Source of the DNA: an uncultured Roseobacter sp.
GTDB lineage: Bacteria; Pseudomonadota; Alphaproteobacteria; Rhodobacterales; Rhodobacteraceae
NCBI RefSeq assembly: GCF_947493125.1
Contig: NZ_CANLQB010000004.1
Span: 62,001 to 126,000 of the forward strand
Length of the DNA stretch: 64,000 nucleotides
Direction: 5' to 3'
A model generated the notes under the pieces. That model saw only the letters and a list, made by a program, of their open reading frames with translations, was not told the DNA's origin and made no database searches. The position numbers and the translations under genes were made by a program. Below, one piece after another: positions 1 through 64,000 of the stretch (its first letter is position 1; each line of letters begins with the position of its first letter).

Positions 1-127
1 GCGGGGCGGCAAATGCGACGTGCCCGATGACGCGCTGCTTCATGCGGAGATTGATGGCGGGCCCATCGGGGCTGCCCGTGCGGCGGCCGAGTTGCTGGCA
101 CGCGCGTTCACCGCGCCGCAGGCATGA
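1..127 (+). CDS. GTA gene g10 family protein, C-terminal fragment
   Basis: The frame starting at base 2 is open from the window edge to a TGA at 125-127, giving the last 41 residues of a protein (ending FTAPQA). The following gene starts inside this stop (ATGA overlap at 124-127). The order with g10.1, g11, g12 and onward matches the RcGTA structural cluster, so this should be the end of g10, the gene-transfer-agent family protein next to the tail tube gene. The piece is too short to identify from its own sequence; the call rests on synteny. Confidence 0.6.
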   Translation, partial: RGGKCDVPDDALLHAEIDGGPIGAARAAAELLARAFTAPQA

Positions 128-333
128 CGCGGCTGGACTGGCCGGCACTGATGCGGGTCGGCCTACGGGGGCTCGGGCTGCAGCCGGACGTGTTCTGGGC
201 GCTTACGCCTGCCGAGTTACAGACCATGTTGGGCGACCCGAGCAAAAGCGGGCCGCTGTTGAGCACCAGGTTGGAGGCCTTGATGGCCTCATATCCCGAC
301 ACCGAAGACGAGGACGATGGCAATGACGGATGA
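124..333 (+). CDS. GTA tail assembly chaperone (g10.1, rcc01693 family)
   Basis: This is a 69-aa protein beginning MTRLDWPALMRVGLRGLGL, with the motif PDVFWALTPAELQTMLG and an acidic tail rich in Asp/Glu. These are typical of the small rcc01693-type protein between g10 and the tape measure gene in Rhodobacterales gene transfer agents, and of tail assembly chaperones generally. It overlaps g10 by an ATGA junction, and its 3' end overlaps the start of g11, which suggests translational coupling. It probably keeps the tape measure protein soluble during tail assembly; that role is inferred from the family and was not seen directly. Confidence 0.85.
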   Translation: MTRLDWPALMRVGLRGLGLQPDVFWALTPAELQTMLGDPSKSGPLLSTRLEALMASYPDTEDEDDGNDG

Positions 334-982
334 GAGCGGGTTTGACGATCTTGAGGGGCGCGCCGAAGGGCTGAACGAGACGCTTGGCCAGACGAGCCAG
401 CTGGTTTCGGGGTTTGACAGCGAGCTGCAGCGGATGAAGACGTCCTTGGCGGCCACTGGCCGAGACATCGCCGTTTTGGAGCGCGGGCTGACACGCGGCC
501 TGCGGCGGGCTTTCGACGGCGTTGTCTTTGACGGCGACAGCTTGTCGACAGCGCTCGACACGCTTGCGAACAGTCTGGTGAACACGGCTTACAGCGCTGC
601 GATCAACCCGGTGACGAAACAGGTGGGCGGGCTGCTGGCACAAGGTGTCGACGGGCTGATCGGAGGTATCTTGCCGTTCGCAGATGGGGCTCCGTTCAGC
701 CAGGGTCGCGTCATGCCCTTTGCCACTGGCGGCATCGTCAGCGGAGCCACGCCCTTCGGGATGCGCGGCGGTATGGGGATCATGGGAGAGGCCGGACCGG
801 AGGCGATCATGCCGCTCGCACGCGGCCCCGATGGCAAGCTGGGTGTGCGCGGGGCGGGCGGTGGCGGCCAGACCATCGTGATGAACATCACCACGCCGGA
901 CGTGCAGGGGTTCCAGCGCAGCCAGGGCCAGATCGCGGCCCAGATGACCCGTGCCTTGGGGCGCGGCCAACGCAATCGATAA
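323..982 (+). CDS. GTA tail tape measure protein (g11)
   Basis: The 219-aa product is short for a tape measure protein but is the usual size in gene transfer agents with short tails. The N-terminal ~80 residues are helical and polar. A Gly-rich C-terminal segment (FATGGIVSGATPFGMRGG, then GEAGPEAIMPLARG) is the hallmark C-terminal motif of phage tape measure proteins. I prefer the ATG at 323 because GAGG at 310-313 is nine bases upstream; the in-frame ATG at 317 is too close to it. The gene overlaps the end of g10.1 by 11 bases. It sets tail length and is probably released during DNA delivery. Confidence 0.88.
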   Translation: MTDESGFDDLEGRAEGLNETLGQTSQLVSGFDSELQRMKTSLAATGRDIAVLERGLTRGLRRAFDGVVFDGDSLSTALDTLANSLVNTAYSAAINPVTKQVGGLLAQGVDGLIGGILPFADGAPFSQGRVMPFATGGIVSGATPFGMRGGMGIMGEAGPEAIMPLARGPDGKLGVRGAGGGGQTIVMNITTPDVQGFQRSQGQIAAQMTRALGRGQRNR

Positions 983-1000
983 GACCGGGGGAGCACACCC

Positions 1001-1633
1001 ATGCAATTTCATGAAGTGAGGTTTCCGGCCACCCTGAGCTTTGGCTCTGTCGGTGGTCCGGAGAGGCGCACCGATGTGGTGACAATCAGCAACGGCTTCG
1101 AGGAGCGGAACTCGCCCTGGGCCCATTCGCGCAGGCGGTATGACGCAGGCTTGGGCATGCGCTCGCTTGATGACGTGGAAACGCTGATCGCGTTTTTCGA
1201 AGCGCGGTTCGGGCAACTCTATGCGTTTCGCTGGAAGGACTGGTCCGACTATCGCTCGGCGAAGCCGTCCGCTGACATCTCTGCTTTCGACCAGGTGATT
1301 GGAACCGGGGACGGCACGCAGACGGAATTCACGCTGATCAAGGCCTACCAGTCCGGCACCTATAGCTATGTGCGCCCCATCAGCAAGCCAGTCATCGGAA
1401 CGGTTGTGGTTGGCGTGAATGGGGCTGCCCTGGTCGAAGGAGAAGACTATTCAATTGAGCACGAGACCGGGGTGATCACCTTTGTGACCGCGCCTGACGC
1501 TGGTGTTGAGGTGACTGCCGGTTTCGAGTTCGATGTGCCTGTCCGCTTCGACACTGACCGAATCCAGACCAGTATCGCCAGTTTTCAGGCCGGCGAAGTC
1601 CCGAATGTGCCGATTGTGGAGGTCCGGATCTGA
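1001..1633 (+). CDS. GTA distal tail protein, DUF2460 (g12)
   Basis: The 210-aa protein starts MQFHEVRFPATLSFGSVGGP and contains ERNSPWAHSRRRYDAG and FFEARFGQLYAFRWKDWSDY, characteristic of the DUF2460 family (TIGR02217-type). In RcGTA this protein forms the distal tail ring that joins the tube to the hub. A GGGGAG ribosome site lies eight bases before the ATG. The stop codon overlaps the g13 start (TGATG at 1631-1635). Length and order are as expected for the family. Confidence 0.92.
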   Translation: MQFHEVRFPATLSFGSVGGPERRTDVVTISNGFEERNSPWAHSRRRYDAGLGMRSLDDVETLIAFFEARFGQLYAFRWKDWSDYRSAKPSADISAFDQVIGTGDGTQTEFTLIKAYQSGTYSYVRPISKPVIGTVVVGVNGAALVEGEDYSIEHETGVITFVTAPDAGVEVTAGFEFDVPVRFDTDRIQTSIASFQAGEVPNVPIVEVRI

Positions 1634-2520
1634 TGCCCGGTATGGATGCAGGGCTTCAGGCCCACCTCGAAGGCGGCCTGACCACTGTCGCGCACGCCTG
1701 GGCGATCACTCGGCAGGACGGTGCTGTGCTGGGTTTTACCGATCACGACCGAGATCTGAGCTTTGACGGGATCACCTTTCGGGCAGACACGGGATTGAGC
1801 GCGCTGGCGTTATCGCAGAGCACCGGGCTCTCGGTCGACAACACCGAAGCACTTGGCGCGCTCAGCGATCTGTCGATCCGCGAGGATGAAATCGAGCAAG
1901 GCCGATTCGATGAGGCCGAGGTGCTGGCCTGGCTGGTGAACTGGCACGATGTAAGTCAGCGCTGGTTACAGTTTCGCGGCACCATCGGTGAGCTGCGCCG
2001 TGCGGACGGTGGTTTTCAGGCCGAGTTGCGTGGATTGACCGAGTTGCTCAATCGACCGTTGGGGCGGGTCTATCAGAAGCCCTGCACGGCGGTGCTGGGG
2101 GATGCGACCTGCCGGTTCGACCTGACGACACCAGGCTACTCGATTGAGCTGCCCATCGAAGAGGTCACCCGATCACGCGTCTTCCGTTGGGAGGACTTCG
2201 GCGGCTTTGACACCGGCTGGTTCGCCCGTGGTCGACTGGAGATCCTGACCGGGGCCGCGGCAGGGCTTTGGGGGATGATCAAACAGGACCGATTTGAAGG
2301 CGTTTACCGCGTTATTGAGCTGTGGGAACCTTTGCGCGGCGCGCTTGAGCCGGGTGCACGTGTCCGGATCGTCGCAGGTTGTGACAAACGCAGCCAGACC
2401 TGCCGGCTTAAGTTTGCGAACCTGATCAATTTTCAAGGGTTTCCGGATGTGCCGAGCGAGGACTGGATGATCGCGGTGCCGAAATCGAGCGGCGCGAATA
2501 CAGGCGGGAGCCGAAGATGA
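1633..2520 (+). CDS. GTA tail hub protein, DUF2163 (g13)
   Basis: The 295-aa protein has the DUF2163 N-terminal region (TRQDGAVLGFTDHDRDLSFDG, residues about 27-46) and the C-terminal phage_BR0599 motif (LKFANLINFQGFPDVP, residues about 259-274). It contains exactly four cysteines, C151, C160, C250 and C257, in two pairs. This resembles the cysteine set of lambda gpL-type hub proteins that hold an iron-sulfur cluster. It overlaps g12 and g14 by a few bases. In the particle it should form the hub between the distal tail ring and the megatron. The cluster is an inference from the cysteine pattern. Confidence 0.92.
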   Translation: MPGMDAGLQAHLEGGLTTVAHAWAITRQDGAVLGFTDHDRDLSFDGITFRADTGLSALALSQSTGLSVDNTEALGALSDLSIREDEIEQGRFDEAEVLAWLVNWHDVSQRWLQFRGTIGELRRADGGFQAELRGLTELLNRPLGRVYQKPCTAVLGDATCRFDLTTPGYSIELPIEEVTRSRVFRWEDFGGFDTGWFARGRLEILTGAAAGLWGMIKQDRFEGVYRVIELWEPLRGALEPGARVRIVAGCDKRSQTCRLKFANLINFQGFPDVPSEDWMIAVPKSSGANTGGSRR

Positions 2521-2963
2521 CCCCAATGCAGCAGCGCATCCTGATTGAGGCCCGCGACTGGATTGGAACTCCTTATGTGCACCAATCCGCCCGCAAAGGC
2601 GCCGGAACCGATTGCCTGGGGCTGATCCGCGGTCTGTGGCGCGCACTTTATGGGCAGGAACCAGAACCCGTTCCGGCGTATTCCATGGATTGGTCGGAGC
2701 CGCAGGGCGAAGAGCGCCTGTGGGATGCCGCCGTTCGGCACCTGCTGGCCAAGCCGTTGGATCATTTGGCACCTGCGGATGTCGTTCTTTTCCGAATGCG
2801 CAGCAACGCGGTTGCAAAGCACCTTGGGATCGTCGGTCAGACGGGACACCATCCAACCTTCATACACGCTTATTCCGGCCACGGGGTTGTCGAAAGTCCG
2901 CTCAGCCTGCCGTGGCGGCGGCGCATTGTGGCGCGGTTTACTTTTCCTGAGGAGGCCCTCTGA
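2517..2963 (+). CDS. GTA tail NlpC/P60-type peptidase (g14)
   Basis: The 148-aa protein shows the NlpC/P60 fold signature: WIGTPYVHQSARKGAGTDCLG with candidate nucleophile Cys33, and the KHLGIVGQ strand with His102. A further His117 lies in the segment that normally contributes the polar third residue. In RcGTA the homologue is the tail peptidoglycan endopeptidase that opens the recipient wall during DNA entry. It overlaps g13 by an ATGA junction, and its stop overlaps the g15 start (TGATG). No signal peptide is present, as expected for a tail component packed into the particle. Confidence 0.92.
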   Translation: MTPMQQRILIEARDWIGTPYVHQSARKGAGTDCLGLIRGLWRALYGQEPEPVPAYSMDWSEPQGEERLWDAAVRHLLAKPLDHLAPADVVLFRMRSNAVAKHLGIVGQTGHHPTFIHAYSGHGVVESPLSLPWRRRIVARFTFPEEAL

Positions 2964-5900
2964 TGGCGACGATTGTACTTTCTGCGGTAGGAGCCGCGGC
3001 TGGTGGCGCGATTGGCGGCAGTGTCGCGGGCCTGTCGACCGCTGTGATCGGTCGCGCTGTAGGCGCCACCATTGGCCGAGTGATCGATCAGCGGCTGCTG
3101 GGTGAGGGGTCTGAGGTGGTGGAGACCGGCAAGGTTGACCGCTTCCGCATCTCCAGCGTTGGTGAAGGGGAAGCGCTCGCGCAGGTATACGGGCGGATGC
3201 GGCTGGGTGGTCAGGTGATTTGGGCCTCGGATTTCGCCGAAACTGTTTCGGTCTCCGGTGGCGGCGGCGGCGGCAAGGGAGCGCCGAGCCAACCCACGAC
3301 CCAAACCCGCAGCTATTCCTATTCGGTCAATCTTGCCGTGGCGATCTGCGAAGGTGAGATTACGCGAGTCGGGCGCATCTGGGCCAATGGTGAAGAGATT
3401 GCACCGGATGATCTCAATATGCGGATCTACCGCGGTGCGCCGGATCAGCTGCCCGATCCGACGATTGAGGCGATTGAAGGTGCGGGAACGGTTCCGGCCT
3501 ATCGTGGTACCGCTTACGTCGTTTTCGAGAATCTTCAGCTGGAGCGGTTCGGCAACCGGATTCCGCAATTCTCCTTTGAGGTGTCCCGGCCCGAGCAGGT
3601 CGACGAGCCTGACGCGGAGCTGGCACTGACCTATGCAATCAGAAGTGTCGCCGTGATCCCCGGAACAGGAGAGTACTCCTTGGCGACGACACCGGTGCAC
3701 TACAGCAGCGGGCCCGGCAGCCGCTGGAGCGCAAATGTCAACACACCGGCGGAAAAGGCGGACTTTGCCGCCTCGCTCGAGACACTTGTTGATGAACTCC
3801 CCAACTGTGAAGCGGCATCCCTGGTTGTGTCCTGGTTCGGTGACGACCTGCGGTGTGGAAGCTGCAAGATCCGGCCCCGCGTCGAGAAGAAGGAATACGA
3901 AGGCGAGAACATGCGTTGGACCGTCGCGGGCCTCAGCCGGTCAACGGCTCTCGCGATGCCACAGGAGAATGGGCGACCAGTGTATGGCGGAACGCCCACC
4001 GATCAGTCGGTTGTTCAAGCCATTCAAGCGATGCACGCGGCTGGCAAGAAGGTGTTGTTCTATCCCTTCATCCTAATGGACCAACTGGGCGACAACACGC
4101 TGCAAAACCCGTATGCGCCGGAAGAAATACAGCCCGCTCTGCCCTGGAGAGGGCGGATCACCTTGTCGGTTGCGCCGGGCGTAGAGGGGTCGCCCGACGG
4201 TACGGCGGATGCGGATGCGGAAGTGGATGCGTTCTTCGGTACGGCACGCGCAACGCATTTCAGCACCTCCGGTACATCGGTGCGCTACACTGGGCCAAAT
4301 GAGTGGTCTTTCAACCGGTTCATCCTGCACTATGCTGCGCTCTGCAAAGCAGCGGGCGGTGTCGAAGCCTTCTGTATCGGCACTGAAATGCGGGGGCTTA
4401 CGCAGATTCGCGGTGCCGGGAACAGTTTTGTCGCCGTGGCGCGGATGCGCGCTCTGGCGGCTGATGTGCGTGCCATCCTGGGGGCGGAGACCAAGATCAC
4501 CTATGCTGCGGATTGGAGTGAATATTTCGGCTATCAGCCGCAGGATGGTTCGAATGACCGTTACTTCCATCTCGATCCGTTGTGGGCAGACGCCAATATC
4601 GATTTCATCGGTATAGACAACTACATGCCGATGTCTGACTGGCGGGAGGGGGATGAGCATCTCGATGCCGACGCCGGATCAATCTATGATCTCGAATACC
4701 TGAAATCGAACATTGATGGTGGTGAGGGATACGACTGGTTCTATGCGTCCGAGCAGGATGCGGCGGAGCAGATCCGCACACCAATCGAAGACGGCGCATA
4801 CGGAGAGCCGTGGGTCTACCGCTACAAGGACATCAAAAACTGGTGGATGAACCCGCATCACGAGCGCATCGCAGGTGTCCGGTCGCCCGATCCCACGGGG
4901 TGGATTCCGCAGTCAAAACCAATCTGGTTCACCGAGATCGGTTGTGCCTCCGTCGACAAGGGAACAAACCAGCCAAACAAGTTCCTTGATATGAAGTCGT
5001 CCGAAAGCAGCTTGCCGAAGTTTTCCAACGGCGCACGCGATGACTTCATCCAGGCGCAGTATCTGCGGGCGCTGGCTGCGTTCTGGGCCGATCAGGACAA
5101 GAACCCCAGCTCGATAGTTTACGACGGGCCCATGGTCGATATGAGCCGGGCGTTTGTCTGGGCCTGGGATGCGCGACCCTATCCCTATTTCCCGAATAAT
5201 GCAGCGCTGTGGAGCGACGCCGAGAATTACGCGCGGGGGCATTGGATCAATGGACGGACGTCGGCGCGGTCTCTATCTTCGGTTGTCGCCGAGATTTGCA
5301 TGAAGGCGGGTGTCAAGAATTTCGACACCAGCCGCCTTTACGGCACGGTACGTGGCTATCTGGTCAATGATGTCAACGACGCCCGCGCCTCGCTACAACC
5401 GCTGATGCTGCGGTATTCCTTCGATGCGGTCGAGCGGGACGGCGAGCTCGTCTTCCGTATGCGCAATGGTCAGAATCCGTTGCAGCTGAACCGCGACATC
5501 CTCGCTCTCAGCGAGGAGCTTGATGGTGTCGTGGAGCAATCCCGCTCATCACAGGCTGATATGGCCGGGCGGGTTCGCCTTCGGTTCGTGCAAGCAGATG
5601 CGGAGTTCGACGTGCTGGCCGAGGAAGCCGTGCTGGCGGATGAACGCACGCATTCCGTTTCGACCTCCGAGATACCGATCGCGCTGACCCGCGGCGAGGG
5701 GCGCCAGACTGCAGAACGCTGGCTGACCGAAGCGCGGGTGGCCCGCGATGCGATCCGCTTTGCGCTGCCGCCATCGTGCCTCACAATGGGGGCCGGCGAT
5801 GTCATCGAATTGCAGGGAGATCAGACGGAAGGTCGTGCGCTTTACCGGATTGACCGGGTGGAACAGGGTGCGTTGCAGATCGTCGAAGCCGTTCGGATCG

Positions 5901-6904
5901 AACCCGATGTCTATACTTCGGCTGAGATGATCGACGATGTGCCGAGCCCGCGACCCTTCGTGCCGCCCGTGCCGGTCACACCGCTGTTCCTCGATCTGCC
6001 GTTGATGACCGGAGACGAGGTGCCGCATGCGCCCCATGCCGCGATTACGGCGCAGCCCTGGCAGGGCTCGGTCGCTGTTTATCGTTCGCCAAGCGACAGC
6101 GATTTCCGGCTTATCAGCCAGCTGTCCGCACGGTCAATCATCGGCACCACTCAATCCGCGATGGTGGCCGCTCCCGCGGCGCGTCTGGATCGCGGTGCAC
6201 CGCTCGAAGTGAAGCTGATCAGCGGTACGCTCAGTTCCGTAGACATTCAGGCGATGCTGAGCGGCGCCAATCTGGCGGCGATCGGGGATGGCACTCCGGA
6301 CAATTGGGAGGTGTTCCAATTCGCCGAGGCCACGCTTATCGACAAGTATACCTACCAGTTGCAGACCCGGTTGCGAGGGCAGTTGGGCAGTGACGGCCTC
6401 GTGCCGGATGTCTGGCCCGAGGGCTCCTGGTTTGTCCTTCTGAACGGCTTTCCCGAGCAGATTGACCTTGGCCGCAACCTGCGGCGGGTGTCTCAGACCT
6501 ACCGCATCGGCCCCGCGCGTCGTCCGGTGGATGACGTGTCTTACGTCGAAGAAGTACATGCCTTCAACGGCAATGGAGAGCGGCCTTACGCGCCGGCCCA
6601 TCTGCGCACGACCCGCGCATTCGACGGCACGCTTCGCGCTCTCTGGATTCGCCGTACGCGCCAAGACGGGGACAGCTGGGATGTGCCGGATGTGCCCTTG
6701 GCCGAGGAGAGCGAGGCCTATGCCGTGCGCGTCCGGCAAGGCGATACGGTCTTGCGCGAGACGACTGTTTACGCGCCACAATGGGATTACACATTGGCTG
6801 ATCAACTGGCGGATGAGGCAACCGGTGCCGTGACGCTTGAAGTCGCCCAGATTTCGGCAACCTACGGGCCCGGGCTTGTCACCAGTGTCGATGTGTCGCT
6901 CTGA
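2963..6904 (+). CDS. GTA host-specificity 'megatron' protein with TIM-barrel domain (g15)
   Basis: The 1313-aa protein closes the structural cluster and has the length usual for RcGTA g15. The N-terminus has a Gly/Ala-rich hydrophobic stretch (residues about 1-45). Residues about 430-680 form the GTA TIM-barrel-like domain, with FCIGTEM (Glu475), FIGIDNYMPMSDWREG and KPIWFTEIGC (Glu658). The following ~350 residues match the phage tail (gpJ-like) region, and the C-terminus has beta-rich repeats likely to be fibre or receptor-binding. The two glutamates lie where clan A glycoside hydrolases keep their acid/base and nucleophile, so glycan hydrolysis is possible but unproven. It starts inside the g14 stop. 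Confidence 0.93.
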   Translation: MATIVLSAVGAAAGGAIGGSVAGLSTAVIGRAVGATIGRVIDQRLLGEGSEVVETGKVDRFRISSVGEGEALAQVYGRMRLGGQVIWASDFAETVSVSGGGGGGKGAPSQPTTQTRSYSYSVNLAVAICEGEITRVGRIWANGEEIAPDDLNMRIYRGAPDQLPDPTIEAIEGAGTVPAYRGTAYVVFENLQLERFGNRIPQFSFEVSRPEQVDEPDAELALTYAIRSVAVIPGTGEYSLATTPVHYSSGPGSRWSANVNTPAEKADFAASLETLVDELPNCEAASLVVSWFGDDLRCGSCKIRPRVEKKEYEGENMRWTVAGLSRSTALAMPQENGRPVYGGTPTDQSVVQAIQAMHAAGKKVLFYPFILMDQLGDNTLQNPYAPEEIQPALPWRGRITLSVAPGVEGSPDGTADADAEVDAFFGTARATHFSTSGTSVRYTGPNEWSFNRFILHYAALCKAAGGVEAFCIGTEMRGLTQIRGAGNSFVAVARMRALAADVRAILGAETKITYAADWSEYFGYQPQDGSNDRYFHLDPLWADANIDFIGIDNYMPMSDWREGDEHLDADAGSIYDLEYLKSNIDGGEGYDWFYASEQDAAEQIRTPIEDGAYGEPWVYRYKDIKNWWMNPHHERIAGVRSPDPTGWIPQSKPIWFTEIGCASVDKGTNQPNKFLDMKSSESSLPKFSNGARDDFIQAQYLRALAAFWADQDKNPSSIVYDGPMVDMSRAFVWAWDARPYPYFPNNAALWSDAENYARGHWINGRTSARSLSSVVAEICMKAGVKNFDTSRLYGTVRGYLVNDVNDARASLQPLMLRYSFDAVERDGELVFRMRNGQNPLQLNRDILALSEELDGVVEQSRSSQADMAGRVRLRFVQADAEFDVLAEEAVLADERTHSVSTSEIPIALTRGEGRQTAERWLTEARVARDAIRFALPPSCLTMGAGDVIELQGDQTEGRALYRIDRVEQGALQIVEAVRIEPDVYTSAEMIDDVPSPRPFVPPVPVTPLFLDLPLMTGDEVPHAPHAAITAQPWQGSVAVYRSPSDSDFRLISQLSARSIIGTTQSAMVAAPAARLDRGAPLEVKLISGTLSSVDIQAMLSGANLAAIGDGTPDNWEVFQFAEATLIDKYTYQLQTRLRGQLGSDGLVPDVWPEGSWFVLLNGFPEQIDLGRNLRRVSQTYRIGPARRPVDDVSYVEEVHAFNGNGERPYAPAHLRTTRAFDGTLRALWIRRTRQDGDSWDVPDVPLAEESEAYAVRVRQGDTVLRETTVYAPQWDYTLADQLADEATGAVTLEVAQISATYGPGLVTSVDVSL

Positions 6905-6936
6905 AGATACCCGTGGATGAAGAGGTCGGCCTAACC

Positions 6937-6953
6937 CATTCCCGACGGGAATG
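6937..6953. other. Perfect short palindrome after the GTA cluster
   Basis: CATTCCCG, one base, CGGGAATG: an 8-bp perfect inverted repeat 33 bases after the g15 stop. It has no T tract on the plus strand, so it is a weak terminator candidate for the GTA operon. It could instead be an operator for cysE, whose start is 80 bases downstream. Confidence 0.35.
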
Positions 6954-7032
6954 CCGCTCATCACAGCTTTGCATTTGGCCTTCGCCTCCTAAATGAGGTA
7001 ACAAGGGGCGAACCGCAAAGAGGATGATCACG

Positions 7033-7842
7033 ATGGCGGAACTTAGTCCAAACATCACTCCGGTTGATCCGGTTTGGGACCAGATCTGTGTCGAAGCACG
7101 GCAGGCGGCTCTGGATGAGCCGCTTATGGGCGGGTTTCTCCACGCTTGTATCCTGCACCACACGAGCATCGAGAAGGCGCTGTCCTACCGGATCGCCGCC
7201 AAGCTTGCGTCCAACGAGATGTCGATGGTCGTCGTGCGTGAGATGGTCGAAGATGCCTATTCTCTCGATCCGTCGCTGGTGCACGCGGCACGGGCCGATC
7301 TCGTCGCCATATACGAGCGTGATCCGGCCTGCCACCGGTTGCTGCAGCCGATCCTCTATTTCAAAGGGTATCAGGCGATGCAGGCCTACCGGGTGGGTCA
7401 CCACCTGTGGACGCAAGGAAAACGCGATCTGGCCTATTTCGTACAGATGCGGGTCTCGGAAATCTTCGGCGTCGACATCCACCCGGCGGCGCGTATCGGC
7501 AAAGGCATCATGATCGACCACGCGCATTCCATCGTGATCGGCGAGACGGCCGTTGTCGGTGACAATGTCTCCATGCTGCATTCGGTGACACTTGGCGGGA
7601 CGGGCAAGGAAGAAGAGGACCGTCATCCCACAATCGGTGACGGTGTGCTGATCGGAGCCGGGGCCAAGGTCCTGGGCAACATCAAGATCGGCAATTGCAG
7701 CCGGATCGCTGCAGGATCTGTGGTGCTCGAAGAGGTGCCGCCCTGCAAGACGGTGGCGGGTATCCCGGCACGTATTGTCGGCGAAGCGGGATGTGATCAG
7801 CCATCCATTTCGATGAACCATATGCTTGGCCCGGACGTCTGA
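7033..7842 (+). CDS. cysE: Serine O-acetyltransferase
   Basis: The 269-aa enzyme makes O-acetylserine from serine and acetyl-CoA, the carbon acceptor for cysteine synthesis. The N-terminal alpha-helical SATase domain (residues about 10-135) is followed by a left-handed beta-helix with hexapeptide repeats (IGKGIMIDHAHSIVIG, IGDGVLIGAGAKVLG, IGNCSRIAAGSVV). The DIHPAARIG and DRHPTIGDG motifs hold the catalytic His/Asp and acetyl-CoA-site residues. I chose ATG 7033 because AAAGAGG at 7017-7023 is nine bases away; ATG 7024 would abut it. It stands alone, but it functionally feeds from the sulfide operon at the far end of the window. Confidence 0.95.
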   Translation: MAELSPNITPVDPVWDQICVEARQAALDEPLMGGFLHACILHHTSIEKALSYRIAAKLASNEMSMVVVREMVEDAYSLDPSLVHAARADLVAIYERDPACHRLLQPILYFKGYQAMQAYRVGHHLWTQGKRDLAYFVQMRVSEIFGVDIHPAARIGKGIMIDHAHSIVIGETAVVGDNVSMLHSVTLGGTGKEEEDRHPTIGDGVLIGAGAKVLGNIKIGNCSRIAAGSVVLEEVPPCKTVAGIPARIVGEAGCDQPSISMNHMLGPDV

Positions 7843-7856
7843 GGCCTTCTAAAATG

Positions 7857-7889
7857 CAAAAAGCCGGGAGCAATGCTCCCGGCTTTTTT
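7857..7889. terminator. Bidirectional rho-independent terminator between cysE and pdhC
   Basis: AAAAGCCGGGAGC, loop AAT, then GCTCCCGGCTTTT with a T run on the plus strand and an A run before the stem, so it can work in both directions. The convergent genes cysE (stop 7842) and pdhC (stop at 7906) flank it. Confidence 0.93.
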
Positions 7890-7905
7890 GTTTTGGGGCC
7901 GCGTG

Positions 7906-9210
7906 TCAGGCCAGCATGGTCATCGGGTTTTCAAGATTGTCCTTGATCGCCTGTAGAAGCTGCGCGCCGAGCGCCCCGTCAATCACGCGGTGATCCACCG
8001 ACAATGTGACCGACATCACCGTGGCAACCGCCAGTTCTCCATCTGCTCCAACAATCGGCCTTTTTACGCCCGCTCCAACTGCGAGGATCGCGCCATGGGG
8101 CGGGTTGATGACCGCGTCGAAATTGTCGATACCGAACATGCCAAGGTTGGAGATGGCGAAGCTGCCGCCCTGGTATTCATGCGGCGCGAGCTTGCGGTCG
8201 CGGGCGCGGGTCGCAAGGTCCTTCATCTCGGCGGAGAGCGCGGAGAGCGATTTCATGTCAGCGTCTTTCAGCACAGGTGTGAAGAGCCCGCCCTCGATGG
8301 CCACTGCGACGGCCACATCCGACGGTTTCAGCTTCAGCATCCGGTCACCGGCCCAGACGGCATTGGCATCGGGCACCGCTTGAAGCGCAAGCGCGCAGGC
8401 CTTGATGATGAAGTCGTTGACCGAGAGCTTCACGCCCCGAGCCTCAAGCTGTTTGTTGAGCTCGCCGCGGAACTTCAGCAGCGCATCAAGCTCAATGTCC
8501 CGGCGCAGGTAGAAATGCGGGATCGATTGCTTGGCCTCGGTGAGGCGGCTGGCGATGGTCTTGCGCATGCCATCCAAGCTCACCTCTTCGTAGTCGCGCC
8601 CCTCGTACATCGCCATCACAGAGCTTGCGCTTGGGCCACGCGCGGCGGCGGCTGCAGGGGCGGCCGGGGCTTCCGCTGCGGGCGCGCTTGCGGCTGCCTT
8701 TGGGGCAGCTGTCGCTTTCTCCACATCGGCCTTCACGATGCGGCCGTGCGGGCCGGAGCCTTTGATGGACGCCAGATCGAGGCCCTTATCCTTGGCGATC
8801 CGGCGTGCAAGCGGGGACGCAAAGATGCGATTGCCGTCCGCGCTCTTTGGTGCCGGAGCGGGAGCGGGCGCCTCGGAGCCTCCGCTGGAGGCCGCCTCGT
8901 TGCCCGCGTCAGCCGCAGGTGCGGCTTGCGGTGCAGATTTCGACGTGTCGATATCATCGGCGCTTTCGCCCTCTTCGAGCAGGATCGCGATGGCGGTGTT
9001 GACCTTCACGCCTTCGGTGCCTTCTTCAACCAGGATCTTGCCGATGGTGCCTTCATCGACAGCTTCGAACTCCATCGTGGCCTTGTCGGTTTCGATCTCG
9101 GCCATGATGTCGCCGGAGGAGACGGTGTCGCCTTCCTTGACGTGCCATTTGGCAAGCGTGCCTTCTTCCATGGTTGGGCTCAGGGCGGGCATGAGGATTT
9201 CTGTCGGCAT
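7906..9210 (-). CDS. pdhC: Pyruvate dehydrogenase E2, dihydrolipoamide acetyltransferase
   Basis: The 434-aa E2 core of the pyruvate dehydrogenase complex. It has an N-terminal lipoyl domain (residues about 2-78, lipoyl Lys in [10 protein letters not shown]), an Ala/Pro-rich linker, a peripheral subunit-binding domain ([21 protein letters not shown]), a second Ala-rich linker, and the catalytic domain ending with the DHRVIDG active-site motif. It follows pdhB by 10 bases and is the last gene of pdhABC. Its first ~116 residues are almost identical to those of PdhB, also at the DNA level (see repeat entries). Confidence 0.97.
8865..9210 (-). repeat. Lipoyl-domain direct repeat, copy in pdhC
   Basis: This 346-base stretch, coding for the lipoyl domain and first linker of PdhC, aligns without gaps to 10261-10606 in pdhB. 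Most of it is identical, including synonymous positions; only a few codons differ (for example Ala/Pro at residue 2). Identity at silent sites points to recent duplication or continuing gene conversion between the two genes. Confidence 0.85.
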
Positions 9211-9220
9211 GGCGCGCTCC

Positions 9221-10606
9221 TTAGCTGTAGGTGACTTGTTTCACGGCGGCGATCACCTCGTCGGTGGTCACCAGTGCCAGCTTTTCGAGGTTGGCGGCAT
9301 AGGGCATCGGCACATCCTTGCCGGTGCAGTTGATCACCGGTGCGTCCAAATAGTCGAAGGCCTCCTGCATGATCACCGAAGAGATGTAGTTGCCAACGGA
9401 GCCTTGTGGCCAGCCTTCCTCGACTGTCACGCAGCGGTTGGTTTTCATCACGGATTTGAGGATGCTGCCGGTGTCCATGGGGCGCAGGGTGCGCAGGTCG
9501 ATCACTTCCGCTGAGATGCCATCTTCGGCCAGCTTGTCCGCGGCTTCGAGGGCGTACTGCATGCCGATGCCAAAGCTCACGATGGTGACATCCGAGCCTT
9601 CCCGCCAGATGCGCGCCTTTCCAAACGGAACCGTATAGTCATCGAGCTCGGGCACGTCGAAGCTGCGCCCGTAGAGGATCTCGTTTTCCAAGAAGATGAC
9701 CGGGTTGGGGTCGCGGATCGCGGTTTTCATCAGCCCTTTGTAGTCGGAGGCGGAGTAGGGCATGGCGACCTTCAGGCCGGGGATCTGCATGTACCAGGCG
9801 GCATAGTCCTGGCTGTGCTGCGCGCCCACGCGGGCCGCAGCGCCGTTGGGTCCGCGGAAGACCATGGGCGCGCCCATCTGACCGCCGGACATGTAGAGGG
9901 TTTTCGCAGCAGAGTTGATGATCTGGTCGATGGCCTGCATGGCGAAGTTGAAGGTCATGAACTCCACGATGGGGCGCAGCCCGCCGAAGGCGGCCCCCGT
10001 GGCGATGCCCGCAAAGCCGTGCTCGGTGATCGGCGTGTCGATCACGCGCTTGGCGCCGAATTCGTCGAGCATGCCCTGGCTGATCTTATAGGCGCCCTGG
10101 TATTCGGCGACTTCTTCCCCCATCAGGAAGACAGAGTCGTCGCGGCGCATTTCCTCGGCCATGCCATCGCGCAAGGCCTCGCGCACCGTTTGTTGCTTCA
10201 GCGTCGTGCCTTCGGGCCAGTCGGGCGAGGTGTCGGTCTCGGGTGCCGATGGCGCCGGGGCGGGCGCCTCGGAGCCTCCGCTGGAGGCCGCCTCGTTGCC
10301 CGCGTCAGCCGCAGGTGCGGCTTCCGGTGCAGATGTCGACGTGTCGATATCATCGGCGCTTTCGCCCTCTTCGAGCAGGACAGCGATGGCGGTGTTGACC
10401 TTCACGCCTTCGGTGCCTTCTTCGACCAGGATCTTGCCGATGGTGCCTTCGTCGACCGCTTCGAACTCCATCGTGGCCTTGTCGGTTTCGATTTCGGCCA
10501 TGATGTCGCCGGAGGAGACGGTGTCGCCCTCCTTGACGTGCCATTTGGCAAGCGTGCCTTCTTCCATTGTCGGCGAGAGCGCGGGCATTAGAATTTCGGT
10601 TGCCAT
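9221..10606 (-). CDS. pdhB: Pyruvate dehydrogenase E1 component subunit beta with lipoyl domain
   Basis: The 461-aa E1-beta is longer than the ~330 aa of the bare subunit because an N-terminal lipoyl domain (residues about 2-78) and a linker precede the transketolase-like region, as known in many alphaproteobacteria. The enzymatic part starts near [19 protein letters not shown] and contains [18 protein letters not shown] and [17 protein letters not shown]. With PdhA it decarboxylates pyruvate using thiamine diphosphate. It lies 3 bases after pdhA and 10 bases before pdhC in one operon. The lipoyl domain shares a nearly identical 346-base DNA block with pdhC. Confidence 0.97.
10261..10606 (-). 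repeat. Lipoyl-domain direct repeat, copy in pdhB
   Basis: Partner of 8865-9210: same length, no gaps, same orientation, about 1.4 kb apart, each at the 5' end of a gene. The downstream boundary of similarity is sharp: immediately past the [11 protein letters not shown] linker the two genes have nothing in common. Confidence 0.85.
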
Positions 10607-10609
10607 GGA

Positions 10610-11620
10610 TCAAGCCTCCTGCGGTACTTCTGTGGCGTAGATATCGGTCCAAAGCTCTTCGACAGCCGGCTCCGGTGATGTTTTGGCGAATTCCGCGCTC
10701 TCGTTCACGATGTCCTTGATCTCCTTGTCGATCGCCTTGAGGTCGTCCTCCGTCGCGTGCTTGCCGGTGAGCAAGAGCGAACGGACCTGTTCAATCGGGT
10801 CCCGTTCGTCACGCATCTTCTGCACCTCTTCGCGGGTGCGGTACTTCGCCGGGTCCGACATGGAGTGGCCGCGATAGCGATAGGTTTTGATCTCCAGAAT
10901 ATACGGGCCTTTGCCCGCGCGGCAGTGCGCGACGGCCTTCTGCCCGGCCTCCTTGACGGCCAGCACGTCCATCCCGTCGACCTCTTCGCCCGGAATACCG
11001 TAAGCCGCGCCGCGCTCCCAATAGCTGGGCGACATGGTTGATCGCTTCGTCGACGTGCCCATGGCGTATTGGTTGTTTTCAATGACGAAGATGCACGGCA
11101 GCATCCACAGCTCCGCCATGTTGTAGGATTCGTAGACCTGGCCCTGGTTGGCCGCGCCGTCGCCGAAGTAGGTGAAGGTCACGCGGTCATTGCCTTTGTA
11201 TTTGTCCGAGAACGCCAGCCCCGCACCCAGCGGGACCTGCGCCGCGACGATGCCGTGGCCACCGTAGAAATGCTTCTCTTTCGAGAACATGTGCATGGAG
11301 CCACCTTTGCCCTTGGAATAGCCACCCTCGCGGCCCGTGAGCTCGGCCATCACACCATTCGGGTCCATCCCGCAGGCCAGCATGTGCCCGTGATCGCGGT
11401 ACGAGGTGATGCGCTTGTCGCCTTCCTCCGCCGCCGCCTCGAGCCCGACAACCACCGCTTCCTGACCAATGTAGAGGTGACAGAACCCGCCAATCAGACC
11501 CATGCCGTAAAGCTGACCCGCCTTTTCCTCGAACCGCCGGATCAGCAGCATATCGCGGTAATAGGCCTTGAGCTCCTCCGCGGACACATTGGGTTTCTTG
11601 GTGGATTTTCGCGGTGCCAT
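10610..11620 (-). CDS. pdhA: Pyruvate dehydrogenase E1 component subunit alpha
   Basis: The 336-aa E1-alpha binds thiamine diphosphate through the GDGAANQGQVYESYNMAELW...IENN motif (residues about 170-202). Other family segments are RRFEEKAGQLYGMGLIGGF, GGSMHMFSKEKHFYGGHGIV and RYRGHSMSDPAKYR. It is the first gene of pdhABC, 3 bases from pdhB. The ribosome site GAGGGAGAA is about 10 bases before the ATG. A perfect 24-base operator-like inverted repeat (11657-11680) and a GCCCGG/CCGGGC palindrome (11643-11656) lie directly upstream. Confidence 0.97.
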   Translation of the reverse strand: MAPRKSTKKPNVSAEELKAYYRDMLLIRRFEEKAGQLYGMGLIGGFCHLYIGQEAVVVGLEAAAEEGDKRITSYRDHGHMLACGMDPNGVMAELTGREGGYSKGKGGSMHMFSKEKHFYGGHGIVAAQVPLGAGLAFSDKYKGNDRVTFTYFGDGAANQGQVYESYNMAELWMLPCIFVIENNQYAMGTSTKRSTMSPSYWERGAAYGIPGEEVDGMDVLAVKEAGQKAVAHCRAGKGPYILEIKTYRYRGHSMSDPAKYRTREEVQKMRDERDPIEQVRSLLLTGKHATEDDLKAIDKEIKDIVNESAEFAKTSPEPAVEELWTDIYATEVPQEA

Positions 11621-11656
11621 CTGAGCGGTTCTCCCTCGTCGCGCCCGGTTCCGGGC

Positions 11657-11680
11657 AGATAGTTTAGCGTTAAACTATCT
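11657..11680. promoter_or_regulatory. Operator-like inverted repeat upstream of pdhA, shared with lpdA
   Basis: Two perfect 10-base arms, AGATAGTTTA and TAAACTATCT, separated by GCGT. The near edge is 36 bases from the pdhA ATG. The same core, ATAGTTTA-N4-TAAACTAT, occurs upstream of lpdA at 28307-28330 and nowhere else that I found in the window. The symmetry and spacing suggest a homodimeric helix-turn-helix regulator. I cannot name it; the sequence differs from the E. coli PdhR operator. Confidence 0.82.
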
Positions 11681-11769
11681 CTTATCGGATTCGACAACGG
11701 AATGCGAGAGGCAATCTGACGCGTGGTCACCCACACCGTCAAACGCCTTTTTTCTATGGGTAAACCGAC

Positions 11770-12069
11770 CTAGCGAATGACGATTTCATCGGTCCGTATC
11801 ATGCCGAGAACCGAGCGTGCCTGCTCGTCCAACAGGTCGAGATCGAGGAAATCATCCGACAGGCGCTGCGTGAGGTTCTCCATGCGCGCCACCTCGGTCT
11901 GCACCATCTGCAGCTGCTTTTGCAGCGCGTCCGCCTCTGCGTTGATCTCCGCCCGGCGGAAGAGGCCAAAGTCGCCCTGCACGGCGGCGAAGGTGAAGTA
12001 GGTCGCCAGGCCCAACGCAAGAGCGAAGAACACGAAGGTGCCAATGGCGGGTCGAGGGGAACGGGTCAT
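11770..12069 (-). CDS. ftsB: Septum formation initiator family protein (FtsB/DivIC)
   Basis: The 99-aa protein has one N-terminal membrane segment (IGTFVFFALALGLATYFTFAA, residues about 9-28) followed by a coiled coil (residues about 40-75) and a short C-terminal part with DLDLLDEQARSVLGM. This is the architecture of FtsB, which joins FtsL and FtsQ in the divisome. I place the start at ATG 12069, eight bases after AAAAGG, rather than the GTG two codons upstream. The position between pdhA and pgk is common in Rhodobacterales. Confidence 0.88.
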   Translation of the reverse strand: MTRSPRPAIGTFVFFALALGLATYFTFAAVQGDFGLFRRAEINAEADALQKQLQMVQTEVARMENLTQRLSDDFLDLDLLDEQARSVLGMIRTDEIVIR

Positions 12070-12184
12070 CTGCACTGCCTTTTGGTCGCCTCTTGGCGGG
12101 CGTAGCTCAACTATGACACAGCAAGGCGCATAAGGGAATCCCCTTTGTCACATTTCTGTTGAAAAACAGGCACTTTGCGGTGGA

Positions 12185-13372
12185 TCAGGCAGTCAGGGCT
12201 GCCACACCGGGTAACTCCTTGCCCTCCATCCACTCCAGAAAAGCGCCCCCGGCAGTGGAGATATAGGTGAACGCCTCCGCGGCGCCCGCAGCATTGAGCG
12301 CGGCCACCGTATCACCGCCCCCCGCCACAGACACGAGCGCTCCGGACGTGGTCAACCGCGCGGCCTCAACGGCGGCGGCATTGGTCGCCTGATCGAAAGG
12401 GGCGATCTCAAAGGCGCCCATCGGCCCGTTCCAGATCAGCGTTTTCAACCCGTTGAACGCGTCGATCACGGCGGCGACGCTGGCGGGGCCTGCGTCGAGC
12501 ACCATCTGATCCGCCGCCAGCACCGTATCAGGCCCCAAGCCAACGACCTCATGCGCTGCGCCCGCCTTGAACTCTCGCGCGACCAGTCCGTCGACGGGCA
12601 ACAGGATGCGGCATCCGGTCTTCTCCGCCTCGGTCGTGATCGCCTTGGCCGTGCCGATGAAATCGGGCTCCTGCAGCGAGGCGCCCAGCTGCGCGCCTTG
12701 TGCCGCGAGAAAGGTGTTCGCCATGCCGCCGCCGATCACCAGCAGATCGAGCTTGCTCACCAGGTTTTCGAGCAGCGCAATCTTGGTCGACACTTTCGCA
12801 CCGCCAACCACCGCGCCAACGGGCCGCGTCGGCGTCGAGAGCGCGCCCTCCAGCGCCGACAGCTCCGCCTGCATCAGCCGCCCCGCACAGGAGGGCAGCA
12901 GATGCGCCACCCCGGTCGTCGAGGCATGTGCGCGATGTGCGGCAGAAAATGCATCGTTGCAAAAGATATCGCCGAGCGAGGCGAGGAACTGCGCCATGCC
13001 CGGATCGTTCGCCTCTTCCATTGGGCTGAAGCGCGTGTTCTCGACCAGCACGACCGATCCGGCGGGCAGGGCGGCCAACGCGTCCGGGTTCGGGCGTTCG
13101 ACAAAGGTGACCTCCTGACCCAGCGCAGTCTCCAGCGCGGGCAGGGTCACGCGCAGCGACATCTCCGGCACCACCTTGCCCTTGGGCCGCCCGAAATGCG
13201 CCAGCAGAATGGGCAGGCCGCCGCCGGCGAGGATGTCCTTGATCGTCGGTACAATGCGGTCGATCCGCGTTGTATCGGTCACGCGACCGTCTTCCACGGG
13301 CACGTTGATATCGACCCGCACCAGCACTCGCTTGCCCGCAAGCTCCATGTCATCCAGCGTCTTCCAGCCCAT
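12185..13372 (-). CDS. pgk: Phosphoglycerate kinase
   Basis: The 395-aa glycolytic kinase transfers phosphate between 1,3-bisphosphoglycerate and ADP. Visible motifs are [15 protein letters not shown] near the N-terminus, [11 protein letters not shown], the hinge and nucleotide segments [11 protein letters not shown] and [15 protein letters not shown], and the C-terminal [12 protein letters not shown] 13372 has AGGAG six bases upstream; a GTG codon just before it is less well placed. It is transcribed divergently from the cyclophilin gene at 13499. Confidence 0.97.
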
Positions 13373-13498
13373 CACCCGCTCCTCTCATAGTCGTCGCGCC
13401 TTTGTGTTGCGCGTATCACCGCCTGCGTCAATGACCCGCTTGGCATTCAGGGCACCACCAATTAGGAAGTGCGCAACCGACAAAACAAGGAGTGCGGC

Positions 13499-14005
13499 AT
13501 GGCCGAAATCAAAGATCCCGAAAACACGATCCTGATGGAGTTGAAGGGCGGCACCGTGACGATAGAGCTGTTGCCTGACGTGGCCCCGAAACATGTGGAA
13601 CGGATGAAGGAGCTCGCGCGGGCCGGTGAATATGACAATGTCGCCTTCCACCGGGTCATCGAAGGCTTCATGGCGCAAACCGGTGACGTGCAGCACGGCG
13701 ATATGGAAGATGGCTTCAACCTCTCGATGGCCGGCACCGGTGGCTCCGATCTGCCGAATGTGCCTGCCGAATTCTCCAAAGTGCCGCATGCGCGCGGCAG
13801 CCTCGGCGCCGCGCGCTCGCAGAACCCGGACTCGGCCAACAGTCAGTTCTTCATCAACTTCAAGGACAATGACTTCCTCAATGGCCAATACACCGTCTAC
13901 GGCCAGGTGACCTCCGGCATGGAGCATGTGGACGCGATCGCCCGCGGCGAGCCGCCAGCCGAGCCCGACCGGATGATCTCGGTCAAGGTGGCAGCTGATG
14001 TATAA
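13499..14005 (+). CDS. Cytoplasmic cyclophilin-type peptidyl-prolyl isomerase
   Basis: The 168-aa cyclophilin has the active-site segments FHRVIEGFMAQTGD and NSQFFINF, and the GQYTVYGQVTSGMEHVDAI strand. There is no signal peptide, so it should act in the cytoplasm on protein folding. The start at 13499 is set by AAGGAG at 13487-13492; longer upstream reading frame is not conserved-looking. It overlaps the next, exported cyclophilin by eight bases, suggesting coupled translation of a paralogous pair. Confidence 0.94.
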   Translation: MAEIKDPENTILMELKGGTVTIELLPDVAPKHVERMKELARAGEYDNVAFHRVIEGFMAQTGDVQHGDMEDGFNLSMAGTGGSDLPNVPAEFSKVPHARGSLGAARSQNPDSANSQFFINFKDNDFLNGQYTVYGQVTSGMEHVDAIARGEPPAEPDRMISVKVAADV

Positions 14006-14543
14006 GGCGCTGATCGCATCGCTGATGCTGGCCACGCCCGCCGTGGCAACGGGCCTCGAGATCACTGTCGCAGGTGAGGCCAACGGCACCATTACCATCG
14101 ACCTGCTGGAAGATGTGGCGCCGGGCCATGTGGAGCGCATCACCGCACTTGCGGAAAGCGGCGCCTACAACGGCGTTGTCTTCCATCGGGTGATCGAGGG
14201 CTTCATGGCCCAGACCGGAGATGTGGAGTTCGGCAAGACCGGGGGCGATATGCGCCGCGCGGGCATGGGTGGTTCTGACGAGCCGGACCTGGCGGCGGAG
14301 TTCTCCGACGTGCCGTTCGATCGGGGTGTGGTTGGCATGGCGCGGGCGCAGAGCCCGGACAGCGCCAACAGCCAGTTCTTCATCATGTTTCAGGAAGGCT
14401 ATTTCCTGAACGGTCAATACACCGTTGTCGGCCGTGTGACCGAAGGGCTGGAGGTGCTCGATGCGATCAAGCTCGGCACTGGGCCCAACGGCGCCGTGAT
14501 CGGCGCGCCGGACGTGATGCAGACGGTGACGGTGACCGACTGA
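13998..14543 (+). CDS. Exported cyclophilin-type peptidyl-prolyl isomerase
   Basis: The 181-aa paralogue of the preceding gene begins with a signal peptide (MYKALIASLMLATPAVATG, cleavage probably after VAT or ATG near residue 18-19), so it should work in the periplasm. The cyclophilin core keeps FHRVIEGFMAQTGD, NSQFFIMF and LNGQYTVVGRVTEGLEVLDAI. It starts inside the end of the cytoplasmic copy (ATGTATAA at 13998-14005). The two products are similar throughout the core, which suggests local duplication followed by acquisition of an export signal. Confidence 0.94.
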   Translation: MYKALIASLMLATPAVATGLEITVAGEANGTITIDLLEDVAPGHVERITALAESGAYNGVVFHRVIEGFMAQTGDVEFGKTGGDMRRAGMGGSDEPDLAAEFSDVPFDRGVVGMARAQSPDSANSQFFIMFQEGYFLNGQYTVVGRVTEGLEVLDAIKLGTGPNGAVIGAPDVMQTVTVTD

Positions 14544-14659
14544 CCAATGGGCGGGGCGGGCCGTGGTGCCCGTCCGTGTTCACATATCGGCTGTGTCTTG
14601 CAACAGATCGGTCTCGGCCACGGGCCGCAACCCCAAGTTGCGATTGATGCCCGCGGAGC

Positions 14660-15505
14660 GTGCGCTATGCTGGATCAGACACACCGAAGAACCTTGGGGA
14701 GTGCATCTGTCTCGTGCATGAAGATGCCCGCACCGAAACCGCAACCGCCACAAAGACCGTCAACGTATATCACTGTCACGCCGACAACATTGGAGACAGG
14801 TTGTGCGGGCCTGCCCAGTATTTCTGGCCCGACAAAGTGGCGACGGCTGATTTTGCCAAGACACTGGCCGCACCGGAGAACCTTATTCTCGGGGGAGGAC
14901 AGGTCTTCGGCCAGCTCAGCGCCTATGCCGAACACTACAAAGACAGCTTGGCGGGCGCGCTGATCGCATGGGGCGTTGGCGTGCCCGACAAGGGCAAGCA
15001 GACCGCGCAGGTGCTCGATGTGGCCTCCAGGTTCGCGCTCTTCGGCACGCGGCATTACGGCTGGCGCGACACGCTCACCTTCGTGCCCTGTGCCAGCTGC
15101 ATGTCCGCCGCGTTTGACACTGTCCCCGAGCCGACACATGAGGTTGTCCTCTACGCGCACCGCAGGAAGACGCCGGAGTTCACGGCGGAGGAGGGGGTGC
15201 CCTTCATCACCAACAGGAACCAGAGCGCCCAGTCGGTGATCGACTTCATCGCCTCGGGCGAGACTGTGGTCACAAGTTCCTATCATGGTGTCTACTGGGC
15301 CCAGCTGCTGGGCCGTAAGGTTCTGTGCATCCCCTACAATCGCAAGTTTTCGACGCTGCAACACCCGGCTGTGACCACCACCGAAACATCCTGGAGATCC
15401 ATGCTCTCCCTTGCAAAGCGGACGGAGCCGCTGTTGGATGCCTATCGGGAGATCAACCGGCGGTTTGCCGTCCAAGTCGCGGAGCGGCTCGAACTCGATG
15501 ACTAG
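14660..15505 (+). CDS. Polysaccharide pyruvyl transferase family protein
   Basis: The 281-aa protein resembles the polysaccharide pyruvyl transferase family: VYHCHADNIGDRLCGPAQYFWP near the N-terminus, ENLILGGGQVFG, and the C-terminal VVTSSYHGVYWAQLLGRKVLCIPYN, where SSYHG matches the SxxHg/a nucleotide-site motif of the family. Such enzymes add ketal pyruvate to surface glycans. The start is uncertain: ATG 14660 gives the full frame, but GTG 14714 has GGGGAG 12 bases upstream and may be the true start. It overlaps the following sulfotransferase by eight bases, so the two probably act on the same polymer. Confidence 0.7.
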   Translation: MRYAGSDTPKNLGECICLVHEDARTETATATKTVNVYHCHADNIGDRLCGPAQYFWPDKVATADFAKTLAAPENLILGGGQVFGQLSAYAEHYKDSLAGALIAWGVGVPDKGKQTAQVLDVASRFALFGTRHYGWRDTLTFVPCASCMSAAFDTVPEPTHEVVLYAHRRKTPEFTAEEGVPFITNRNQSAQSVIDFIASGETVVTSSYHGVYWAQLLGRKVLCIPYNRKFSTLQHPAVTTTETSWRSMLSLAKRTEPLLDAYREINRRFAVQVAERLELDD

Positions 15506-17081
15506 TCACGTCGGCAAGAAGCAGGTTCTGATCCACATTGGCCCGCACAAGACCGGCTCGTCCGCCATTCAAAGAAGCCTTGGGCAGCTGTCTGACGCGC
15601 TGACCAAGCTGGGGATATGTTACCTGCACTCCAGCGTGACGCATCAGGTCGCGCTCGATTTTGCCAATCAGCGCTATGATCAGGCGGAACAGGGGCTATC
15701 TGCGATTGCCGCCAGCATCACCGATCTGCAGCAGGACACCGTCCTTCTGAGCCATGAAGACTTCTGCGGCCATCTGATCGGACGAACAAAGAGAGGCGCG
15801 GTCTATCCCAAGCTGACCCGGAACCTGCGGGTGATGCGGCGCGCGCTGCGGCCCCACGCGGTCCGGTTCGTGTTTTTCCGGCGCGAGGAGCAGGATTGGC
15901 TGAAAAGCTGCTATCATCAGCATCTGAAGTATCGGACGCGATTTCACCGGCAAGACGATTTCTTCACGCAATTTGGGACCGATCTGTGCTGGACCCAAAA
16001 GCTGCAAAAGCCCAAGGAGGCCTTCGGCGACGCGCTCGTTGTCCTTGAGTACCAGGCAGATCCAAAAGCGGGGATCGCCGGCCTTCTCAGCCAACTGCCG
16101 CAAGAGGTAGCGTCCGCCATCAGGATACCTGCCGTCGAACGGGTGAACAGATCTCCGACCGAGGCGCAGATCGCGCAGCTGGAACGCATCAACGAGATGT
16201 CGGAATTCCCGGCAACGGCCTGGTTTGCCAAGTCCAGGGTGCTGAAGGGCGCGCCCTCGGCGCTGCCCCCTTCGACGGAGACGGACGCCCCCCCGTGGCC
16301 ATCGACGCCTGATGCGCCTGACGGGTGTGCTCTGCCGGCGCTCTGGCAGCGGTCCAGCTCGCGCATTTCTCGGCAGAACGTGGCGGATATCTTGCCGCCC
16401 GCGACCGTGGATCTGGAGCAGCTCGCGGCCGAGCGGCTCCCGGGCGATGTCCCCATGCCGGATCTGCACCGCGCTGACATCCGCAATCAGTCGGCGATCC
16501 TCGACTACCACCTGCGCGGAAAATCCCGCCTCAGCCATCTGAACGGTCTGACGATCAGCTATCTGCGCCGGGACACGCCTCATACGAAAAAGGCGCGCCA
16601 TCTCTTTCATCGGATCTGGCGCGAGCAGGGCTGGGTTCTGATCAATGAGCTCTCCACGCGATGGCTGATCTCGACCCTGCAGACCTTTCTCGACCACGGC
16701 GAAAATGAAGCGCAGCGCATGATCGGCACGGCCGGCTACTTCTATGGCAACATGATGAAGATCTACGAGGGAGAGCGGGCGATCGAAGGGCTCGAGCAAG
16801 ATGGCCGTTATGCCACTCTCACGCCTCAAACGAAAAACCGGTTTCGGGGCATGGACAGATACCGCGTGGGCGGGTCTGATCTGATGCTGAACACCAATGC
16901 GCTGGCGCTGGACATCGCCGCACGGGACCCCGTCGCCGGCCTGGTTCTGCAGGAGTTTCTGCTACGCGTGAAATCCTCCGGAAACGTCTTTTCGCGTCAC
17001 GACGCTACGCGACAGGAGCAGAAGGTCTCAATGCCCGGATTCGCGAATGCCTGGGCCTTCTTTGAGCCGTGGGACGACTAG
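15498..17081 (+). CDS. Sulfotransferase-like protein with unrecognised C-terminal domain
   Basis: A 527-aa protein starting at the ATG that overlaps the previous stop (ATGACTAG). Residues 10-27 contain a 5'-PAPS-binding loop (VLIHIGPHKTGSSAIQ), and residues about 110-135 a typical sulfotransferase 3'-phosphate strand (VRFVFFRREEQDWLKSCYHQH). That covers the N-terminal ~280 residues. A Pro-rich linker (about 265-300) leads to a second part; from about residue 351 to the end there is a ~177-aa region (TISYLRRDTPHTKKARHLFHR onward) I do not recognise. Together with the pyruvyl transferase-like neighbour it suggests sulfated, pyruvylated surface glycan. The fusion is unusual. Confidence 0.72.
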   Translation: MTSHVGKKQVLIHIGPHKTGSSAIQRSLGQLSDALTKLGICYLHSSVTHQVALDFANQRYDQAEQGLSAIAASITDLQQDTVLLSHEDFCGHLIGRTKRGAVYPKLTRNLRVMRRALRPHAVRFVFFRREEQDWLKSCYHQHLKYRTRFHRQDDFFTQFGTDLCWTQKLQKPKEAFGDALVVLEYQADPKAGIAGLLSQLPQEVASAIRIPAVERVNRSPTEAQIAQLERINEMSEFPATAWFAKSRVLKGAPSALPPSTETDAPPWPSTPDAPDGCALPALWQRSSSRISRQNVADILPPATVDLEQLAAERLPGDVPMPDLHRADIRNQSAILDYHLRGKSRLSHLNGLTISYLRRDTPHTKKARHLFHRIWREQGWVLINELSTRWLISTLQTFLDHGENEAQRMIGTAGYFYGNMMKIYEGERAIEGLEQDGRYATLTPQTKNRFRGMDRYRVGGSDLMLNTNALALDIAARDPVAGLVLQEFLLRVKSSGNVFSRHDATRQEQKVSMPGFANAWAFFEPWDD

Positions 17082-17146
17082 GCCGACGGGTCGCCAGCCT
17101 GCGACCCTGGTCCGTCGCGCAAGGGCGGGCGCCCGGGTGGCAGCGT

Positions 17147-17209
17147 GGGGGAGAAGCGCCCTCCCCCCCATCGAAGGGGGTCGGGCGCTGCCCGGCGGGT
17201 CCCCGCCGG
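17147..17209. repeat. GC-rich double hairpin between convergent genes
   Basis: Two perfect stems follow each other: GGGGGAG/CTCCCCC (17147-17153 with 17161-17167) and CCGGCGGG/CCCGCCGG (17192-17199 with 17202-17209). They lie between two convergent genes without a T tract. The composition resembles GC-rich intergenic palindromes that recur in roseobacter genomes, but that is recollection and cannot be tested from one window. It may end transcription from both sides. Confidence 0.45.
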
Positions 17210-17232
17210 ACCGCATAGCTGAACCGTGGCAG

Positions 17233-18084
17233 TCAGGTTTTCGGGTCCACGCTCTGGCCCTGTGCATCTGAACCGACGCGCAACTCATCCGGGACCTCGT
17301 CCGCGCGAATGACGATGGTGTCCTGCAGCGTTTCCAGGTTCTGCAGATCGTGCTCGAATTGTCGACGCAGCAGGGCCTGAACGTCAGGAGCCAGCGTCTC
17401 TCGCGGAAACAGTTTCGACAGCACGCTCTGGTGCCGCACGTGGTCGGCCACCGCAACCTTCATCACGTCAAGCTGGTCTTCCTCGACGCCCAGGAGCGTC
17501 ATGACAAATGGCAAGGCAACGGCGTCGGGTTCGGAAAAGTCCCACACGATGATCCGGTTGTTCGGACAGCTCTCCCGAATGCGCGCGGCCAGGTCGAACC
17601 AACTCGGCACTCTTTCGGAAAAGTCGAGCCGCCCGCCGTCGCCATCCCTGTTTCCAGCCGGAAGCTGAAGCAGATACCGCGCCTGATCCGTGATCCCCAG
17701 GTGCAGATCCATGGAGTGGCCGTTGAAAAGCGCGCAGAGCTTGGCGATGCGCCGCTCCGCATGCGGCAGGATCACCCCTTGCCGCAGAACCCGCTTGGGA
17801 TGCCCCATCAACGCGTGTTGGCTGGCGACCACTATTCTGTGGTCTCGCAGGTCTTTCCAGAACGCCGCGCTCCCCTCGGTCTCGAAGGCAAAATCCTCCA
17901 TGCTGAGCGGACCCGCATTCACCAGGTGCCGCAGGTGCTTTCTGTATTCTCCGACCCGTATCAGGCGCACCTGCGTGTCCGACCGCACCGCCGGTGTTGC
18001 CGCAGCCTGCCAAATCAGATCATCGGCGATCCGCGGCGCGCCAATGTGAAAGTTGACATGGGTCCTTTGGGGCGTGGAGGTCAT
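17233..18084 (-). CDS. Sulfotransferase-like protein with degenerate PAPS loop
   Basis: A 283-aa protein (start ATG 18084, MTSTPQRTHVNFHIGAPRIA). The beginning HVNFHIGAPRIADDLIWQAA aligns with the opening strand and loop of bacterial sulfotransferases (HIGxxKTGTT), but the K-T/S-G-T/S residues that bind PAPS are missing. Later segments (WFDLAARIRESCPNNRIIVWDFSEPDAV) look like the fold's later strands. It is convergent with the intact sulfotransferase. It could be an inactive paralogue or an enzyme using another ligand; no function is assigned. Confidence 0.6.
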   Translation of the reverse strand: MTSTPQRTHVNFHIGAPRIADDLIWQAAATPAVRSDTQVRLIRVGEYRKHLRHLVNAGPLSMEDFAFETEGSAAFWKDLRDHRIVVASQHALMGHPKRVLRQGVILPHAERRIAKLCALFNGHSMDLHLGITDQARYLLQLPAGNRDGDGGRLDFSERVPSWFDLAARIRESCPNNRIIVWDFSEPDAVALPFVMTLLGVEEDQLDVMKVAVADHVRHQSVLSKLFPRETLAPDVQALLRRQFEHDLQNLETLQDTIVIRADEVPDELRVGSDAQGQSVDPKT

Positions 18085-18307
18085 GGATGCCTGTGGGTCC
18101 TTGCAAGCCGGTCCGCCGTACAATGTGCGGGGAAGGTGTGCGCTCTGTCGCGGCATGTCTGGGTTGGCATCACAGCCGCACTAGACCTCAAAAATCGCGC
18201 GAGATGCAACCGGCAAAACGGTCGAGGCGACACCAGAGCTGAGAGACGGCCAGGCACGCAGGGCCTGCGTGATGCTTCCCTGATCAGGCCCATGCCATGA
18301 GCCCGGA

Positions 18308-18338
18308 ACAGAAAAGGCGCCGCACCGCGACGCCTTTG
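18308..18338 (-). terminator. Terminator downstream of bactofilin
   Basis: On the minus strand AAAGGCG, an 11-base loop, CGCCTTT then T C T G T T. It lies 23 bases after the bactofilin stop and is the only strong hairpin in the 276-base gap 18085-18360, which otherwise shows nothing coding. Confidence 0.7.
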
Positions 18339-18360
18339 GTCTGTTCGCTCCGCCGTGTGC

Positions 18361-18858
18361 CTAGGACGCAGGGTTGGCTTTGGCCGCAGGCGCCGACTTC
18401 GCGCCGGGGTTCAGCGGATCGTCCTGACGCTGCACCGAGCCTTCGAAATGCGCGCCGCTTTCGATGGCGATGGTCTTGTGGATGATGTCACCCTCGACCC
18501 GCGCCGTCGATGTCAGCCGCACCTTCAGCCCGCGCACGCGGCCCACGATACGTCCGTTGACGACCACGTCATCGGCGATCACCTCGCCCTTGATGGTCGC
18601 GGTCTCACCAATGGTCAGCAGATGCGCGCGGATGTCGCCCTCCACCGTGCCTTCCACCTGAATGTCGCCCGTCGTCTTCATGTTGCCCGTCACATGCAGG
18701 TCCGACGACAGCACAGAGGCGGGTGGCTTGGCCTTGGGCGGCGCCGGTTTGTAGTCCGCCGGGGCAGGGGAGGCGGGCGCCGAGGACGCCGCTGGTTTCG
18801 CTGTCTCGGTTTCTGCCTGCTTCTGGCCCGGTTCGTTGATTTTGCTCTTAGAAAACAT
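18361..18858 (-). CDS. Bactofilin, polymer-forming cytoskeletal protein
   Basis: The 165-aa protein has a Pro/Ala-rich flexible N-terminus (residues about 10-45), the bactofilin beta-helix with regular repeats (SVLSSDLHVTGNMKTTGDIQVEG, TVEGDIRAHLLTIGETATIKG, EVIADDVVVNGRIVG), and a disordered C-terminus. Bactofilins form nucleotide-free filaments at the inner membrane and recruit cell-wall enzymes. Its start overlaps the end of the upstream M23 peptidase gene by 11 bases, matching the recurring bactofilin-LytM peptidase pair of alphaproteobacteria. Confidence 0.95.
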   Translation of the reverse strand: MFSKSKINEPGQKQAETETAKPAASSAPASPAPADYKPAPPKAKPPASVLSSDLHVTGNMKTTGDIQVEGTVEGDIRAHLLTIGETATIKGEVIADDVVVNGRIVGRVRGLKVRLTSTARVEGDIIHKTIAIESGAHFEGSVQRQDDPLNPGAKSAPAAKANPAS

Positions 18859-20179
18859 CTCTTGCAGCCTTGATGTAGATCATTGGGTTTACAGCTTTCC
18901 CACCGACACGCACTTCATAGTGCAGGTGCACGCCGGTCACCCGTCCACTTGCACCCATATCACCGATATGATCCCCGCGCGAGACCCTTTGCCCTACTTT
19001 AACGCGAATTTTTGAAAGATGCGCATACCGTGTCTCAATGCCGAAGTCGTGCTGGATCTTGATCAGCCGGCCATAGCCCGATTGCCAACCGGCATAGGTC
19101 ACCACACCGTCCGCCGTGGCGTGCAGGTCGGTGCCGGCGGGGGCTGCGAAGTCCACACCCTTGTGCATCCGCCGTCCGCCGGTCTTGGGATCGCGCCGGA
19201 ACCCATAGTCGCTGGTGAAGCGGAACGCCTGCTTGACCGGCAGCGCAAACGGCGCGCGCTCCGCGGCGATCCGGTAAAGGTTGAGCTCGTCCATCTGCTC
19301 CAGAATGCGATTGGCGCGCAGGAAGTCGGGCGACAACTCCTCGCCGCGGCTGGAGAAGGAGAGCGGCGTCAGGGGCCCGCCTTGCCCAGAATAGCCGCGC
19401 CGCACCTGGTTGAGGATACGCTCAGGCGCCATGCCGGCGGCCTTGAACATCTTGTCGAGCGGCTCGACCGACACGGTCATCGCCTCTTCGAGCTGCCGGA
19501 AAATCTGGTCGTTGTTCTCTTGCATCAGCGCAATCTCGAGCGCCAACTCATCCGCATGCTCCAGCGCCTGCTGCGCATCGGCCACAACCTGATCGCGTTC
19601 GGCGGCGGTGCGGGCCAGCGCATCGGCGAGGAAATCAACCGGAACGCCCGGATCCCTGGAGGCCAGAAGAGCAGCCGCATCGGGATCGCCGACACCCTCC
19701 TGAACCGCTGCCAGCGCCGTCCGCGCGGCCTCGCGGTCCGTCATGGTCGCCCGAAGCGTGGCCTGAACGACCTCGAGCCCGGTTTCCAACTCATGCCGCC
19801 GGGTCTCGGATTCCAGCAGTTCCGACTGCATCACGGAGATCTGATCGAGGGCTGCGTTGAACCGCTCCTGTGCCGCCAGTGCCTCCGCCGCGCGCTGATC
19901 GCGTTGTGCCGACAAATCGTTCAGCCGCACCTGATAGGTGGCCTGATCCCGTTTGGCCTGCTCGCGGAAATTCCCGGCACCGATGCTGTCCATCAGCAGG
20001 ATCGCCGTGGCGATGATCGACCAGCCCACCAAAAGTGCCGCACCCGAGAAGGCGATCAACTGAGTTTCGGGGCGCAGGCGGATAAATCGGGTGTCGGTGT
20101 CGGATTTCAGGAACACGCGGCGTTCGGGAAAATAGTGCTCCAAGAGCCCATGAAATTTGATTGCCAAACGTGTCCGCAC
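18848..20179 (-). CDS. DUF5930/M23 peptidoglycan endopeptidase
   Basis: The 443-aa bitopic protein has a short cytoplasmic N-terminus, one membrane helix (residues about 38-65, LIAFSGAALLVGWSIIATAILL), a long periplasmic coiled coil (about 75-220), and a C-terminal LytM/M23 domain (about 330-430). The zinc ligands are in HKGVDFAAP (H, D) and VHLHYEV (HxH). The N-terminal region fits DUF5930. It probably cuts peptide cross-links under control of the bactofilin encoded by the overlapping next gene. All zinc ligands are present, so it is likely active. Confidence 0.93.
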   Translation of the reverse strand: MRTRLAIKFHGLLEHYFPERRVFLKSDTDTRFIRLRPETQLIAFSGAALLVGWSIIATAILLMDSIGAGNFREQAKRDQATYQVRLNDLSAQRDQRAAEALAAQERFNAALDQISVMQSELLESETRRHELETGLEVVQATLRATMTDREAARTALAAVQEGVGDPDAAALLASRDPGVPVDFLADALARTAAERDQVVADAQQALEHADELALEIALMQENNDQIFRQLEEAMTVSVEPLDKMFKAAGMAPERILNQVRRGYSGQGGPLTPLSFSSRGEELSPDFLRANRILEQMDELNLYRIAAERAPFALPVKQAFRFTSDYGFRRDPKTGGRRMHKGVDFAAPAGTDLHATADGVVTYAGWQSGYGRLIKIQHDFGIETRYAHLSKIRVKVGQRVSRGDHIGDMGASGRVTGVHLHYEVRVGGKAVNPMIYIKAARDVF

Positions 20180-20332
20180 GAAGCCGTCCCTCTGCTCGTC
20201 TTCCCCGATGCGCGCCCTTTCTCCCGAGGGGCAGCATCACACTCCGAAGTGCTTAATAAGCAGGCGAACGCGGAGCAAGCATGATTAACGGCCAACCCAC
20301 AACTGTACGTTGAATTGTTGTAAATCGGCAAA

Positions 20333-20362
20333 AACCTGCTGGTTTCAGGGGGTTTTTCGCGC
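20333..20362 (-). terminator. Terminator downstream of the DUF455 gene
   Basis: On the minus strand AAAAACC...GGTTTTT with an inner CTG/CAG pairing and loop AAAC, followed by a T run. It is placed 10 bases after the stop at 20372. Confidence 0.6.
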
Positions 20363-20371
20363 GTTTTGGCC

Positions 20372-21181
20372 TCAGGGCTGCGTTGCCAGGGGCCAATAGA
20401 AGTCCGGCGGGATGCCGGCCTCGGCGCGTTTTTCCTCGTTGAAGGGCGGTTTCAGCGCGCCGTGGAAATAGGTCCGGACCAGCGCGTGGAACCGCTCTTT
20501 CGGGTCCTCGTCATGCCGCCCGCAGAGGAAGTGGAACCATTTCGAGCCGTAAGCCACGTGACTGACTTCTTCCGCATAAATCGTCTCGAGCGCGTCCACC
20601 GCGTCCGCCACCTTGGCCTTGCGGAAAATCTCGATCATGCCCGGCGTCACGTCGAGCCCGCGCGCCTCGAGCACCATGGGCACAACCGCCAGCCGCCCCA
20701 TGAAATCATCCACCGTATCCTCGGCCGCGCGCCACATCCCCGCATGGGCGGGCAGCGCGCCATAGCGGCTGCCCATCGCTTCAAGACAGTCGCACATCAG
20801 ATTGAAATGTTTGGATTCCTCATCGGCCGCCTTTACCCAGTCGTCATAGAATCCCATGGGCATCCGCACATGTGCAAAGCGCGCGATGACGTCCCAATGC
20901 AGGTCCACCGCGTTGAGCTCGATATGCGCCACCGCATGCAGAAGTGCTGTCCGCCCCTCCGGCGTGCCGGGGCGGCGACGCGGCACATCACGGGGGCTCA
21001 GCAGCTCCGGCTCCGCAGGTCGGGCAGGGTGCAGCGGCGGGTCTGCCCGCCCGATCTCCGGCGTCTCGCCCCGGTCCCGCGCGGCCTGCCATTCCGCGGC
21101 AAACCGGCGCGACAGCGCGGTCTTTTCGCGGCCATCGGCGGTGCGCAACACCGCCTTGGCCATCTGCGCCAGCGGGATCAC
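20372..21181 (-). CDS. DUF455 ferritin-like domain protein
   Basis: The 269-aa protein shows the ferritin-like four-helix bundle with paired carboxylate/His motifs: HAVAHIELNAVDLHWD (about 82-97), KAADEESKHFNLMCDCL (about 115-131), YAEEVSHVAYG (about 201-211). These would bind a di-metal site. It belongs to DUF455, related to the MiaE-like ferritin superfamily; the substrate is not known. ATGA overlap with the stop of bcp indicates a two-gene operon in which an oxidative-stress enzyme comes first. Confidence 0.9.
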   Translation of the reverse strand: MIPLAQMAKAVLRTADGREKTALSRRFAAEWQAARDRGETPEIGRADPPLHPARPAEPELLSPRDVPRRRPGTPEGRTALLHAVAHIELNAVDLHWDVIARFAHVRMPMGFYDDWVKAADEESKHFNLMCDCLEAMGSRYGALPAHAGMWRAAEDTVDDFMGRLAVVPMVLEARGLDVTPGMIEIFRKAKVADAVDALETIYAEEVSHVAYGSKWFHFLCGRHDEDPKERFHALVRTYFHGALKPPFNEEKRAEAGIPPDFYWPLATQP

Positions 21182-21639
21182 AGCGCCTGAACCGCCTCCA
21201 GCACCTCCTCCACATGGCCCGGCACCTTCACCTTGGGCCAGATGCGCGCGATGGTCCCATCCGCGGCAATCAGGACCGTCGACCGCTCAATGCCCATGAA
21301 CTTCTTGCCGTACATGCTCTTTTCCTTCCACACGCCATAGTCCTCGCAGGCCGAGCCATGCTCGTCCGACAGGAGCGGCACGGTCAACTCCTTCTTGGCG
21401 ACGAATTTCTCATGGCTCGCCATGCTGTCCTTGGAGATGCCGAAGACCTTGACGCCCGCTGCCTCGAACGCCGCCTTGCTCTCGGAAAAGCCCACGCTTT
21501 CCTTGGTGCAGCCCGGCGTGTTGTCGCGCGGGTAGAAAAACAGCACCACCGGTGATCCCTTCAGATCAGACAGCGTGACATCTCCGCCATCGGTGCTCGG
21601 CAGGGTGAAATCGGGGGCAGGGTCTGAAATCTCTGGCAT
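21178..21639 (-). CDS. bcp: Thioredoxin-dependent peroxiredoxin (Bcp/PrxQ family)
   Basis: The 153-aa peroxiredoxin has the peroxidatic Cys in DNTPGCTKESVGF and the AhpC/TSA fold segments PVVLFFYPRD and FGISKDSMASHEKF. The resolving Cys usually five residues after the peroxidatic one in PrxQ is absent (Val/Gly side chains there); the other Cys is in GSACEDYG. It may thus work as a one-Cys type. It reduces organic hydroperoxides in the cytoplasm and is the first gene of a pair with the ferritin-like protein. Confidence 0.95.
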   Translation of the reverse strand: MPEISDPAPDFTLPSTDGGDVTLSDLKGSPVVLFFYPRDNTPGCTKESVGFSESKAAFEAAGVKVFGISKDSMASHEKFVAKKELTVPLLSDEHGSACEDYGVWKEKSMYGKKFMGIERSTVLIAADGTIARIWPKVKVPGHVEEVLEAVQAL

Positions 21640-21729
21640 AACACTCTCGTGGGTTTAAAGGTTTGCTTTCCAGTGACATATTAGACCGGAGCGGGCCACA
21701 GAAAAGGCCCGCCCCTCGATTAACCTCTG

Positions 21730-24700
21730 GTGTTCTCCAAGCTTCGAAAGCAGCCCTGCGTTTTGGACACAGATCCCGCCGATACGCCACGCCGCCGCCT
21801 CAGGAAGCGGTTCATCCTGCCGCCGGCGGTTCTTGTGCTGCTGCTCGCCGCCCTGGTGGGCGCGGCCTTCTGGGTCAAGGATCGCGACATCATCGTGCCC
21901 GGGTGGGTGCGCGCCCAGATCGAACAGCGCCTTACCGACGCCGTCCCCGAAGCGCGGATCGCCTTTGGAGAGATGCTCCTGATCGTAGATGAGGGCTGGC
22001 GCCCGCGGGCCCGGGTGCGCGACGTGCGTGTCACCACGCCCACGGGGACGGAGGTCGTCGCCTTCTCCGAACTGCGCGCCAGCCTGTCCATGAGCGGCCT
22101 GCTCAAAGGCCAGCTCGAACTGAAGTCCGTTGATCTCAGCGGCGTTTTCCTGACGCTCAGGCGCGGTGCGGAGGGGGTGCGGCTCTCCGGTGGCCTCGGC
22201 GCCCAGACTGCGACGCGCGAAGCGCCCAACCTGGCGCAACTGGTCGCCGATCTTGACGAGCTTCTGGAGCGCCCCGGTCTGGCCCGGCTGCGCAGTGCCG
22301 AGCTTCAGGCGCTGACGCTCCGCTATGAGGACGCGCGCGCGAACCGCGCCTGGACCATCGACGGCGGGCGTCTGTCGCTGCAGCGCTCCGGCTCCGTTCT
22401 CGGCATCAGCGTCGATCTGGCGGTGCTTGGCGGCGGGGCCGAGGTGGCCACCGTCAGCGCCAGCTATGCGGGCGAAATCGGCGCTCTGGCCTCCGATTTC
22501 GGCGTGACCTTCGCCAATGTGGACGCCGCCGACGTGGCGGTCCAGGGCCCCGCCTTCGGCTGGCTCCGGGCCCTGGATGCACCGATCTCCGGCTCCCTGC
22601 GCGGAGGGGTGAACGAAGACAGCAGCTTTGATCCGCTCAACGCCACCTTCCAGATCGGCGCAGGCGTGATCCAGCCCACACCGGAATCCCGAGCCATCCC
22701 GATCAACAGCGCACGCAGCTACTTCACCTATGTGCCCGCCACCCGGATGTTGCAATTCAACGAGTTGTCTGTGGATAGCAAATGGGTGAGCGGGCGCCTC
22801 GACGGCACGGCGCAGCTGGCCGACGACGGGCAAGGCCGCATCGAGGATCTCGTGGGCCAGCTGCGGCTCACCGATTTGCGCATCAACCCCGCGGACTTCT
22901 ACGAAGAGCCCGTCCGGCTGGCCGAAGCCGAACTGGACTTTCGCCTCACCCCGCAACCCTTCGCCCTGCAACTCGGACGCCTGCAGGTGATCGACCAGGG
23001 CCATGTGCTTACCGCCAACGGCGACCTGCGCGCCGATGCCCGCGGCTGGGACATCGCGGTCGACGCCCAGATGGATGGCTACGACCCGGACCGCCTGATG
23101 GAGCTCTGGCCCGAACATGTGGTGCCGAAGACCCGCCGCTGGCTCAGCCAGAACCTGCTCTCCGGTCGTCTGCACGACATTGCCGCCGCGCTGCGCTGGC
23201 AGCCGGGTACCGAGCCCGAGACCTACCTGGGCTTCGACTTCGACCAGGCCGATGTGCGGTTTCTCAAGGAGATGCCGCTCATCCGCGGCGCCAAGGGGCA
23301 TGCCTCGCTGCTCAAGGACCGCTTTGTGCTGGTCGTCGACGAGGGCGATGTCGAAGCGCCCGAGGGCGGTGCCGTCGATCTCGCGGGCTCCTCCTTCATC
23401 ATTCCCGATGTGATGGCCAAGGACAGCACACCCGGCGTGATCCGGCTGCTCACCACATCCTCGGTCACCGCGGCCTTGTCGATGCTCGATCAGCCGCCGC
23501 TGAATGTCATGGCCAAGGCCGATCTGCCGGTCGCCCTTGCCGACGGGCGCGCCCGGATGGCGGGCACACTGGCCCTGCCGCTGGTGAAGGATCTGCCGGT
23601 CGAGGCGGTGGAGTTCGACGTCACCGGCCAGATCGCCGATGTGCGCAGCACCAAGCTGATCAAGGACCGCGTGCTCAGCGCGCCGCTGCTGGATCTGGTG
23701 GCCTCCGACGAGGCGGTGCAGGTGGCCGGTCGCGGCGCGCTCGACGGGGTGCCCTTCGATGTGGTCTGGGCGCAGCCGCTGAACAGTCCCGGCGCGCCGG
23801 GACGTGTGACCGGCCAGATCGAGATCTCGCCCGAGGCGCTCGATGCTCTGAAGATCGGTCTGCCGCCGGAATACGCCAGCGGGCAGGGCTCCGCCGACAT
23901 CGACATCACCCTGGTCAAGAACCAGCCGCCCGCCTTGCAGCTCTCCTCCGATCTGCGCGGGGTCGGCCTGTCGATCCCGCCCATCGGCTGGTCCAAGGGG
24001 GCAGGCACCGCCGCCCGCTTCGAGATCAGCGCGTCGCTGTCCGAGGTGCCGGTGGTCGACACCCTCACGCTTGATGCGCCGGGCCTGCGGGCGGAGGGCG
24101 ATGTCACACTGCAGGGGCCAGGCCAGCTTGACCGCGTGCGCCTCTCGCGGCTGCGCGTCGGCAACTGGCTCGACGCGCAGGTCGATCTGGTCGGGCGCGG
24201 CGCCGGCGTGCCGGTGGGGGTGGCGCTGCGCGGCGGCACGCTCGATCTGCGGCGCGCCGATATTCCCGATGGGGCCGCCTCCGGCGAGACGTCGCCGCTG
24301 ACGGTGGCGCTCGACCGCCTGCAGGTCACCGATGCCATCGCCATCACCGCCGTCCGGGGCGACTTCACCACCGGTGCCGGGCTCGATGGTGCCTTCTCAG
24401 GGCGCATCAATGGCGGCGCTCAGGTCTCGGGCCGGCTGATCCCCCAGGGGCGCCGCAGCGCCATCCGGCTGACGGCTGCGGATGCGGGCGCCGTCTTTGC
24501 CTCCGCCAATGTCGTGCAACAGGTGCGCGGCGGCGCCTTCGAACTGGTGCTCTTGCCCGTCGGCACCGGCGGCGCCTTCGATGGCAAGCTCCGGGTTCAG
24601 AACACCAGCGTCGTGGAGGCGCCCGCCATGGCCGCGCTGCTCAATGCCGTGAGTATCGTGGGGCTCTTCAACGTGGAGGGCAGTGACAGCCTGTTCTTTT

Positions 24701-25101
24701 CCGAGGTCAACGCCGACTTCCGCCTCGCGCCGCGCCGGATCACCCTGCGGGAAGGCAGCGCGGTGGGCTCGTCCATGGGCATTTCCATGGATGGCATCTA
24801 CGCCACCGACAGCGGCCAGTTGCAGATGCAGGGGGTGATCACGCCCGTCTATATCCTCAATGGCATCGGCAGCATCTTCACCCGCCCGGGCGAGGGGCTC
24901 TTTGCCTTCAACTACTCCATCGGCGGCACCGTGCGCGATCCGGAGGTCTTCGTGAACCCGCTCACGGCCCTGACACCGGGCGGGATCCGCGACCTGTTCC
25001 GCGGCCCGCGCCCGGATGTGCCCCTGGCCGAAGGCGAAGACCCGCCGCCGCCCCCGCCGGAACGTGAAAGACCCACTTTCACCCGCGGCGAAGATCGCTA
25101 A
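21730..25101 (+). CDS. AsmA-like / DUF3971 envelope protein (YhdP-type)
   Basis: This 1123-aa protein has an N-terminal membrane anchor ([18 protein letters not shown], residues about 32-49) after a basic Arg-rich segment, then a very long beta-rich periplasmic region with DUF3971 features, and an AsmA_2-like C-terminus ([22 protein letters not shown] and [27 protein letters not shown]). AsmA-family proteins of this size are thought to bridge the periplasm and carry phospholipid to the outer membrane. The start is a GTG at 21730 without a clear ribosome site, so the N-terminus is uncertain. It is divergent from bcp; queA follows after 10 bases. Confidence 0.85.
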
Positions 25102-25111
25102 AAGGCGCCTC

Positions 25112-26161
25112 ATGAAACTGAGCGATTTCGACTTCGATCTGCCCGAGCGGCTGATCGCGACCCGGCCTGCGGTGCCGCGCACCTCCGCGCGCCTGCTGGT
25201 GGCCGAGGGGGATGCGATCACTGATGCGGTGGTGTCGGAGCTCACCGACTTCCTGCGCCCCGGCGACCGGCTGGTGCTGAATGACACGCGGGTCATCCCC
25301 GCGCGACTGACCGGGCTGCGCCACCGGGTCAGCGCGCAAGGCGAGACACAGGCCAAGATCGAAGTGACCCTGCTGGAGCCTCGTGCCGATGGCACCTGGG
25401 CCGCGCTGATCAAGCCGCTGAAGAAGCTGAAACCGGGAGAAGAGGTGATCTTCAGCGCCGATCTGCGCGCCACCTTGCAGGACGTCCGTGACGGGCAGGG
25501 GCATCTCGCCTTCAACCTCTCGGGTGACGACTTCGACGCGGCGCTCAATACCGCAGGTGCGATGCCGCTGCCGCCCTATATCGCCGCCAAACGCCCGGCA
25601 GATGCGCAGGACCTGACCGACTACCAGACCGTCTTTGCCCGCAACAAGGGGGCGGTCGCGGCGCCCACGGCCTCGCTGCATTTCGACCAGGCCCTGCTGC
25701 AACGCATCGCCGGTCACGGCGTCGATTTTACCCATGTCACCCTGCATGTGGGTGCGGGCACCTTCCTGCCGGTCAAGGTCGATGACGTGACCACCCACAA
25801 GATGCACGCCGAATGGGGGCAGGTCAGCGCCGCCGCCGCCGCCGAGATCGCCGCCACCAAATCCGCAGGCGGGCGGGTGATTCCCGTGGGCACCACCGCG
25901 CTGCGTCTGATCGAGACGGCGGCCCGCAATGGCGAGATTGCCGCATGGGAGGGCGACACCGATATCTTCATCTATCCCGGCTTCCGGTTCCGGGTGACAG
26001 ACGCGCTGATGACCAATTTCCACCTGCCGAAATCCACGCTGATGATGCTCGTCTCGGCGCTGATGGGCCAGGACAGCGTGCGCCGCATTTACGATCACGC
26101 CATCGGCCGGGAGTATCGTTTCTTCTCCTACGGCGATGCGTCGCTCCTCATTCCGGAGTAA
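25112..26161 (+). CDS. queA: tRNA preQ1(34) S-adenosylmethionine ribosyltransferase-isomerase
   Basis: The 349-aa enzyme transfers and isomerises ribose from SAM onto 7-aminomethyl-7-deazaguanine in tRNA, making epoxyqueuosine. Family motifs are [76 protein letters not shown] and [17 protein letters not shown]. The start at 25112 gives the canonical N-terminus. It follows the AsmA-like gene by 10 bases and so probably shares its transcript. Confidence 0.97.
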
Positions 26162-26199
26162 CCCTATGTGCCCAAAGCGACTCCCGACGTCGCGCATGA

Positions 26200-26243
26200 G
26201 CGTGACGGGCCCCGCAGCCTGCGGCAAGCAGGGCCCATCACGC
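26200..26243. other. Imperfect long hairpin between queA and the MFS gene
   Basis: GCGTGA-c-GGGCCC pairs with GGGCCC-a-TCACGC across a loop that itself contains CCGCAG/CTGCGG. There is no T run. It may be a terminator for queA or part of the leader of the MFS gene, whose start lies 26 bases downstream. Confidence 0.45.
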
Positions 26244-26268
26244 CACCCCAGCCCACCGGGAGGGAGAT

Positions 26269-27534
26269 ATGCTTCAGGTTCTGTCTAGCGCTTGGGCGCT
26301 CTTGCTGGGGATGTCCCTGCTGATGGTCGGCAACGGCATGCAGGGCACATTGCTGGGCATCCGGGGAGAGATCGAGGGCTTTTCCACCTTCGAGATGTCC
26401 ATTGTCATGTCCGCCTATTTCCTCGGCTTTCTCGGGGGCTCGCGCATGGCGCCGGGCATGATCCGCCGCGTCGGCCACGTGCGCGTCTTCGCCGCCCTTG
26501 CCTCGCTGATCTCGGCGGTGATGATCCTCTATCCCACGGTGACCGAGGTCTGGCTCTGGACGCTGGGCCGCGTGCTCATCGGGTTCTGCTTCTCCGCCGT
26601 CTACGTGACCGCGGAAAGCTGGCTCAACAACGCCGCCACCAACGAAAACCGCGGCCAGGCGCTCTCGCTCTACATGATCGTGCAGACTGCGGGCATCGTG
26701 GTCAGCCAGGCGCTGCTGCTGACCGCCGATCCATCCGGCTACGTATTGTTCGTGATCCCCTCGATCCTGGTCTCCATCGCGATCACGCCGATCCTGCTGT
26801 CGATCAGCCCGACCCCCGCCTTCGAGACAACCAAGCCCATGAGCCTGCGCGAACTGGCCGGCTACTCGCCCCTGGGATGCGTCGGCATGTTCCTGCTCGG
26901 CGGCGTCTTCTCGGCGCAGTTCGGCATGGCCTCTGTCTATGGCGCCAAGGCCGGGCTGTCGGTCGCGCAGATCTCCACCTTCGTGGCGATGTTCTTCGTC
27001 GGCGCGGTGCTGCTGCAATACCCCATCGGATGGATCTCCGACCGGATGGACCGGCGCTTCCTGATCCTGATCGTCTCGGCCATCGGGGTGGGGGGCTCGT
27101 TCCTCGGCATGGTGCTCGGCGGTCAGTTCACGCTGCTGCTGGTGTCGGCCTTCGTGGTCGGCGGCATGTCGAACCCGCTCTACTCGCTGCTGATCGCGCA
27201 TACCAACGACTTCCTGCAGCATGAAGACATGGCCGCCGCCTCGGGTGGCCTCATCTTCATCAACGGGCTGGGGGCGATCCTCGGCCCGATCATCACCGGC
27301 TACATGATGGACGTCGTGGGGCCGGGGGGCTTCTACCTTTTCACCGGCATTCTCTTCGCCGCACTGGTCCTCTACGCGGCCTACCGCTCGACGGTGCGCA
27401 AATCCATTCCCGTCGACGAGACCGGCGCTTACGTCGCCGTGGCGCCGTCCTATACGCCGGTGGCCATGGAATATGCTCAAGAATACGCCATCGAGTCCGA
27501 GCTGAGTGAGGAAAATGCCGCAAATGATCGCTGA
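26269..27534 (+). CDS. MFS transporter (YcaD-like)
   Basis: The 421-aa protein has about 12 hydrophobic segments, with the MFS loop motif ISDRMDRRFLIL between segments 8 and 9 and the helix-4 GRVLIGFCFSAVYVTAESWLN sequence seen in YcaD-type carriers. The C-terminal ~40 residues are polar and Tyr/Ala/Glu-rich, probably cytosolic. GGGAGGGAG stands just before the ATG. Substrate cannot be predicted; no enzyme gene beside it gives a clue. Confidence 0.9.
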   Translation: MLQVLSSAWALLLGMSLLMVGNGMQGTLLGIRGEIEGFSTFEMSIVMSAYFLGFLGGSRMAPGMIRRVGHVRVFAALASLISAVMILYPTVTEVWLWTLGRVLIGFCFSAVYVTAESWLNNAATNENRGQALSLYMIVQTAGIVVSQALLLTADPSGYVLFVIPSILVSIAITPILLSISPTPAFETTKPMSLRELAGYSPLGCVGMFLLGGVFSAQFGMASVYGAKAGLSVAQISTFVAMFFVGAVLLQYPIGWISDRMDRRFLILIVSAIGVGGSFLGMVLGGQFTLLLVSAFVVGGMSNPLYSLLIAHTNDFLQHEDMAAASGGLIFINGLGAILGPIITGYMMDVVGPGGFYLFTGILFAALVLYAAYRSTVRKSIPVDETGAYVAVAPSYTPVAMEYAQEYAIESELSEENAANDR

Positions 27535-27644
27535 TTTTGCAAGTGACGGTTGAATATGTCGGAATGATGCAAAATGTGACTATGAGAACCCTGTTAATCG
27601 AACGTAACATATCCACATGGTGTGTTGATAAGGAGTGTAGAGTG

Positions 27645-28229
27645 ATGGTTGGCCCTGAAGAGATACTGAGCTTCTGGCTTGATGAGATTGGCACCGAGGG
27701 CTGGTACACGCAGTCGGACGCGCTGGATGCGGCGATCCGAACCCGGTTCGAAGAGACCTGGGAGGCCGCCATCGAAGGGCGCTTCTCGCTCTGGCTCACA
27801 TACCCCTCCGGCGCGCTGGCCTACATCATCCTGATGGACCAATTCTCCCGCAACATGTTCCGAGGCACGGCCAAGGCCTTTGCCAGCGACAAGGTGGCGC
27901 TCGCGGCGGCGAAATCCGCTATCGACAAGAACTGGGATCTCAAGATCGACGAGCCCGCGCGGCAGTTCTTCTACCTGCCGCTGATGCACTCCGAAAACCT
28001 CTGCGATCAGGACCGCTGTGTGCGCCTGATGTGCGAGCGGATGCCCGAGCACGGGGCCGAGAACCTGTTGCACGCGCAGGCCCATCGCGCCGTGATCCGC
28101 GCCTATGGGCGCTTCCCCTTCCGCAACGACGCGCTGGCGCGCACGCCGACTGCCGCCGAGGCCGACTTCACAGCCAATGGCGGCTATGGCGAGATTGTCC
28201 GCAACCTGCAGATGGCCAAGGCCGCCTGA
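27645..28229 (+). CDS. DUF924 family protein
   Basis: The 194-aa protein matches DUF924: PEEILSFWLDEIG at the N-terminus, LIMDQFSRNMFRGTAKAFASD, FFYLPLMHSENLCDQDRCV and HRAVIRAYGRFPFRNDALAR. It is an all-helical, TPR-like fold of unknown biochemical role. I chose ATG 27645 because AAGGAG at 27630-27635 is nine bases upstream; the longer upstream frame is AT-rich and not protein-like. The ~110-base gap before it is likely its promoter. Confidence 0.9.
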   Translation: MVGPEEILSFWLDEIGTEGWYTQSDALDAAIRTRFEETWEAAIEGRFSLWLTYPSGALAYIILMDQFSRNMFRGTAKAFASDKVALAAAKSAIDKNWDLKIDEPARQFFYLPLMHSENLCDQDRCVRLMCERMPEHGAENLLHAQAHRAVIRAYGRFPFRNDALARTPTAAEADFTANGGYGEIVRNLQMAKAA

Positions 28230-28306
28230 AGCCACAACATCCGACGCAGGACGGTTTTGCGGAGCGCGCATATGTCGCGCTCCTCTTCGTGTTGCTGCGC
28301 TGCCGG

Positions 28307-28330
28307 ATATAGTTTAACGGTAAACTATAT
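28307..28330. promoter_or_regulatory. Operator-like inverted repeat upstream of lpdA, shared with pdhA
   Basis: Arms ATATAGTTTA and TAAACTATAT, perfectly complementary, separated by ACGG. The near edge is 26 bases before the lpdA ATG. It shares the core ATAGTTTA-N4-TAAACTAT with 11657-11680 in front of pdhABC. This AT-rich box stands out from its GC-rich surroundings. Confidence 0.82.
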
Positions 28331-28356
28331 TTGGGGCTTACCTGCGAGGAGATGTC

Positions 28357-29754
28357 ATGGCTGCGAAATCCTTTGATCTGATTGTGATTGGTGCGGGCCC
28401 GGGCGGCTATGTGGCCGCGATCCGTGGCGCCCAGCTCGGCATGTCCGTGGCCATCGTCGAACGCGAGCATCTCGGTGGCATCTGCCTCAACTGGGGCTGC
28501 ATTCCGACGAAGGCGATGCTGCGCTCCTCCGAAGTCTTTCACCTCATGCACCGCGCCAAGGAGTTCGGGCTCAAGGCCGACAACGTGGGCTATGACCTCG
28601 ACGCCATCGTCAAACGTTCCCGCCAGGTCGCGGGCCAGCTGTCGGGCGGCATCGGCCACCTGATGAAGAAGAACAAAGTGACCGTTGTTATGGGCGAGGC
28701 CACGATCCCCGCCAAGGGCAAGGTCACGGTGAAGACCGAGAAGGGCAGCGAAGAGCTCACCGCCAAGAACATCGTGCTCGCCACCGGCGCGCGGGCGCGC
28801 GAGCTGCCCGGGCTGGAAGCGGATGGCGATCTGGTCTGGACCTATAAGCACGCGCTGCAACCGAAACACATGCCGAAGAAACTGCTGGTCATCGGTTCCG
28901 GCGCCATCGGCATCGAATTCGCCAGCTTCTACAACACACTCGGCGCCGACACGACAGTCGTTGAGGTCATGGACCGCGTGCTGCCGGTGGAAGACGCCGA
29001 AATCTCGGCCTTCGCGAAGAAAAGCTTCGAGAAACAGGGCATGAAGATCATGCAGAAGGCCATGGTCAAGCAGCTTGATCGCGGCAAGGGCAAGGTCACC
29101 GCCCATATCGAGGTGGGCGGCAAGACAGAGAAACACGAATTCGACACGGTGATCTCCGCTGTTGGCATCGTCGGCAACACCGAATGGCTCGGCCTCGAGG
29201 CGCTCGGCGTCAAGATCGATCGCACCCATGTGGTCACGGACGAGTTCTGCCGCACTGGCGTCGACGGGCTCTATGCCATCGGCGACATCGCCGGTGCCCC
29301 CTGGCTCGCGCATAAAGCGTCACACGAAGGCGTCATGGTCGCCGAACTGATCGCGGGCCACAACGATGTGCACCCCGTGAAGCCCGAGAGCATCGCGGGC
29401 TGCACCTACTGCCACCCGCAGGTCGCCTCCGTCGGCTATTCCGAAGCCAAGGCGAAAGAGCTCGGCTATGAGATCAAGGTGGGCCGCTTCCCCTTCATCG
29501 GCAACGGCAAGGCCATCGCGCTCGGCGAGCAGGAAGGCATGATCAAGACGGTCTTCGACGCCAAAACGGGCGAGCTTCTGGGCGCCCATATGGTCGGTGC
29601 CGAGGTGACCGAGCTCATTCAGGGCTATGTGGTGGGCCGCCAGCTCGAGACCACCGAAGAAGACCTGATGAACACCGTCTTCCCGCACCCGACGCTCAGC
29701 GAAATGATGCACGAATCCGTGCTCGACGCCTATGGCCGCGTGATCCATATGTGA
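28357..29754 (+). CDS. lpdA: Dihydrolipoyl dehydrogenase (E3)
   Basis: The 465-aa flavoprotein reoxidises dihydrolipoamide of the 2-oxoacid dehydrogenase complexes. It shows the FAD site GAGPGGYVAAIRGAQLG, the redox disulfide in GGICLNWGCIPTKAML, the NAD site VIGSGAIGIEFASFYNTLG, the second FAD motif GLYAIGDIAGAPWLAHKA, and the C-terminal HPTLSEMMHE with the catalytic His-Glu. It is not in the pdhABC operon but carries the same operator, so it is probably the E3 for pyruvate dehydrogenase. AGGAG precedes the ATG. Confidence 0.97.
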   Translation: MAAKSFDLIVIGAGPGGYVAAIRGAQLGMSVAIVEREHLGGICLNWGCIPTKAMLRSSEVFHLMHRAKEFGLKADNVGYDLDAIVKRSRQVAGQLSGGIGHLMKKNKVTVVMGEATIPAKGKVTVKTEKGSEELTAKNIVLATGARARELPGLEADGDLVWTYKHALQPKHMPKKLLVIGSGAIGIEFASFYNTLGADTTVVEVMDRVLPVEDAEISAFAKKSFEKQGMKIMQKAMVKQLDRGKGKVTAHIEVGGKTEKHEFDTVISAVGIVGNTEWLGLEALGVKIDRTHVVTDEFCRTGVDGLYAIGDIAGAPWLAHKASHEGVMVAELIAGHNDVHPVKPESIAGCTYCHPQVASVGYSEAKAKELGYEIKVGRFPFIGNGKAIALGEQEGMIKTVFDAKTGELLGAHMVGAEVTELIQGYVVGRQLETTEEDLMNTVFPHPTLSEMMHESVLDAYGRVIHM

Positions 29755-29762
29755 TCGGCGGC

Positions 29763-29783
29763 GCGCCCCGACCAACGGGGCGC
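29763..29783. terminator. Hairpin between convergent lpdA and GNAT genes
   Basis: GCGCCCCG, loop ACCAA, CGGGGCGC: an 8-bp perfect stem starting 9 bases after the lpdA stop and ending 3 bases before the end of the opposing GNAT gene. A T tract is lacking, so termination efficiency is unclear. Confidence 0.6.
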
Positions 29784-29785
29784 TC

Positions 29786-30313
29786 CTACAGGTCTTTGGA
29801 AAAGAAATGCATGTGCGGTCCCAGCATCGGTTGATCCCGGTAAGTCGTCGTTTCAATGGGACCGTCCAGTTCCACAAAACCCAGCCGGGGATAGAGACGT
29901 CGCATCTCGACATTGGGTGTCAGCGTATCGGCGACCAGCCGCCTCAACCCCATCTGCCGCGCCGCCGACTCCCGCGCCTTGATCAATGCGCGGCCAACGC
30001 CCGTGCCCCGGGCGCTTTCCACAACGAAGACCCGCTTCAACTCGCCCGTGTCCTGATCGAGCCGTTTGAGCATGCCACATCCGACGAGGTCTCCGGCACT
30101 GCTCCGCGCCACGACCAGACAGCCGTTCGGAGGCAGGTAATCCCCTGAATTGGCCCAGAACTCCGCAAGCGCGCTCTCCGGGGCGGCGGGATCGATGTCC
30201 AACCCCATGTCCCGCATGCGCTGCACGATGAGCGCGTAGTATTGCATCAGGAGGCCGCCCAGCTGATCCGTCGGCGGCAGCCTGTCACAGAGTTTGATCA
30301 CATGGCCCTGCAC
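29786..30313 (-). CDS. GNAT family N-acetyltransferase
   Basis: The ~175-aa protein has the GNAT acetyl-CoA motif A: LKRVFVVESARGTGVGRALIKAREAA-like sequence (RGTGVGRAL, residues about 115-123), followed by NVEMRRLYPRLGFVELDG (motif B). Substrate unknown. The start is uncertain: GTG 30313 gives the longest frame, and GTG 30301 four codons later is possible; neither has a clear ribosome site. The gene ends opposite lpdA. Confidence 0.85.
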   Translation of the reverse strand: MQGHVIKLCDRLPPTDQLGGLLMQYYALIVQRMRDMGLDIDPAAPESALAEFWANSGDYLPPNGCLVVARSSAGDLVGCGMLKRLDQDTGELKRVFVVESARGTGVGRALIKARESAARQMGLRRLVADTLTPNVEMRRLYPRLGFVELDGPIETTTYRDQPMLGPHMHFFSKDL

Positions 30314-30600
30314 CGGTGGTCCCCTCCAAGGGCGGGCCGCGTTATGGCGGTTGCCCCCTCAAGGGTAGGTCCACCTTGAAATCCGTTGCAAGCCCAATCG
30401 CGACGGCCACCGCTGGGCGCGCCCGACCCTGTCGATCCAAGCGGGCCGGTGGGCCTTGCGAGACGGACCCAAAAAGCTACGTCCTGCAGTTCTGCAAGGG
30501 CGTCATGTGCGGATACGGGTTGTGGCACGGGCCATCTGAACTCATGTTGCGGCCTCCGGTCCGTCGGGCCGGTGCACCTCCTACGGATAGGAACCCTGGT

Positions 30601-31227
30601 ATGAGTATTTCACGTTTCGTCACCGCTCTCTGTTTCAGCATCTGGGCCGCATCGGGTCAGGCCGCCTCCATCACATGGACATTTGATATCGAGCTTGAGA
30701 ACAGCGGCTCCGCGGTCGGCAGCTTTGTTTGGGACAGCGAGGCCAACAGCGTTACGGCCTGGAACATCAGCGTCTCGGAAGGTTTGGCCTCCGCCAACTC
30801 TGGGCCCCTGCCAGGCCAAACCTTCAGCAGCGCCAGCGCCGGGCATGAGGTGAATGCCTATACGCAGAACAGCGGCTACAGCTTTCTCAATTTCGAGACT
30901 GATGATCAGACCTACTGGTTCGGACCCGACAGGCCGCGGCACTTTCGGCTCGGGTTTGGCTACAGCGGGTTTGGCGCGCTCGATACACCCGTGACGGAGT
31001 TGGAACTGATTGGCGATACCCTCAGCATGTTTTCGGCCGCGCCGACAGGCGTTCTCGATTGCGGGGCCTGCTCGCCCTCCCGGAACGGAAGGCCAGGCTC
31101 GGTGATCAGTGCCGAGCCGACGCCCGACCTGACGCCCGTGCCGCTGCCAGGTGCGCTGCCGCTGGCCCTGATGAGCATTGCGACCTTTGGTGCCCTGCGC
31201 GGGCGGAGCCGGCGCGCCCAGGCTTAG
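30601..31227 (+). CDS. VPLPA-CTERM sorted exported protein
   Basis: The 208-aa protein has a signal peptide (residues 1-22, ending SGQAAS), a beta-rich body with no recognisable enzyme motif, and a C-terminal sorting tail: VPLPGALPLALMSIATFGAL then RGRSRRAQA, i.e. VPLPA-CTERM motif, hydrophobic helix and Arg cluster. Such proteins are cut and anchored by an exosortase-type system, which is not in this window. ATG 30601 has AGGA upstream; the longer in-frame extension upstream is Pro/Arg-rich and not signal-like. The 287-base gap before it shows no other gene. Confidence 0.85.
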   Translation: MSISRFVTALCFSIWAASGQAASITWTFDIELENSGSAVGSFVWDSEANSVTAWNISVSEGLASANSGPLPGQTFSSASAGHEVNAYTQNSGYSFLNFETDDQTYWFGPDRPRHFRLGFGYSGFGALDTPVTELELIGDTLSMFSAAPTGVLDCGACSPSRNGRPGSVISAEPTPDLTPVPLPGALPLALMSIATFGALRGRSRRAQA

Positions 31228-31274
31228 AAATACTAAGCTGGACGACCTCCCCCGCCTTCGTCATATCTAGGCGG

Positions 31275-31291
31275 ACCGGGATGGTCCCGGT
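31275..31291 (+). other. Short leader hairpin before MFS gene
   Basis: ACCGGGA, TGG, TCCCGGT: a perfect 7-bp stem 14 bases before the MFS start and just ahead of its ribosome site (GGAGA). It may tune translation or be chance. Confidence 0.35.
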
Positions 31292-31305
31292 GGAGATCTT
31301 CTCAC

Positions 31306-32481
31306 ATGCCGTCCCGTGACACGGAACCGAAAACCCCTTGGGGTCTCGTCCTCGCGCTGTGGGGCGCGGGGCTCGGTGCCGCCGCGCAATACGGCAAGTT
31401 CAGCGCGATTTTCGACCAGCTGCCCGCCGTTTACCCCGAGGCGGGCGCGGCCCTTGGGCTGATCGTGTCGGTGGTCGGGCTGTTGGGCATCTTCCTCGGC
31501 GTCGCGGCGGGCGTGATGGTCGCCCGCATCCGCTATCGCCGCGCGCTCTTGTGGGCGCTGTGGATCGGCGCCGCGCTCTCACTCTTCCAGGCGCTGCTGC
31601 CGCCGCTGCCGTGGATGCTGGCCAGCCGCGCGCTGGAAGGGCTGTCGCATCTCGCCATCGTCGTCGCCACACCGACGCTCATCGCCCAGATCTGCGCGCC
31701 CAAAGACCGCGGCCTCGCGCTGACCCTCTGGGGCACCTTCTTCGGGGTCGCCTTCACCGTGCTCGCCTGGGCGGGCCTGCCGCTGGTGGCCTGGCAGGGC
31801 ATCCCAGCTCTGCTCGCCGCCCACGGGCTCTACATGGCCGCCTTCGCGCTGCTGCTCGCGCACCGCCTGAAAGCGTTGGAGATCGACACGGACGCCCCCG
31901 CGCTCTCGCTTGGCAAAGTCCTGCGGGACCACGTTGAGATCTACAGCTCACCCTATATCTCGGCGCCCGCCATAGGCTGGCTGTTCTACACCTTCTGCTT
32001 CGTCTCGATCCTGACGGTGCTGCCAGCCTACATCGCGCCCGAGGTCCGCGCCTTCGTCATGGGCGCGATGCCGCTCGTCAGCATCGCCTCCTCGATGACG
32101 CTCGGCGTCTTCCTGCTGCGCTTTGTCCCTGCGATCAACGTCATCCTGATCGGCTTCGCGGGCAGCGTGCTCGCCATGATCGCCCTCTGGCTCGCACCGG
32201 GCGCACCCGCCGCCTGTCTCGCCCTTGCCGCCACCATGGGGCTGATCCAGGGCGCCAGCTTCGCCGCCGTGCCCCAGCTCAACCGCACCGCCGACACCCA
32301 GGCCCGCGCCAACGGCGCTTTGGCCCAGACCGGCAACATCGGAAACACCCTCGGCACCCCAATCATGGCCATCACCGCAGGCAGCCTGGGCTACGCCGGC
32401 CTGCCCATCCTGGCGGGCCTCGCCTTCCTGCTCGGAGGCGCCGCGCATCTCGTTCTTGCCAGGAAACGTCAGCAGGCGTAA
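31306..32481 (+). CDS. MFS transporter
   Basis: The 391-aa protein has about 12 hydrophobic segments of the major facilitator type, with a short basic loop after segment 2 (ARIRYRRAL) and ASRALEGLSHLAIVVATPTLIAQ in segment 4. The central loop (residues about 185-210) is polar. The second half has GNIGNTLGTPIMAI, typical of drug or metabolite efflux carriers. Ligand unknown. It is followed by uvrA after 80 bases in the same direction but with its own promoter space. Confidence 0.88.
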   Translation: MPSRDTEPKTPWGLVLALWGAGLGAAAQYGKFSAIFDQLPAVYPEAGAALGLIVSVVGLLGIFLGVAAGVMVARIRYRRALLWALWIGAALSLFQALLPPLPWMLASRALEGLSHLAIVVATPTLIAQICAPKDRGLALTLWGTFFGVAFTVLAWAGLPLVAWQGIPALLAAHGLYMAAFALLLAHRLKALEIDTDAPALSLGKVLRDHVEIYSSPYISAPAIGWLFYTFCFVSILTVLPAYIAPEVRAFVMGAMPLVSIASSMTLGVFLLRFVPAINVILIGFAGSVLAMIALWLAPGAPAACLALAATMGLIQGASFAAVPQLNRTADTQARANGALAQTGNIGNTLGTPIMAITAGSLGYAGLPILAGLAFLLGGAAHLVLARKRQQA

Positions 32482-32561
32482 GGTTCCCGCTTCGTTCTCA
32501 CTTTTTCATTGGCACTTCCGGGCATTCCGCCTATGTCTAGCACGTTGAACGGGGGTGGCTG

Positions 32562-35435
32562 ATGGCCGAGTTGAAACACATCGAAGTGCGCGGCGCGCGC
32601 GAGCACAATCTCAAGAGCATCGACGTGGACATCCCGCGCGACAAACTCGTTGTGATTACAGGGCTTTCGGGCTCCGGCAAGTCCTCGCTCGCCTTCGATA
32701 CGATCTATGCGGAAGGCCAGCGCCGCTATGTCGAATCGCTGAGCGCCTACGCGCGGCAGTTCCTCGACATGATGCAGAAGCCGGACGTGGATCATATCGC
32801 CGGATTGTCGCCCGCGATTTCCATTGAGCAGAAAACCACTTCGAAGAACCCGCGCTCCACAGTCGGCACCGTCACCGAGATCTACGACTACATGCGGCTC
32901 CTCTTCGCTCGCGTCGGCACACCCTATTCCCCCGCAACCGGCAAGCCCATCGAGGCGCAGCAGGTGCAGGACATGGTCGACCGGATCATGGCGATGGAGG
33001 AGGGCACCCGCGCCTATCTCCTCGCCCCGATCATCCGCGACCGGAAAGGCGAGTACCGCAAGGAATTCCTCGAACTCCGCAAGCAGGGCTTCCAGCGCGT
33101 CAAGGTCGACGGGCAATTCTACGAACTCGACGAGCCGCCGACGCTCGACAAGAAATTCCGCCACGACATCGACGTGGTGGTCGACCGCATCGTCGTCCGC
33201 GAAGGGCTGGAGACGCGGCTCGCGGACAGCTTGCGCACCGCGCTGGACTTGGCGGACGGCATCGCGATCCTTGAGACGGCCCCCAGCGAAGGCGACCCCG
33301 CGCGCACCACCTTCTCCGAAAAATTCGCCTGCCCGGTCAGCGGCTTCACCATCCCCGAGATCGAGCCGCGGCTCTTTTCTTTCAACGCTCCCTTTGGCGC
33401 CTGCCCGGAGTGTGATGGCCTCGGGGTGGAGCTCTTCTTCGATGAGCGCCTCGTGGTGCCCGACCAGAACCTGAAGATCGCCGATGGGGCGCTCGCCCCC
33501 TGGCGCAAGGGCAAGAGCCCCTACTTCCTGCAAACCATCGAAGCCATCGCGAAACATTACAAGTTCAAGCAATCGACCAAATGGAAGGATCTGCCCGAGA
33601 AAGTGCAGCAGGTCTTCCTCTACGGCTCCGGCGAGGAGGAGATTGCCTTTCGCTATGACGAAGGCGGCCGCGTCTATCAGGTGACCCGCACCTTCGAAGG
33701 CGTAATCCCGAACATGGAGCGCCGCTACCGCGAGACCGACAGCAACTGGATCCGCGAGGAATTCGAGCGCTACCAGAACAACCGCCCCTGCGGCGCCTGC
33801 GGCGGCTATCGGCTGCGCGAAGAGGCGCTGGCGGTGAAGATTGGCCCGGCAGGCGAGGCGCTGCACGTCGGCCAGGTGGTCGAGATGTCGATCCGCGAGG
33901 CTTTTGACTGGTGCGAGACCGTGCCCGAACACCTCACTGCTCAGAAGAACGAAATCGCCCGCGCCATCCTGAAAGAGATCCGCGAACGCCTCGGCTTCCT
34001 GAACAACGTGGGCCTCGAATACCTCACGCTCAGCCGCAACGCGGGTACGCTCTCGGGCGGCGAGAGCCAGCGCATCCGCTTGGCCTCGCAAATCGGCTCC
34101 GGCCTCACCGGCGTGCTCTACGTGCTGGACGAGCCCTCCATCGGCTTGCACCAGCGCGACAACGACAGGCTGCTGCACACACTCAAGAACCTGCGCGATC
34201 AGGGCAACACCGTGATCGTGGTGGAACACGACGAAGAGGCGATCCGCGAGGCCGATTACGTCTTCGACATCGGCCCGGGCGCGGGCGTGCACGGCGGCGA
34301 AGTCGTGGCCCACGGCACACCACGCAAGATCGCCGCGTCGAAGACATCCATCACCGGGCAATATCTGACCGGGGTCCGCGAGATTTCAGTGCCCGCAGAG
34401 CGCCGCCCCGGCAAGAAGAAGTCGATCCAGGTGGTCGGCGCAAGCGGCAACAACCTGCAGAACGTGACCGTTGATTACCCGCTGGGCAAATTCGTCTGCG
34501 TGACAGGTGTCTCGGGTGGCGGCAAATCCACCCTGACCATCGAAACGCTGTTTAAGACCGCGTCGATGCGTTTGAACGGCGCGCGCCAGACCCCGGCGCC
34601 CTGCGAAACGATCAAGGGGCTGGAACACCTCGACAAGGTCATCGACATCGATCAGCGCCCCATTGGGCGCACCCCGCGCTCGAACCCTGCGACCTACACC
34701 GGTGCCTTCACGCCGATCCGCGACTGGTTCGCCGGGTTGCCCGAAGCGAAGGCGCGCGGCTACAAGCCGGGGCGGTTTTCCTTCAACGTGAAGGGCGGAC
34801 GCTGCGAGGCCTGTCAGGGCGACGGCGTGATCAAGATCGAGATGCACTTCCTGCCGGACGTCTACGTGGAATGCGAAACCTGCAAGGGCGCCCGCTACAA
34901 CCGCGAGACGCTGGAGATCAAGTTCAAGGGCAAGTCCATCGCCGATGTGCTGGATATGACCGTGGAGGACGCGCAGGCGTTCTTTCAGGCGGTGCCGTCG
35001 ATCCGCGAGAAGATGGATGCGCTGATGCGCGTCGGCTTGGGCTATATCAAGGTGGGCCAGCAGGCGACAACGCTCTCCGGCGGTGAGGCGCAGCGGGTAA
35101 AGCTGTCGAAGGAGCTCAGCAAGCGCTCCACGGGGCGCACGCTCTATATCCTCGACGAGCCGACCACGGGCCTGCATTTCGAGGATGTGCGCAAGCTTTT
35201 GGAGGTGCTGCACGAGCTGGTCGATCAGGGCAATTCGGTGATCGTGATCGAGCACAATCTCGATGTGGTGAAGACGGCGGACCACATCATTGATATCGGA
35301 CCAGAAGGCGGCGATGGTGGCGGCCAGATCGTGGCGACCGGTACGCCGGAAGAGGTGGCCGAGGTCGCCGAGAGCTACACCGGCAAATATCTCAAGCCGA
35401 TGCTATCGCACGCCAAGCGCGTTGCGGCTGAATAG
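32562..35435 (+). CDS. uvrA: Excinuclease ABC subunit A
   Basis: The 957-aa damage-recognition ATPase of nucleotide excision repair. It has two ABC modules: Walker [10 protein letters not shown] (about 33-41) and GVSGGGKST (about 649-657), signatures [12 protein letters not shown] and [12 protein letters not shown], and Walker B segments YVLDEPS and YILDEPT. Zinc-binding modules include CGACGG and CEACQGDG...CETCKG. In the first module the usual CxxC is CPVS (Cys257 kept, Ser260 instead of Cys), which I recall from other alphaproteobacterial UvrA proteins. Product acts with UvrB and UvrC, which are not here. Confidence 0.98.
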
Positions 35436-35443
35436 GAGCGCCG

Positions 35444-35494
35444 GAGCCACGCCGGGCCGTGCACGCGTTGCGTGCACGGCCCGGCGTGGCTCCT
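35444..35494. other. Perfect 24-bp hairpin downstream of uvrA
   Basis: Left arm 35444-35467 (begins GGAGCCACGCC), loop GTT, right arm 35471-35494: all 24 pairs are perfect, GC-rich, with no T run after it. It starts 8 bases after the uvrA stop. It should stop or stabilise the 3' end of the uvrA transcript; a mobile palindromic repeat is the alternative. Confidence 0.88.
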
Positions 35495-35540
35495 CCCCAG
35501 CTCAACCGTTAGTACGAGCCAGCACCATCGTGCGCAGCGC

Positions 35541-35595
35541 ACCGACGTGATACCGACGTAATACCGACGCGATACAGACAGGCCACCGACGGTTG
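35541..35595. repeat. Tandem 11-base repeats
   Basis: Five consecutive 11-base units: ACCGACGTGAT, ACCGACGTAAT, ACCGACGCGAT, then the diverged ACAGACAGGCC and ACCGACGGTTG. The first three differ by only one or two bases. A unit of 11 bases puts each copy on the same DNA face. It lies between uvrA and a small membrane protein gene whose 3' end is at 35614. Confidence 0.85.
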
Positions 35596-35613
35596 ATTTG
35601 CCATTGCTCGGGA

Positions 35614-35757
35614 TCAATCCAGCGCAGCACCGATCAGGACCAATACGACGATGACTGCGACCGCAAAAACCCACCCGGGCGCGGTCAAACTGATGTCGGT
35701 TTTCAGCTTTTGGACGATAGTGTCGATCGACGTGGGCGGTCTTTTCTCATCCTGCAT
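35614..35757 (-). CDS. Small single-pass membrane protein, 47 aa
   Basis: A compact gene with AGGAG six bases before ATG 35757. The product starts MQDEKRPPTSIDTIVQKLKT, a polar helix-forming N-terminal half, and ends with one membrane helix (GWVFAVAVIVVLVLIGAALD). No family is recognised. The layout resembles small membrane proteins common in roseobacters. Its strong ribosome site and clean architecture support it as real although it is short. Confidence 0.72.
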   Translation of the reverse strand: MQDEKRPPTSIDTIVQKLKTDISLTAPGWVFAVAVIVVLVLIGAALD

Positions 35758-35878
35758 GAGGCATCTCCTAAATCTGACGGTTATGCTCAGAATTTGGGGA
35801 TGCCATCGGTTGTCTGCAATATTGCTCAGCGAATTTTCGATCACAGCGGATGTCAGAGGCGGAGAGACGCCGACGCCA

Positions 35879-37801
35879 TCAGTCCCGGGTCTTGGCTTCA
35901 AACCTCGGCAGCATCGCCGAGAAGTCCTGTCCCATACCACCTTCCTCCTCGACAAACTTGCGGTAGAGCTCCAACGCCCGCGCGCCCATCGGCGTATCCG
36001 CACCAACGGCCTCTGCCGCCTGTTGCGAGAGGCCCAGATCCTTCAACATCAACTCAGCGGCAAACCCCGGTTTATATCCGTTGTCGGCTGGGCTTTGCGG
36101 GCCCACGCCTGGCGCGGGACAATAGGCATTCATCGACCAGGAATAACCCGACGACGTGCTCACCACATCGAACATCTTCTGCCGGTCCAGGCCCAGTTTG
36201 TCCGCCAAGGCAAAGGCCTCGCAGGTGGCGATCATGGTGGCGCCAAGGATCATGTTGTTGCAGATCTTGGCCGCCTGGCCGGCGCCCGGCCCGCCGCAAT
36301 GCACCGCCTTCTGACCCATGATCTCGAAGAGCGGTTGCACCTTCGCGAAGGCCTCCTCCGACCCTCCGGCCATGAAGGTGAGCGTGCCCGCCGCCGCGCC
36401 ACCGATGCCTCCGGACACGGGCGCATCCACAGCCATCACCTCGTGCCCCGCAGCCTGATCCGCCACCGCACGGGCGCTGTCCACATCGACGGTCGAGCAA
36501 TCGAGCAGCAGCGCGCCGGGCCTCATCTTGGGCAGCACCTCGTCCGCAACGCGCCGCAGGATTCCGCCGTTGGGCAGCATCGTCACAACGATATCCGCGC
36601 CGTCTGCCGCCGCGGCCGCAGAGCGCGCCATGGTCAGCTGGTCAACCTGAGAGACAACCGTGTCGAACCCGGTCACATGGCACCCGGCCTTGGCCAGATT
36701 TGCAGCCATCGGGGCACCCATGTTTCCCAAACCGATAAAGCCGATCTTGAGTTGCGCCATATTGTCCTCCTCCAGCTGCAATCTGTGTTTTCCCAGCGGC
36801 ATCAGCATCTTGCTGACCGACGCGGCGGGCACCGACTGATCAGCGTATTGCCAGGCCGGCGTGCGGTCTTTGTCGATGATGGCGGCGCGGATCCCTTCCA
36901 GAAAGTCCCCCAGTTCCATGGACCGGTAGGTGAAGCGATACTCCAGATCCAGGGCCTTTGCGATGGTAAGGGAGGGCCCGCGCAAACGGTGCACGATCTC
37001 GAGCGTACAGGCCATCGACAGCGGGCTGTTGCGGTCCATCTGTGTCAGGGTTGCCTGGGCAAAGTCGTCCGTATCGTGCTGCAGGCTGTTGAGAATGTCG
37101 GAGAGGCTCTCGCCTCCGAAATGCCGGTCAATGTCGTGCTGCAGCCCTTCCAGGTGCCCGTCGCCGGGTGGTGTTGCTGCAGCGGTGACGCACTCGACAG
37201 AGGCGCCGCTTTCCAGTTCAGCAATCAACGCGGGCCAGTCGGACTCGTCGATATAGTGATCCGCGAACCCCGCATAAATCGCGTCGGCTGCAGACATGCG
37301 GGCGGCCGTGATGCCCAGATATTCTCCAACGCGGCCCGGTGCCAAGGCCAGCATCAGGGACCCGCCCACATCTGGGATCAGACCAATGCCGCACTCGGGC
37401 ATCGCGATCTGGCTGCTTTGACCGACAATGCGGTGCGATCCATGACAGCCGATCCCCACACCGCCGCCCATCGTGAACCCCTGCAGAAAGGACACGATGG
37501 GCTTGGGGTAGTTGAAGATCTTCGCATTCAGCCGGTATTCATCAGCCCAGAAGCGGCGGCCATAATCGAAATCGCCCGCCCTCCCAGTCTGGTACATGTC
37601 CGCGATATCACCGCCTGCGCAAAAGGCACGCTCGCCATCCGCATCCAGCACCACCTGGGCGACCTTGTCGTCGGCCCGCCAGCGCTCAAGCGCCGCCTCG
37701 ATGTCCAGGCACATCTGATAGGTCAGCGCATTGAGCGCGTCTGGCCGCGTCAGGGTGATACGGCCCGTTGAGCCAATGGTCCGGATGAGGATGTCGGTCA
37801 T
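35879..37801 (-). CDS. mmsB: 3-hydroxyisobutyryl-CoA hydrolase / 3-hydroxyisobutyrate dehydrogenase in one frame
   Basis: One uninterrupted frame of 640 residues joins two enzymes. Residues 1-347 are an enoyl-CoA hydratase-fold hydrolase of the 3-hydroxyisobutyryl-CoA type (RAFCAGGDIADMY, FTMGGGVGIGCHGSHRIV, AMPECGIGLIPDVGGS). Residues 348-640 are a 3-hydroxyisobutyrate dehydrogenase with the Rossmann motif KIGFIGLGNMGAPMA, DAPVSGG and GAGQAAKICNN (catalytic Lys). These are consecutive steps of valine degradation. At the junction there is no stop, yet a strong ribosome site and ATG for mmsB remain (36758-36773). Either a bifunctional protein or two overlapping products arise. Start ATG 37801 is preferred; GTG 37876 is possible. 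Confidence 0.9.
   Translation of the reverse strand: MTDILIRTIGSTGRITLTRPDALNALTYQMCLDIEAALERWRADDKVAQVVLDADGERAFCAGGDIADMYQTGRAGDFDYGRRFWADEYRLNAKIFNYPKPIVSFLQGFTMGGGVGIGCHGSHRIVGQSSQIAMPECGIGLIPDVGGSLMLALAPGRVGEYLGITAARMSAADAIYAGFADHYIDESDWPALIAELESGASVECVTAAATPPGDGHLEGLQHDIDRHFGGESLSDILNSLQHDTDDFAQATLTQMDRNSPLSMACTLEIVHRLRGPSLTIAKALDLEYRFTYRSMELGDFLEGIRAAIIDKDRTPAWQYADQSVPAASVSKMLMPLGKHRLQLEEDNMAQLKIGFIGLGNMGAPMAANLAKAGCHVTGFDTVVSQVDQLTMARSAAAAADGADIVVTMLPNGGILRRVADEVLPKMRPGALLLDCSTVDVDSARAVADQAAGHEVMAVDAPVSGGIGGAAAGTLTFMAGGSEEAFAKVQPLFEIMGQKAVHCGGPGAGQAAKICNNMILGATMIATCEAFALADKLGLDRQKMFDVVSTSSGYSWSMNAYCPAPGVGPQSPADNGYKPGFAAELMLKDLGLSQQAAEAVGADTPMGARALELYRKFVEEEGGMGQDFSAMLPRFEAKTRD
36758..36773 (-). 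promoter_or_regulatory. Retained internal ribosome site and start codon of mmsB
   Basis: On the minus strand GGAGGAGGA, CAAT, ATG. It is in frame with the upstream hydrolase, whose codons run through it as Leu-Glu-Glu-Asp-Asn-Met. This lets ribosomes start the 293-aa dehydrogenase on its own, whether or not the longer fusion is made. Confidence 0.75.
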
Positions 37802-37895
37802 GTGCGTCACCGCGCTGAAACTGTCCCCGGCGTGTATCGCTTGGGAGAGAGGGGCATTCAAGCGCAAGTCGCACACACCCTGCGTGCCTAGTCAG

Positions 37896-37909
37896 CTGAT
37901 TCGAATCAG
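37896..37909. promoter_or_regulatory. Palindrome CTGATTCGAATCAG upstream of the valine gene
   Basis: A perfect 14-base palindrome 95 bases upstream of ATG 37801 (20 bases upstream of the alternative GTG 37876). It is a candidate operator for the hydrolase-dehydrogenase gene. No regulator is assigned. Confidence 0.5.
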
Positions 37910-38062
37910 TTAGGTAGCCATGTTCATGTCAAATTCTTTTTCCCAAATCCGAGAACAGTCTGTTTCTTGGCTTGATCTAAGGGGGAATTTCATCAGGATT
38001 TGCTGCAGAATTGAAACATTGAAGGGCATGTATTGCTGTCGTATCGAAGATGCGGATCAGGA

Positions 38063-38088
38063 TTAATCAAACATTAATAATGAGTTAA
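38063..38088. promoter_or_regulatory. Triple TTAA array with 7-base spacing, CtrA-like
   Basis: TTAA-TCAAACA-TTAA-TAATGAG-TTAA: two overlapping copies of the TTAA-N7-TTAA motif known for the alphaproteobacterial response regulator CtrA. It lies 157 bases before the ATG of the VPLPA-CTERM gene at 38245. Confidence 0.65.
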
Positions 38089-38244
38089 TCTAAATGTCGA
38101 CCTCAAGAGCCGATCAAGGTACCGCGTTAACCCTCCGCTAAGAAGTCTTTGCAGCAAAACTCCGCTCATATTAGAAGAATTTGAGTAAAAAGTTCTCGCA
38201 GCTATCGGGGCAAATGCTGCGATCAACGTAAAAGGTGTAGGGTA

Positions 38245-38967
38245 ATGGGTTTGAGAAAGACTGCGTGTGCAGCTCTGGTATATGCCGTTTGGACAGGTGC
38301 TCTCTCCGCCGCACCTGTCCACGCCTATTTCGATCTGGTTGGCCACCAAGGCCTGCAGGCCGCCGGCGATAGCCTTGAGTTCGAGAGCGGCGATCTGACA
38401 TTGTCCGCGACGGGCCATCTCTTGAATGACGATGGTTCCATCGGGGATATCCGCCGGATTGGCCAGTATGGGTATGAGACCGCTTGGGATTGGTCCTCGC
38501 ACTCCTGGACCGTTCAGGGCGGGGGGCTGGGCGTGACCACCGGCCATCGCGACTCGCATCAGGTCGATAGCCGCAAGGGCGACGAGGTGATCAAACTGTC
38601 GTTCAACAAGACGGTGACGATTGAACGCCTGTATTTCAGCCTTGTGGACTGGGACGATGATTTCGCCTTCTCGGTCGTGGATGGTGAGGATGCCGGGGCG
38701 TTCTATCCACATGTTGATATTGTGGGTGAAGGCTACGGATACTACGATTTCCACCAGGACTGGACCGGCACGATGTTCGGCATCGGTGCTGCGAACAGCA
38801 CCTGCCACAAGCGGGGCAAAACCTACAGCTGTGACAATTGGGACAACTTCAAGCTCAAGGGCGTGAAGGTTTCTTACGACGATATCTCACCCGTGCCTCT
38901 GCCGGCGGCGGGTTGGATGCTCATCGCCGCGATTGGCGGCATGGGGTTGATGCGCCGGCGCAAGTAA
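38245..38967 (+). CDS. VPLPA-CTERM sorted exported protein
   Basis: The 240-aa protein has a signal peptide (residues about 1-27, ending APVHA), a beta-rich domain with many Asp/Gly/Trp residues (HLLNDDGSIGDIRRIG, LVDWDDDFAFSVVDGEDAG) and two Cys (CHKRGKTYSC), and ends VPLPAAGWMLIAAIGGMGLMRRRK, a textbook VPLPA-CTERM tail. The Asp-rich segments could bind calcium. It should be exported and processed by an exosortase-like enzyme. It is the second such gene in the window but not similar in its body to the one at 30601. A triple TTAA array lies upstream. Confidence 0.88.
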   Translation: MGLRKTACAALVYAVWTGALSAAPVHAYFDLVGHQGLQAAGDSLEFESGDLTLSATGHLLNDDGSIGDIRRIGQYGYETAWDWSSHSWTVQGGGLGVTTGHRDSHQVDSRKGDEVIKLSFNKTVTIERLYFSLVDWDDDFAFSVVDGEDAGAFYPHVDIVGEGYGYYDFHQDWTGTMFGIGAANSTCHKRGKTYSCDNWDNFKLKGVKVSYDDISPVPLPAAGWMLIAAIGGMGLMRRRK

Positions 38968-38997
38968 TTCAAATCGCGTAACGATTTTACACGGTCG

Positions 38998-39024
38998 GGG
39001 CGGCTCTTCGGAGCCGCCCTTATT
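38998..39024. terminator. Terminator between VPLPA-CTERM gene and mmsA
   Basis: GGGCGGCTC, loop TTCG, GAGCCGCCC, then TTATT: a 9-bp perfect stem with a stable UUCG tetraloop. It lies between convergent stops at 38967 and 39028. Confidence 0.88.
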
Positions 39025-39027
39025 CAT

Positions 39028-40527
39028 TCATTCCATTGGCTTGAAATTGAACTCGCCACCTTCCTTGATGCCCGAGGGCCAGCGAGAGGTAACCGTTTTC
39101 GTGCGCGTATAGAACTTGAACGCGTCAGGCCCATGCTGGTTGAGATCACCAAAGACGGACTTCTTCCAGCCGCCGAAGGTGTGATAGGCGAGCGGCACCG
39201 GGATGGGCACGTTTACACCGATCATGCCGACATTGACACGGTTGGCGAAGTCCCGCGCCGCGTCGCCGTCACGGGTGAAGATCGCGGTGCCATTGCCGTA
39301 CTCGTGGTCCATGGCCAGCCCAAGCGCGTCCTCATAGCTTTGCGCCCGCACGGTGGACAGAACCGGCCCGAAGATCTCGGTTTTGTAAATGTCCATGTCC
39401 TTTGTCACATGGTCAAACAGGTGGGGGCCGACAAAGAACCCGTCTTCGTAGCCCTGCAGGCTGAAATCGCGCCCGTCGACCACCAGCTTGGCGCCCTGGT
39501 CGATACCGCTTTGCACAAGGCGTTCGATGTTGGCCTTGGCCGCCCCCGTGACAACCGGGCCATAGTCGATGTCGTTGCCCGCGGTATAAGGACCGACCTT
39601 CAGCTTTTCGATGCGCGGGACGAGCTTCTCGATCAGCCGATCCGCCGTTTCATCCCCCACAGGCACAGCGACGGAGATCGCCATGCAGCGCTCGCCTGCG
39701 GCTCCATATCCGGCGCCCACCAATGCGTCCGCCGCCTGATCCATATCCGCGTCCGGCATCACGATCATATGGTTCTTGGCGCCACCGAAGCACTGGACGC
39801 GTTTGCCCTGCGCGCAGCCGGTGCCATAGATGTATTCGGCAATCGGGGTGGAGCCCACAAATCCGATGGATTGGATCACCGGGTCATGCAGGATCGCATC
39901 CACTGCCTCCTTGTCGCCATTCACCACCTGCAGCACGCCTTTCGGCAAGCCCGCTTCTTCCATCAGCTCTGCGAGCATCAGAGGCACGGACGGGTCCCGT
40001 TCGGACGGCTTGAGAATGAAAGCATTGCCGCAGGCGATGGCGGGCGCGAACATCCACATCGGGATCATCGCAGGGAAGTTGAAGGGGGTGATGCCGGCGG
40101 TGACACCCAGCGGCTGGCGCATGGAGTACATGTCGATGCCGGGGCCTGCGCTGTCGGTATATTCACCCTTTAAAAGCTGCGGCGCACCGATGCAGTACTC
40201 CACCACCTCAAGGCCCCGCTGCACGTCACCGGCGGCGTCGGGCAAGGTCTTGCCGTGTTCGCGGGAGAGCGCCTCGGCCAGCTTGTCCATATCCCGGTTC
40301 AGAAGATCCACGAATTTCATCAGCACCCGCGCGCGACGCTGCGGGTTCACCGCGGCCCAGGCCGGTTGCGCCTCGGCAGCATAGGCCACGGCCTGTTCGA
40401 CTTCGGATCTCGAGGCGAGCGGGCACTTTGCCTGCACCTCTCCCGTGGCCGGATTCATCACATCCGCGAAGCGGCCTGAGGTGCCTTTCACATGGGCGCC
40501 GTTGAGATAATGGGTAAGCTCTTGCAT
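39028..40527 (-). CDS. mmsA: CoA-acylating methylmalonate-semialdehyde dehydrogenase
   Basis: The 499-aa aldehyde dehydrogenase family enzyme converts methylmalonate semialdehyde to propionyl-CoA at the end of valine degradation. Motifs: GITPFNFPAMIPMWMFAPAIACGN, GFVGSTPIAEYIY, the catalytic Cys in GYGAAGERCMAISV, and the family C-terminal FYTRTKTVTSRWP. ATG 40527 has GGAGGA upstream; further upstream frame is a shadow. It is transcribed toward the VPLPA-CTERM gene and diverges from a LysR regulator, with the preceding pathway enzymes 1.2 kb away on the same strand. Confidence 0.97.
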   Translation of the reverse strand: MQELTHYLNGAHVKGTSGRFADVMNPATGEVQAKCPLASRSEVEQAVAYAAEAQPAWAAVNPQRRARVLMKFVDLLNRDMDKLAEALSREHGKTLPDAAGDVQRGLEVVEYCIGAPQLLKGEYTDSAGPGIDMYSMRQPLGVTAGITPFNFPAMIPMWMFAPAIACGNAFILKPSERDPSVPLMLAELMEEAGLPKGVLQVVNGDKEAVDAILHDPVIQSIGFVGSTPIAEYIYGTGCAQGKRVQCFGGAKNHMIVMPDADMDQAADALVGAGYGAAGERCMAISVAVPVGDETADRLIEKLVPRIEKLKVGPYTAGNDIDYGPVVTGAAKANIERLVQSGIDQGAKLVVDGRDFSLQGYEDGFFVGPHLFDHVTKDMDIYKTEIFGPVLSTVRAQSYEDALGLAMDHEYGNGTAIFTRDGDAARDFANRVNVGMIGVNVPIPVPLAYHTFGGWKKSVFGDLNQHGPDAFKFYTRTKTVTSRWPSGIKEGGEFNFKPME

Positions 40528-40579
40528 CTGTGTCCTCCGCGATTTGACTGGCCCGGTCGGGGTCGCTTGCAGCATAGTC

Positions 40580-40635
40580 TTGCAAAAACCCGGGTGAAAG
40601 AGGGAAGCTGGCAAAGCTGTTTTGTGTTTTTGCAA
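40580..40635. promoter_or_regulatory. Spaced inverted repeat between mmsA and lysR-type gene
   Basis: TTGCAAAAAC at 40580-40589 and its exact complement GTTTTTGCAA at 40626-40635, 36 bases apart, in the 146-base gap of the divergent pair. The position, about 50 bases from the mmsA start and 38 from the regulator start, fits paired binding sites of the adjacent LysR protein. Confidence 0.6.
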
Positions 40636-40673
40636 AGCGACAGAGTGCCATCGGGCAGGGGATCATCGGCGAG

Positions 40674-41570
40674 ATGGATGCAAATTGGGACGATCTGAGG
40701 TTGTTTCTCGCGGTTGCGCGGGAACAGTCACTGTCCGGCGCCGGCAAGACCCTGCGGCTCGATCCTGCGACGCTGGGCCGCCGGATGCAGCGGCTGGAGA
40801 CGGCGTTGCAGACCACGCTCTTTGCGAAGTCACCCCAGGGCTATGCTTTGACCGACGCGGGGCAATCGCTGCTCGCGCGGGCTGAAACGGCGGAGCGGGC
40901 GATGCGCAATGCCGTCGCGGACCTCCCTGCGTCGACGGACGCTTTGAGCGGGCAAATCCGGATCGGTGCACCGGACGGCTGTGCGAACTACCTGCTGCCG
41001 CAGGTGTGTGCGGCGATCTGCGATCAGCATCCCAAGCTGGATGTTCAGATCGTGGCCCTGCCTCGGGTCTTCAACCTGTCGCGTCGCGAAGCGGATATGG
41101 CGATTGCGGTCAGCGCACCGACGGCCGGGCGGCTGGTCGTGCAGAAGATTACCGACTATCAACTGCATCTCGCTGCTGCGGAGGGATATCTGGGATCAAA
41201 TCTGCCCATCCAGCAGTTGCAGGACCTTCGGGGGCACCGTGTTGTAGGCTATATCCCGGATATGATTTTCGACCGTGAACTGGACTACCTCCGCGATCTC
41301 GGTATCACGCGGGTGCCGCTGGCGTCCAATTCGGTCTCCGTGCAGATCAACTGGATCCGGCAAGGTGGTGGCGTCGGTATCGTGCATGATTTCTCGGTGC
41401 CCGCGATGCCAGGCGTGCGTCGGATCCTGACCGATGAGATCAGCTTGACACGAGCCTTTTACCTCATTCGCCATGCAGATGATCGGCGTAACCTGCGGTT
41501 GAGCCTGTTTGCCAAGGCACTCACCGCAGGTTTGCGCGCAGAAGTTGCACGGCTTGAAGCGCTGGCTTGA
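40674..41570 (+). CDS. LysR family transcriptional regulator
   Basis: The 298-aa protein has an N-terminal winged HTH (DLRLFLAVAREQSLSGAGKTLRLDPATLGRRMQRLE, residues about 5-40) and a LysR substrate-binding domain (about 90-290). It is divergent from mmsA with a shared 146-base control region containing a spaced inverted repeat, so it is the natural candidate regulator of mmsA. It may respond to a branched-chain intermediate; effector not predictable. Starts at an ATG with GGCGAG upstream. Confidence 0.93.
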   Translation: MDANWDDLRLFLAVAREQSLSGAGKTLRLDPATLGRRMQRLETALQTTLFAKSPQGYALTDAGQSLLARAETAERAMRNAVADLPASTDALSGQIRIGAPDGCANYLLPQVCAAICDQHPKLDVQIVALPRVFNLSRREADMAIAVSAPTAGRLVVQKITDYQLHLAAAEGYLGSNLPIQQLQDLRGHRVVGYIPDMIFDRELDYLRDLGITRVPLASNSVSVQINWIRQGGGVGIVHDFSVPAMPGVRRILTDEISLTRAFYLIRHADDRRNLRLSLFAKALTAGLRAEVARLEALA

Positions 41571-41628
41571 CTTGGTGCCCCTTTGCGGAGACGCTGGAGC
41601 GACGCAACAGGGCTTAAGGAGGTGCGGC

Positions 41629-42063
41629 ATGTTGGTGTCCCAAATTCTAAAAACCAAGGCTTTACATGATATTGTGACGGTCTCGCCGGCGACCTTGGTG
41701 AGCGAAGCCGCCAAAGTCCTATCCGAGAAACGGATCGGGACGGTGGTCGTCTCTCGTGATGGAAGTACCGCAGACGGTATCCTGTCCGAACGCGATATTG
41801 TCCGCGAGATCGGCGCACGCGGGGCGGGGTGCCTGTCCCATTCGGTGGACACCCTGATGACGACCAAGTTGATCACCTGCGGCAGCGAAGATCCCGCAGA
41901 CGCCGTTTTGCAGAAAATGACAGATGGGCGGTTTCGCCATATGCCTGTCGTGGAGGGCGGCAAACTCGTTGGCGTGATCTCGTTGGGCGATGTGGTCAAG
42001 GCCAAGCTGATGGAGCTGTCGATGGAGAAAAACGCGCTTGAAGGCATGATCATGGGGTACTGA
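41629..42063 (+). CDS. CBS domain pair protein
   Basis: The 144-aa protein consists of two CBS motifs: HDIVTVSPATLVSEAAKVLSEKRIGTVVV...GILSERDIVREI (about 11-60) and DTLMTTKLITCGSEDPADAVLQKM...FRHMPVVEGGKLVGVISLGDVVKAK (about 70-125). CBS pairs bind adenine nucleotides and regulate other proteins; no partner domain is fused here. ATG 41629 has AAGGAGG eight bases upstream. It is 79 bases before coaD and in the same direction, but no functional link is obvious. Confidence 0.95.
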   Translation: MLVSQILKTKALHDIVTVSPATLVSEAAKVLSEKRIGTVVVSRDGSTADGILSERDIVREIGARGAGCLSHSVDTLMTTKLITCGSEDPADAVLQKMTDGRFRHMPVVEGGKLVGVISLGDVVKAKLMELSMEKNALEGMIMGY

Positions 42064-42142
42064 CGCGCGCCTGCGTTAACCTCTTGCATTTGCCGGTCTG
42101 AAATGGTCCGGTGGCCGCAATATCCACGACAGGAGAGCCCAC

Positions 42143-42640
42143 ATGCGCGTTGGACTCTATCCAGGCACCTTCGACCCGATCACTCTGGGTCATATCGACA
42201 TCATCCGACGCGCCGCAGTCCTTCTAGATCGCCTTGTCGTGGGCGTGGCGATCAATCGCGACAAGGGCCCGCTCTTTGATCTGGAAGACCGTGTGGCGCT
42301 GATCGAGGCGGAATGCGCCGAACTGGCCCGCCAAACCGGGATTGAGATCGTGGTCCATCCCTTCGAGAACCTGTTGATCGACTGCGCGCGCGATGTCGGC
42401 GCGCAGATCATCGTGCGCGGACTGCGCGCCGTTGCGGATTTTGAGTATGAATACCAGATGGTCGGCATGAACCGACAGCTGGACGACACCATCGAGACTG
42501 TGTTTCTGATGGCCGAGGCGCAGCATCAGGCGATCGCGAGCAAGCTCGTCAAGGAGATTGCACGACTGGATGGTGACATCAGTAAATTCGTCACCCCGCA
42601 GGTGCGCAAAGCCCTGCTGTCGCAGCTTGGCAAGACCTAG
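42143..42640 (+). CDS. coaD: Phosphopantetheine adenylyltransferase
   Basis: The 165-aa enzyme of coenzyme A synthesis has the nucleotidyltransferase motif GLYPGTFDPITLGHIDII (T/HxGH), LIVRGLRAVADFEYEYQM-like sequence and the C-terminal SKLVKEIARLDGDISKFVTP. Length is canonical. AGGAGAG precedes the ATG. The stop overlaps the stop region of the convergent gap gene by four bases. Confidence 0.97.
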   Translation: MRVGLYPGTFDPITLGHIDIIRRAAVLLDRLVVGVAINRDKGPLFDLEDRVALIEAECAELARQTGIEIVVHPFENLLIDCARDVGAQIIVRGLRAVADFEYEYQMVGMNRQLDDTIETVFLMAEAQHQAIASKLVKEIARLDGDISKFVTPQVRKALLSQLGKT

Positions 42641-43638
42641 AGCAGCTTGCCCATTCGCGCGGCGACTTCGATAAGGCGATTGGAAAACCCCCATTCGTTG
42701 TCGTACCAAGCCAGCACGCGCACCCATGTGCCGTCCTGAACGCGCGTCTGATCCTCAGCGAAGACAGCGCTCTGCGGGGCTTGCTTCAGATCAGATGACA
42801 CAAGCTGGCGGTCGGTCGTTGCAAGGATGCCGGCCATCGTGCCCGCCGCAGCCTGCCGAAAAGCGGCGTTCACAGTCTCCACATCCGTTGTGCGGCTCAC
42901 CTCCACCGAAAGATCGATGCAGGAGACGTTCGGCACAGGTACGCGGATGGCCTGGCCGGTGATGCGCCCAGCCAGATCGGGCAGCACCTCACCGAGTGTC
43001 TGAGCTGCGCCGGTGGTCGTGGGGATCATCGACACGGCCGCAGCCCGTGCGCGATAGAGATCGGTGTGCGGCGCATCGTGCAGGCTTTGATTGCTGGTAT
43101 AGCAATGCACGGTGGTCATCATGCCGCGCCGGATGGTGAAAGCGTCGTGCAGGATCTTCACAATCGGGACCAGGCAGTTGGTGGTGCAGGAGCCGTTGGA
43201 GATCAGCAGATCGTCCGCTGCAAGTGTGTCGGTGTTAATGCCCTCAATAATCGTTTTGGCGGCGCCCTTGGCCGGGGCCGACAGCAATACCCGGCGGGCG
43301 CCGCGCGACAGATGCTCGCGAGCGCGGACGGGATCGGTAAACCGGCCGCTACATTCCAGAACGATGTCGACATCGGGCCAGGTGACGGCGCTTGGATCTT
43401 GGATATCCGTGATGCGGATCGGTCCTTGGCCAAGATCCAGGCCTGCCTCGGAGTAGGTGAGAGGCCCGCGGTAGGGTCCATGGGTAGAATCAAACTCAAA
43501 GAGATGTGCCAAAGTGTCCGCGGGTGCCGGATCGTTGATCGCAACAACCTGCATGTCCGCGTGACCGCGTTCCATGAGCACACGCAGCACGGTCCGCCCG
43601 ATACGGCCAAATCCGTTGATCCCAAGCCTGAGTGCCAT
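42637..43638 (-). CDS. gap: Glyceraldehyde-3-phosphate dehydrogenase, NAD-type paralogue
   Basis: The 333-aa enzyme has the Rossmann start GINGFGRIGRTVLR, the catalytic Cys in SNGSCTTNCL, the RARAAAVSMIPTTTGAAQ loop and WYDNEWGFSNR at the C-terminus. At the end of the second beta strand it reads AINDPAP, keeping the Asp that selects NAD, and the later loop reads DAPHTDLY with the Pro of NAD enzymes. It is convergent with coaD and follows a 47-aa membrane protein and a second gap paralogue on the same strand. Confidence 0.95.
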   Translation of the reverse strand: MALRLGINGFGRIGRTVLRVLMERGHADMQVVAINDPAPADTLAHLFEFDSTHGPYRGPLTYSEAGLDLGQGPIRITDIQDPSAVTWPDVDIVLECSGRFTDPVRAREHLSRGARRVLLSAPAKGAAKTIIEGINTDTLAADDLLISNGSCTTNCLVPIVKILHDAFTIRRGMMTTVHCYTSNQSLHDAPHTDLYRARAAAVSMIPTTTGAAQTLGEVLPDLAGRITGQAIRVPVPNVSCIDLSVEVSRTTDVETVNAAFRQAAAGTMAGILATTDRQLVSSDLKQAPQSAVFAEDQTRVQDGTWVRVLAWYDNEWGFSNRLIEVAARMGKLL

Positions 43639-43686
43639 TGCCGTCCTTCCTTGCAGCAGGGGGGTGACACAACCGCCCCCGGACCT

Positions 43687-43830
43687 CTATCTCCAGAAGG
43701 AGAGCCAATCGATCAGGTCGAAGAGCTTTTTGCCGACAAACACGACATGCTCCGTCCCGAAAAGCAGCATGTCCACCATCACAAAGCCGATGATGAGCAC
43801 GCCCAGGACAAGCGCGATGCGATTTGTCAT
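43687..43830 (-). CDS. Small membrane protein between the two gap genes, 47 aa
   Basis: ATG 43830 with AAAGG five bases upstream opens a 47-aa frame ending TAG at 43687. The product starts MTNRIALVLGVLIIGFVMVDM (one membrane helix, residues about 5-22) and ends with an amphipathic KKLFDLIDWLSFWR. No family name is known to me. It is 48 bases upstream of the NAD-type gap and 90 bases after the other one, so it probably travels in one transcript with both. Confidence 0.75.
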   Translation of the reverse strand: MTNRIALVLGVLIIGFVMVDMLLFGTEHVVFVGKKLFDLIDWLSFWR

Positions 43831-43920
43831 GAAAGCCTTTCTCGCCCGAACCTCAAACGGGGCAAGGCCCCGCCTGCCGTTGTATGCCAGCCCGTTCGGT
43901 GACCCGCAAGCCGTGTCGCG

Positions 43921-44922
43921 TCAGCCCAGGTGACCCATGCTGACGGCGACATCCGCCATGCGCGCCGAGAAGGCCCATTCGTTGTCATACCAGGCCAACA
44001 CGCGCACGGTGCGCCCACCCACTACCTTGGTCTGATCGGGGGCGATGATGCAGCTGTGTTCAGTGTGGTTGAAATCGATGGAGACCTTGGCCTCGGGGTC
44101 GTACGCCATAACGCGGGACATTGGCCCCCTGGCGGCCTGCTCGAGAGCCGCGTTGACTTCCTCGACCGTCACGTCGCGCGGGGCCTCGAAGGTCAGGTCG
44201 ACGGCTGAGACATTCGGTGTCGGCACCCGCATTGCTGTGCCATCGAGCTTGCCGGCCAAGTTGGGCAGGACTTCTCCGAGCGCCTTTGCGGCACCGGTTG
44301 AGGTCGGGATGATCGCCATCGCGGCAGCGCGGGCGCGGTAGAGATCGTCATGGCGGCGATCCAGCGTCGGCTGGTCACCGGTATACGAGTGGATCGTGGT
44401 CATGATCCCGCGCTCGATGCCAATGGCCTCGTCCAGCACCTTGGCCATGGGGGCCAGGCAGTTGGTGGTACAGGAGCCGTTGGAGACGACCGCATCGCTG
44501 GGCAGCAGATCGCGGTGGTTCACGCCGTAGACAATGGTGCGGTCGACCCGCTTGGCCGGCGCCGAGATCAGCACGCGCTTGGCTCCACGGTCGATGTGCG
44601 TCTTGGCCTTCTCGCCGTCATTGAACTTGCCGGTACATTCCAGCACCACGTCCACGCCGGTCCAGTCGAGGGCGTTCATGTCGTAGGTCGACATCATCCG
44701 GATCGGGCCGCGCCCGAGGTCGAGCGAGTTGGCGCCCACCACCACGTTGCCGGGGAAGCGGCCATGCACCGAATCGTATTTGATAAGATGTGCTGCGGTT
44801 TCGAGAGGTCCGGTGGCGTTGATCGCGACCACGTCGATGTCGTTTCGTCCGGATGTTGCGATATGGGCCAATGTGCAGCGCCCGATGCGTCCGAACCCGT
44901 TAATACCGACTTTGATGGTCAT
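43921..44922 (-). CDS. gap: Glyceraldehyde-3-phosphate dehydrogenase, probable NADP-capable paralogue
   Basis: The 333-aa enzyme has GINGFGRIGRCTLAHIA, the catalytic SNGSCTTNCL, and IIPTSTGAAKALGEVLP. Two positions differ from NAD enzymes: the Asp after the second strand is Ala (AINATGP) and the LP before HKDL is RR (LDRRHDDLY). Changes at these sites (32 and 188 in Bacillus numbering) are known to allow NADP. The C-terminal NEW motif reads NEWAFSARM. ATG 44922 has GGAGAG upstream. It may be the anabolic partner of the paralogue 280 bases downstream. Confidence 0.94.
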   Translation of the reverse strand: MTIKVGINGFGRIGRCTLAHIATSGRNDIDVVAINATGPLETAAHLIKYDSVHGRFPGNVVVGANSLDLGRGPIRMMSTYDMNALDWTGVDVVLECTGKFNDGEKAKTHIDRGAKRVLISAPAKRVDRTIVYGVNHRDLLPSDAVVSNGSCTTNCLAPMAKVLDEAIGIERGIMTTIHSYTGDQPTLDRRHDDLYRARAAAMAIIPTSTGAAKALGEVLPNLAGKLDGTAMRVPTPNVSAVDLTFEAPRDVTVEEVNAALEQAARGPMSRVMAYDPEAKVSIDFNHTEHSCIIAPDQTKVVGGRTVRVLAWYDNEWAFSARMADVAVSMGHLG

Positions 44923-45136
44923 GATCACTCTCCAAACCCAACATATGCCGCCTCTATAGCCGGAAATGCTGCACCGCGTCATGGTTAAAATGACGTGTTT
45001 TCCGAGTGTTAGCGATAAACCTTGGCAGCAGGCCGTCGCAAAACCGACATGTGAGCGCAACCATCGGCGGATTGCCAAAGCGGAACCATCGCTCTACCTC
45101 TGCGTTGCACCGGCAGTCAGGGAAGAGGGCATCAGG

Positions 45137-46096
45137 ATGAGCGGGTTACTTGCGTTGCTGGACGATGTCGCGGCCATCGCCAAGGTTGCGGCGGCCTCGG
45201 TCGACGATGTGGTGGGGCAGGCGGCCAAGGCTGGCTCGAAAGTTGCGGGGGTGGTTATCGACGATGCCGCGGTCACGCCGAAGTATGTGACCGGTTTCGA
45301 GGCCGACCGCGAGTTGCCCATTATCTGGAAAATCACCAAAGGATCTTTGTTCAACAAGCTCATTGTGCTGATGCCCGCGCTGCTGCTGCTCAACGCCTTT
45401 GCACCCTGGGTGATCACGCCCTTGTTGATGCTGGGCGGGGCTTACTTATGTTTCGAAGGGGCGGAGAAGGTCTTTCACTGGCTCTTCCCGCATGGCGACG
45501 CGCATGTGGAAAAGGACATGTCCGTCGGTGACCCGCTGCATCTGGAAGAGACCCGGGTCAAAGGGGCCATCAAGACGGACTTCATCCTCTCCGCTGAGAT
45601 CATGACGATCATCCTGTCGAACATCGAGGCGGATAGTTTCTGGTTCGAAGCCGCGACGCTGGCCTTCGCCGGGGTCGCGGTGACGGTGTTCGTCTATGGG
45701 GCTGTGGCGCTGATTGTTAAGATGGATGATGTGGGTGTCTGGATGGCTGCCAACGGGCGCACCGGCTCGGGCCGCGCGGTCGGGCGTGGGCTGGTGAAGG
45801 GGATGCCGAAGCTTTTGAAGCTGCTGACCATCGTGGGCACCGCCGCCATGCTCTGGGTCGGCGGGTCCATCATCATCCATGGGTTGGATGTGCTGGGGAT
45901 GCCTTGGCTCTACGATCAGATCCATCACATCGCTGTTGCGGTTTCACCTGAGTCTGGCTTTGGCGCATGGCTCGTGACCGCAATCTTCGATGGCATCTTC
46001 GGGTTGGTGCTGGGACTGCTGTTGATCCCTGTGGTGACACGGGTGATTGCTCCGCTTTTTGCTGCTGTGAGCGGCAAGCAGGAGGCGTCGCACTGA
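45137..46096 (+). CDS. DUF808 membrane protein (YedI-like)
   Basis: The 319-aa integral membrane protein starts MSGLLALLDDVAAIAKVAAASVDDV, the hallmark of DUF808, followed by several membrane helices (for example FNKLIVLMPALLLLNAFAPW, GVAVTVFVYGAVALIV, AAMLWVGGSIIIHGLDVLG, GIFGLVLGLLLIPVV). Function is unknown. I chose ATG 45137 for the conserved N-terminus; upstream in-frame codons look like non-coding DNA. It is divergent from the gap genes and convergent with tkt. Confidence 0.93.
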   Translation: MSGLLALLDDVAAIAKVAAASVDDVVGQAAKAGSKVAGVVIDDAAVTPKYVTGFEADRELPIIWKITKGSLFNKLIVLMPALLLLNAFAPWVITPLLMLGGAYLCFEGAEKVFHWLFPHGDAHVEKDMSVGDPLHLEETRVKGAIKTDFILSAEIMTIILSNIEADSFWFEAATLAFAGVAVTVFVYGAVALIVKMDDVGVWMAANGRTGSGRAVGRGLVKGMPKLLKLLTIVGTAAMLWVGGSIIIHGLDVLGMPWLYDQIHHIAVAVSPESGFGAWLVTAIFDGIFGLVLGLLLIPVVTRVIAPLFAAVSGKQEASH

Positions 46097-46104
46097 ACAG
46101 CAAG

Positions 46105-46138
46105 GGCAGGGTGGCCTGAAAGCCCACCCCACCTGCCT
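46105..46138. terminator. Imperfect hairpin between DUF808 gene and tkt
   Basis: GGCAGG-GTGG pairs with CCAC...CCTGCC with a four-base bulge, between convergent stops at 46096 and 46152. It has no strong T run, so this is only a candidate. Confidence 0.4.
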
Positions 46139-46151
46139 GTTCAGATGTCGC

Positions 46152-48170
46152 TCATTTGATCAGCGATTTCACTTTCGCGGCCACGGCCTCGGCAGTAATG
46201 CCGAACTCATCGTAGAGTGTGGCCGCAGGTGCCGAGGCGCCGAAGTCGTGCATGCCGATGAAGCCTGACTTCTCGCGGCGTCCGCGTTCGCCGAAGAGCC
46301 AGCGGTCCCAGCCGAAGCGGATCCCGGCCTCCACGGCGACCCTTACGGGACCACCCGGCAGAACACGCTTGCGGTAGGCTTCGTCCTGCTCCTCGAAAAG
46401 CTCCCAGCAGGGCATGGAGACGACCCGTGCGCCGATGCCGTCTGCGTGCAGCAGATCGCGCGCTGCCATCGCAATTTCCACCTCGGAGCCGGTGGCCAGC
46501 AGGATCGCCTGGCGCTTGCCCTCCGCGTCCGCAAGGACATAAGCACCCTGAGCGGTCAGGTTTTTGGTCTTGTGTTCGGTGCGGACGGTGCTCAGGCCTT
46601 GCCGTGTGAGCGACAGGACGGAGGGCGTCTCCTTCGAGGTCAGCGCCAACTCCCAGGCTTCGGCCGTCTCCACCGTGTCCGCGGGACGGAACACATGGGT
46701 GTTCGGTGTCGCACGGCTGATCGCCAGATGCTCGACCGGCTGGTGGGTCGGTCCGTCTTCGCCAAGACCAATGCTGTCGTGTGTCATCACAAACACCGTG
46801 GGGATCTTCATGAGAGCGGCCAGCCGCATCGCCGGACGCGCGTAGTCAGTGAAACACATGAAGGTGCCGCCGTAGGGGCGGATGCCACCGTGCAGCGCCA
46901 TCCCGTTCATGGCCGCGGCCATTCCATGCTCGCGTACGCCCCAGTAGACATAACGCCCCGCGCGGTTGTCCACGTCGAAGACGCCGAGGTCGGCGGTTTT
47001 GGTGTTGTTCGAGCCCGTGAGGTCGGCGGAGCCGCCCACGTTTTCGGGCATCACGGGGTTGATCACTTCCAGCACCTTCTCGGAACTGGCGCGGGTTGCG
47101 AGTTTGGGGGCGGCCTCGGAGGTTTGCTTCTTGAAGGCCTTGATCACCGCGCTGAGCTTCTTCGGCACGCCGCGCGAGTAGGCCCGGTTGAATGTTTCGC
47201 GCTTGCCGCGGGGCAGGGTATCAAACCGCTCTTCCCAGGCCCGCCGGGTCTCTGCGCCGCGCGCACCAATGGCCTCCCAGGCGGCCTTCACATCTGCGGG
47301 CACTTCAAAGGGGCCGGTCTTCCAGCCATAGGCCTCCTTGGCGGCCAGCAACTGGTCGGGGTCGGTCAGTGCGCCGTGACCCTTGGACGTGTCCTGCGCG
47401 GCATGCCCCAGCGCAATATGAGTCTTGCAGGCGACCATCGTGGGCTTGTTGCCCCTTTTGGCCTGGGTCAGAGCCGCATCAATGGCTTCGGGATCATGGC
47501 CGTCGATTTCGAGCACGGCCCATCCGGCGGATTTGAAGCGCTGCACCTGATCGGTGCGGTCCGCCAGGGTGACCGGCCCGTCGATGGTGATGTTGTTGTT
47601 GTCCCACAGCACGATCAGCTTGCTCAGCTGGTGCCGCCCGGCCAAGGTGATCGCCTCCTGGCTCACCCCTTCCATCAGACAGCCGTCGCCCGCGATCACG
47701 TAAGTATAGTGGTCGACCACCTTCTTGCCGTAGGTTGCGCGATGAATTTCCTCCGCCATGGCAAAACCCACGGAGTTCGCGATGCCTTGCCCAAGCGGGC
47801 CAGTCGTCGTCTCGATCCCCGAGGCGTGGCCGTATTCAGGATGACCCGCGGTGCGCGATCCCCACTGGCGGAAATTCTTGATCTCCTCCAGGGTCATGTC
47901 CTCATAGCCGGTCAGATAAAGCAGCGAATAAAGCAGCATGGAGCCGTGCCCGGCAGACAGGATGAATCGATCCCGGTCCGGCCAATTCGGCTGGGTCGGG
48001 TCGAAGCGCAGATGGCTCTCAAACAGCACCGTCGCCACATCCGCCATGCCCATCGGCATCCCTGAATGCCCCGAGTTGGCGGCGGCCACGGCATCGAGTG
48101 TCAGAGCGCGGATGGCGGTGGCTTTGGCCCAGTGATCCGGGTGTGCAGTCGCAAGAGCTTTGAGGTCCAC
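46152..48170 (-). CDS. tkt: Transketolase
   Basis: The 672-aa thiamine diphosphate enzyme of the pentose phosphate pathway. Motifs: [13 protein letters not shown], the cofactor site [18 protein letters not shown]...[28 protein letters not shown], and [13 protein letters not shown]. Length is canonical. It stands alone, divergent from the zapA operon with a 278-base gap (48171-48448) holding both promoters and no other gene that I can see. Confidence 0.97.
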
Positions 48171-48448
48171 GAAGAAGATATCCTTTGTCCGTCAGGCGTG
48201 CCCTTGGCGGGCTCTGTTCTGCTGGTCGCGCCAGCGCTTCAGGGCTGCATATCAGCCGCTTCGCAAAGATCAAGGGTGGGTCGGGCGTTTGCGCCCCTCG
48301 GTGCTTCAACAGTGTCGGCCAAGCGCTTGATCCCAAAGACGCGCCCATTTGTTGCGGCCTCGGATTAGAGTTAACCTTGATGAAATCCAAGGCGATTCGT
48401 CCGTGCCCGGGAGATTTCCGACGCGGGAGGCGCAAGAATGAGGTGGGT

Positions 48449-48934
48449 ATGAGCGAAATCGAAGACTTGCATAGCCGGATTATGGCCGCGATGGATCGTG
48501 TCGCGCGCGGATTGGAAGGTCTCGATGCGGCGGGCGGTGCCGATGTGGATGCACTGCAACAGGCGCTGGAGGACGAGAAGACCGCCAATGCTCAGTTGAC
48601 CGAACGTGTTCGTGTGTTGAGCGAGCGTCAGGAGGACGCGTTGACAGAGGCGCAGTCCAAAGCGGCTGAGGCGGAAAAACGCCTGAAGGCGTTCGACCTG
48701 GAACTGCAGCGTTTGCGGCGCGCGAACGCCCAACTGACCGAAGCTTGCGAGGCGTTGCGCGCCGCCAACGCGGAAGGCGTGGGCGAGCCGCATCTGATCA
48801 ACACCGCCATGATAGCCGAATTGGAGGCTCTGCGTGCGGCGCGGGCGGCGGAGATTGCCGAAGCCGACGAAATCATCGCGGCGCTGACACCACTTCTGGA
48901 AACACCCCAGGCCGAAACCGAGGAGGCGAGTTGA
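48449..48934 (+). CDS. Coiled-coil protein upstream of zapA (ZauP-like)
   Basis: The 161-aa protein is nearly all coiled coil (residues about 20-110, with repeated Glu/Gln/Ala/Leu heptads) and has no membrane helix. Gene order with zapA (TGATG overlap) matches the alphaproteobacterial ZapA-ZauP pair known from Caulobacter, in which the coiled-coil partner bundles Z-ring filaments through ZapA. The call rests on synteny and coiled-coil form. ATG 48449 has GAGGTGG upstream. Confidence 0.7.
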   Translation: MSEIEDLHSRIMAAMDRVARGLEGLDAAGGADVDALQQALEDEKTANAQLTERVRVLSERQEDALTEAQSKAAEAEKRLKAFDLELQRLRRANAQLTEACEALRAANAEGVGEPHLINTAMIAELEALRAARAAEIAEADEIIAALTPLLETPQAETEEAS

Positions 48935-49326
48935 TGCCCGAAGTCACGATCATGATTGGCGGACGTCAGTTCGATGTGGCCTGCCAGGCGGGTGAGGAGC
49001 ACTATCTTCAGACGGCGGCCAAGATGCTGGATGACGAAGCGCAGGTGTTGGCCGATCAGGTGGGCCGGATGCCAGAGGCCCGCATGCTTCTGATGGCTGG
49101 ACTGATGCTGGCGGACAAGACCGCGAGCGTTGAGGACCGCGTCGCCGAGGTGCAGGCCAAGCTCACCGCCTGCGAAGCCGAGTTGGCCAATCTGCGCGAA
49201 AGCCGCGCCGAGCCTGAGCGGATTGAGGTGCCCGTGGTGCCGCAGGCAGTGAACGACACCCTGGCAGAGCTGGCCGCACGCGCCGAAGCGTTGGCAGCTT
49301 CTGTTGAGGAGAAGGTCAAGGCCTGA
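48934..49326 (+). CDS. zapA: Cell division protein ZapA
   Basis: The 130-aa protein starts MPEVTIMIGGRQFDVACQAGEE, the ZapA N-terminal globular fold, followed by RMLLMAGLMLADKTASVEDRV and a C-terminal coiled coil. ZapA tetramers cross-link FtsZ protofilaments at the division site. It overlaps the preceding coiled-coil gene by one base and is followed by a strong terminator and by a probable 6S RNA, the usual alphaproteobacterial order. Confidence 0.93.
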   Translation: MPEVTIMIGGRQFDVACQAGEEHYLQTAAKMLDDEAQVLADQVGRMPEARMLLMAGLMLADKTASVEDRVAEVQAKLTACEAELANLRESRAEPERIEVPVVPQAVNDTLAELAARAEALAASVEEKVKA

Positions 49327-49345
49327 CAGGTCAAACATGCAGTGC

Positions 49346-49378
49346 AAAGGCCCGCGCTGTTGTGCGGGCTTTTTTTTG
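49346..49378 (+). terminator. Rho-independent terminator after zapA
   Basis: GCCCGCGC, loop TGTT, GTGCGGGC, followed by eight T residues (49370-49377). A strong canonical terminator 23 bases after the zapA stop. Confidence 0.93.
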
Positions 49379-49385
49379 CGACGGC

Positions 49386-49406
49386 GGTGTCAGAGAACCT
49401 GACACC
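49386..49406. other. Hairpin GGTGTCAG/CTGACACC ahead of the structured RNA region
   Basis: A perfect 8-bp stem with loop AGAAC just after the zapA terminator; a CTGCA/TGCAG stem follows at about 49410-49424. Both precede the putative 6S RNA and might overlap its promoter. Confidence 0.4.
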
Positions 49407-49434
49407 AACCTGCATTTTTTGCAGAAATGTTGTG

Positions 49435-49565
49435 CTGGGCTCTCGCTGCGCTGCGAGCCTGCTTTGATACCCAACTCGTACAGTCAGGATGCGCTGGTGC
49501 CGCAAGGTGGCGCGGTCGGCCTGATCCGCCGCACTTGCAAGACCGCGCCGATAGCGAGTGGGGTG
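49435..49565 (+). ncRNA. ssrS: Candidate 6S RNA
   Basis: The region can fold into one long rod. CTCGCT (49442-49447) pairs with AGCGAG (49553-49558), GCGC (49448-49451) with GCGC (49545-49548), TGCGAG (49452-49457) with CTTGCA (49534-49539, one G-U). Then comes a large internal bubble, and an apical stem TCAGG (49484-49488)/CCTGA (49520-49524), GCGC/GCGC and CC-GCAA-GG. A rod with a central bubble directly downstream of zapA is the expected shape and place of alphaproteobacterial 6S RNA, which binds RNA polymerase holoenzyme. Ends are approximate; no sequence model was run. Confidence 0.5.
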
Positions 49566-49596
49566 TGATCTATGTTGACGAAGACGGGGCTGGCCT

Positions 49597-49956
49597 GTGT
49601 CTGTGTTGTGCGGTTTGGCGCTTGCGTCCCGCGCGACGGAGCAGGGCCCCGCGCCGATCTGGCTGGATCCGGCTTATTGCGCGCTTGGAAACGCGTCGCG
49701 CACAGCAGATGGCGCGCTGGCCACGAGCGCAGCCGCCTCGGGGGTGCAGCCTTGCGAGCCGGGCGACGGATGCTGTGCGGGAGCTATCACCGTTGATGAG
49801 CATGTGATCCCGTATGAGCCCTGCGACGCGTGTTCCGACGCGTCGATCACCGTGCTGTGTGTCGGAGGAGCAGGGCGTGATGACTCCTCGTCAACCACGA
49901 CCGGTCCGGGTGATCGGAATTGTGGACCATCCTCGCCTACGGTCGCCCCGATCTGA
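49597..49956 (+). CDS. Cys-rich hypothetical protein, possibly frameshifted at its signal peptide
   Basis: A 119-aa frame from GTG 49597 has eight or more Cys, many in CxxC-like or CC pairs (PGDGCCAGA, YEPCDACSD), a Ser/Thr/Gly/Pro tail, and codon use like its neighbours. Its own N-terminus (CGLALASRATEQGP) looks like the second half of a signal peptide whose first half (MLTKTGLACVCVV) lies in another frame from ATG 49572; a one-base shift near 49608 would join them. So it is either a broken or misread small secreted protein. No family recognised. It stands where a folate cyclo-ligase gene often follows 6S RNA. Confidence 0.4.
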   Translation: MSVLCGLALASRATEQGPAPIWLDPAYCALGNASRTADGALATSAAASGVQPCEPGDGCCAGAITVDEHVIPYEPCDACSDASITVLCVGGAGRDDSSSTTTGPGDRNCGPSSPTVAPI

Positions 49957-49960
49957 GTTG

Positions 49961-49988
49961 CAAAAAGAAGGGGCCCAGCAGGCCCCTC
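49961..49988 (-). terminator. Terminator of the bolA-grxD operon
   Basis: On the minus strand GGGGCC, loop TGCTG, GGCCCC, then TTCTTTTT. It lies about 36 bases after the grxD stop. Confidence 0.85.
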
Positions 49989-50024
49989 GTATGGCGTCGG
50001 TCGGGACCCATCGGGCCCAAATGT

Positions 50025-50387
50025 TCATCCGTTGGCTTCGCGGATCTTGTCTGCAGCGTCTTTGTCGAATTGCACACCGTTCTCTTCAAGCAGCGTGTCC
50101 AACTCGCCAGAGAGGGTCATCTCGGTGATGATGTCGCACCCACCGACGAATTCCCCCTTCACGTAGAGCTGAGGAATTGTCGGCCAATCGGAGAAGTCCT
50201 TGATGCCCTGGCGGATCGCTTCGTCTGCCAGAACGTTCACATCAGAATACTCGATACCCATGTAGTTGAGCACGCCTGCGACACGGCTGGAAAATCCGCA
50301 TTGGGGCATTTCCTTGGTGCCTTTCATGAACAGGACCACGTCGCTGTTGCTGATGGTGTTCTTGATTTGGCTGTTCGCGTCTGACAT
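50025..50387 (-). CDS. grxD: Monothiol glutaredoxin, Grx4 family
   Basis: The 120-aa protein has the CGFS active site in [15 protein letters not shown], the [18 protein letters not shown] strand (cis-Pro) and an acidic C-terminus. CGFS glutaredoxins carry [2Fe-2S] clusters, usually as a complex with BolA proteins, and the bolA gene is 60 bases upstream on the same strand. The pair is expected to take part in cluster transfer and iron sensing. Confidence 0.96.
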
Positions 50388-50446
50388 CTGTGTGTTCCTT
50401 CGTCTCTGAGGGGCCGCTGTGCCGGCCGCACCGATCCTATCCTGTT

Positions 50447-50683
50447 TCAGTCGGGGGCTCGCGTCGTCAGAGCCAGTGCATGCAACTCTCCGTTGGAGCC
50501 GTCCATCTTGCCCTTGAGGGCCGCATAGACCGCGCGCTGTTGTTGCACCCGGTTCTTGCCCCGAAAGCTCTCATCAATGACCATGGCCGCCATATGCACG
50601 CCATCCTCGCCCTGGACCTCGATCTTTGCATCGGGAAAGCTGGCGCGCAGCAGGTCTTCGATTTCTTGGGCTTGCATGGGCAT
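50447..50683 (-). CDS. BolA family protein
   Basis: The 78-aa protein has the BolA fold signature: [35 protein letters not shown] split over the strand region, then [18 protein letters not shown] and the [10 protein letters not shown] strand with conserved His. It is the first gene of a bolA-grxD operon, so it is the partner of the CGFS glutaredoxin; the length is that of the short BolA2-like branch. Initiates at ATG 50683. Confidence 0.95.
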
Positions 50684-50842
50684 GCGGCGGCTCCGTTATG
50701 ATCTTGACTCAGATGTAAGCGGCGGGACGGACGGGGACAAGATGCCAAATGGTCCATCCTGACAATCGCCCAGGATTCGGGGCAGTTTTGGGCAGACAAG
50801 AAAGCCGTCATCGGGAATAGTCCGGTCCGGAGGAGGAATGTG

Positions 50843-51811
50843 ATGGACGTCTTCGAGAATGCACCCGAGCAGGCGCTCGCCTGGCATGACGCCGGACGCG
50901 GCGCCGTCCTGGCGACCGTGGTGGAGACATGGGGCTCGGCGCCGCGCCGGATGGGCGCCCAGCTTGTGATCGCGGGGGATGGTGAGATGCAGGGCTCGGT
51001 CTCGGGCGGCTGTGTCGAGGGTGCGGTGGTGCTCGAGGCTACGGACGCGTTAGAGGCGGGCGAGCAGCGATTGCTCGAATACGGTGTGAGCGACGGTGAT
51101 GCCTTCGCCGTGGGGCTCGCCTGTGGCGGTACGATCCGGATTCTTGTCGAGCCGGTGGGCGACGTGCTGCCTGCAGAGGTTCTGCGCGATCTGACGGCGT
51201 CGCGCGCTGCGCGGGAGCCGGTTGCCTACGAGGTCAACCTCACCACCGGTGCGCGCCAGCTGGTGCGCGAGGGTTACGCCGACCGTTTCGCCATGGATCG
51301 CTCGGGGTTCGAGGCAGAAGGCGCGTTATTCATCGGCATCCACAATCCGCCCCTTAGGCTTGTGATCGTCGGGGCCGTCCACATCGCTCAGGCTCTGGTC
51401 CCGATGGCGCGGATCGCCGGCTATGACCCCTACATCGTGGATCCGCGTGCGGCCTTCGGCTCAGAGGCGCGCTTTCCGGGCGAACGCATCGTGTCGGAGT
51501 GGCCGGATGAGGCGCTGGAAGAGATCGGCGTCGACAGTCGCACGGCCGTTGTGCTTCTCACCCATGATCCCAAGCTCGATGATCCGGCGCTGTTAATCGC
51601 GCTGAGATCCCGGGCATTTTATATCGGCGCTCTGGGGTCCAAGCGGACCCACGCAGCCCGCCTGAACCGGTTGGAGGAGGCCGGCATGACGCCGAAAGCG
51701 CTGGAACGCATCCACGGGCCGATTGGTCTGGACATCGGCGCGTCGGGCCCGCCCGAAATCGCGGTCGCGATCCTCTCCGAGATGACGCGCGTGTTGAGGC
51801 GCGGGTCGTGA
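50843..51811 (+). CDS. XdhC family molybdenum cofactor maturation protein
   Basis: The 322-aa protein has an N-terminal XdhC/CoxI domain (GRGAVLATVVETWGSAPRRMGAQ, SVSGGCVEGAVV) and a C-terminal Rossmann domain (LRLVIVGAVHIAQALVPMA, then AFYIGALGSKRTHAARLNRL and IHGPIGLDIGASGPPEIAVAI). Such proteins sulfurate and insert the molybdenum cofactor into xanthine-oxidase-type enzymes. AGGAGG six bases before ATG 50843 fixes the start. It overlaps the molybdopterin-binding gene, but no molybdenum hydroxylase is in the window. Confidence 0.93.
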   Translation: MDVFENAPEQALAWHDAGRGAVLATVVETWGSAPRRMGAQLVIAGDGEMQGSVSGGCVEGAVVLEATDALEAGEQRLLEYGVSDGDAFAVGLACGGTIRILVEPVGDVLPAEVLRDLTASRAAREPVAYEVNLTTGARQLVREGYADRFAMDRSGFEAEGALFIGIHNPPLRLVIVGAVHIAQALVPMARIAGYDPYIVDPRAAFGSEARFPGERIVSEWPDEALEEIGVDSRTAVVLLTHDPKLDDPALLIALRSRAFYIGALGSKRTHAARLNRLEEAGMTPKALERIHGPIGLDIGASGPPEIAVAILSEMTRVLRRGS

Positions 51812-52830
51812 AATTCGGAGCGGTTCCGACGGAGACGGCGGAGGGGGCCATTCTGGCGCATTCGGTATCGCTGGGCTCGGCGGGCCGGCTGCGCAAGGGG
51901 CGTGTGCTTGGTCGTGCGGATGTCGCCGCGCTGGCGGCTGCCGGGACCGAAGAGGTCATCGTCGCGCGCTTGGAAGAGGGCGATGTGATCGAAGATGAGG
52001 CGGCGCGCCAACTGGCAAAGGCCCTGGTGCCTGATCCGGCCCGCCAGCAGTTGCGCGTGACGGAGCCATTTACCGGGCGTGTCAACCTGCTTGCCGAAGG
52101 CCCGGGGGTGGCAATGTTGGACGTCTCGGCGCTGGACGCGGTCAATCGCGTGCATCCGATGATCACCCTGGCAACGGTGCCGGCGCATCAGCAGATGTCG
52201 GACGGCGGGATGGTTGCGACGATCAAGATTATCTCCTACGCCGTTCCCGCGGATGCGCTGCAGGAGGCCTGCGCCGTGGCACGTGAGGCCATCCGGCTGG
52301 CGCCGCCGATCATTGACACCGTGCGGCTGATCATCACCGAGATCCCCGGCGGGGCTGGAAGCAAGGGGCAGGCGGCGATTGCAAATCGGGTCTCCGCGTT
52401 TGGCCTTGAGATGGCACCTGCCGTCATCGTTCCGCACGAGGAGGCGGCGCTCGCGCGCGCGCTGTCAGAGCCCAACGTCGGGCTGACGCTGATCCTGACC
52501 GGCTCGGCCACCTCGGATATCGACGACGTGGCGCCCGCAGCCCTGCGCCGGGCGGGGGGGTTGGTGACCCGGTTCGGCATGCCTGTCGACCCCGGCAACC
52601 TTCTGTTTCTCGGTGATCTGGGCGCGCAGCCGGTGATCGGTCTGCCGGGATGTGCACGGTCTCCGGCCTTGAACGGGGCCGATTGGGTGCTGGCACGGGT
52701 CATGTGCGGAATCGACGTCAGCGACGGCGATATCGCCGCGATGGGGGTTGGCGGTCTGCTCAAGGAAATCCCGACGCGCCCGCAACCACGGGCGGGCAAG
52801 ACAACGCGCCGAGGTGCGAGTTCCGCCTAG
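51808..52830 (+). CDS. Molybdopterin-binding protein (MoCF_biosynth domain)
   Basis: The 340-aa protein starts at a GTG overlapping the xdhC-family stop (GTGA). The N-terminal ~150 residues resemble the MoeA-like domain (AEGAILAHSV, RKGRVLGRADVAALAAAG), and the C-terminal half contains a MogA/MoeA-type domain (LILTGSATSDIDDVAPAALRRAGG, PGNLLFLGDLGAQPVIGLPG). It probably delivers or modifies (cytidylylates) the cofactor together with the XdhC-like product. Its 3' end overlaps the stop of the convergent 2H phosphoesterase gene. Confidence 0.88.
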   Translation: MKFGAVPTETAEGAILAHSVSLGSAGRLRKGRVLGRADVAALAAAGTEEVIVARLEEGDVIEDEAARQLAKALVPDPARQQLRVTEPFTGRVNLLAEGPGVAMLDVSALDAVNRVHPMITLATVPAHQQMSDGGMVATIKIISYAVPADALQEACAVAREAIRLAPPIIDTVRLIITEIPGGAGSKGQAAIANRVSAFGLEMAPAVIVPHEEAALARALSEPNVGLTLILTGSATSDIDDVAPAALRRAGGLVTRFGMPVDPGNLLFLGDLGAQPVIGLPGCARSPALNGADWVLARVMCGIDVSDGDIAAMGVGGLLKEIPTRPQPRAGKTTRRGASSA

Positions 52831-53534
52831 TCCGCGGGCTCAAGCACAAGCCGTTCGGGGAAGGCCGTCATGTCTGCAAAGGTGCAGAAGGCAGGGGAGC
52901 GCAAAGGCAATGTCGGAGCTGCGGCGGTCAGTTCCTCCAGAACCGCCTGACATTCCGAGTGCCAGAGTGGCATCATGTCATCGGGCAGCCACTGGATGGG
53001 ATAGGCGAACGTCATGTGAAAACGATAGGCGTCATGATCGTTGTGGCGATAACCGAAGGGCGTTGTCAGCGCGTCGCGCCATGCGCGCATATGCGCCTCA
53101 TCCTCAGCGGTCGCACCTGCGAGCACGAGCCCGGTCGGCAGCACGCCGGTCGCGCGCACCGAAAAGTCCGGCAGCGGTGCGAAAGACGCAAGCCGCTCCT
53201 CCACAATCGCCGTGACCGCGTCGACGGGCGCGTCTCGGTCCACCCCGTTGGGCCAGGCGTCTGCCGTGCGACGGGTGTCGATCACCCCTTCGAACAGGGT
53301 CATGTGCAGACTGCTGACCGGCGTGTAGAGGAACCGCTCCGACCCGGGCAGCATCTGCAGGCGTGCGCGGGCGTCCAAAACCGCCTGATGCGCCGGCACG
53401 TTGTGATCCAGATGACAGACCACCGTATTGCCGGGCTCGGGCAGAAAGCGGTCGTGATCGTACCGCTGACCCAAGCGTGCAGGCGGTTCTGAGTTGTTGC
53501 GAGCTGCGTATCGGTCGAGGTCGCTGGTTGCCAT
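52827..53534 (-). CDS. DUF1868 2H phosphoesterase-like protein
   Basis: The 235-aa protein has two H-x-T motifs, SSLHMTLFEG (about 75-84) and RFHMTFAYP (about 170-178), typical of the 2H phosphoesterase/RNA ligase-like superfamily; the N-terminal GNTVVCHLD matches DUF1868. It may cleave 2',3'-cyclic phosphate, but the substrate is unknown. It is convergent with the molybdopterin-binding gene and read in the same direction as infC, 130 bases after it. Confidence 0.85.
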   Translation of the reverse strand: MATSDLDRYAARNNSEPPARLGQRYDHDRFLPEPGNTVVCHLDHNVPAHQAVLDARARLQMLPGSERFLYTPVSSLHMTLFEGVIDTRRTADAWPNGVDRDAPVDAVTAIVEERLASFAPLPDFSVRATGVLPTGLVLAGATAEDEAHMRAWRDALTTPFGYRHNDHDAYRFHMTFAYPIQWLPDDMMPLWHSECQAVLEELTAAAPTLPLRSPAFCTFADMTAFPERLVLEPAD

Positions 53535-53606
53535 GAGCGCGGGTCTCTTTCAATTGGTGGCGGATCGGGTGTCTTGCTGGCGTCCGATGCTGTGCCGACC
53601 GGGCAT

Positions 53607-53643
53607 TGAAAAAGCGCCCGCTTGGTAGAGCAAGGCGCTTTCG
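53607..53643 (-). terminator. Rho-independent terminator after infC
   Basis: On the minus strand AAAGCGCC, a 15-base loop, GGCGCTTT with two more T residues. It starts 22 bases after the infC stop at 53665. Confidence 0.85.
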
Positions 53644-53664
53644 TGATCATCGCCGGTCAGAGGG

Positions 53665-54210
53665 TCACTTCGGCAGCGGGCCGATAAGCATGACCATCTG
53701 GCGACCTTCCATCTTCGGAAAGTTTTCCACGCGACCCTTGTCCTTGGTGTCCTCGGCGACGCGCTCCAGCAGTTCACGACCGAGGTTCTGGTGTGCCATC
53801 TCGCGCCCGCGGAATCGCAGCGTGACCTTGACCTTGTCGCCGTTCTCAAGAAACTTGAAGACGTTGCGCATCTTCACATCATAATCATTCGTGTCCGTAT
53901 TGGGCCGGAACTTGACCTCTTTGATCTCGATGACCTTCTGCTTCTTGCGTGCTTCGCTCTCGCGTTTTTGCTGTTCGTATTTGAACTTGCCGAAGTCCAT
54001 GATCTTGCACACGGGTGGGTTTGCGTTGGGCGAAATCTCTACCAGATCAAGCCCCGCATCATCGGCCATCGCGAGCGCACGGTCGGGCGAAACAACGCCG
54101 ACATTCTCGCCATCGGCGCCAATCAGGCGGATTTCAGGGCTTCGGATTTTTTCGTTCACGCGCGGGCCGGTGTCTCTCTGAGGCGGCGCGTTATGGGGTC
54201 TGCGAGCGAT
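53665..54210 (-). CDS. infC: Translation initiation factor IF-3, apparent ATC start
   Basis: The C-terminal ~165 residues are clear IF-3 ([50 protein letters not shown]). The only standard start is GTG 54159, which would drop the N-terminal tail. Reading 17 codons further up gives [20 protein letters not shown], the tail usual for Rhodobacterales IF-3, preceded by ATC (54208-54210) with AAGGA eight bases upstream. IF-3 discriminates against non-AUG starts, and infC using such a codon (AUU in E. coli) is known autoregulation. With ATC the protein has 181 aa. Confidence 0.88.
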
Positions 54211-54415
54211 GATTGTCGTCCTTGAATTGTTGGTAAATATGGGAGGTTAAGTTAACTGGCGGTGGGAGCTTCTTCAAGCCGCAAAATAGGCTGGAATGGG
54301 CCGATTGGAACGGTTTTCCCCCTTGATGGTTTTACCTGAGATGCGCAACTGCCATTACCACGCAAAAGTGCGCCCATTGACCGGGCGCCTGCGCGCTACA
54401 AAAAGGAAAAATGTG

Positions 54416-55198
54416 ATGCGAAATCTGATCTGGATTCTCCTGGCCGCTGTGATCATCGGAGGTGGCTATTTGCTCTATTCCGGGCAGAACCCCGCAGAGA
54501 TCGTGCAGCAATCGGCGGAAGCCGTCGAAGAAGCCGAGCCGCTGCAGTCTGCGGAAGAGGCAGTGGGCGAAGCGGTTGACGCCGTGGACGACGCAGCCGC
54601 CGCTGTGGCGGAAGCAGCTGGTGATGCCGTGGATACGGCCACCGATGTTGTGACAGACGCCGCCGAAGGGGCTGCAAATCTTGCAGAAGATGCAGCGACT
54701 GCGACGGCTGAGGCCGCCAATGATGCGGTCGATGCAGTTGCAGGTGCTGCCGAGACCGCCGTCGATACGACGTCAGAGGCTGCTGAGACTGCAGTTGACA
54801 GTGCGGCGGGCGCCGTCGAAACCGCGACCGAAGCCGCTGATGATGCCGTGACAGATGCAGCCGAAGCCACAGAAGACGCCACCGACGCCGTCGCGACCGA
54901 AGCTGCTGAGGCGACGGAGCAGGCCGCTGACGCTGCCAATACCCCCGTCGACACGGCGGCGGTCGAAACCGAAGGGGCCTCGTCCGAAACAGCGGCTGCG
55001 GTCGACGACGTCAAAGCACCTGAAGCGCTGACGGTCGAGGGGTTCGATTTCGCGAAGGTCTCGGAGATGATCGAGAACTCCGATCTTGGCGCGTCGCAAA
55101 AGCTGCTGCTGACCAACGCTGTCCGCGAGGCGGAAGGCAATCCGGAGGTGCTGCAAGCCGCGCTTGAGCAGATCCGCACAGCCCTTGGCGTTCAGTGA
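54416..55198 (+). CDS. Membrane-anchored, extremely acidic Ala-rich repeat protein
   Basis: The 260-aa protein starts with a membrane helix (LIWILLAAVIIGGGYLLY, residues about 4-21). Residues about 30-195 are low-complexity Ala/Glu/Asp/Thr/Val in a repeating AAETAVDTTSE / AADDAVTDAAE pattern that should form amphipathic helices like LEA or apolipoprotein repeats. From residue 3 to 199 there is no Lys or Arg. The last ~60 residues (EGFDFAKVSEMIENSDLGAS onward) form a separate helical domain. ATG 54416 follows AAAAGGAAAA. Function unknown; the polyanionic arm would face the periplasm. Confidence 0.82.
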   Translation: MRNLIWILLAAVIIGGGYLLYSGQNPAEIVQQSAEAVEEAEPLQSAEEAVGEAVDAVDDAAAAVAEAAGDAVDTATDVVTDAAEGAANLAEDAATATAEAANDAVDAVAGAAETAVDTTSEAAETAVDSAAGAVETATEAADDAVTDAAEATEDATDAVATEAAEATEQAADAANTPVDTAAVETEGASSETAAAVDDVKAPEALTVEGFDFAKVSEMIENSDLGASQKLLLTNAVREAEGNPEVLQAALEQIRTALGVQ

Positions 55199-55205
55199 AT
55201 TCGAA

Positions 55206-55234
55206 AGGCGCCCAGGGGTATACTCCGGGCGCCT
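55206..55234. terminator. Hairpin between convergent Ala-rich gene and fpr
   Basis: AGGCGCCC, 13-base loop, GGGCGCCT: an 8-bp perfect stem between stops at 55198 and 55253. On the minus strand it is followed by TTTCG. Confidence 0.7.
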
Positions 55235-55252
55235 CTTGAATGTCCGAATGGA

Positions 55253-56101
55253 TCAGCCTACGAAAGCTTTTTCGACTACATAATGTTTGGGATCTGAATT
55301 CGCGCCTTCTTCTAGGCCAAAACCTTCAAGGATCTCCTTGAGGTCGGTATTCAGGCCCATGGAGCCGCAGACCATAGCGCGGTCTGTCTCGGGCGAGATA
55401 CCGTCGATCCCAAGATCGGCAAAGACCGTGCCATCTTTCAGCAGCGTCGTGATCCGGCCCATCTTCGGGCTGTCTTCCCGCGTGGTCGTCGGATAATAGG
55501 TGAGCTTGGCGAGGTTCTCCTCGCCCAGCAGCTCCAGCATCAACTCGTCGGTGCGCAGGTTCTCGATCAACTGACGGCCATACTCCAGCTCCGCCACATC
55601 GCGGCAGGTATGGGTGACGATGACCTGATCGTAATCCTCATAGGTTTGCGGATCGCGCAGCAGCGAGGCAAAGGGGGCAAAGCCGGTGCCGGTGGCAAAG
55701 AACCACAGCCGCTTGCCCGGCAACAGCGCGTCATGCACCAGCGTGCCTACGGGCTTGGGCCGCAGGATGATCTCATCCCCCGGCTGGATATGCTGCAGCT
55801 TGGAGGTCAGCGGGCCGTCCTGCACCTTGATCGAATAGAATTCCAGCTCCTCATCCCAAGAGGGCGAGGCAATGGAATAGGCGCGCAGCAGCGGTTTCTG
55901 CTTGCCGGTCTCGGGGTGCGGGTCGCCCATCAGACCGATCATCACAAATTCGCCCGAGCGGAACCTCAGCGAGGCGGGCCGCGTCACGCGGAAGGAAAAC
56001 AGGCGGTCGGTCCAGTGTTGAACAGCGGTCACGGTCTGCGCATCGGGCAGTGTGGGCACTTTGACGGCGGAAGCTTCGGTCACGGGGGTCTGCTCGGTCA
56101 T
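55253..56101 (-). CDS. fpr: Ferredoxin--NADP reductase
   Basis: The 282-aa flavoprotein has the FAD motif LRAYSIASP, LRPKPVGTLVHDALLPGKRLWFF-type sequence, the NADP site FFATGTGFAPFASLLRD, MVCGSMGLNTDLKEIL and the C-terminal HYVVEKAFV with the bacterial-type terminal residues (VG). It moves electrons between NADPH and ferredoxin. It is the last in line with the sulfite reductase operon, 69 bases after the DUF934 gene, so it may supply reduced ferredoxin to sulfite reductase. Confidence 0.96.
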   Translation of the reverse strand: MTEQTPVTEASAVKVPTLPDAQTVTAVQHWTDRLFSFRVTRPASLRFRSGEFVMIGLMGDPHPETGKQKPLLRAYSIASPSWDEELEFYSIKVQDGPLTSKLQHIQPGDEIILRPKPVGTLVHDALLPGKRLWFFATGTGFAPFASLLRDPQTYEDYDQVIVTHTCRDVAELEYGRQLIENLRTDELMLELLGEENLAKLTYYPTTTREDSPKMGRITTLLKDGTVFADLGIDGISPETDRAMVCGSMGLNTDLKEILEGFGLEEGANSDPKHYVVEKAFVG

Positions 56102-56170
56102 GAATGTGTCAACGCAGGCTTACACCTGCGGCTCCTGATTAGAAAGAGTGGTTGTGGCAGAAAGCGTCAA

Positions 56171-56599
56171 TCAGCCGCGTCGCGCCTCGGGCGCGCCAGA
56201 CCCACGTAGTCGGGCCTGATAGTTGTGCTGTTGCCAATTGGCGCGGAAAAGCCATTGTTCTTCCGGCTGACGCGCGGCCAGTTCATCGGAGATTTCCACC
56301 TCATCAAAGCCAGCGCGCCGCGCCATGGCGTATTGGTCCGCGAGCACGTGCCCCTTGGCGCGCAACCGTCCGGTGAATCCGCGCAGTCGCAGTTGTTTGG
56401 CGATGGTGAAGCCACGCCCGTCGGCGGAGGAGGGGAAATCCACGCGGATCATCTGCAATCCGTCGCAGAGCGGGATGTCGGCGGGGTCCGCGTCAGAGGG
56501 CACATCCAGCGCGCTGGCGTCATTGGCCGCGTCCAGTGTGACGAACGGGTCGGTCCAGTCATCGGCGCCAAAGCCGGTATCGGTCACAAGGGTGGTCAT
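56171..56599 (-). CDS. DUF934 domain protein of the sulfate assimilation operon
   Basis: The 142-aa protein has the DUF934 core: MIRVDFPSSADGRGFTIAKQLR, RLRAKGHVLADQYAMARRAGFDEVEI. This family is almost always placed with cysI-type reductase and cysH and is thought to be an accessory protein for sulfite reduction; its mechanism is unknown. ATGA overlap with the cysH stop (56596-56599) shows coupling. ATG 56599 has AGGAG upstream. Confidence 0.92.
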   Translation of the reverse strand: MTTLVTDTGFGADDWTDPFVTLDAANDASALDVPSDADPADIPLCDGLQMIRVDFPSSADGRGFTIAKQLRLRGFTGRLRAKGHVLADQYAMARRAGFDEVEISDELAARQPEEQWLFRANWQQHNYQARLRGSGAPEARRG

Positions 56600-57345
56600 G
56601 AGGAAGCTCCTGTGCGGATCATTTTGCCTTTCACGAAGTGGATGCCACATTCGTCTTTGTCTGAATTGCGCCAGCGGCCCGCGCGGGGGTCTTCGTCAGC
56701 GGTCACGGGGGAGGTGCAGGGTGCACATCCGAGAGATGGGTAACCCTTGGCCACCAGCGGGTGACGTGGCAGGCGGTTCTCGGCGATGTAGTCGGCGACA
56801 TCGCCCGGCTGCCAATAGGCCAGCGGATTGACCTTGATGCGGCTGGTACCTCGCTCGACCTCGAAAAACTCCAAATCGGCACGGCGGCCAGATTGGAACC
56901 GCTTGCGTCCGGTGATCCAGCCGCCATGCTGTTCCAGTGCGTTTTGCAAGGGTTGCGTCTTTCGTAAGGCACAGCAGGCATCCGTGTCGCGTTGATGCAG
57001 CGTGCCGTCCAGGTCCTGTTGTGCAATCCGGTCACTGCGGATGATCCGCAGATTGCGCAGGCCCAACCGCTCGGCCACCTCCTGTTGATAGACCAGCGTC
57101 TCGGCAAAGAGCATTTCGGTGTCGATGAAGATCACCGGAGCATCGCGGTTCACCATCGCCGTCAGATGCAGCAGCGCCACCGACTCCGCGCCAAAGCTGG
57201 AGACCAGCGCCAGATCAGGCACCGCCTCAAACCCTGCGCACAGCACATCCGTCGCACTGTGGTGGCGCAGCTGATCGTTCAGGCGCTCCACCACAGCGGT
57301 CAGGGCTTGATCTTCCGCCTGGGGAGCAGGGTGATCAAGCGGCAT
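56596..57345 (-). CDS. cysH: Adenylyl-sulfate (APS) reductase, CysH family with Fe-S cysteines
   Basis: The 249-aa protein has LVSSFGAESVALLHL, FIDTEMLFAETLVYQQEV, a CC pair in DTDACCALRKTQPL, a CxxC in LGCAPCTSPV, and the catalytic Cys in DECGIHFVKG. The CC...CxxC set binds a [4Fe-4S] cluster and marks the APS-using branch rather than PAPS reductases. It overlaps the sulfite reductase gene by 11 bases and DUF934 by four. It reduces APS to sulfite, needing no CysC. Confidence 0.95.
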   Translation of the reverse strand: MPLDHPAPQAEDQALTAVVERLNDQLRHHSATDVLCAGFEAVPDLALVSSFGAESVALLHLTAMVNRDAPVIFIDTEMLFAETLVYQQEVAERLGLRNLRIIRSDRIAQQDLDGTLHQRDTDACCALRKTQPLQNALEQHGGWITGRKRFQSGRRADLEFFEVERGTSRIKVNPLAYWQPGDVADYIAENRLPRHPLVAKGYPSLGCAPCTSPVTADEDPRAGRWRNSDKDECGIHFVKGKMIRTGASS

Positions 57346-58999
57346 TGGCCTGTGCCTCGGGGTAAAGCGCGGCTTTGAAGGGCGCCAGGCCAAGGCGGCG
57401 ATATGTCTGCAGGAAGGTCTCGGCTGGCTCTTCACGCAGATCGAGATAGGCCAGCACCAGCCGTTCGATGGCCGGAATGATCTCCTCGGCTGAGAAGCCA
57501 GGGCCAGCCCGCTCGCCAATGCTGGCATCTTCGGTGCCGTCACCGCCCAGCGTGATCTGGTAGTTCTCCACACCAGCCCGGTCGAGGCCGAGGACGCCGA
57601 TGTGGCCCACGTGGTGGTGCCCACAGGCGTTGATGCAGCCCGAGATCTTGATCTTCAGGGGCCCGACATCATGCTCCAGCTTCAGCTCGTCAAAGCGGGT
57701 CGCGATCTCTTGCGCTATGGGGATCGAGCGGGCCGTGGCCAGCGCGCAGTAGTCCATGCCGGGGCAGGCGATAATGTCGGAGATCAGGCCGGCATTTGCG
57801 GTGCCCAGCCCCTCAGCTTTCAGCGCTGAATAGACCGAAGGCAGGTCGGACTTGTGCACATGGGGCAGGATCACATTCTGCTCGTGGCTGATGCGCAGCT
57901 CGTCATGGCCGTAGCGCTTGGCGAGATCCGCCATCAGGCGCATCTGGGCCGAGGTCGCATCGCCCGGCGTCGCGCCATGGGCCTTGAGGCTGATGGTCAC
58001 GATGGCATAGCCCGGCACGCGGTGCTCGGTCAGGTTGGTATCGGACCACGCACGGAACGCCGGGTAGTGCTGGCGTGCGTCATGATACTCGGTTTCGGGC
58101 GCGCTCTTGAACTTGGGTGCAGCGAAATCGGCTTCGATACCCGCAAGCATCTGCTGATCGACACCGGTGAACTGAGGGCGGATCAGGGCATAGCGCTCTT
58201 CCACGCGGGCCTTGAAATCATCCAACCCGTTCTCATGCACGGTGATCTTGATGCGCGCCTTGTACTTGTTGTCGCGGCGGCCCAGCAGGTTGTAGACGCT
58301 CACGATGGCTTCGAGATAGGGCAGCAGATCTTCGCGCGGCAGGAAGTCCCGGATGATCTTGCCGATCATCGGTGTACGGCCAAGGCCACCACCCACGATG
58401 ACTTCAAAGCCGATCTGGCCGTCGTGCTCGACCATGCGCAGGCCAATATCATGCGCTTTGGTCACGGCGCGGTCATTGGGCGAGCCTGTCACGGCGACCT
58501 TGAACTTGCGCGGCAGGAACTGGAATTCCGGATGGTCGGTGGACCACTGACGGATCAGTTCGGCGACGGGGCGTGGGTCGGCCAGCTCATCGGCTGCGGC
58601 ACCCGCGAAATGGTCGGCGGTCACGTTGCGGATGGTGTTGCCGGAGGTCTGGATCGCGTGCATCTGCACCTCCCCCAGCGCGTCGAGCATATCCGGCACG
58701 TCGCGCAGCTGGGGCCAGTTGTACTGGATGTTCTGGCGTGTGGTGAAGTGGCCATAGCCCTTGTCCCACTTGTCCGCGATGTCAGCCAGCACATGCATCT
58801 GACGCGAATTCAGCGTGCCATAGGGGATCGCCACGCGCAGCATATAGGCGTGCAGCTGCAGATAGAGCCCGTTCATCAGGCGCAGCGGTTTGAATTCGTC
58901 CTCGGTGAGCGAGCCGTCGATGCGTCGCTCCACCTGTGCGCGGAACTGGGCGTTGCGCTCTTTGATGAAGGCGGTGTCGAAGTCGGTGTAGTTATACAT
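57335..58999 (-). CDS. Siroheme sulfite (nitrite/sulfite) reductase
   Basis: The 554-aa single-chain enzyme has two ferredoxin-like/siroheme half modules. The cluster ligands lie in ACPGMDYCALATA and ISGCINACGHHH (C-x5-C ... C-x3-C). TTRQNIQYNWP and VIVGGGLGRTPMIGK are other family segments. By operon context it reduces sulfite to sulfide with six electrons, probably from ferredoxin. Start ATG 58999 (MYNYTDFDTAF) has AGAGGA upstream. It overlaps DUF2849 by eight bases and cysH by 11. Confidence 0.95.
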   Translation of the reverse strand: MYNYTDFDTAFIKERNAQFRAQVERRIDGSLTEDEFKPLRLMNGLYLQLHAYMLRVAIPYGTLNSRQMHVLADIADKWDKGYGHFTTRQNIQYNWPQLRDVPDMLDALGEVQMHAIQTSGNTIRNVTADHFAGAAADELADPRPVAELIRQWSTDHPEFQFLPRKFKVAVTGSPNDRAVTKAHDIGLRMVEHDGQIGFEVIVGGGLGRTPMIGKIIRDFLPREDLLPYLEAIVSVYNLLGRRDNKYKARIKITVHENGLDDFKARVEERYALIRPQFTGVDQQMLAGIEADFAAPKFKSAPETEYHDARQHYPAFRAWSDTNLTEHRVPGYAIVTISLKAHGATPGDATSAQMRLMADLAKRYGHDELRISHEQNVILPHVHKSDLPSVYSALKAEGLGTANAGLISDIIACPGMDYCALATARSIPIAQEIATRFDELKLEHDVGPLKIKISGCINACGHHHVGHIGVLGLDRAGVENYQITLGGDGTEDASIGERAGPGFSAEEIIPAIERLVLAYLDLREEPAETFLQTYRRLGLAPFKAALYPEAQANAA

Positions 59000-59297
59000 T
59001 TGCCTGTTCCTCTTGCTTGCCGTGGGCGTAGTTGGAGGGGCCGGTTGCACGGAAATCTTCGCGGAAGTGGGTGGGTTTTGGGGTCGTGCCGGAGGTATCG
59101 ACGTCGGCCAGATAGGCGCCAACCACGGTGGCTGTCTGCTGTGCGGCATCGATCAGGCGCAGATCGGCATCGGCCTCATCGGTCAGTACTTCGGCCTCTG
59201 CCAGGTTGCGGCTCCATCCCGTGGCGGTCTGGTAGATCACATCGCCCTCAAGCAGAGCATTTGCGGTCACGACTTTGGGGGTAAATGCGCGGGGCAT
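58992..59297 (-). CDS. DUF2849 protein
   Basis: The 101-aa protein with MPRAFTPKVVTANALLEGDVIYQTATG and GAYLADVDTSG matches DUF2849, a small family restricted mainly to alphaproteobacterial sulfite reductase operons. No enzymatic motif is visible. It overlaps the cysG stop by one base and sir by eight, which implies tight co-translation and an accessory role in sulfite reduction. Confidence 0.92.
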   Translation of the reverse strand: MPRAFTPKVVTANALLEGDVIYQTATGWSRNLAEAEVLTDEADADLRLIDAAQQTATVVGAYLADVDTSGTTPKPTHFREDFRATGPSNYAHGKQEEQANV

Positions 59298-60709
59298 CAG
59301 CGCGCCTCCTGTGCTGTGATGGGGGGAGAGTAGGGGTTGTCGGCCTGCACCTGCGCCGCTTCGCGCGGAGCGAGGCCATAGAAGGTGAGCGCGGGGCCGG
59401 ACATTTCAGCCGCGGCCAGTGCCGTGGGCAGCGCGTCGAGTGTGGTTTCCAGGATGCGTTGTTCGGGGCGGGAGGCGTTTTCGATCACGGTCACCGGGGT
59501 GTGCCGGTCCGCGCCGTGCATGATCAGGCGGCCCTGAATAAAGCGCGCGGACTTCTTGCCCATGTAGATCGCGGCGACCTCGCCGGGGCGTGCCAGCGTG
59601 GCCCAGTCATGATCAGCGAAGCCTTTCATGTCGTGCCCCGTGAGGAAGCGCACCGAGGCGTTGCGGCCCCGTTTGGTCAGGCTCTGGCCAATCTCGGCCA
59701 CGGCGGCGGATGCGGCGGTGATGCCGGGCACGATGCTCCAGGCGATGGCGTGGGCCTCCAGCGCGTCGATTTCTTCGTCGAGGCGGCCAAAGACGGTGGC
59801 ATCGCCGGATTTCAGCCGCACCACCTGCGCGCCTTGCTGCGCGTGCTCGACGATCAGATCGTTGATGGTTTCCTGGGGGGTCGACGGGCCATAAGCCTCC
59901 TTGCCCACATTGATCATCACCGCTTCACGGCGGGCAAGTTCGAGGATCGGCTGACTGATCAGCCGGTCATAGATGACCACATCCGCTTCATCCAGAAGGC
60001 GGCGCGCCTTCATGGTCAGCAGATCCGGGTCGCCCGGACCGCCGCCCACGAAATGCACATGGCCGGCGCGGGCCTTGCGCGCCAGATGGTCGGTGAGCAG
60101 CGTATCGAGTGCGCCTTGAACGGCGGTCTCGCCGCCGGTGATCGCGGCGGGGCCTGCGTTGAAATAATAGTCCCGCCAGAAGTCGCGGCGGGCGCGGCCA
60201 AAGGGCAGCGTGTCAGCCGCCTTGCGGAAGGCCTTGCCAATGCGGGCGAGGGGGCCGAGGGCTGCGGGCAGGCGTTCTTCGAGGTCGGCCTTGATGGCGC
60301 GTGCAAGCACGGGGGCTGCGCCTTCGGTGCCGATGGCGATGGTGACGGGGTCACGGTCGACGATGGCGGGGGTGATGAACTGGCTGTCTTCGAGGTTGTC
60401 GACCACATTGACCAATGCACCGTCGGCGCGGGCAATGGCGGAGGTGCGGGCGTCTTCGGCGTCATCTTCGTCAGCTGCATAGAAGAGTGCGGCGCAGAGC
60501 GCATCACCGGGCGCCATGGCGCGCCGGATGAGCGCCAGCTTGCCCGCCTCGGCCCAGGCGATGATCTCTGGCGCGGGGTCTTGCGCAAAGACGGTGATGT
60601 GCCCGGCGGTCTTCAACAGCAGCCGCAGTTTGGCCAGCGCAGCCTCTCCACCGCCCGAGAGCACGATGCGGCGGCCCTCTACGCGCAGGAAGATCGGGAA
60701 ATGGTCCAT
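59297..60709 (-). CDS. cysG: Siroheme synthase (multifunctional CysG)
   Basis: The 470-aa enzyme has an N-terminal precorrin-2 dehydrogenase/ferrochelatase domain (MDHFPIFLRVEGRRIVLSGG, about 1-210) and a C-terminal SUMT methyltransferase (about 215-460) with FVGGGPGDPDLLTMKARRLL, VRLKSGDATVFGRLDEEI and VVPGIT-type sequence (WSIVPGITAASA). It makes siroheme from uroporphyrinogen III for the sulfite reductase encoded next. It opens the operon and is divergent from an Lrp-type regulator. Confidence 0.96.
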   Translation of the reverse strand: MDHFPIFLRVEGRRIVLSGGGEAALAKLRLLLKTAGHITVFAQDPAPEIIAWAEAGKLALIRRAMAPGDALCAALFYAADEDDAEDARTSAIARADGALVNVVDNLEDSQFITPAIVDRDPVTIAIGTEGAAPVLARAIKADLEERLPAALGPLARIGKAFRKAADTLPFGRARRDFWRDYYFNAGPAAITGGETAVQGALDTLLTDHLARKARAGHVHFVGGGPGDPDLLTMKARRLLDEADVVIYDRLISQPILELARREAVMINVGKEAYGPSTPQETINDLIVEHAQQGAQVVRLKSGDATVFGRLDEEIDALEAHAIAWSIVPGITAASAAVAEIGQSLTKRGRNASVRFLTGHDMKGFADHDWATLARPGEVAAIYMGKKSARFIQGRLIMHGADRHTPVTVIENASRPEQRILETTLDALPTALAAAEMSGPALTFYGLAPREAAQVQADNPYSPPITAQEAR

Positions 60710-60849
60710 GGGTCATCGCCTCTTGGTGTTCTGAGCCTCAATATAGGAAAAAGTTCTGCATAAGCGCTAGGTTCTGGTGTTGATAAGGACACACGTTCTG
60801 AATTATCTCTGAAGCGGAACATTGGACCAGTAGACGGGGACTTGATGGA

Positions 60850-61311
60850 ATGAGCGTCCGAATAGATGAGATGGACCGGAAAATCCTTGGCGAGCTGCAG
60901 CGCGATGCCAGCCAGTCTCTGGATGAAATCGCGGCAAAAGTGGGCTCTTCGAAGACCCCGGTATGGAATCGCATCCGCAAGATGCGCGAGGGCGGGGTGA
61001 TCGGTCAGCAGACCGTGGTGCTCGATGCGGATGCATTGGGGTTCGAGGCCTGTTTCTTTGTGTTGATCCGCACGTCGGAGCATGAGGCGGAGTGGCAGGC
61101 AGCGTTTTTGAAAGCGCTGCGCGACCGCGCGGAAGTGCAGGAAGCGCACCGGCTGGCGGGAGATATCGACTACATCCTTAAAGTGCGGGTGAAGAATGCG
61201 CGCGCCTATGACGCCTTCTACCAGACGCTGATCTCGGAAGTGCGGGTGCACAATGTGACGGCGCTGTTGTCGATGGAGGAGATCAAATCCACTACGATGT
61301 TACCTTTGTGA
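60850..61311 (+). CDS. Lrp/AsnC family regulator
   Basis: The 153-aa protein has an N-terminal AsnC-type HTH (IDEMDRKILGELQRDASQSLDEIAAKVGSSKTPVWNRIRKMREGGVI) and an RAM ligand domain (about 65-150, AHRLAGDIDYILKVRVKNARAYDAFY). It is divergent from cysG with 140 bases between starts, so it is a natural candidate regulator of the sulfate reduction operon; related proteins sense cysteine (DecR/CyuR-like). The effector is an inference. Confidence 0.93.
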   Translation: MSVRIDEMDRKILGELQRDASQSLDEIAAKVGSSKTPVWNRIRKMREGGVIGQQTVVLDADALGFEACFFVLIRTSEHEAEWQAAFLKALRDRAEVQEAHRLAGDIDYILKVRVKNARAYDAFYQTLISEVRVHNVTALLSMEEIKSTTMLPL

Positions 61312-61325
61312 GGGCGTGATCCTAA

Positions 61326-61350
61326 GGCGCGGCTGCGCCGCATTCTTTTT
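61326..61350 (+). terminator. Terminator after the Lrp gene
   Basis: GCGGC, TGC, GCCGC (or GGCGC/GCGCC) followed by ATTCTTTTT. Starts 15 bases after the Lrp stop, between convergent genes. Confidence 0.75.
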
Positions 61351-61367
61351 CCGGGCCCGGCGGCGGA

Positions 61368-62591
61368 TCAAAGGGTGACACGCAACCTGTCCAGCCCGTG
61401 GAAATGGTAGCTGTTCTGATACTGCGGCGGCTCTGTCAGCCGGAGGTTTGGCGCATGGGCGAAGAGGCGCTGCAATCCGATTTGCAGCTCCAGCCGTGCC
61501 AATGGAGCGCCGACGCAGAAGTGCAGCCCGCCGCCGAAGGCCGCGTGTTGGGCCGAGGTGCGCGTTGGGTCGAAACGGTTGGGGTCATCAAAGCGCGCGG
61601 GGTCGCGCCCGGCGGCGCCGAGCATCAGGGCGACCTGCTGGCCTTTTGCAAGAGGATGCCCGCCCACGTCGATGTCTTGGTAGGCATAGCGGGTGAACAT
61701 ATGCAGGGGCGGGTCATAGCGCAGCACCTCCTCCACCGTGGCGGCGATGGTGTCGGGCGCCAGGGCTGAGGCTGAGGTGTCATGCTCCAGCAGCGCTTTG
61801 ACCGCATTGCCCAAAGTATGCACGGTTGCCTCATGTCCGGCGTTCAGCAGCAGGATGCAGGTGCCGACCAGCTCCGCCCGAGAGAGTTTCTCGCCGCCCG
61901 CTTCGGCGGCGATCAGATGGGTGATGAGGTCGTCGCGCGGCTGGTGGCGTCGCTCGTCTACATAGCCTGTCAGGAAATTGGTGAAAGCGGCGGCCGCGGC
62001 ATCAGCGGTGAGCTCGGTCTCATGAGTGCGGCCCGCCTGATACATGGCCACCATCGCGTTGGACCAGCGCAGCAGTTGCTCTGACATTCCCTCGGGCACG
62101 CCAAGCAGGCGGGCAATCACGCGCACGGGCAGGGCGGTGCAGAAGGCGGGGATCAGGTCGAACGGCCCGTCCGGCAATCGCGCCAACAGATCGTCGCAGA
62201 TCGCGTGGATATCTGGCTCTAGCGCCTTGATCCGCCGCGACGTGAAGGCGCGCAGGACAAGGCCGCGCAGACGTGTGTGGTCGGGTGGCTCCAGATCCAG
62301 CATCGAGACGCGCTCAACCGCATCGAAATGGGTCAGGTGGGAGGGGGCCTCTGTGCGCTGGTCCTCAAGGACCGCGCGGCCCAGCCGTCGGTCGCGCAGG
62401 AGGTTGTGCACGGTGTTGGCATCGAAAACTGCCATCATGCCATAGTCGTCCCAGTATTGGACCGGGTCCTCGGCCAGAACCTGTGCGTAGACCGCGTAAG
62501 GGTCCTGAACAAATGCAGGGTCGAGCGGCGATTGCTGGAGCGTCTTTATCATCTTGCCGGTCTCGTTTGGCGTATGATGTGGCGCGTGCAT
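61368..62591 (-). CDS. Cytochrome P450
   Basis: The ~407-aa soluble P450 has the I-helix segment LLNAGHEATVHTLGNA (the usual A-G-x-D/E-T with Ala-Thr), the ExxR motif in EEVLRYDPPLHMF, and the heme loop FGGGLHFCVGAPLARLEL with the Cys ligand. The lack of any membrane anchor fits bacterial class I enzymes needing separate ferredoxin and reductase. Substrate unknown. Start ATG 62591 is the longest; ATG 62552 (MIKTLQQSP) is possible, and neither has a clear ribosome site. Ends opposite the Lrp gene. Confidence 0.92.
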   Translation of the reverse strand: MHAPHHTPNETGKMIKTLQQSPLDPAFVQDPYAVYAQVLAEDPVQYWDDYGMMAVFDANTVHNLLRDRRLGRAVLEDQRTEAPSHLTHFDAVERVSMLDLEPPDHTRLRGLVLRAFTSRRIKALEPDIHAICDDLLARLPDGPFDLIPAFCTALPVRVIARLLGVPEGMSEQLLRWSNAMVAMYQAGRTHETELTADAAAAAFTNFLTGYVDERRHQPRDDLITHLIAAEAGGEKLSRAELVGTCILLLNAGHEATVHTLGNAVKALLEHDTSASALAPDTIAATVEEVLRYDPPLHMFTRYAYQDIDVGGHPLAKGQQVALMLGAAGRDPARFDDPNRFDPTRTSAQHAAFGGGLHFCVGAPLARLELQIGLQRLFAHAPNLRLTEPPQYQNSYHFHGLDRLRVTL

Positions 62592-62613
62592 CCTTGGCTC
62601 TGGCAGTTATGGA

Positions 62614-63360
62614 TCAACTCGCAGCGAGGGCTTCGATGATTGGTGAGAAATCCTCCGCGCTGAGGCTTGCGCCGCCGACGAGCGCCCCGTCGACATTGTC
62701 GAGTGCGAAGATGTCGGTCGCGTTCGCGGGTTTGACCGATCCGCCATAGAGCAGGCGGATGTCTGCTGCATCTTCGCCGAAGCGGGCGCCGAGTTCGGTG
62801 CGTATCAGCGCATGCACCTCGGCGATCTGTTCCATCGTCGGGATCTTGCCGGTGCCGATGGCCCAGATCGGCTCATAGGCCACAACGAGGGAGGCCGCGG
62901 TGCTGCCATCGGGAACGGAGCCCGCGAGCTGTGTCTTGATAACGTCGAGAGCCTCGCCCGCTTCACGTTGCTCCAGGCTTTCGCCGATGCAGACGATGGC
63001 GGTGAGATCGGCCTCATGTGCGGCGCGGGCCTTGGCGGCCACTTGCGCATCGGTTTCTCCATAGGCCTCCCGGCGTTCGGAGTGACCGACGATCACATGG
63101 GTCGCGCCGATCTCGGCAATCATCGCGGCGGAATGATCACCGGTAAAGGCGCCCTTGGCCTCGGAATGACAATCCTGTGCGCCGATGAAAATCGGGCTGC
63201 CGGCGCTGTTCTGCAGGGCATGGGTCAGCAGTGGCGTGGGTGGACAGAGCAGCACGTCGCACGGGCATTCCGGGTGCTTGAGCTTGAGCTCACTTATCAT
63301 GTCGAGACCCGGGATCGAGCCGTTCATCTTCCAATTGCCTGCCGCCAGTTTGCGCCGCAT
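62614..63360 (-). CDS. tpiA: Triosephosphate isomerase
   Basis: The 248-aa glycolytic isomerase has AGNWKMNG (Lys), THVIVGHSERR (catalytic His) and VVAYEPIWAIGTGK (catalytic Glu with phosphate loop), plus RLLYGGSVKPANA and GALVGGASL at the C-terminus. ATG 63360 has AGGAGAG seven bases upstream. It precedes the P450 gene on the same strand with 22 bases between, so they may share a transcript, though no functional link is obvious. Confidence 0.97.
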   Translation of the reverse strand: MRRKLAAGNWKMNGSIPGLDMISELKLKHPECPCDVLLCPPTPLLTHALQNSAGSPIFIGAQDCHSEAKGAFTGDHSAAMIAEIGATHVIVGHSERREAYGETDAQVAAKARAAHEADLTAIVCIGESLEQREAGEALDVIKTQLAGSVPDGSTAASLVVAYEPIWAIGTGKIPTMEQIAEVHALIRTELGARFGEDAADIRLLYGGSVKPANATDIFALDNVDGALVGGASLSAEDFSPIIEALAAS

Positions 63361-63668
63361 TGATCTCTCCTGCGATTGTCTAGGTCGTTGGTAACAGGCG
63401 TGCGCACCGGCGGCAATCGACCTGCCGACCTCTGCCATTGTGCGAGCCATGAAAAGCGGCGGGTGAGACGAATTGTGGCACCCTTGGGCTCGGGTCAGAC
63501 CAGTATCGCCGGAGGCTATCTGACGCGCCGTATCGCAGAGGCCCGCACGCAGCTGACGCCCCCCTGACGACCAGATCTTTGGCAACCGATTGCATGTGCG
63601 TGACCTGTCGTTCCCAGATTGCCGAGGAATGTGTTGTGGCGAATTTGTAATACTAAGGAGATTTAGCT
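63361..63668. other. Intergenic region without recognisable gene
   Basis: A 308-base gap between tpiA (minus) and a broken gene (plus). It should hold the tpiA promoter, and near its right end AAGGAG (63655-63660) sits eight bases before ATG 63669. Short frames on both strands have Arg/Pro-rich composition and no ribosome site, so I call none of them. Confidence 0.5.
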
Positions 63669-64000
63669 ATGAAAGCTGATTATTTCCAATGGGTTCGACT
63701 TGCCTGTGCGTTTCGACCTTTGCGGCCTCCGCAGATTTCGAGGGCCTTGACGCGGTGCTTAGGAGGAGCCTCAACATCTTCGAAACGAACACCAACTGGC
63801 TCAACTTCGGCGGCAACCCGGGTGGGTCGGACCACCAATAGCATGGGAGCTGGCATTTCCTTTGGCATTTTAGGCGCGAAAGCCCGAGGCGGTGCCTAAA
63901 GCGGAGCGCTGCCGGATGGCGTGTGGACTGCCTCTGTCGACCTGTCTTCTTTCAACACTCCGATCAGCGAGGCGCAGCGGCGCTGGCGCTGCCGCGACGC
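63669..64000 (+). pseudogene. Broken gene with strong ribosome site, runs off the window
   Basis: An ideal AAGGAG-N8-ATG opens a frame starting MKADYFQWVRLA, but protein-like sequence jumps frame. A second frame supplies the end of a signal peptide and mature start (CVSTFAASADFEGLDAVL ... NTNWLNFGG) and stops at 63841; the first frame resumes, stops at 63899, and then continues LPDGVWTASVDLSSFNTP to the edge. At least two shifts or a stop are needed to join the parts. It looks like a decayed exported protein. A poor-quality sequence stretch is the alternative. No family recognised. Confidence 0.45.

Follow-up and report, generated by a model that had tools for sequence, protein, structure and literature searches.

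Gene fusions are often regarded as rare and nearly irreversible, and some bacterial genes have internal in-frame start codons that give C-terminal isoforms. Among the closest counterparts of the locus described here is the split pair found in related alphaproteobacteria, in which a 3-hydroxyisobutyryl-CoA hydrolase gene (PRK05617/ECH_2) is followed by mmsB. The window, i.e., the whole 64,000-nucleotide stretch of uncultured Roseobacter sp. DNA that was analysed, carries the same genes in the same order and on the same strand, with a Shine-Dalgarno (SD) sequence before mmsB, but without the stop codon that separates the two in the split pair. Its linker is resembled by the end of the hydrolase 4j2u_A (LTFEEES). 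Like other genes with internal starts, the window's gene would combine one reading frame with two starts and a nested C-terminal product; unlike in them, what is nested here would be the complete product of a once separate gene, MmsB.

Fusions of G6PD and 6PGL also join successive enzymes of a pathway and reportedly have several independent origins (PMC3148214), as does the fusion described here; the window's fusion differs in being bacterial, in appearing to revert and in keeping an internal start. Translationally coupled adjacent genes have the downstream start within ~10 nt of the upstream stop (PMC3711429), and many split relatives of the present locus similarly have the start close to the stop. 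An ATGA overlap of the hydrolase stop and the mmsB ATG was found in 31 of 53 split junctions with mmsB in another frame (e.g., L100–L123). The SD sequence of such ATGA junctions lies inside the 3' end of the hydrolase gene, so that acidic tails of the FEEE kind are its translation. Unlike coupled pairs, the fused gene lacks a termination event from which ribosomes could re-initiate.

No published description of this fusion was found in the open-licence papers searched. As a conserved and recurrent enzyme fusion with an internal start it is unusually labile, but it is no new kind of system. A single boundary has switched at least 8–9 times on well-supported branches (14 times on the best trees) with the start signal of the second gene retained, which provides a natural series for studying the coexistence of a fusion protein with a free subunit and any selection for joining enzymes that act in succession. 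Annotation as a single 640-residue protein would miss a second product if the internal start is functional.

Identity of the fused gene and its junction

The initial annotation had described a hydrolase of the 3-hydroxyisobutyryl-CoA type running in frame into 3-hydroxyisobutyrate dehydrogenase over 640 residues, and had noted that these are normally separate proteins for successive steps. The fusion and the assignment of its parts to families acting in succession were borne out by the minus-strand ORF (Table 1) and by the family models, which scored above their cut-offs. The hydrolase domain matched PRK05617 at residues 3–343 with 377.4 bits (curated NCBIfam cut-off 274) and, in agreement with this, the Pfam model ECH_2 with 359.8 bits (cut-off 27.2), while the dehydrogenase domain matched the NCBIfam HIBADH equivalog TIGR01692 with 366.4 bits (curated cut-off 291.6). 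The two halves aligned with 4j2u_A (residues 1–347, E 1.8e-115) and 5y8g_A (residues 352–636, E 6.9e-79), respectively. The ORF was the sole close match to either enzyme in its own genome, the 19 other matches being at most 36% identical. An in-frame GTG at 37876, upstream of the ATG, would allow an alternative reading of 665 residues, which is disfavoured because the alignments of relatives begin at the ATG at 37801. Judged by its sequence, the gene genuinely joins two enzymes that follow each other in valine degradation.

Residue conservation was assessed on an alignment of 45 fused proteins, taken from 49 complete ones by leaving out L012, L013, L021, and L025. All 45 shared E136 and D144 in the MPE...PDVGG stretch of the hydrolase domain, whose acidic residues we take to be catalytic. 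Likewise invariant were G357, L358, G359, N360, M361, G362, K512, N515, and N516 of the dehydrogenase domain, where functional roles presumably fall to the GLGNMG dinucleotide motif and to the lysine in GQAAKICNN, K512 and N516 being presumably catalytic. The AlphaFold2 model of the fused protein had a mean pLDDT of 85.6 and a pTM of 0.59, and makes no claim on how the two domains are oriented to each other. Values of pLDDT below 50 were confined to residues 345–348 (the linker), 552–573 (inside the dehydrogenase), and 635–640.

At the junction, the codons CTG GAG GAG GAC AAT ATG contain GGAGGAGGA followed by CAAT and ATG, and the complete ribosome site that had been noted there is indeed intact. 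The duplex energy of the window's internal SD sequence was −10.1 kcal/mol, scored, as were all duplex energies given here, against an assumed anti-SD sequence, ACCUCCU, rather than one read from this genome.

Table 1. Positions in the window of the fused gene, its parts and the upstream aldehyde dehydrogenase gene.
Feature	Coordinates	Strand	Details
Fused ORF, 3-hydroxyisobutyryl-CoA hydrolase / 3-hydroxyisobutyrate dehydrogenase	35879..37801	(-)	640 aa + stop; ATG at 37801, stop ends at 35879; no internal stop (ORF reading)
Hydrolase domain	36773..37801	(-)	residues ~1-343; PRK05617, ECH_2
MmsB / HIBADH part	35879..36760	(-)	TIGR01692 match residues 355-631; domain ~352-640
Internal Shine-Dalgarno GGAGGAGGA	36765..36773	(-)	overlaps L-E-E-D codons; read from sequence
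Spacer CAAT	36761..36764	(-)	read from sequence
Internal ATG	36758..36760	(-)	Met348, start of 293-aa free dehydrogenase reading; read from sequence
Aldehyde dehydrogenase, upstream of fusion	39028..40635	(-)	Aldedh PF00171, E 8.9e-138

Distribution and history of the fused state

The fusions in the other 18 genomes of the genus had 72–80% protein identity to that of the window. The family was sampled by 295 genomes, nearly one per genus, of which 247 matched at E 1e-100. Counted among the matches listed, the fusion lacked a stop in 33 of the 295 genomes, representing 32 genera (31 full-length matches plus the partial matches G287 and G161, fused by their junction DNA), and 36 full-length in-frame pairs carried a stop. 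A comparison of the junction in related genomes, which the initial annotation had proposed, gave 50 fused, 37 in-frame-stop, and 28 other-frame junctions at 115 loci (L099 left out). With named and distant records included, 195 of 199 loci could be read, of which 61, 81, and 53 were fused, in-frame-stop, and other-frame, respectively; no hydrolase was found in the loci of L179, L186, L199, and L201. The junction counts do not include L002–L008, which are paralogues in the window's own genome.

Among named loci, 11 of 76 were fused, including those of Sulfitobacter brevis, an Ascidiaceihabitans, Thalassovita taeanensis, Marivita hallyeonensis, Thalassococcus profundi, Tropicibacter naphthalenivorans, and Maliponia aquimaris. 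Split records came from Ruegeria, Shimia, Phaeobacter marinintestinus, and one Sulfitobacter MAG (L178); Sulfitobacter is ranked in the Roseobacteraceae by NCBI. A search of the class (385 genomes) gave matches at E 1e-120 in 36 genomes from beyond the family, and none of the matches listed spanned both domains stop-free. The same held for matches listed outside the family in the phylum (398 genomes, E 1e-90), in searches that could miss a very diverged fusion. Among the 30 plasmid records listed of 107 matched, 29 matches were joined from two pieces, and the sole single-piece match had an in-frame stop at the junction.

The fused/split state changed 14 times on a FastTree of 166 rows, of which 9 changes were forced by starred (well-supported) branches; with shuffled labels, the mean was 48.8–48.9 changes. 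The rows of this tree had at least 48% hydrolase identity and came nearly all from the family, and the junction was excluded. Short rows (L093, L099, L106, and L204) and distant rows with less than 48% hydrolase identity were left out, and four added rows formed the outgroup, which is not clean since two of them, L094 and L097, are family members. A quick IQ-TREE of 145 of the 166 rows, omitting 11 near-copies and 10 of the 19 genus rows, also gave 14 changes, of which 8 were forced (shuffled mean 40.2–40.5). Support was weak for about a third of the inner branches.

On a fourfold-site tree, parsimony points to about 8.5 gains of the fused state and 5.5 losses, and in a two-state count this state was lost at 0.154 and gained at 0.132 per unit tree length. 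With gain and loss at such similar rates, it is uncertain whether the fused state is under selection, and its product may well not be. Stop gain in the linker gives no leverage as a neutral test, since stops are expected too rarely at the observed fourfold composition. Three-state parsimony gave about 5.9 gains of the fused state from the in-frame-stop state vs. 2.2 from the other-frame state. Loss of the hydrolase stop codon, the origin first suggested for the fusion, is thus the commoner inferred route in the family; the fusion in the window's own lineage may have arisen by either. A fusion without a stop is what was seen; a recent accident in one genome does not fit, as the fusion is genus-wide and recurs in the family.

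Internal initiation and alternative readings

The internal start was followed through 59 distinct fused junctions, i.e., the 61 fused loci after removal of the duplicates L137 and L145. In all 59, an in-frame start codon precedes the dehydrogenase fold by at most six codons; it is ATG in 57, GTG in one (L010), and TTG in one (L070). ATG was preferred over GTG and TTG in choosing the start, and the starts of L010 and L070 were picked by best SD sequence, which favours both rows. The mean internal SD energy was −8.04 kcal/mol, vs. −8.54 kcal/mol in 109 split relatives (p 0.11; the p-values given here are rough and overstate independence because the rows share ancestry). It compared with a mean of −2.44 kcal/mol for the 1445 remaining in-frame ATGs in these fused ORFs and of −5.02 in synonymous redraws of the same peptides, 57 of the 59 observed sites being stronger than their own redraw mean. 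The internal SD sequence was stronger than that at the aligned start of the hydrolase in 56 of 59 rows and was the strongest among the in-frame ATGs of the ORF in 40, another ATG being stronger in the remaining 19.

The start codon lies two codons before the IGF motif of the Rossmann fold in 37 rows and five codons before it in 22, including all 19 genus rows. Those 22 rows carry a variety of residues at the other position (L in 10, T in 4, R, I, and A in 2 each, G and P in 1 each). Given the two distances from the motif and the variation at the other position, the methionine is not required by the fold, and a structural need for it was ruled out. As far as sequence comparison can tell, the conserved feature is the start signal and not a fold-required methionine.

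Weak internal SD sequences were found in L011 (−4.0 kcal/mol), L045 (−3.8), L073 (−3.7), and L127 (−3.7). Together with L141, in which almost none is left, they indicate that the free dehydrogenase may not be universal. L141, an uncultured Marivita, is fused and keeps the ATG, with an SD energy of +0.1 kcal/mol; it may be an obligate fusion and offers a natural control. The fused ORF of L045 (G216), of 653 residues, has a longer and divergent linker.

The retained SD sequence and start codon argue that one ORF probably gives both a bifunctional fusion and a free dehydrogenase, made from the internal start, and of the outcomes raised in the initial annotation such a mixture is the best supported. 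Ribosomes starting at the first ATG would read through to give the bifunctional protein of 640 residues, in which the hydrolase domain would release 3-hydroxyisobutyrate and the tethered dehydrogenase would oxidise it. Other ribosomes would start at the internal SD sequence and ATG and yield the free dehydrogenase of 293 residues, and this extra dehydrogenase might adjust the stoichiometry or supply subunits to a dehydrogenase oligomer. Both products are probably made, and both domains are probably active. Against dual output, the internal site could be blocked by ribosomes elongating from the first start, and the fusion has given up whatever coupling through termination and re-initiation there was.

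The SD sequence of mmsB lies in or beside the 3' end of the hydrolase gene in many of the split relatives. With the signal placed there, a single stop-codon change or a small indel can flip the state, and such easy interconversion would explain the many switches between fused and split. It is possible, if on balance doubtful, that the hydrolase–mmsB boundary acts as an evolutionary switch, at which tiny changes toggle between a coupled pair and a dual-output fusion, the latter being kept where a set ratio of tethered to free enzyme, and possibly mixed oligomers, are useful.

Near-neutral toggling of the stop, with nearly all dehydrogenase coming from internal initiation and the read-through product tolerated but irrelevant, seems rather unlikely, although several results are as it would predict. 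The 14 changes of state occurred at similar rates in both directions, the SD sequence is on average equal in fused and split states, and at the GC-rich fourfold composition in-frame stops arise rarely by substitution (0.7% per codon by a rough hand estimate), so that an open linker need not mean selection. The state is nevertheless clustered on the tree, with 14 changes vs. 48.8 after shuffling, though near kinship alone would produce clustering. In addition, ribosomes that start at the first ATG necessarily make the fusion, there being no stop in between, and this is unlikely to be without effect.

An obligate fusion, in which only the 640-residue enzyme matters (through channelling or 1:1 stoichiometry) and the internal SD sequence and ATG are leftovers, is improbable. 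Such a reading would fit the genus subtree, whose 12.6 substitutions per fourfold site include no break of the fused state, and L141 remaining fused without an SD sequence. It would also fit the three-state count, in which the fused state was left less often (6.05 exits over a tree length of 36.0 units) than the split arrangements taken together (about 32 changes over 64.2 units; binomial p 0.0055 with the counts rounded), but about 24 of these 32 changes turned one split arrangement into the other, a step for which indels beyond the stop are free, and by the two-state rates given above the fused state is not the more stable one. Leftovers should moreover decay, yet none of the 59 rows lacks a start codon and the mean SD energy is as in split relatives.

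It is very unlikely that the SD-like codons act instead as an elongation pause that aids the folding of two domains: they stand exactly at the domain boundary, where the model predicts a low-confidence linker (345–348) between two mostly confident domains, but a pause leaves unexplained the start codon in every fused junction and its two positions relative to the fold. The probability of a sequencing or assembly artefact, or of a stop broken in a single genome, is negligible, given that the junction is open in all 19 genus genomes, the window's included, which excludes sequencing error, that 33 of 295 family genomes are open as well, and that the fusion also occurs in named records, among them Sulfitobacter brevis, Thalassovita taeanensis, and Tropicibacter naphthalenivorans. 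Dual output from a single ORF is the reading we prefer.

Gene neighbourhood

The aldehyde dehydrogenase gene upstream of the fusion, about 1.2 kb away in the window, is probably mmsA (methylmalonate-semialdehyde dehydrogenase), the next step of the pathway, a name we infer. At 11 of the 18 other genus loci, an ORF that shares the KEGGEF... type of C-terminus with the window's aldehyde dehydrogenase ends 64–145 nt upstream of the fusion. Outside the genus, 40 of 42 fused rows had an ORF with an acyl-CoA-dehydrogenase-like C-terminus (of the RVIVARDMLKNR type, judged by eye) that ends near the fused start.

Between the aldehyde dehydrogenase and the fusion, the window has an ORF of 240 residues on the opposite strand (38245–38967, plus strand), which had no Pfam match; its tail is of the VPLPA...RRRK type, presumably a sorting tail. 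Just downstream of the fusion, a short frame at 35614–35757 (minus strand, within the ORF 35614–36006) begins MQDEKRPPTSIDTIVQ... and has a hydrophobic C-terminal stretch; it could possibly encode a small membrane protein.
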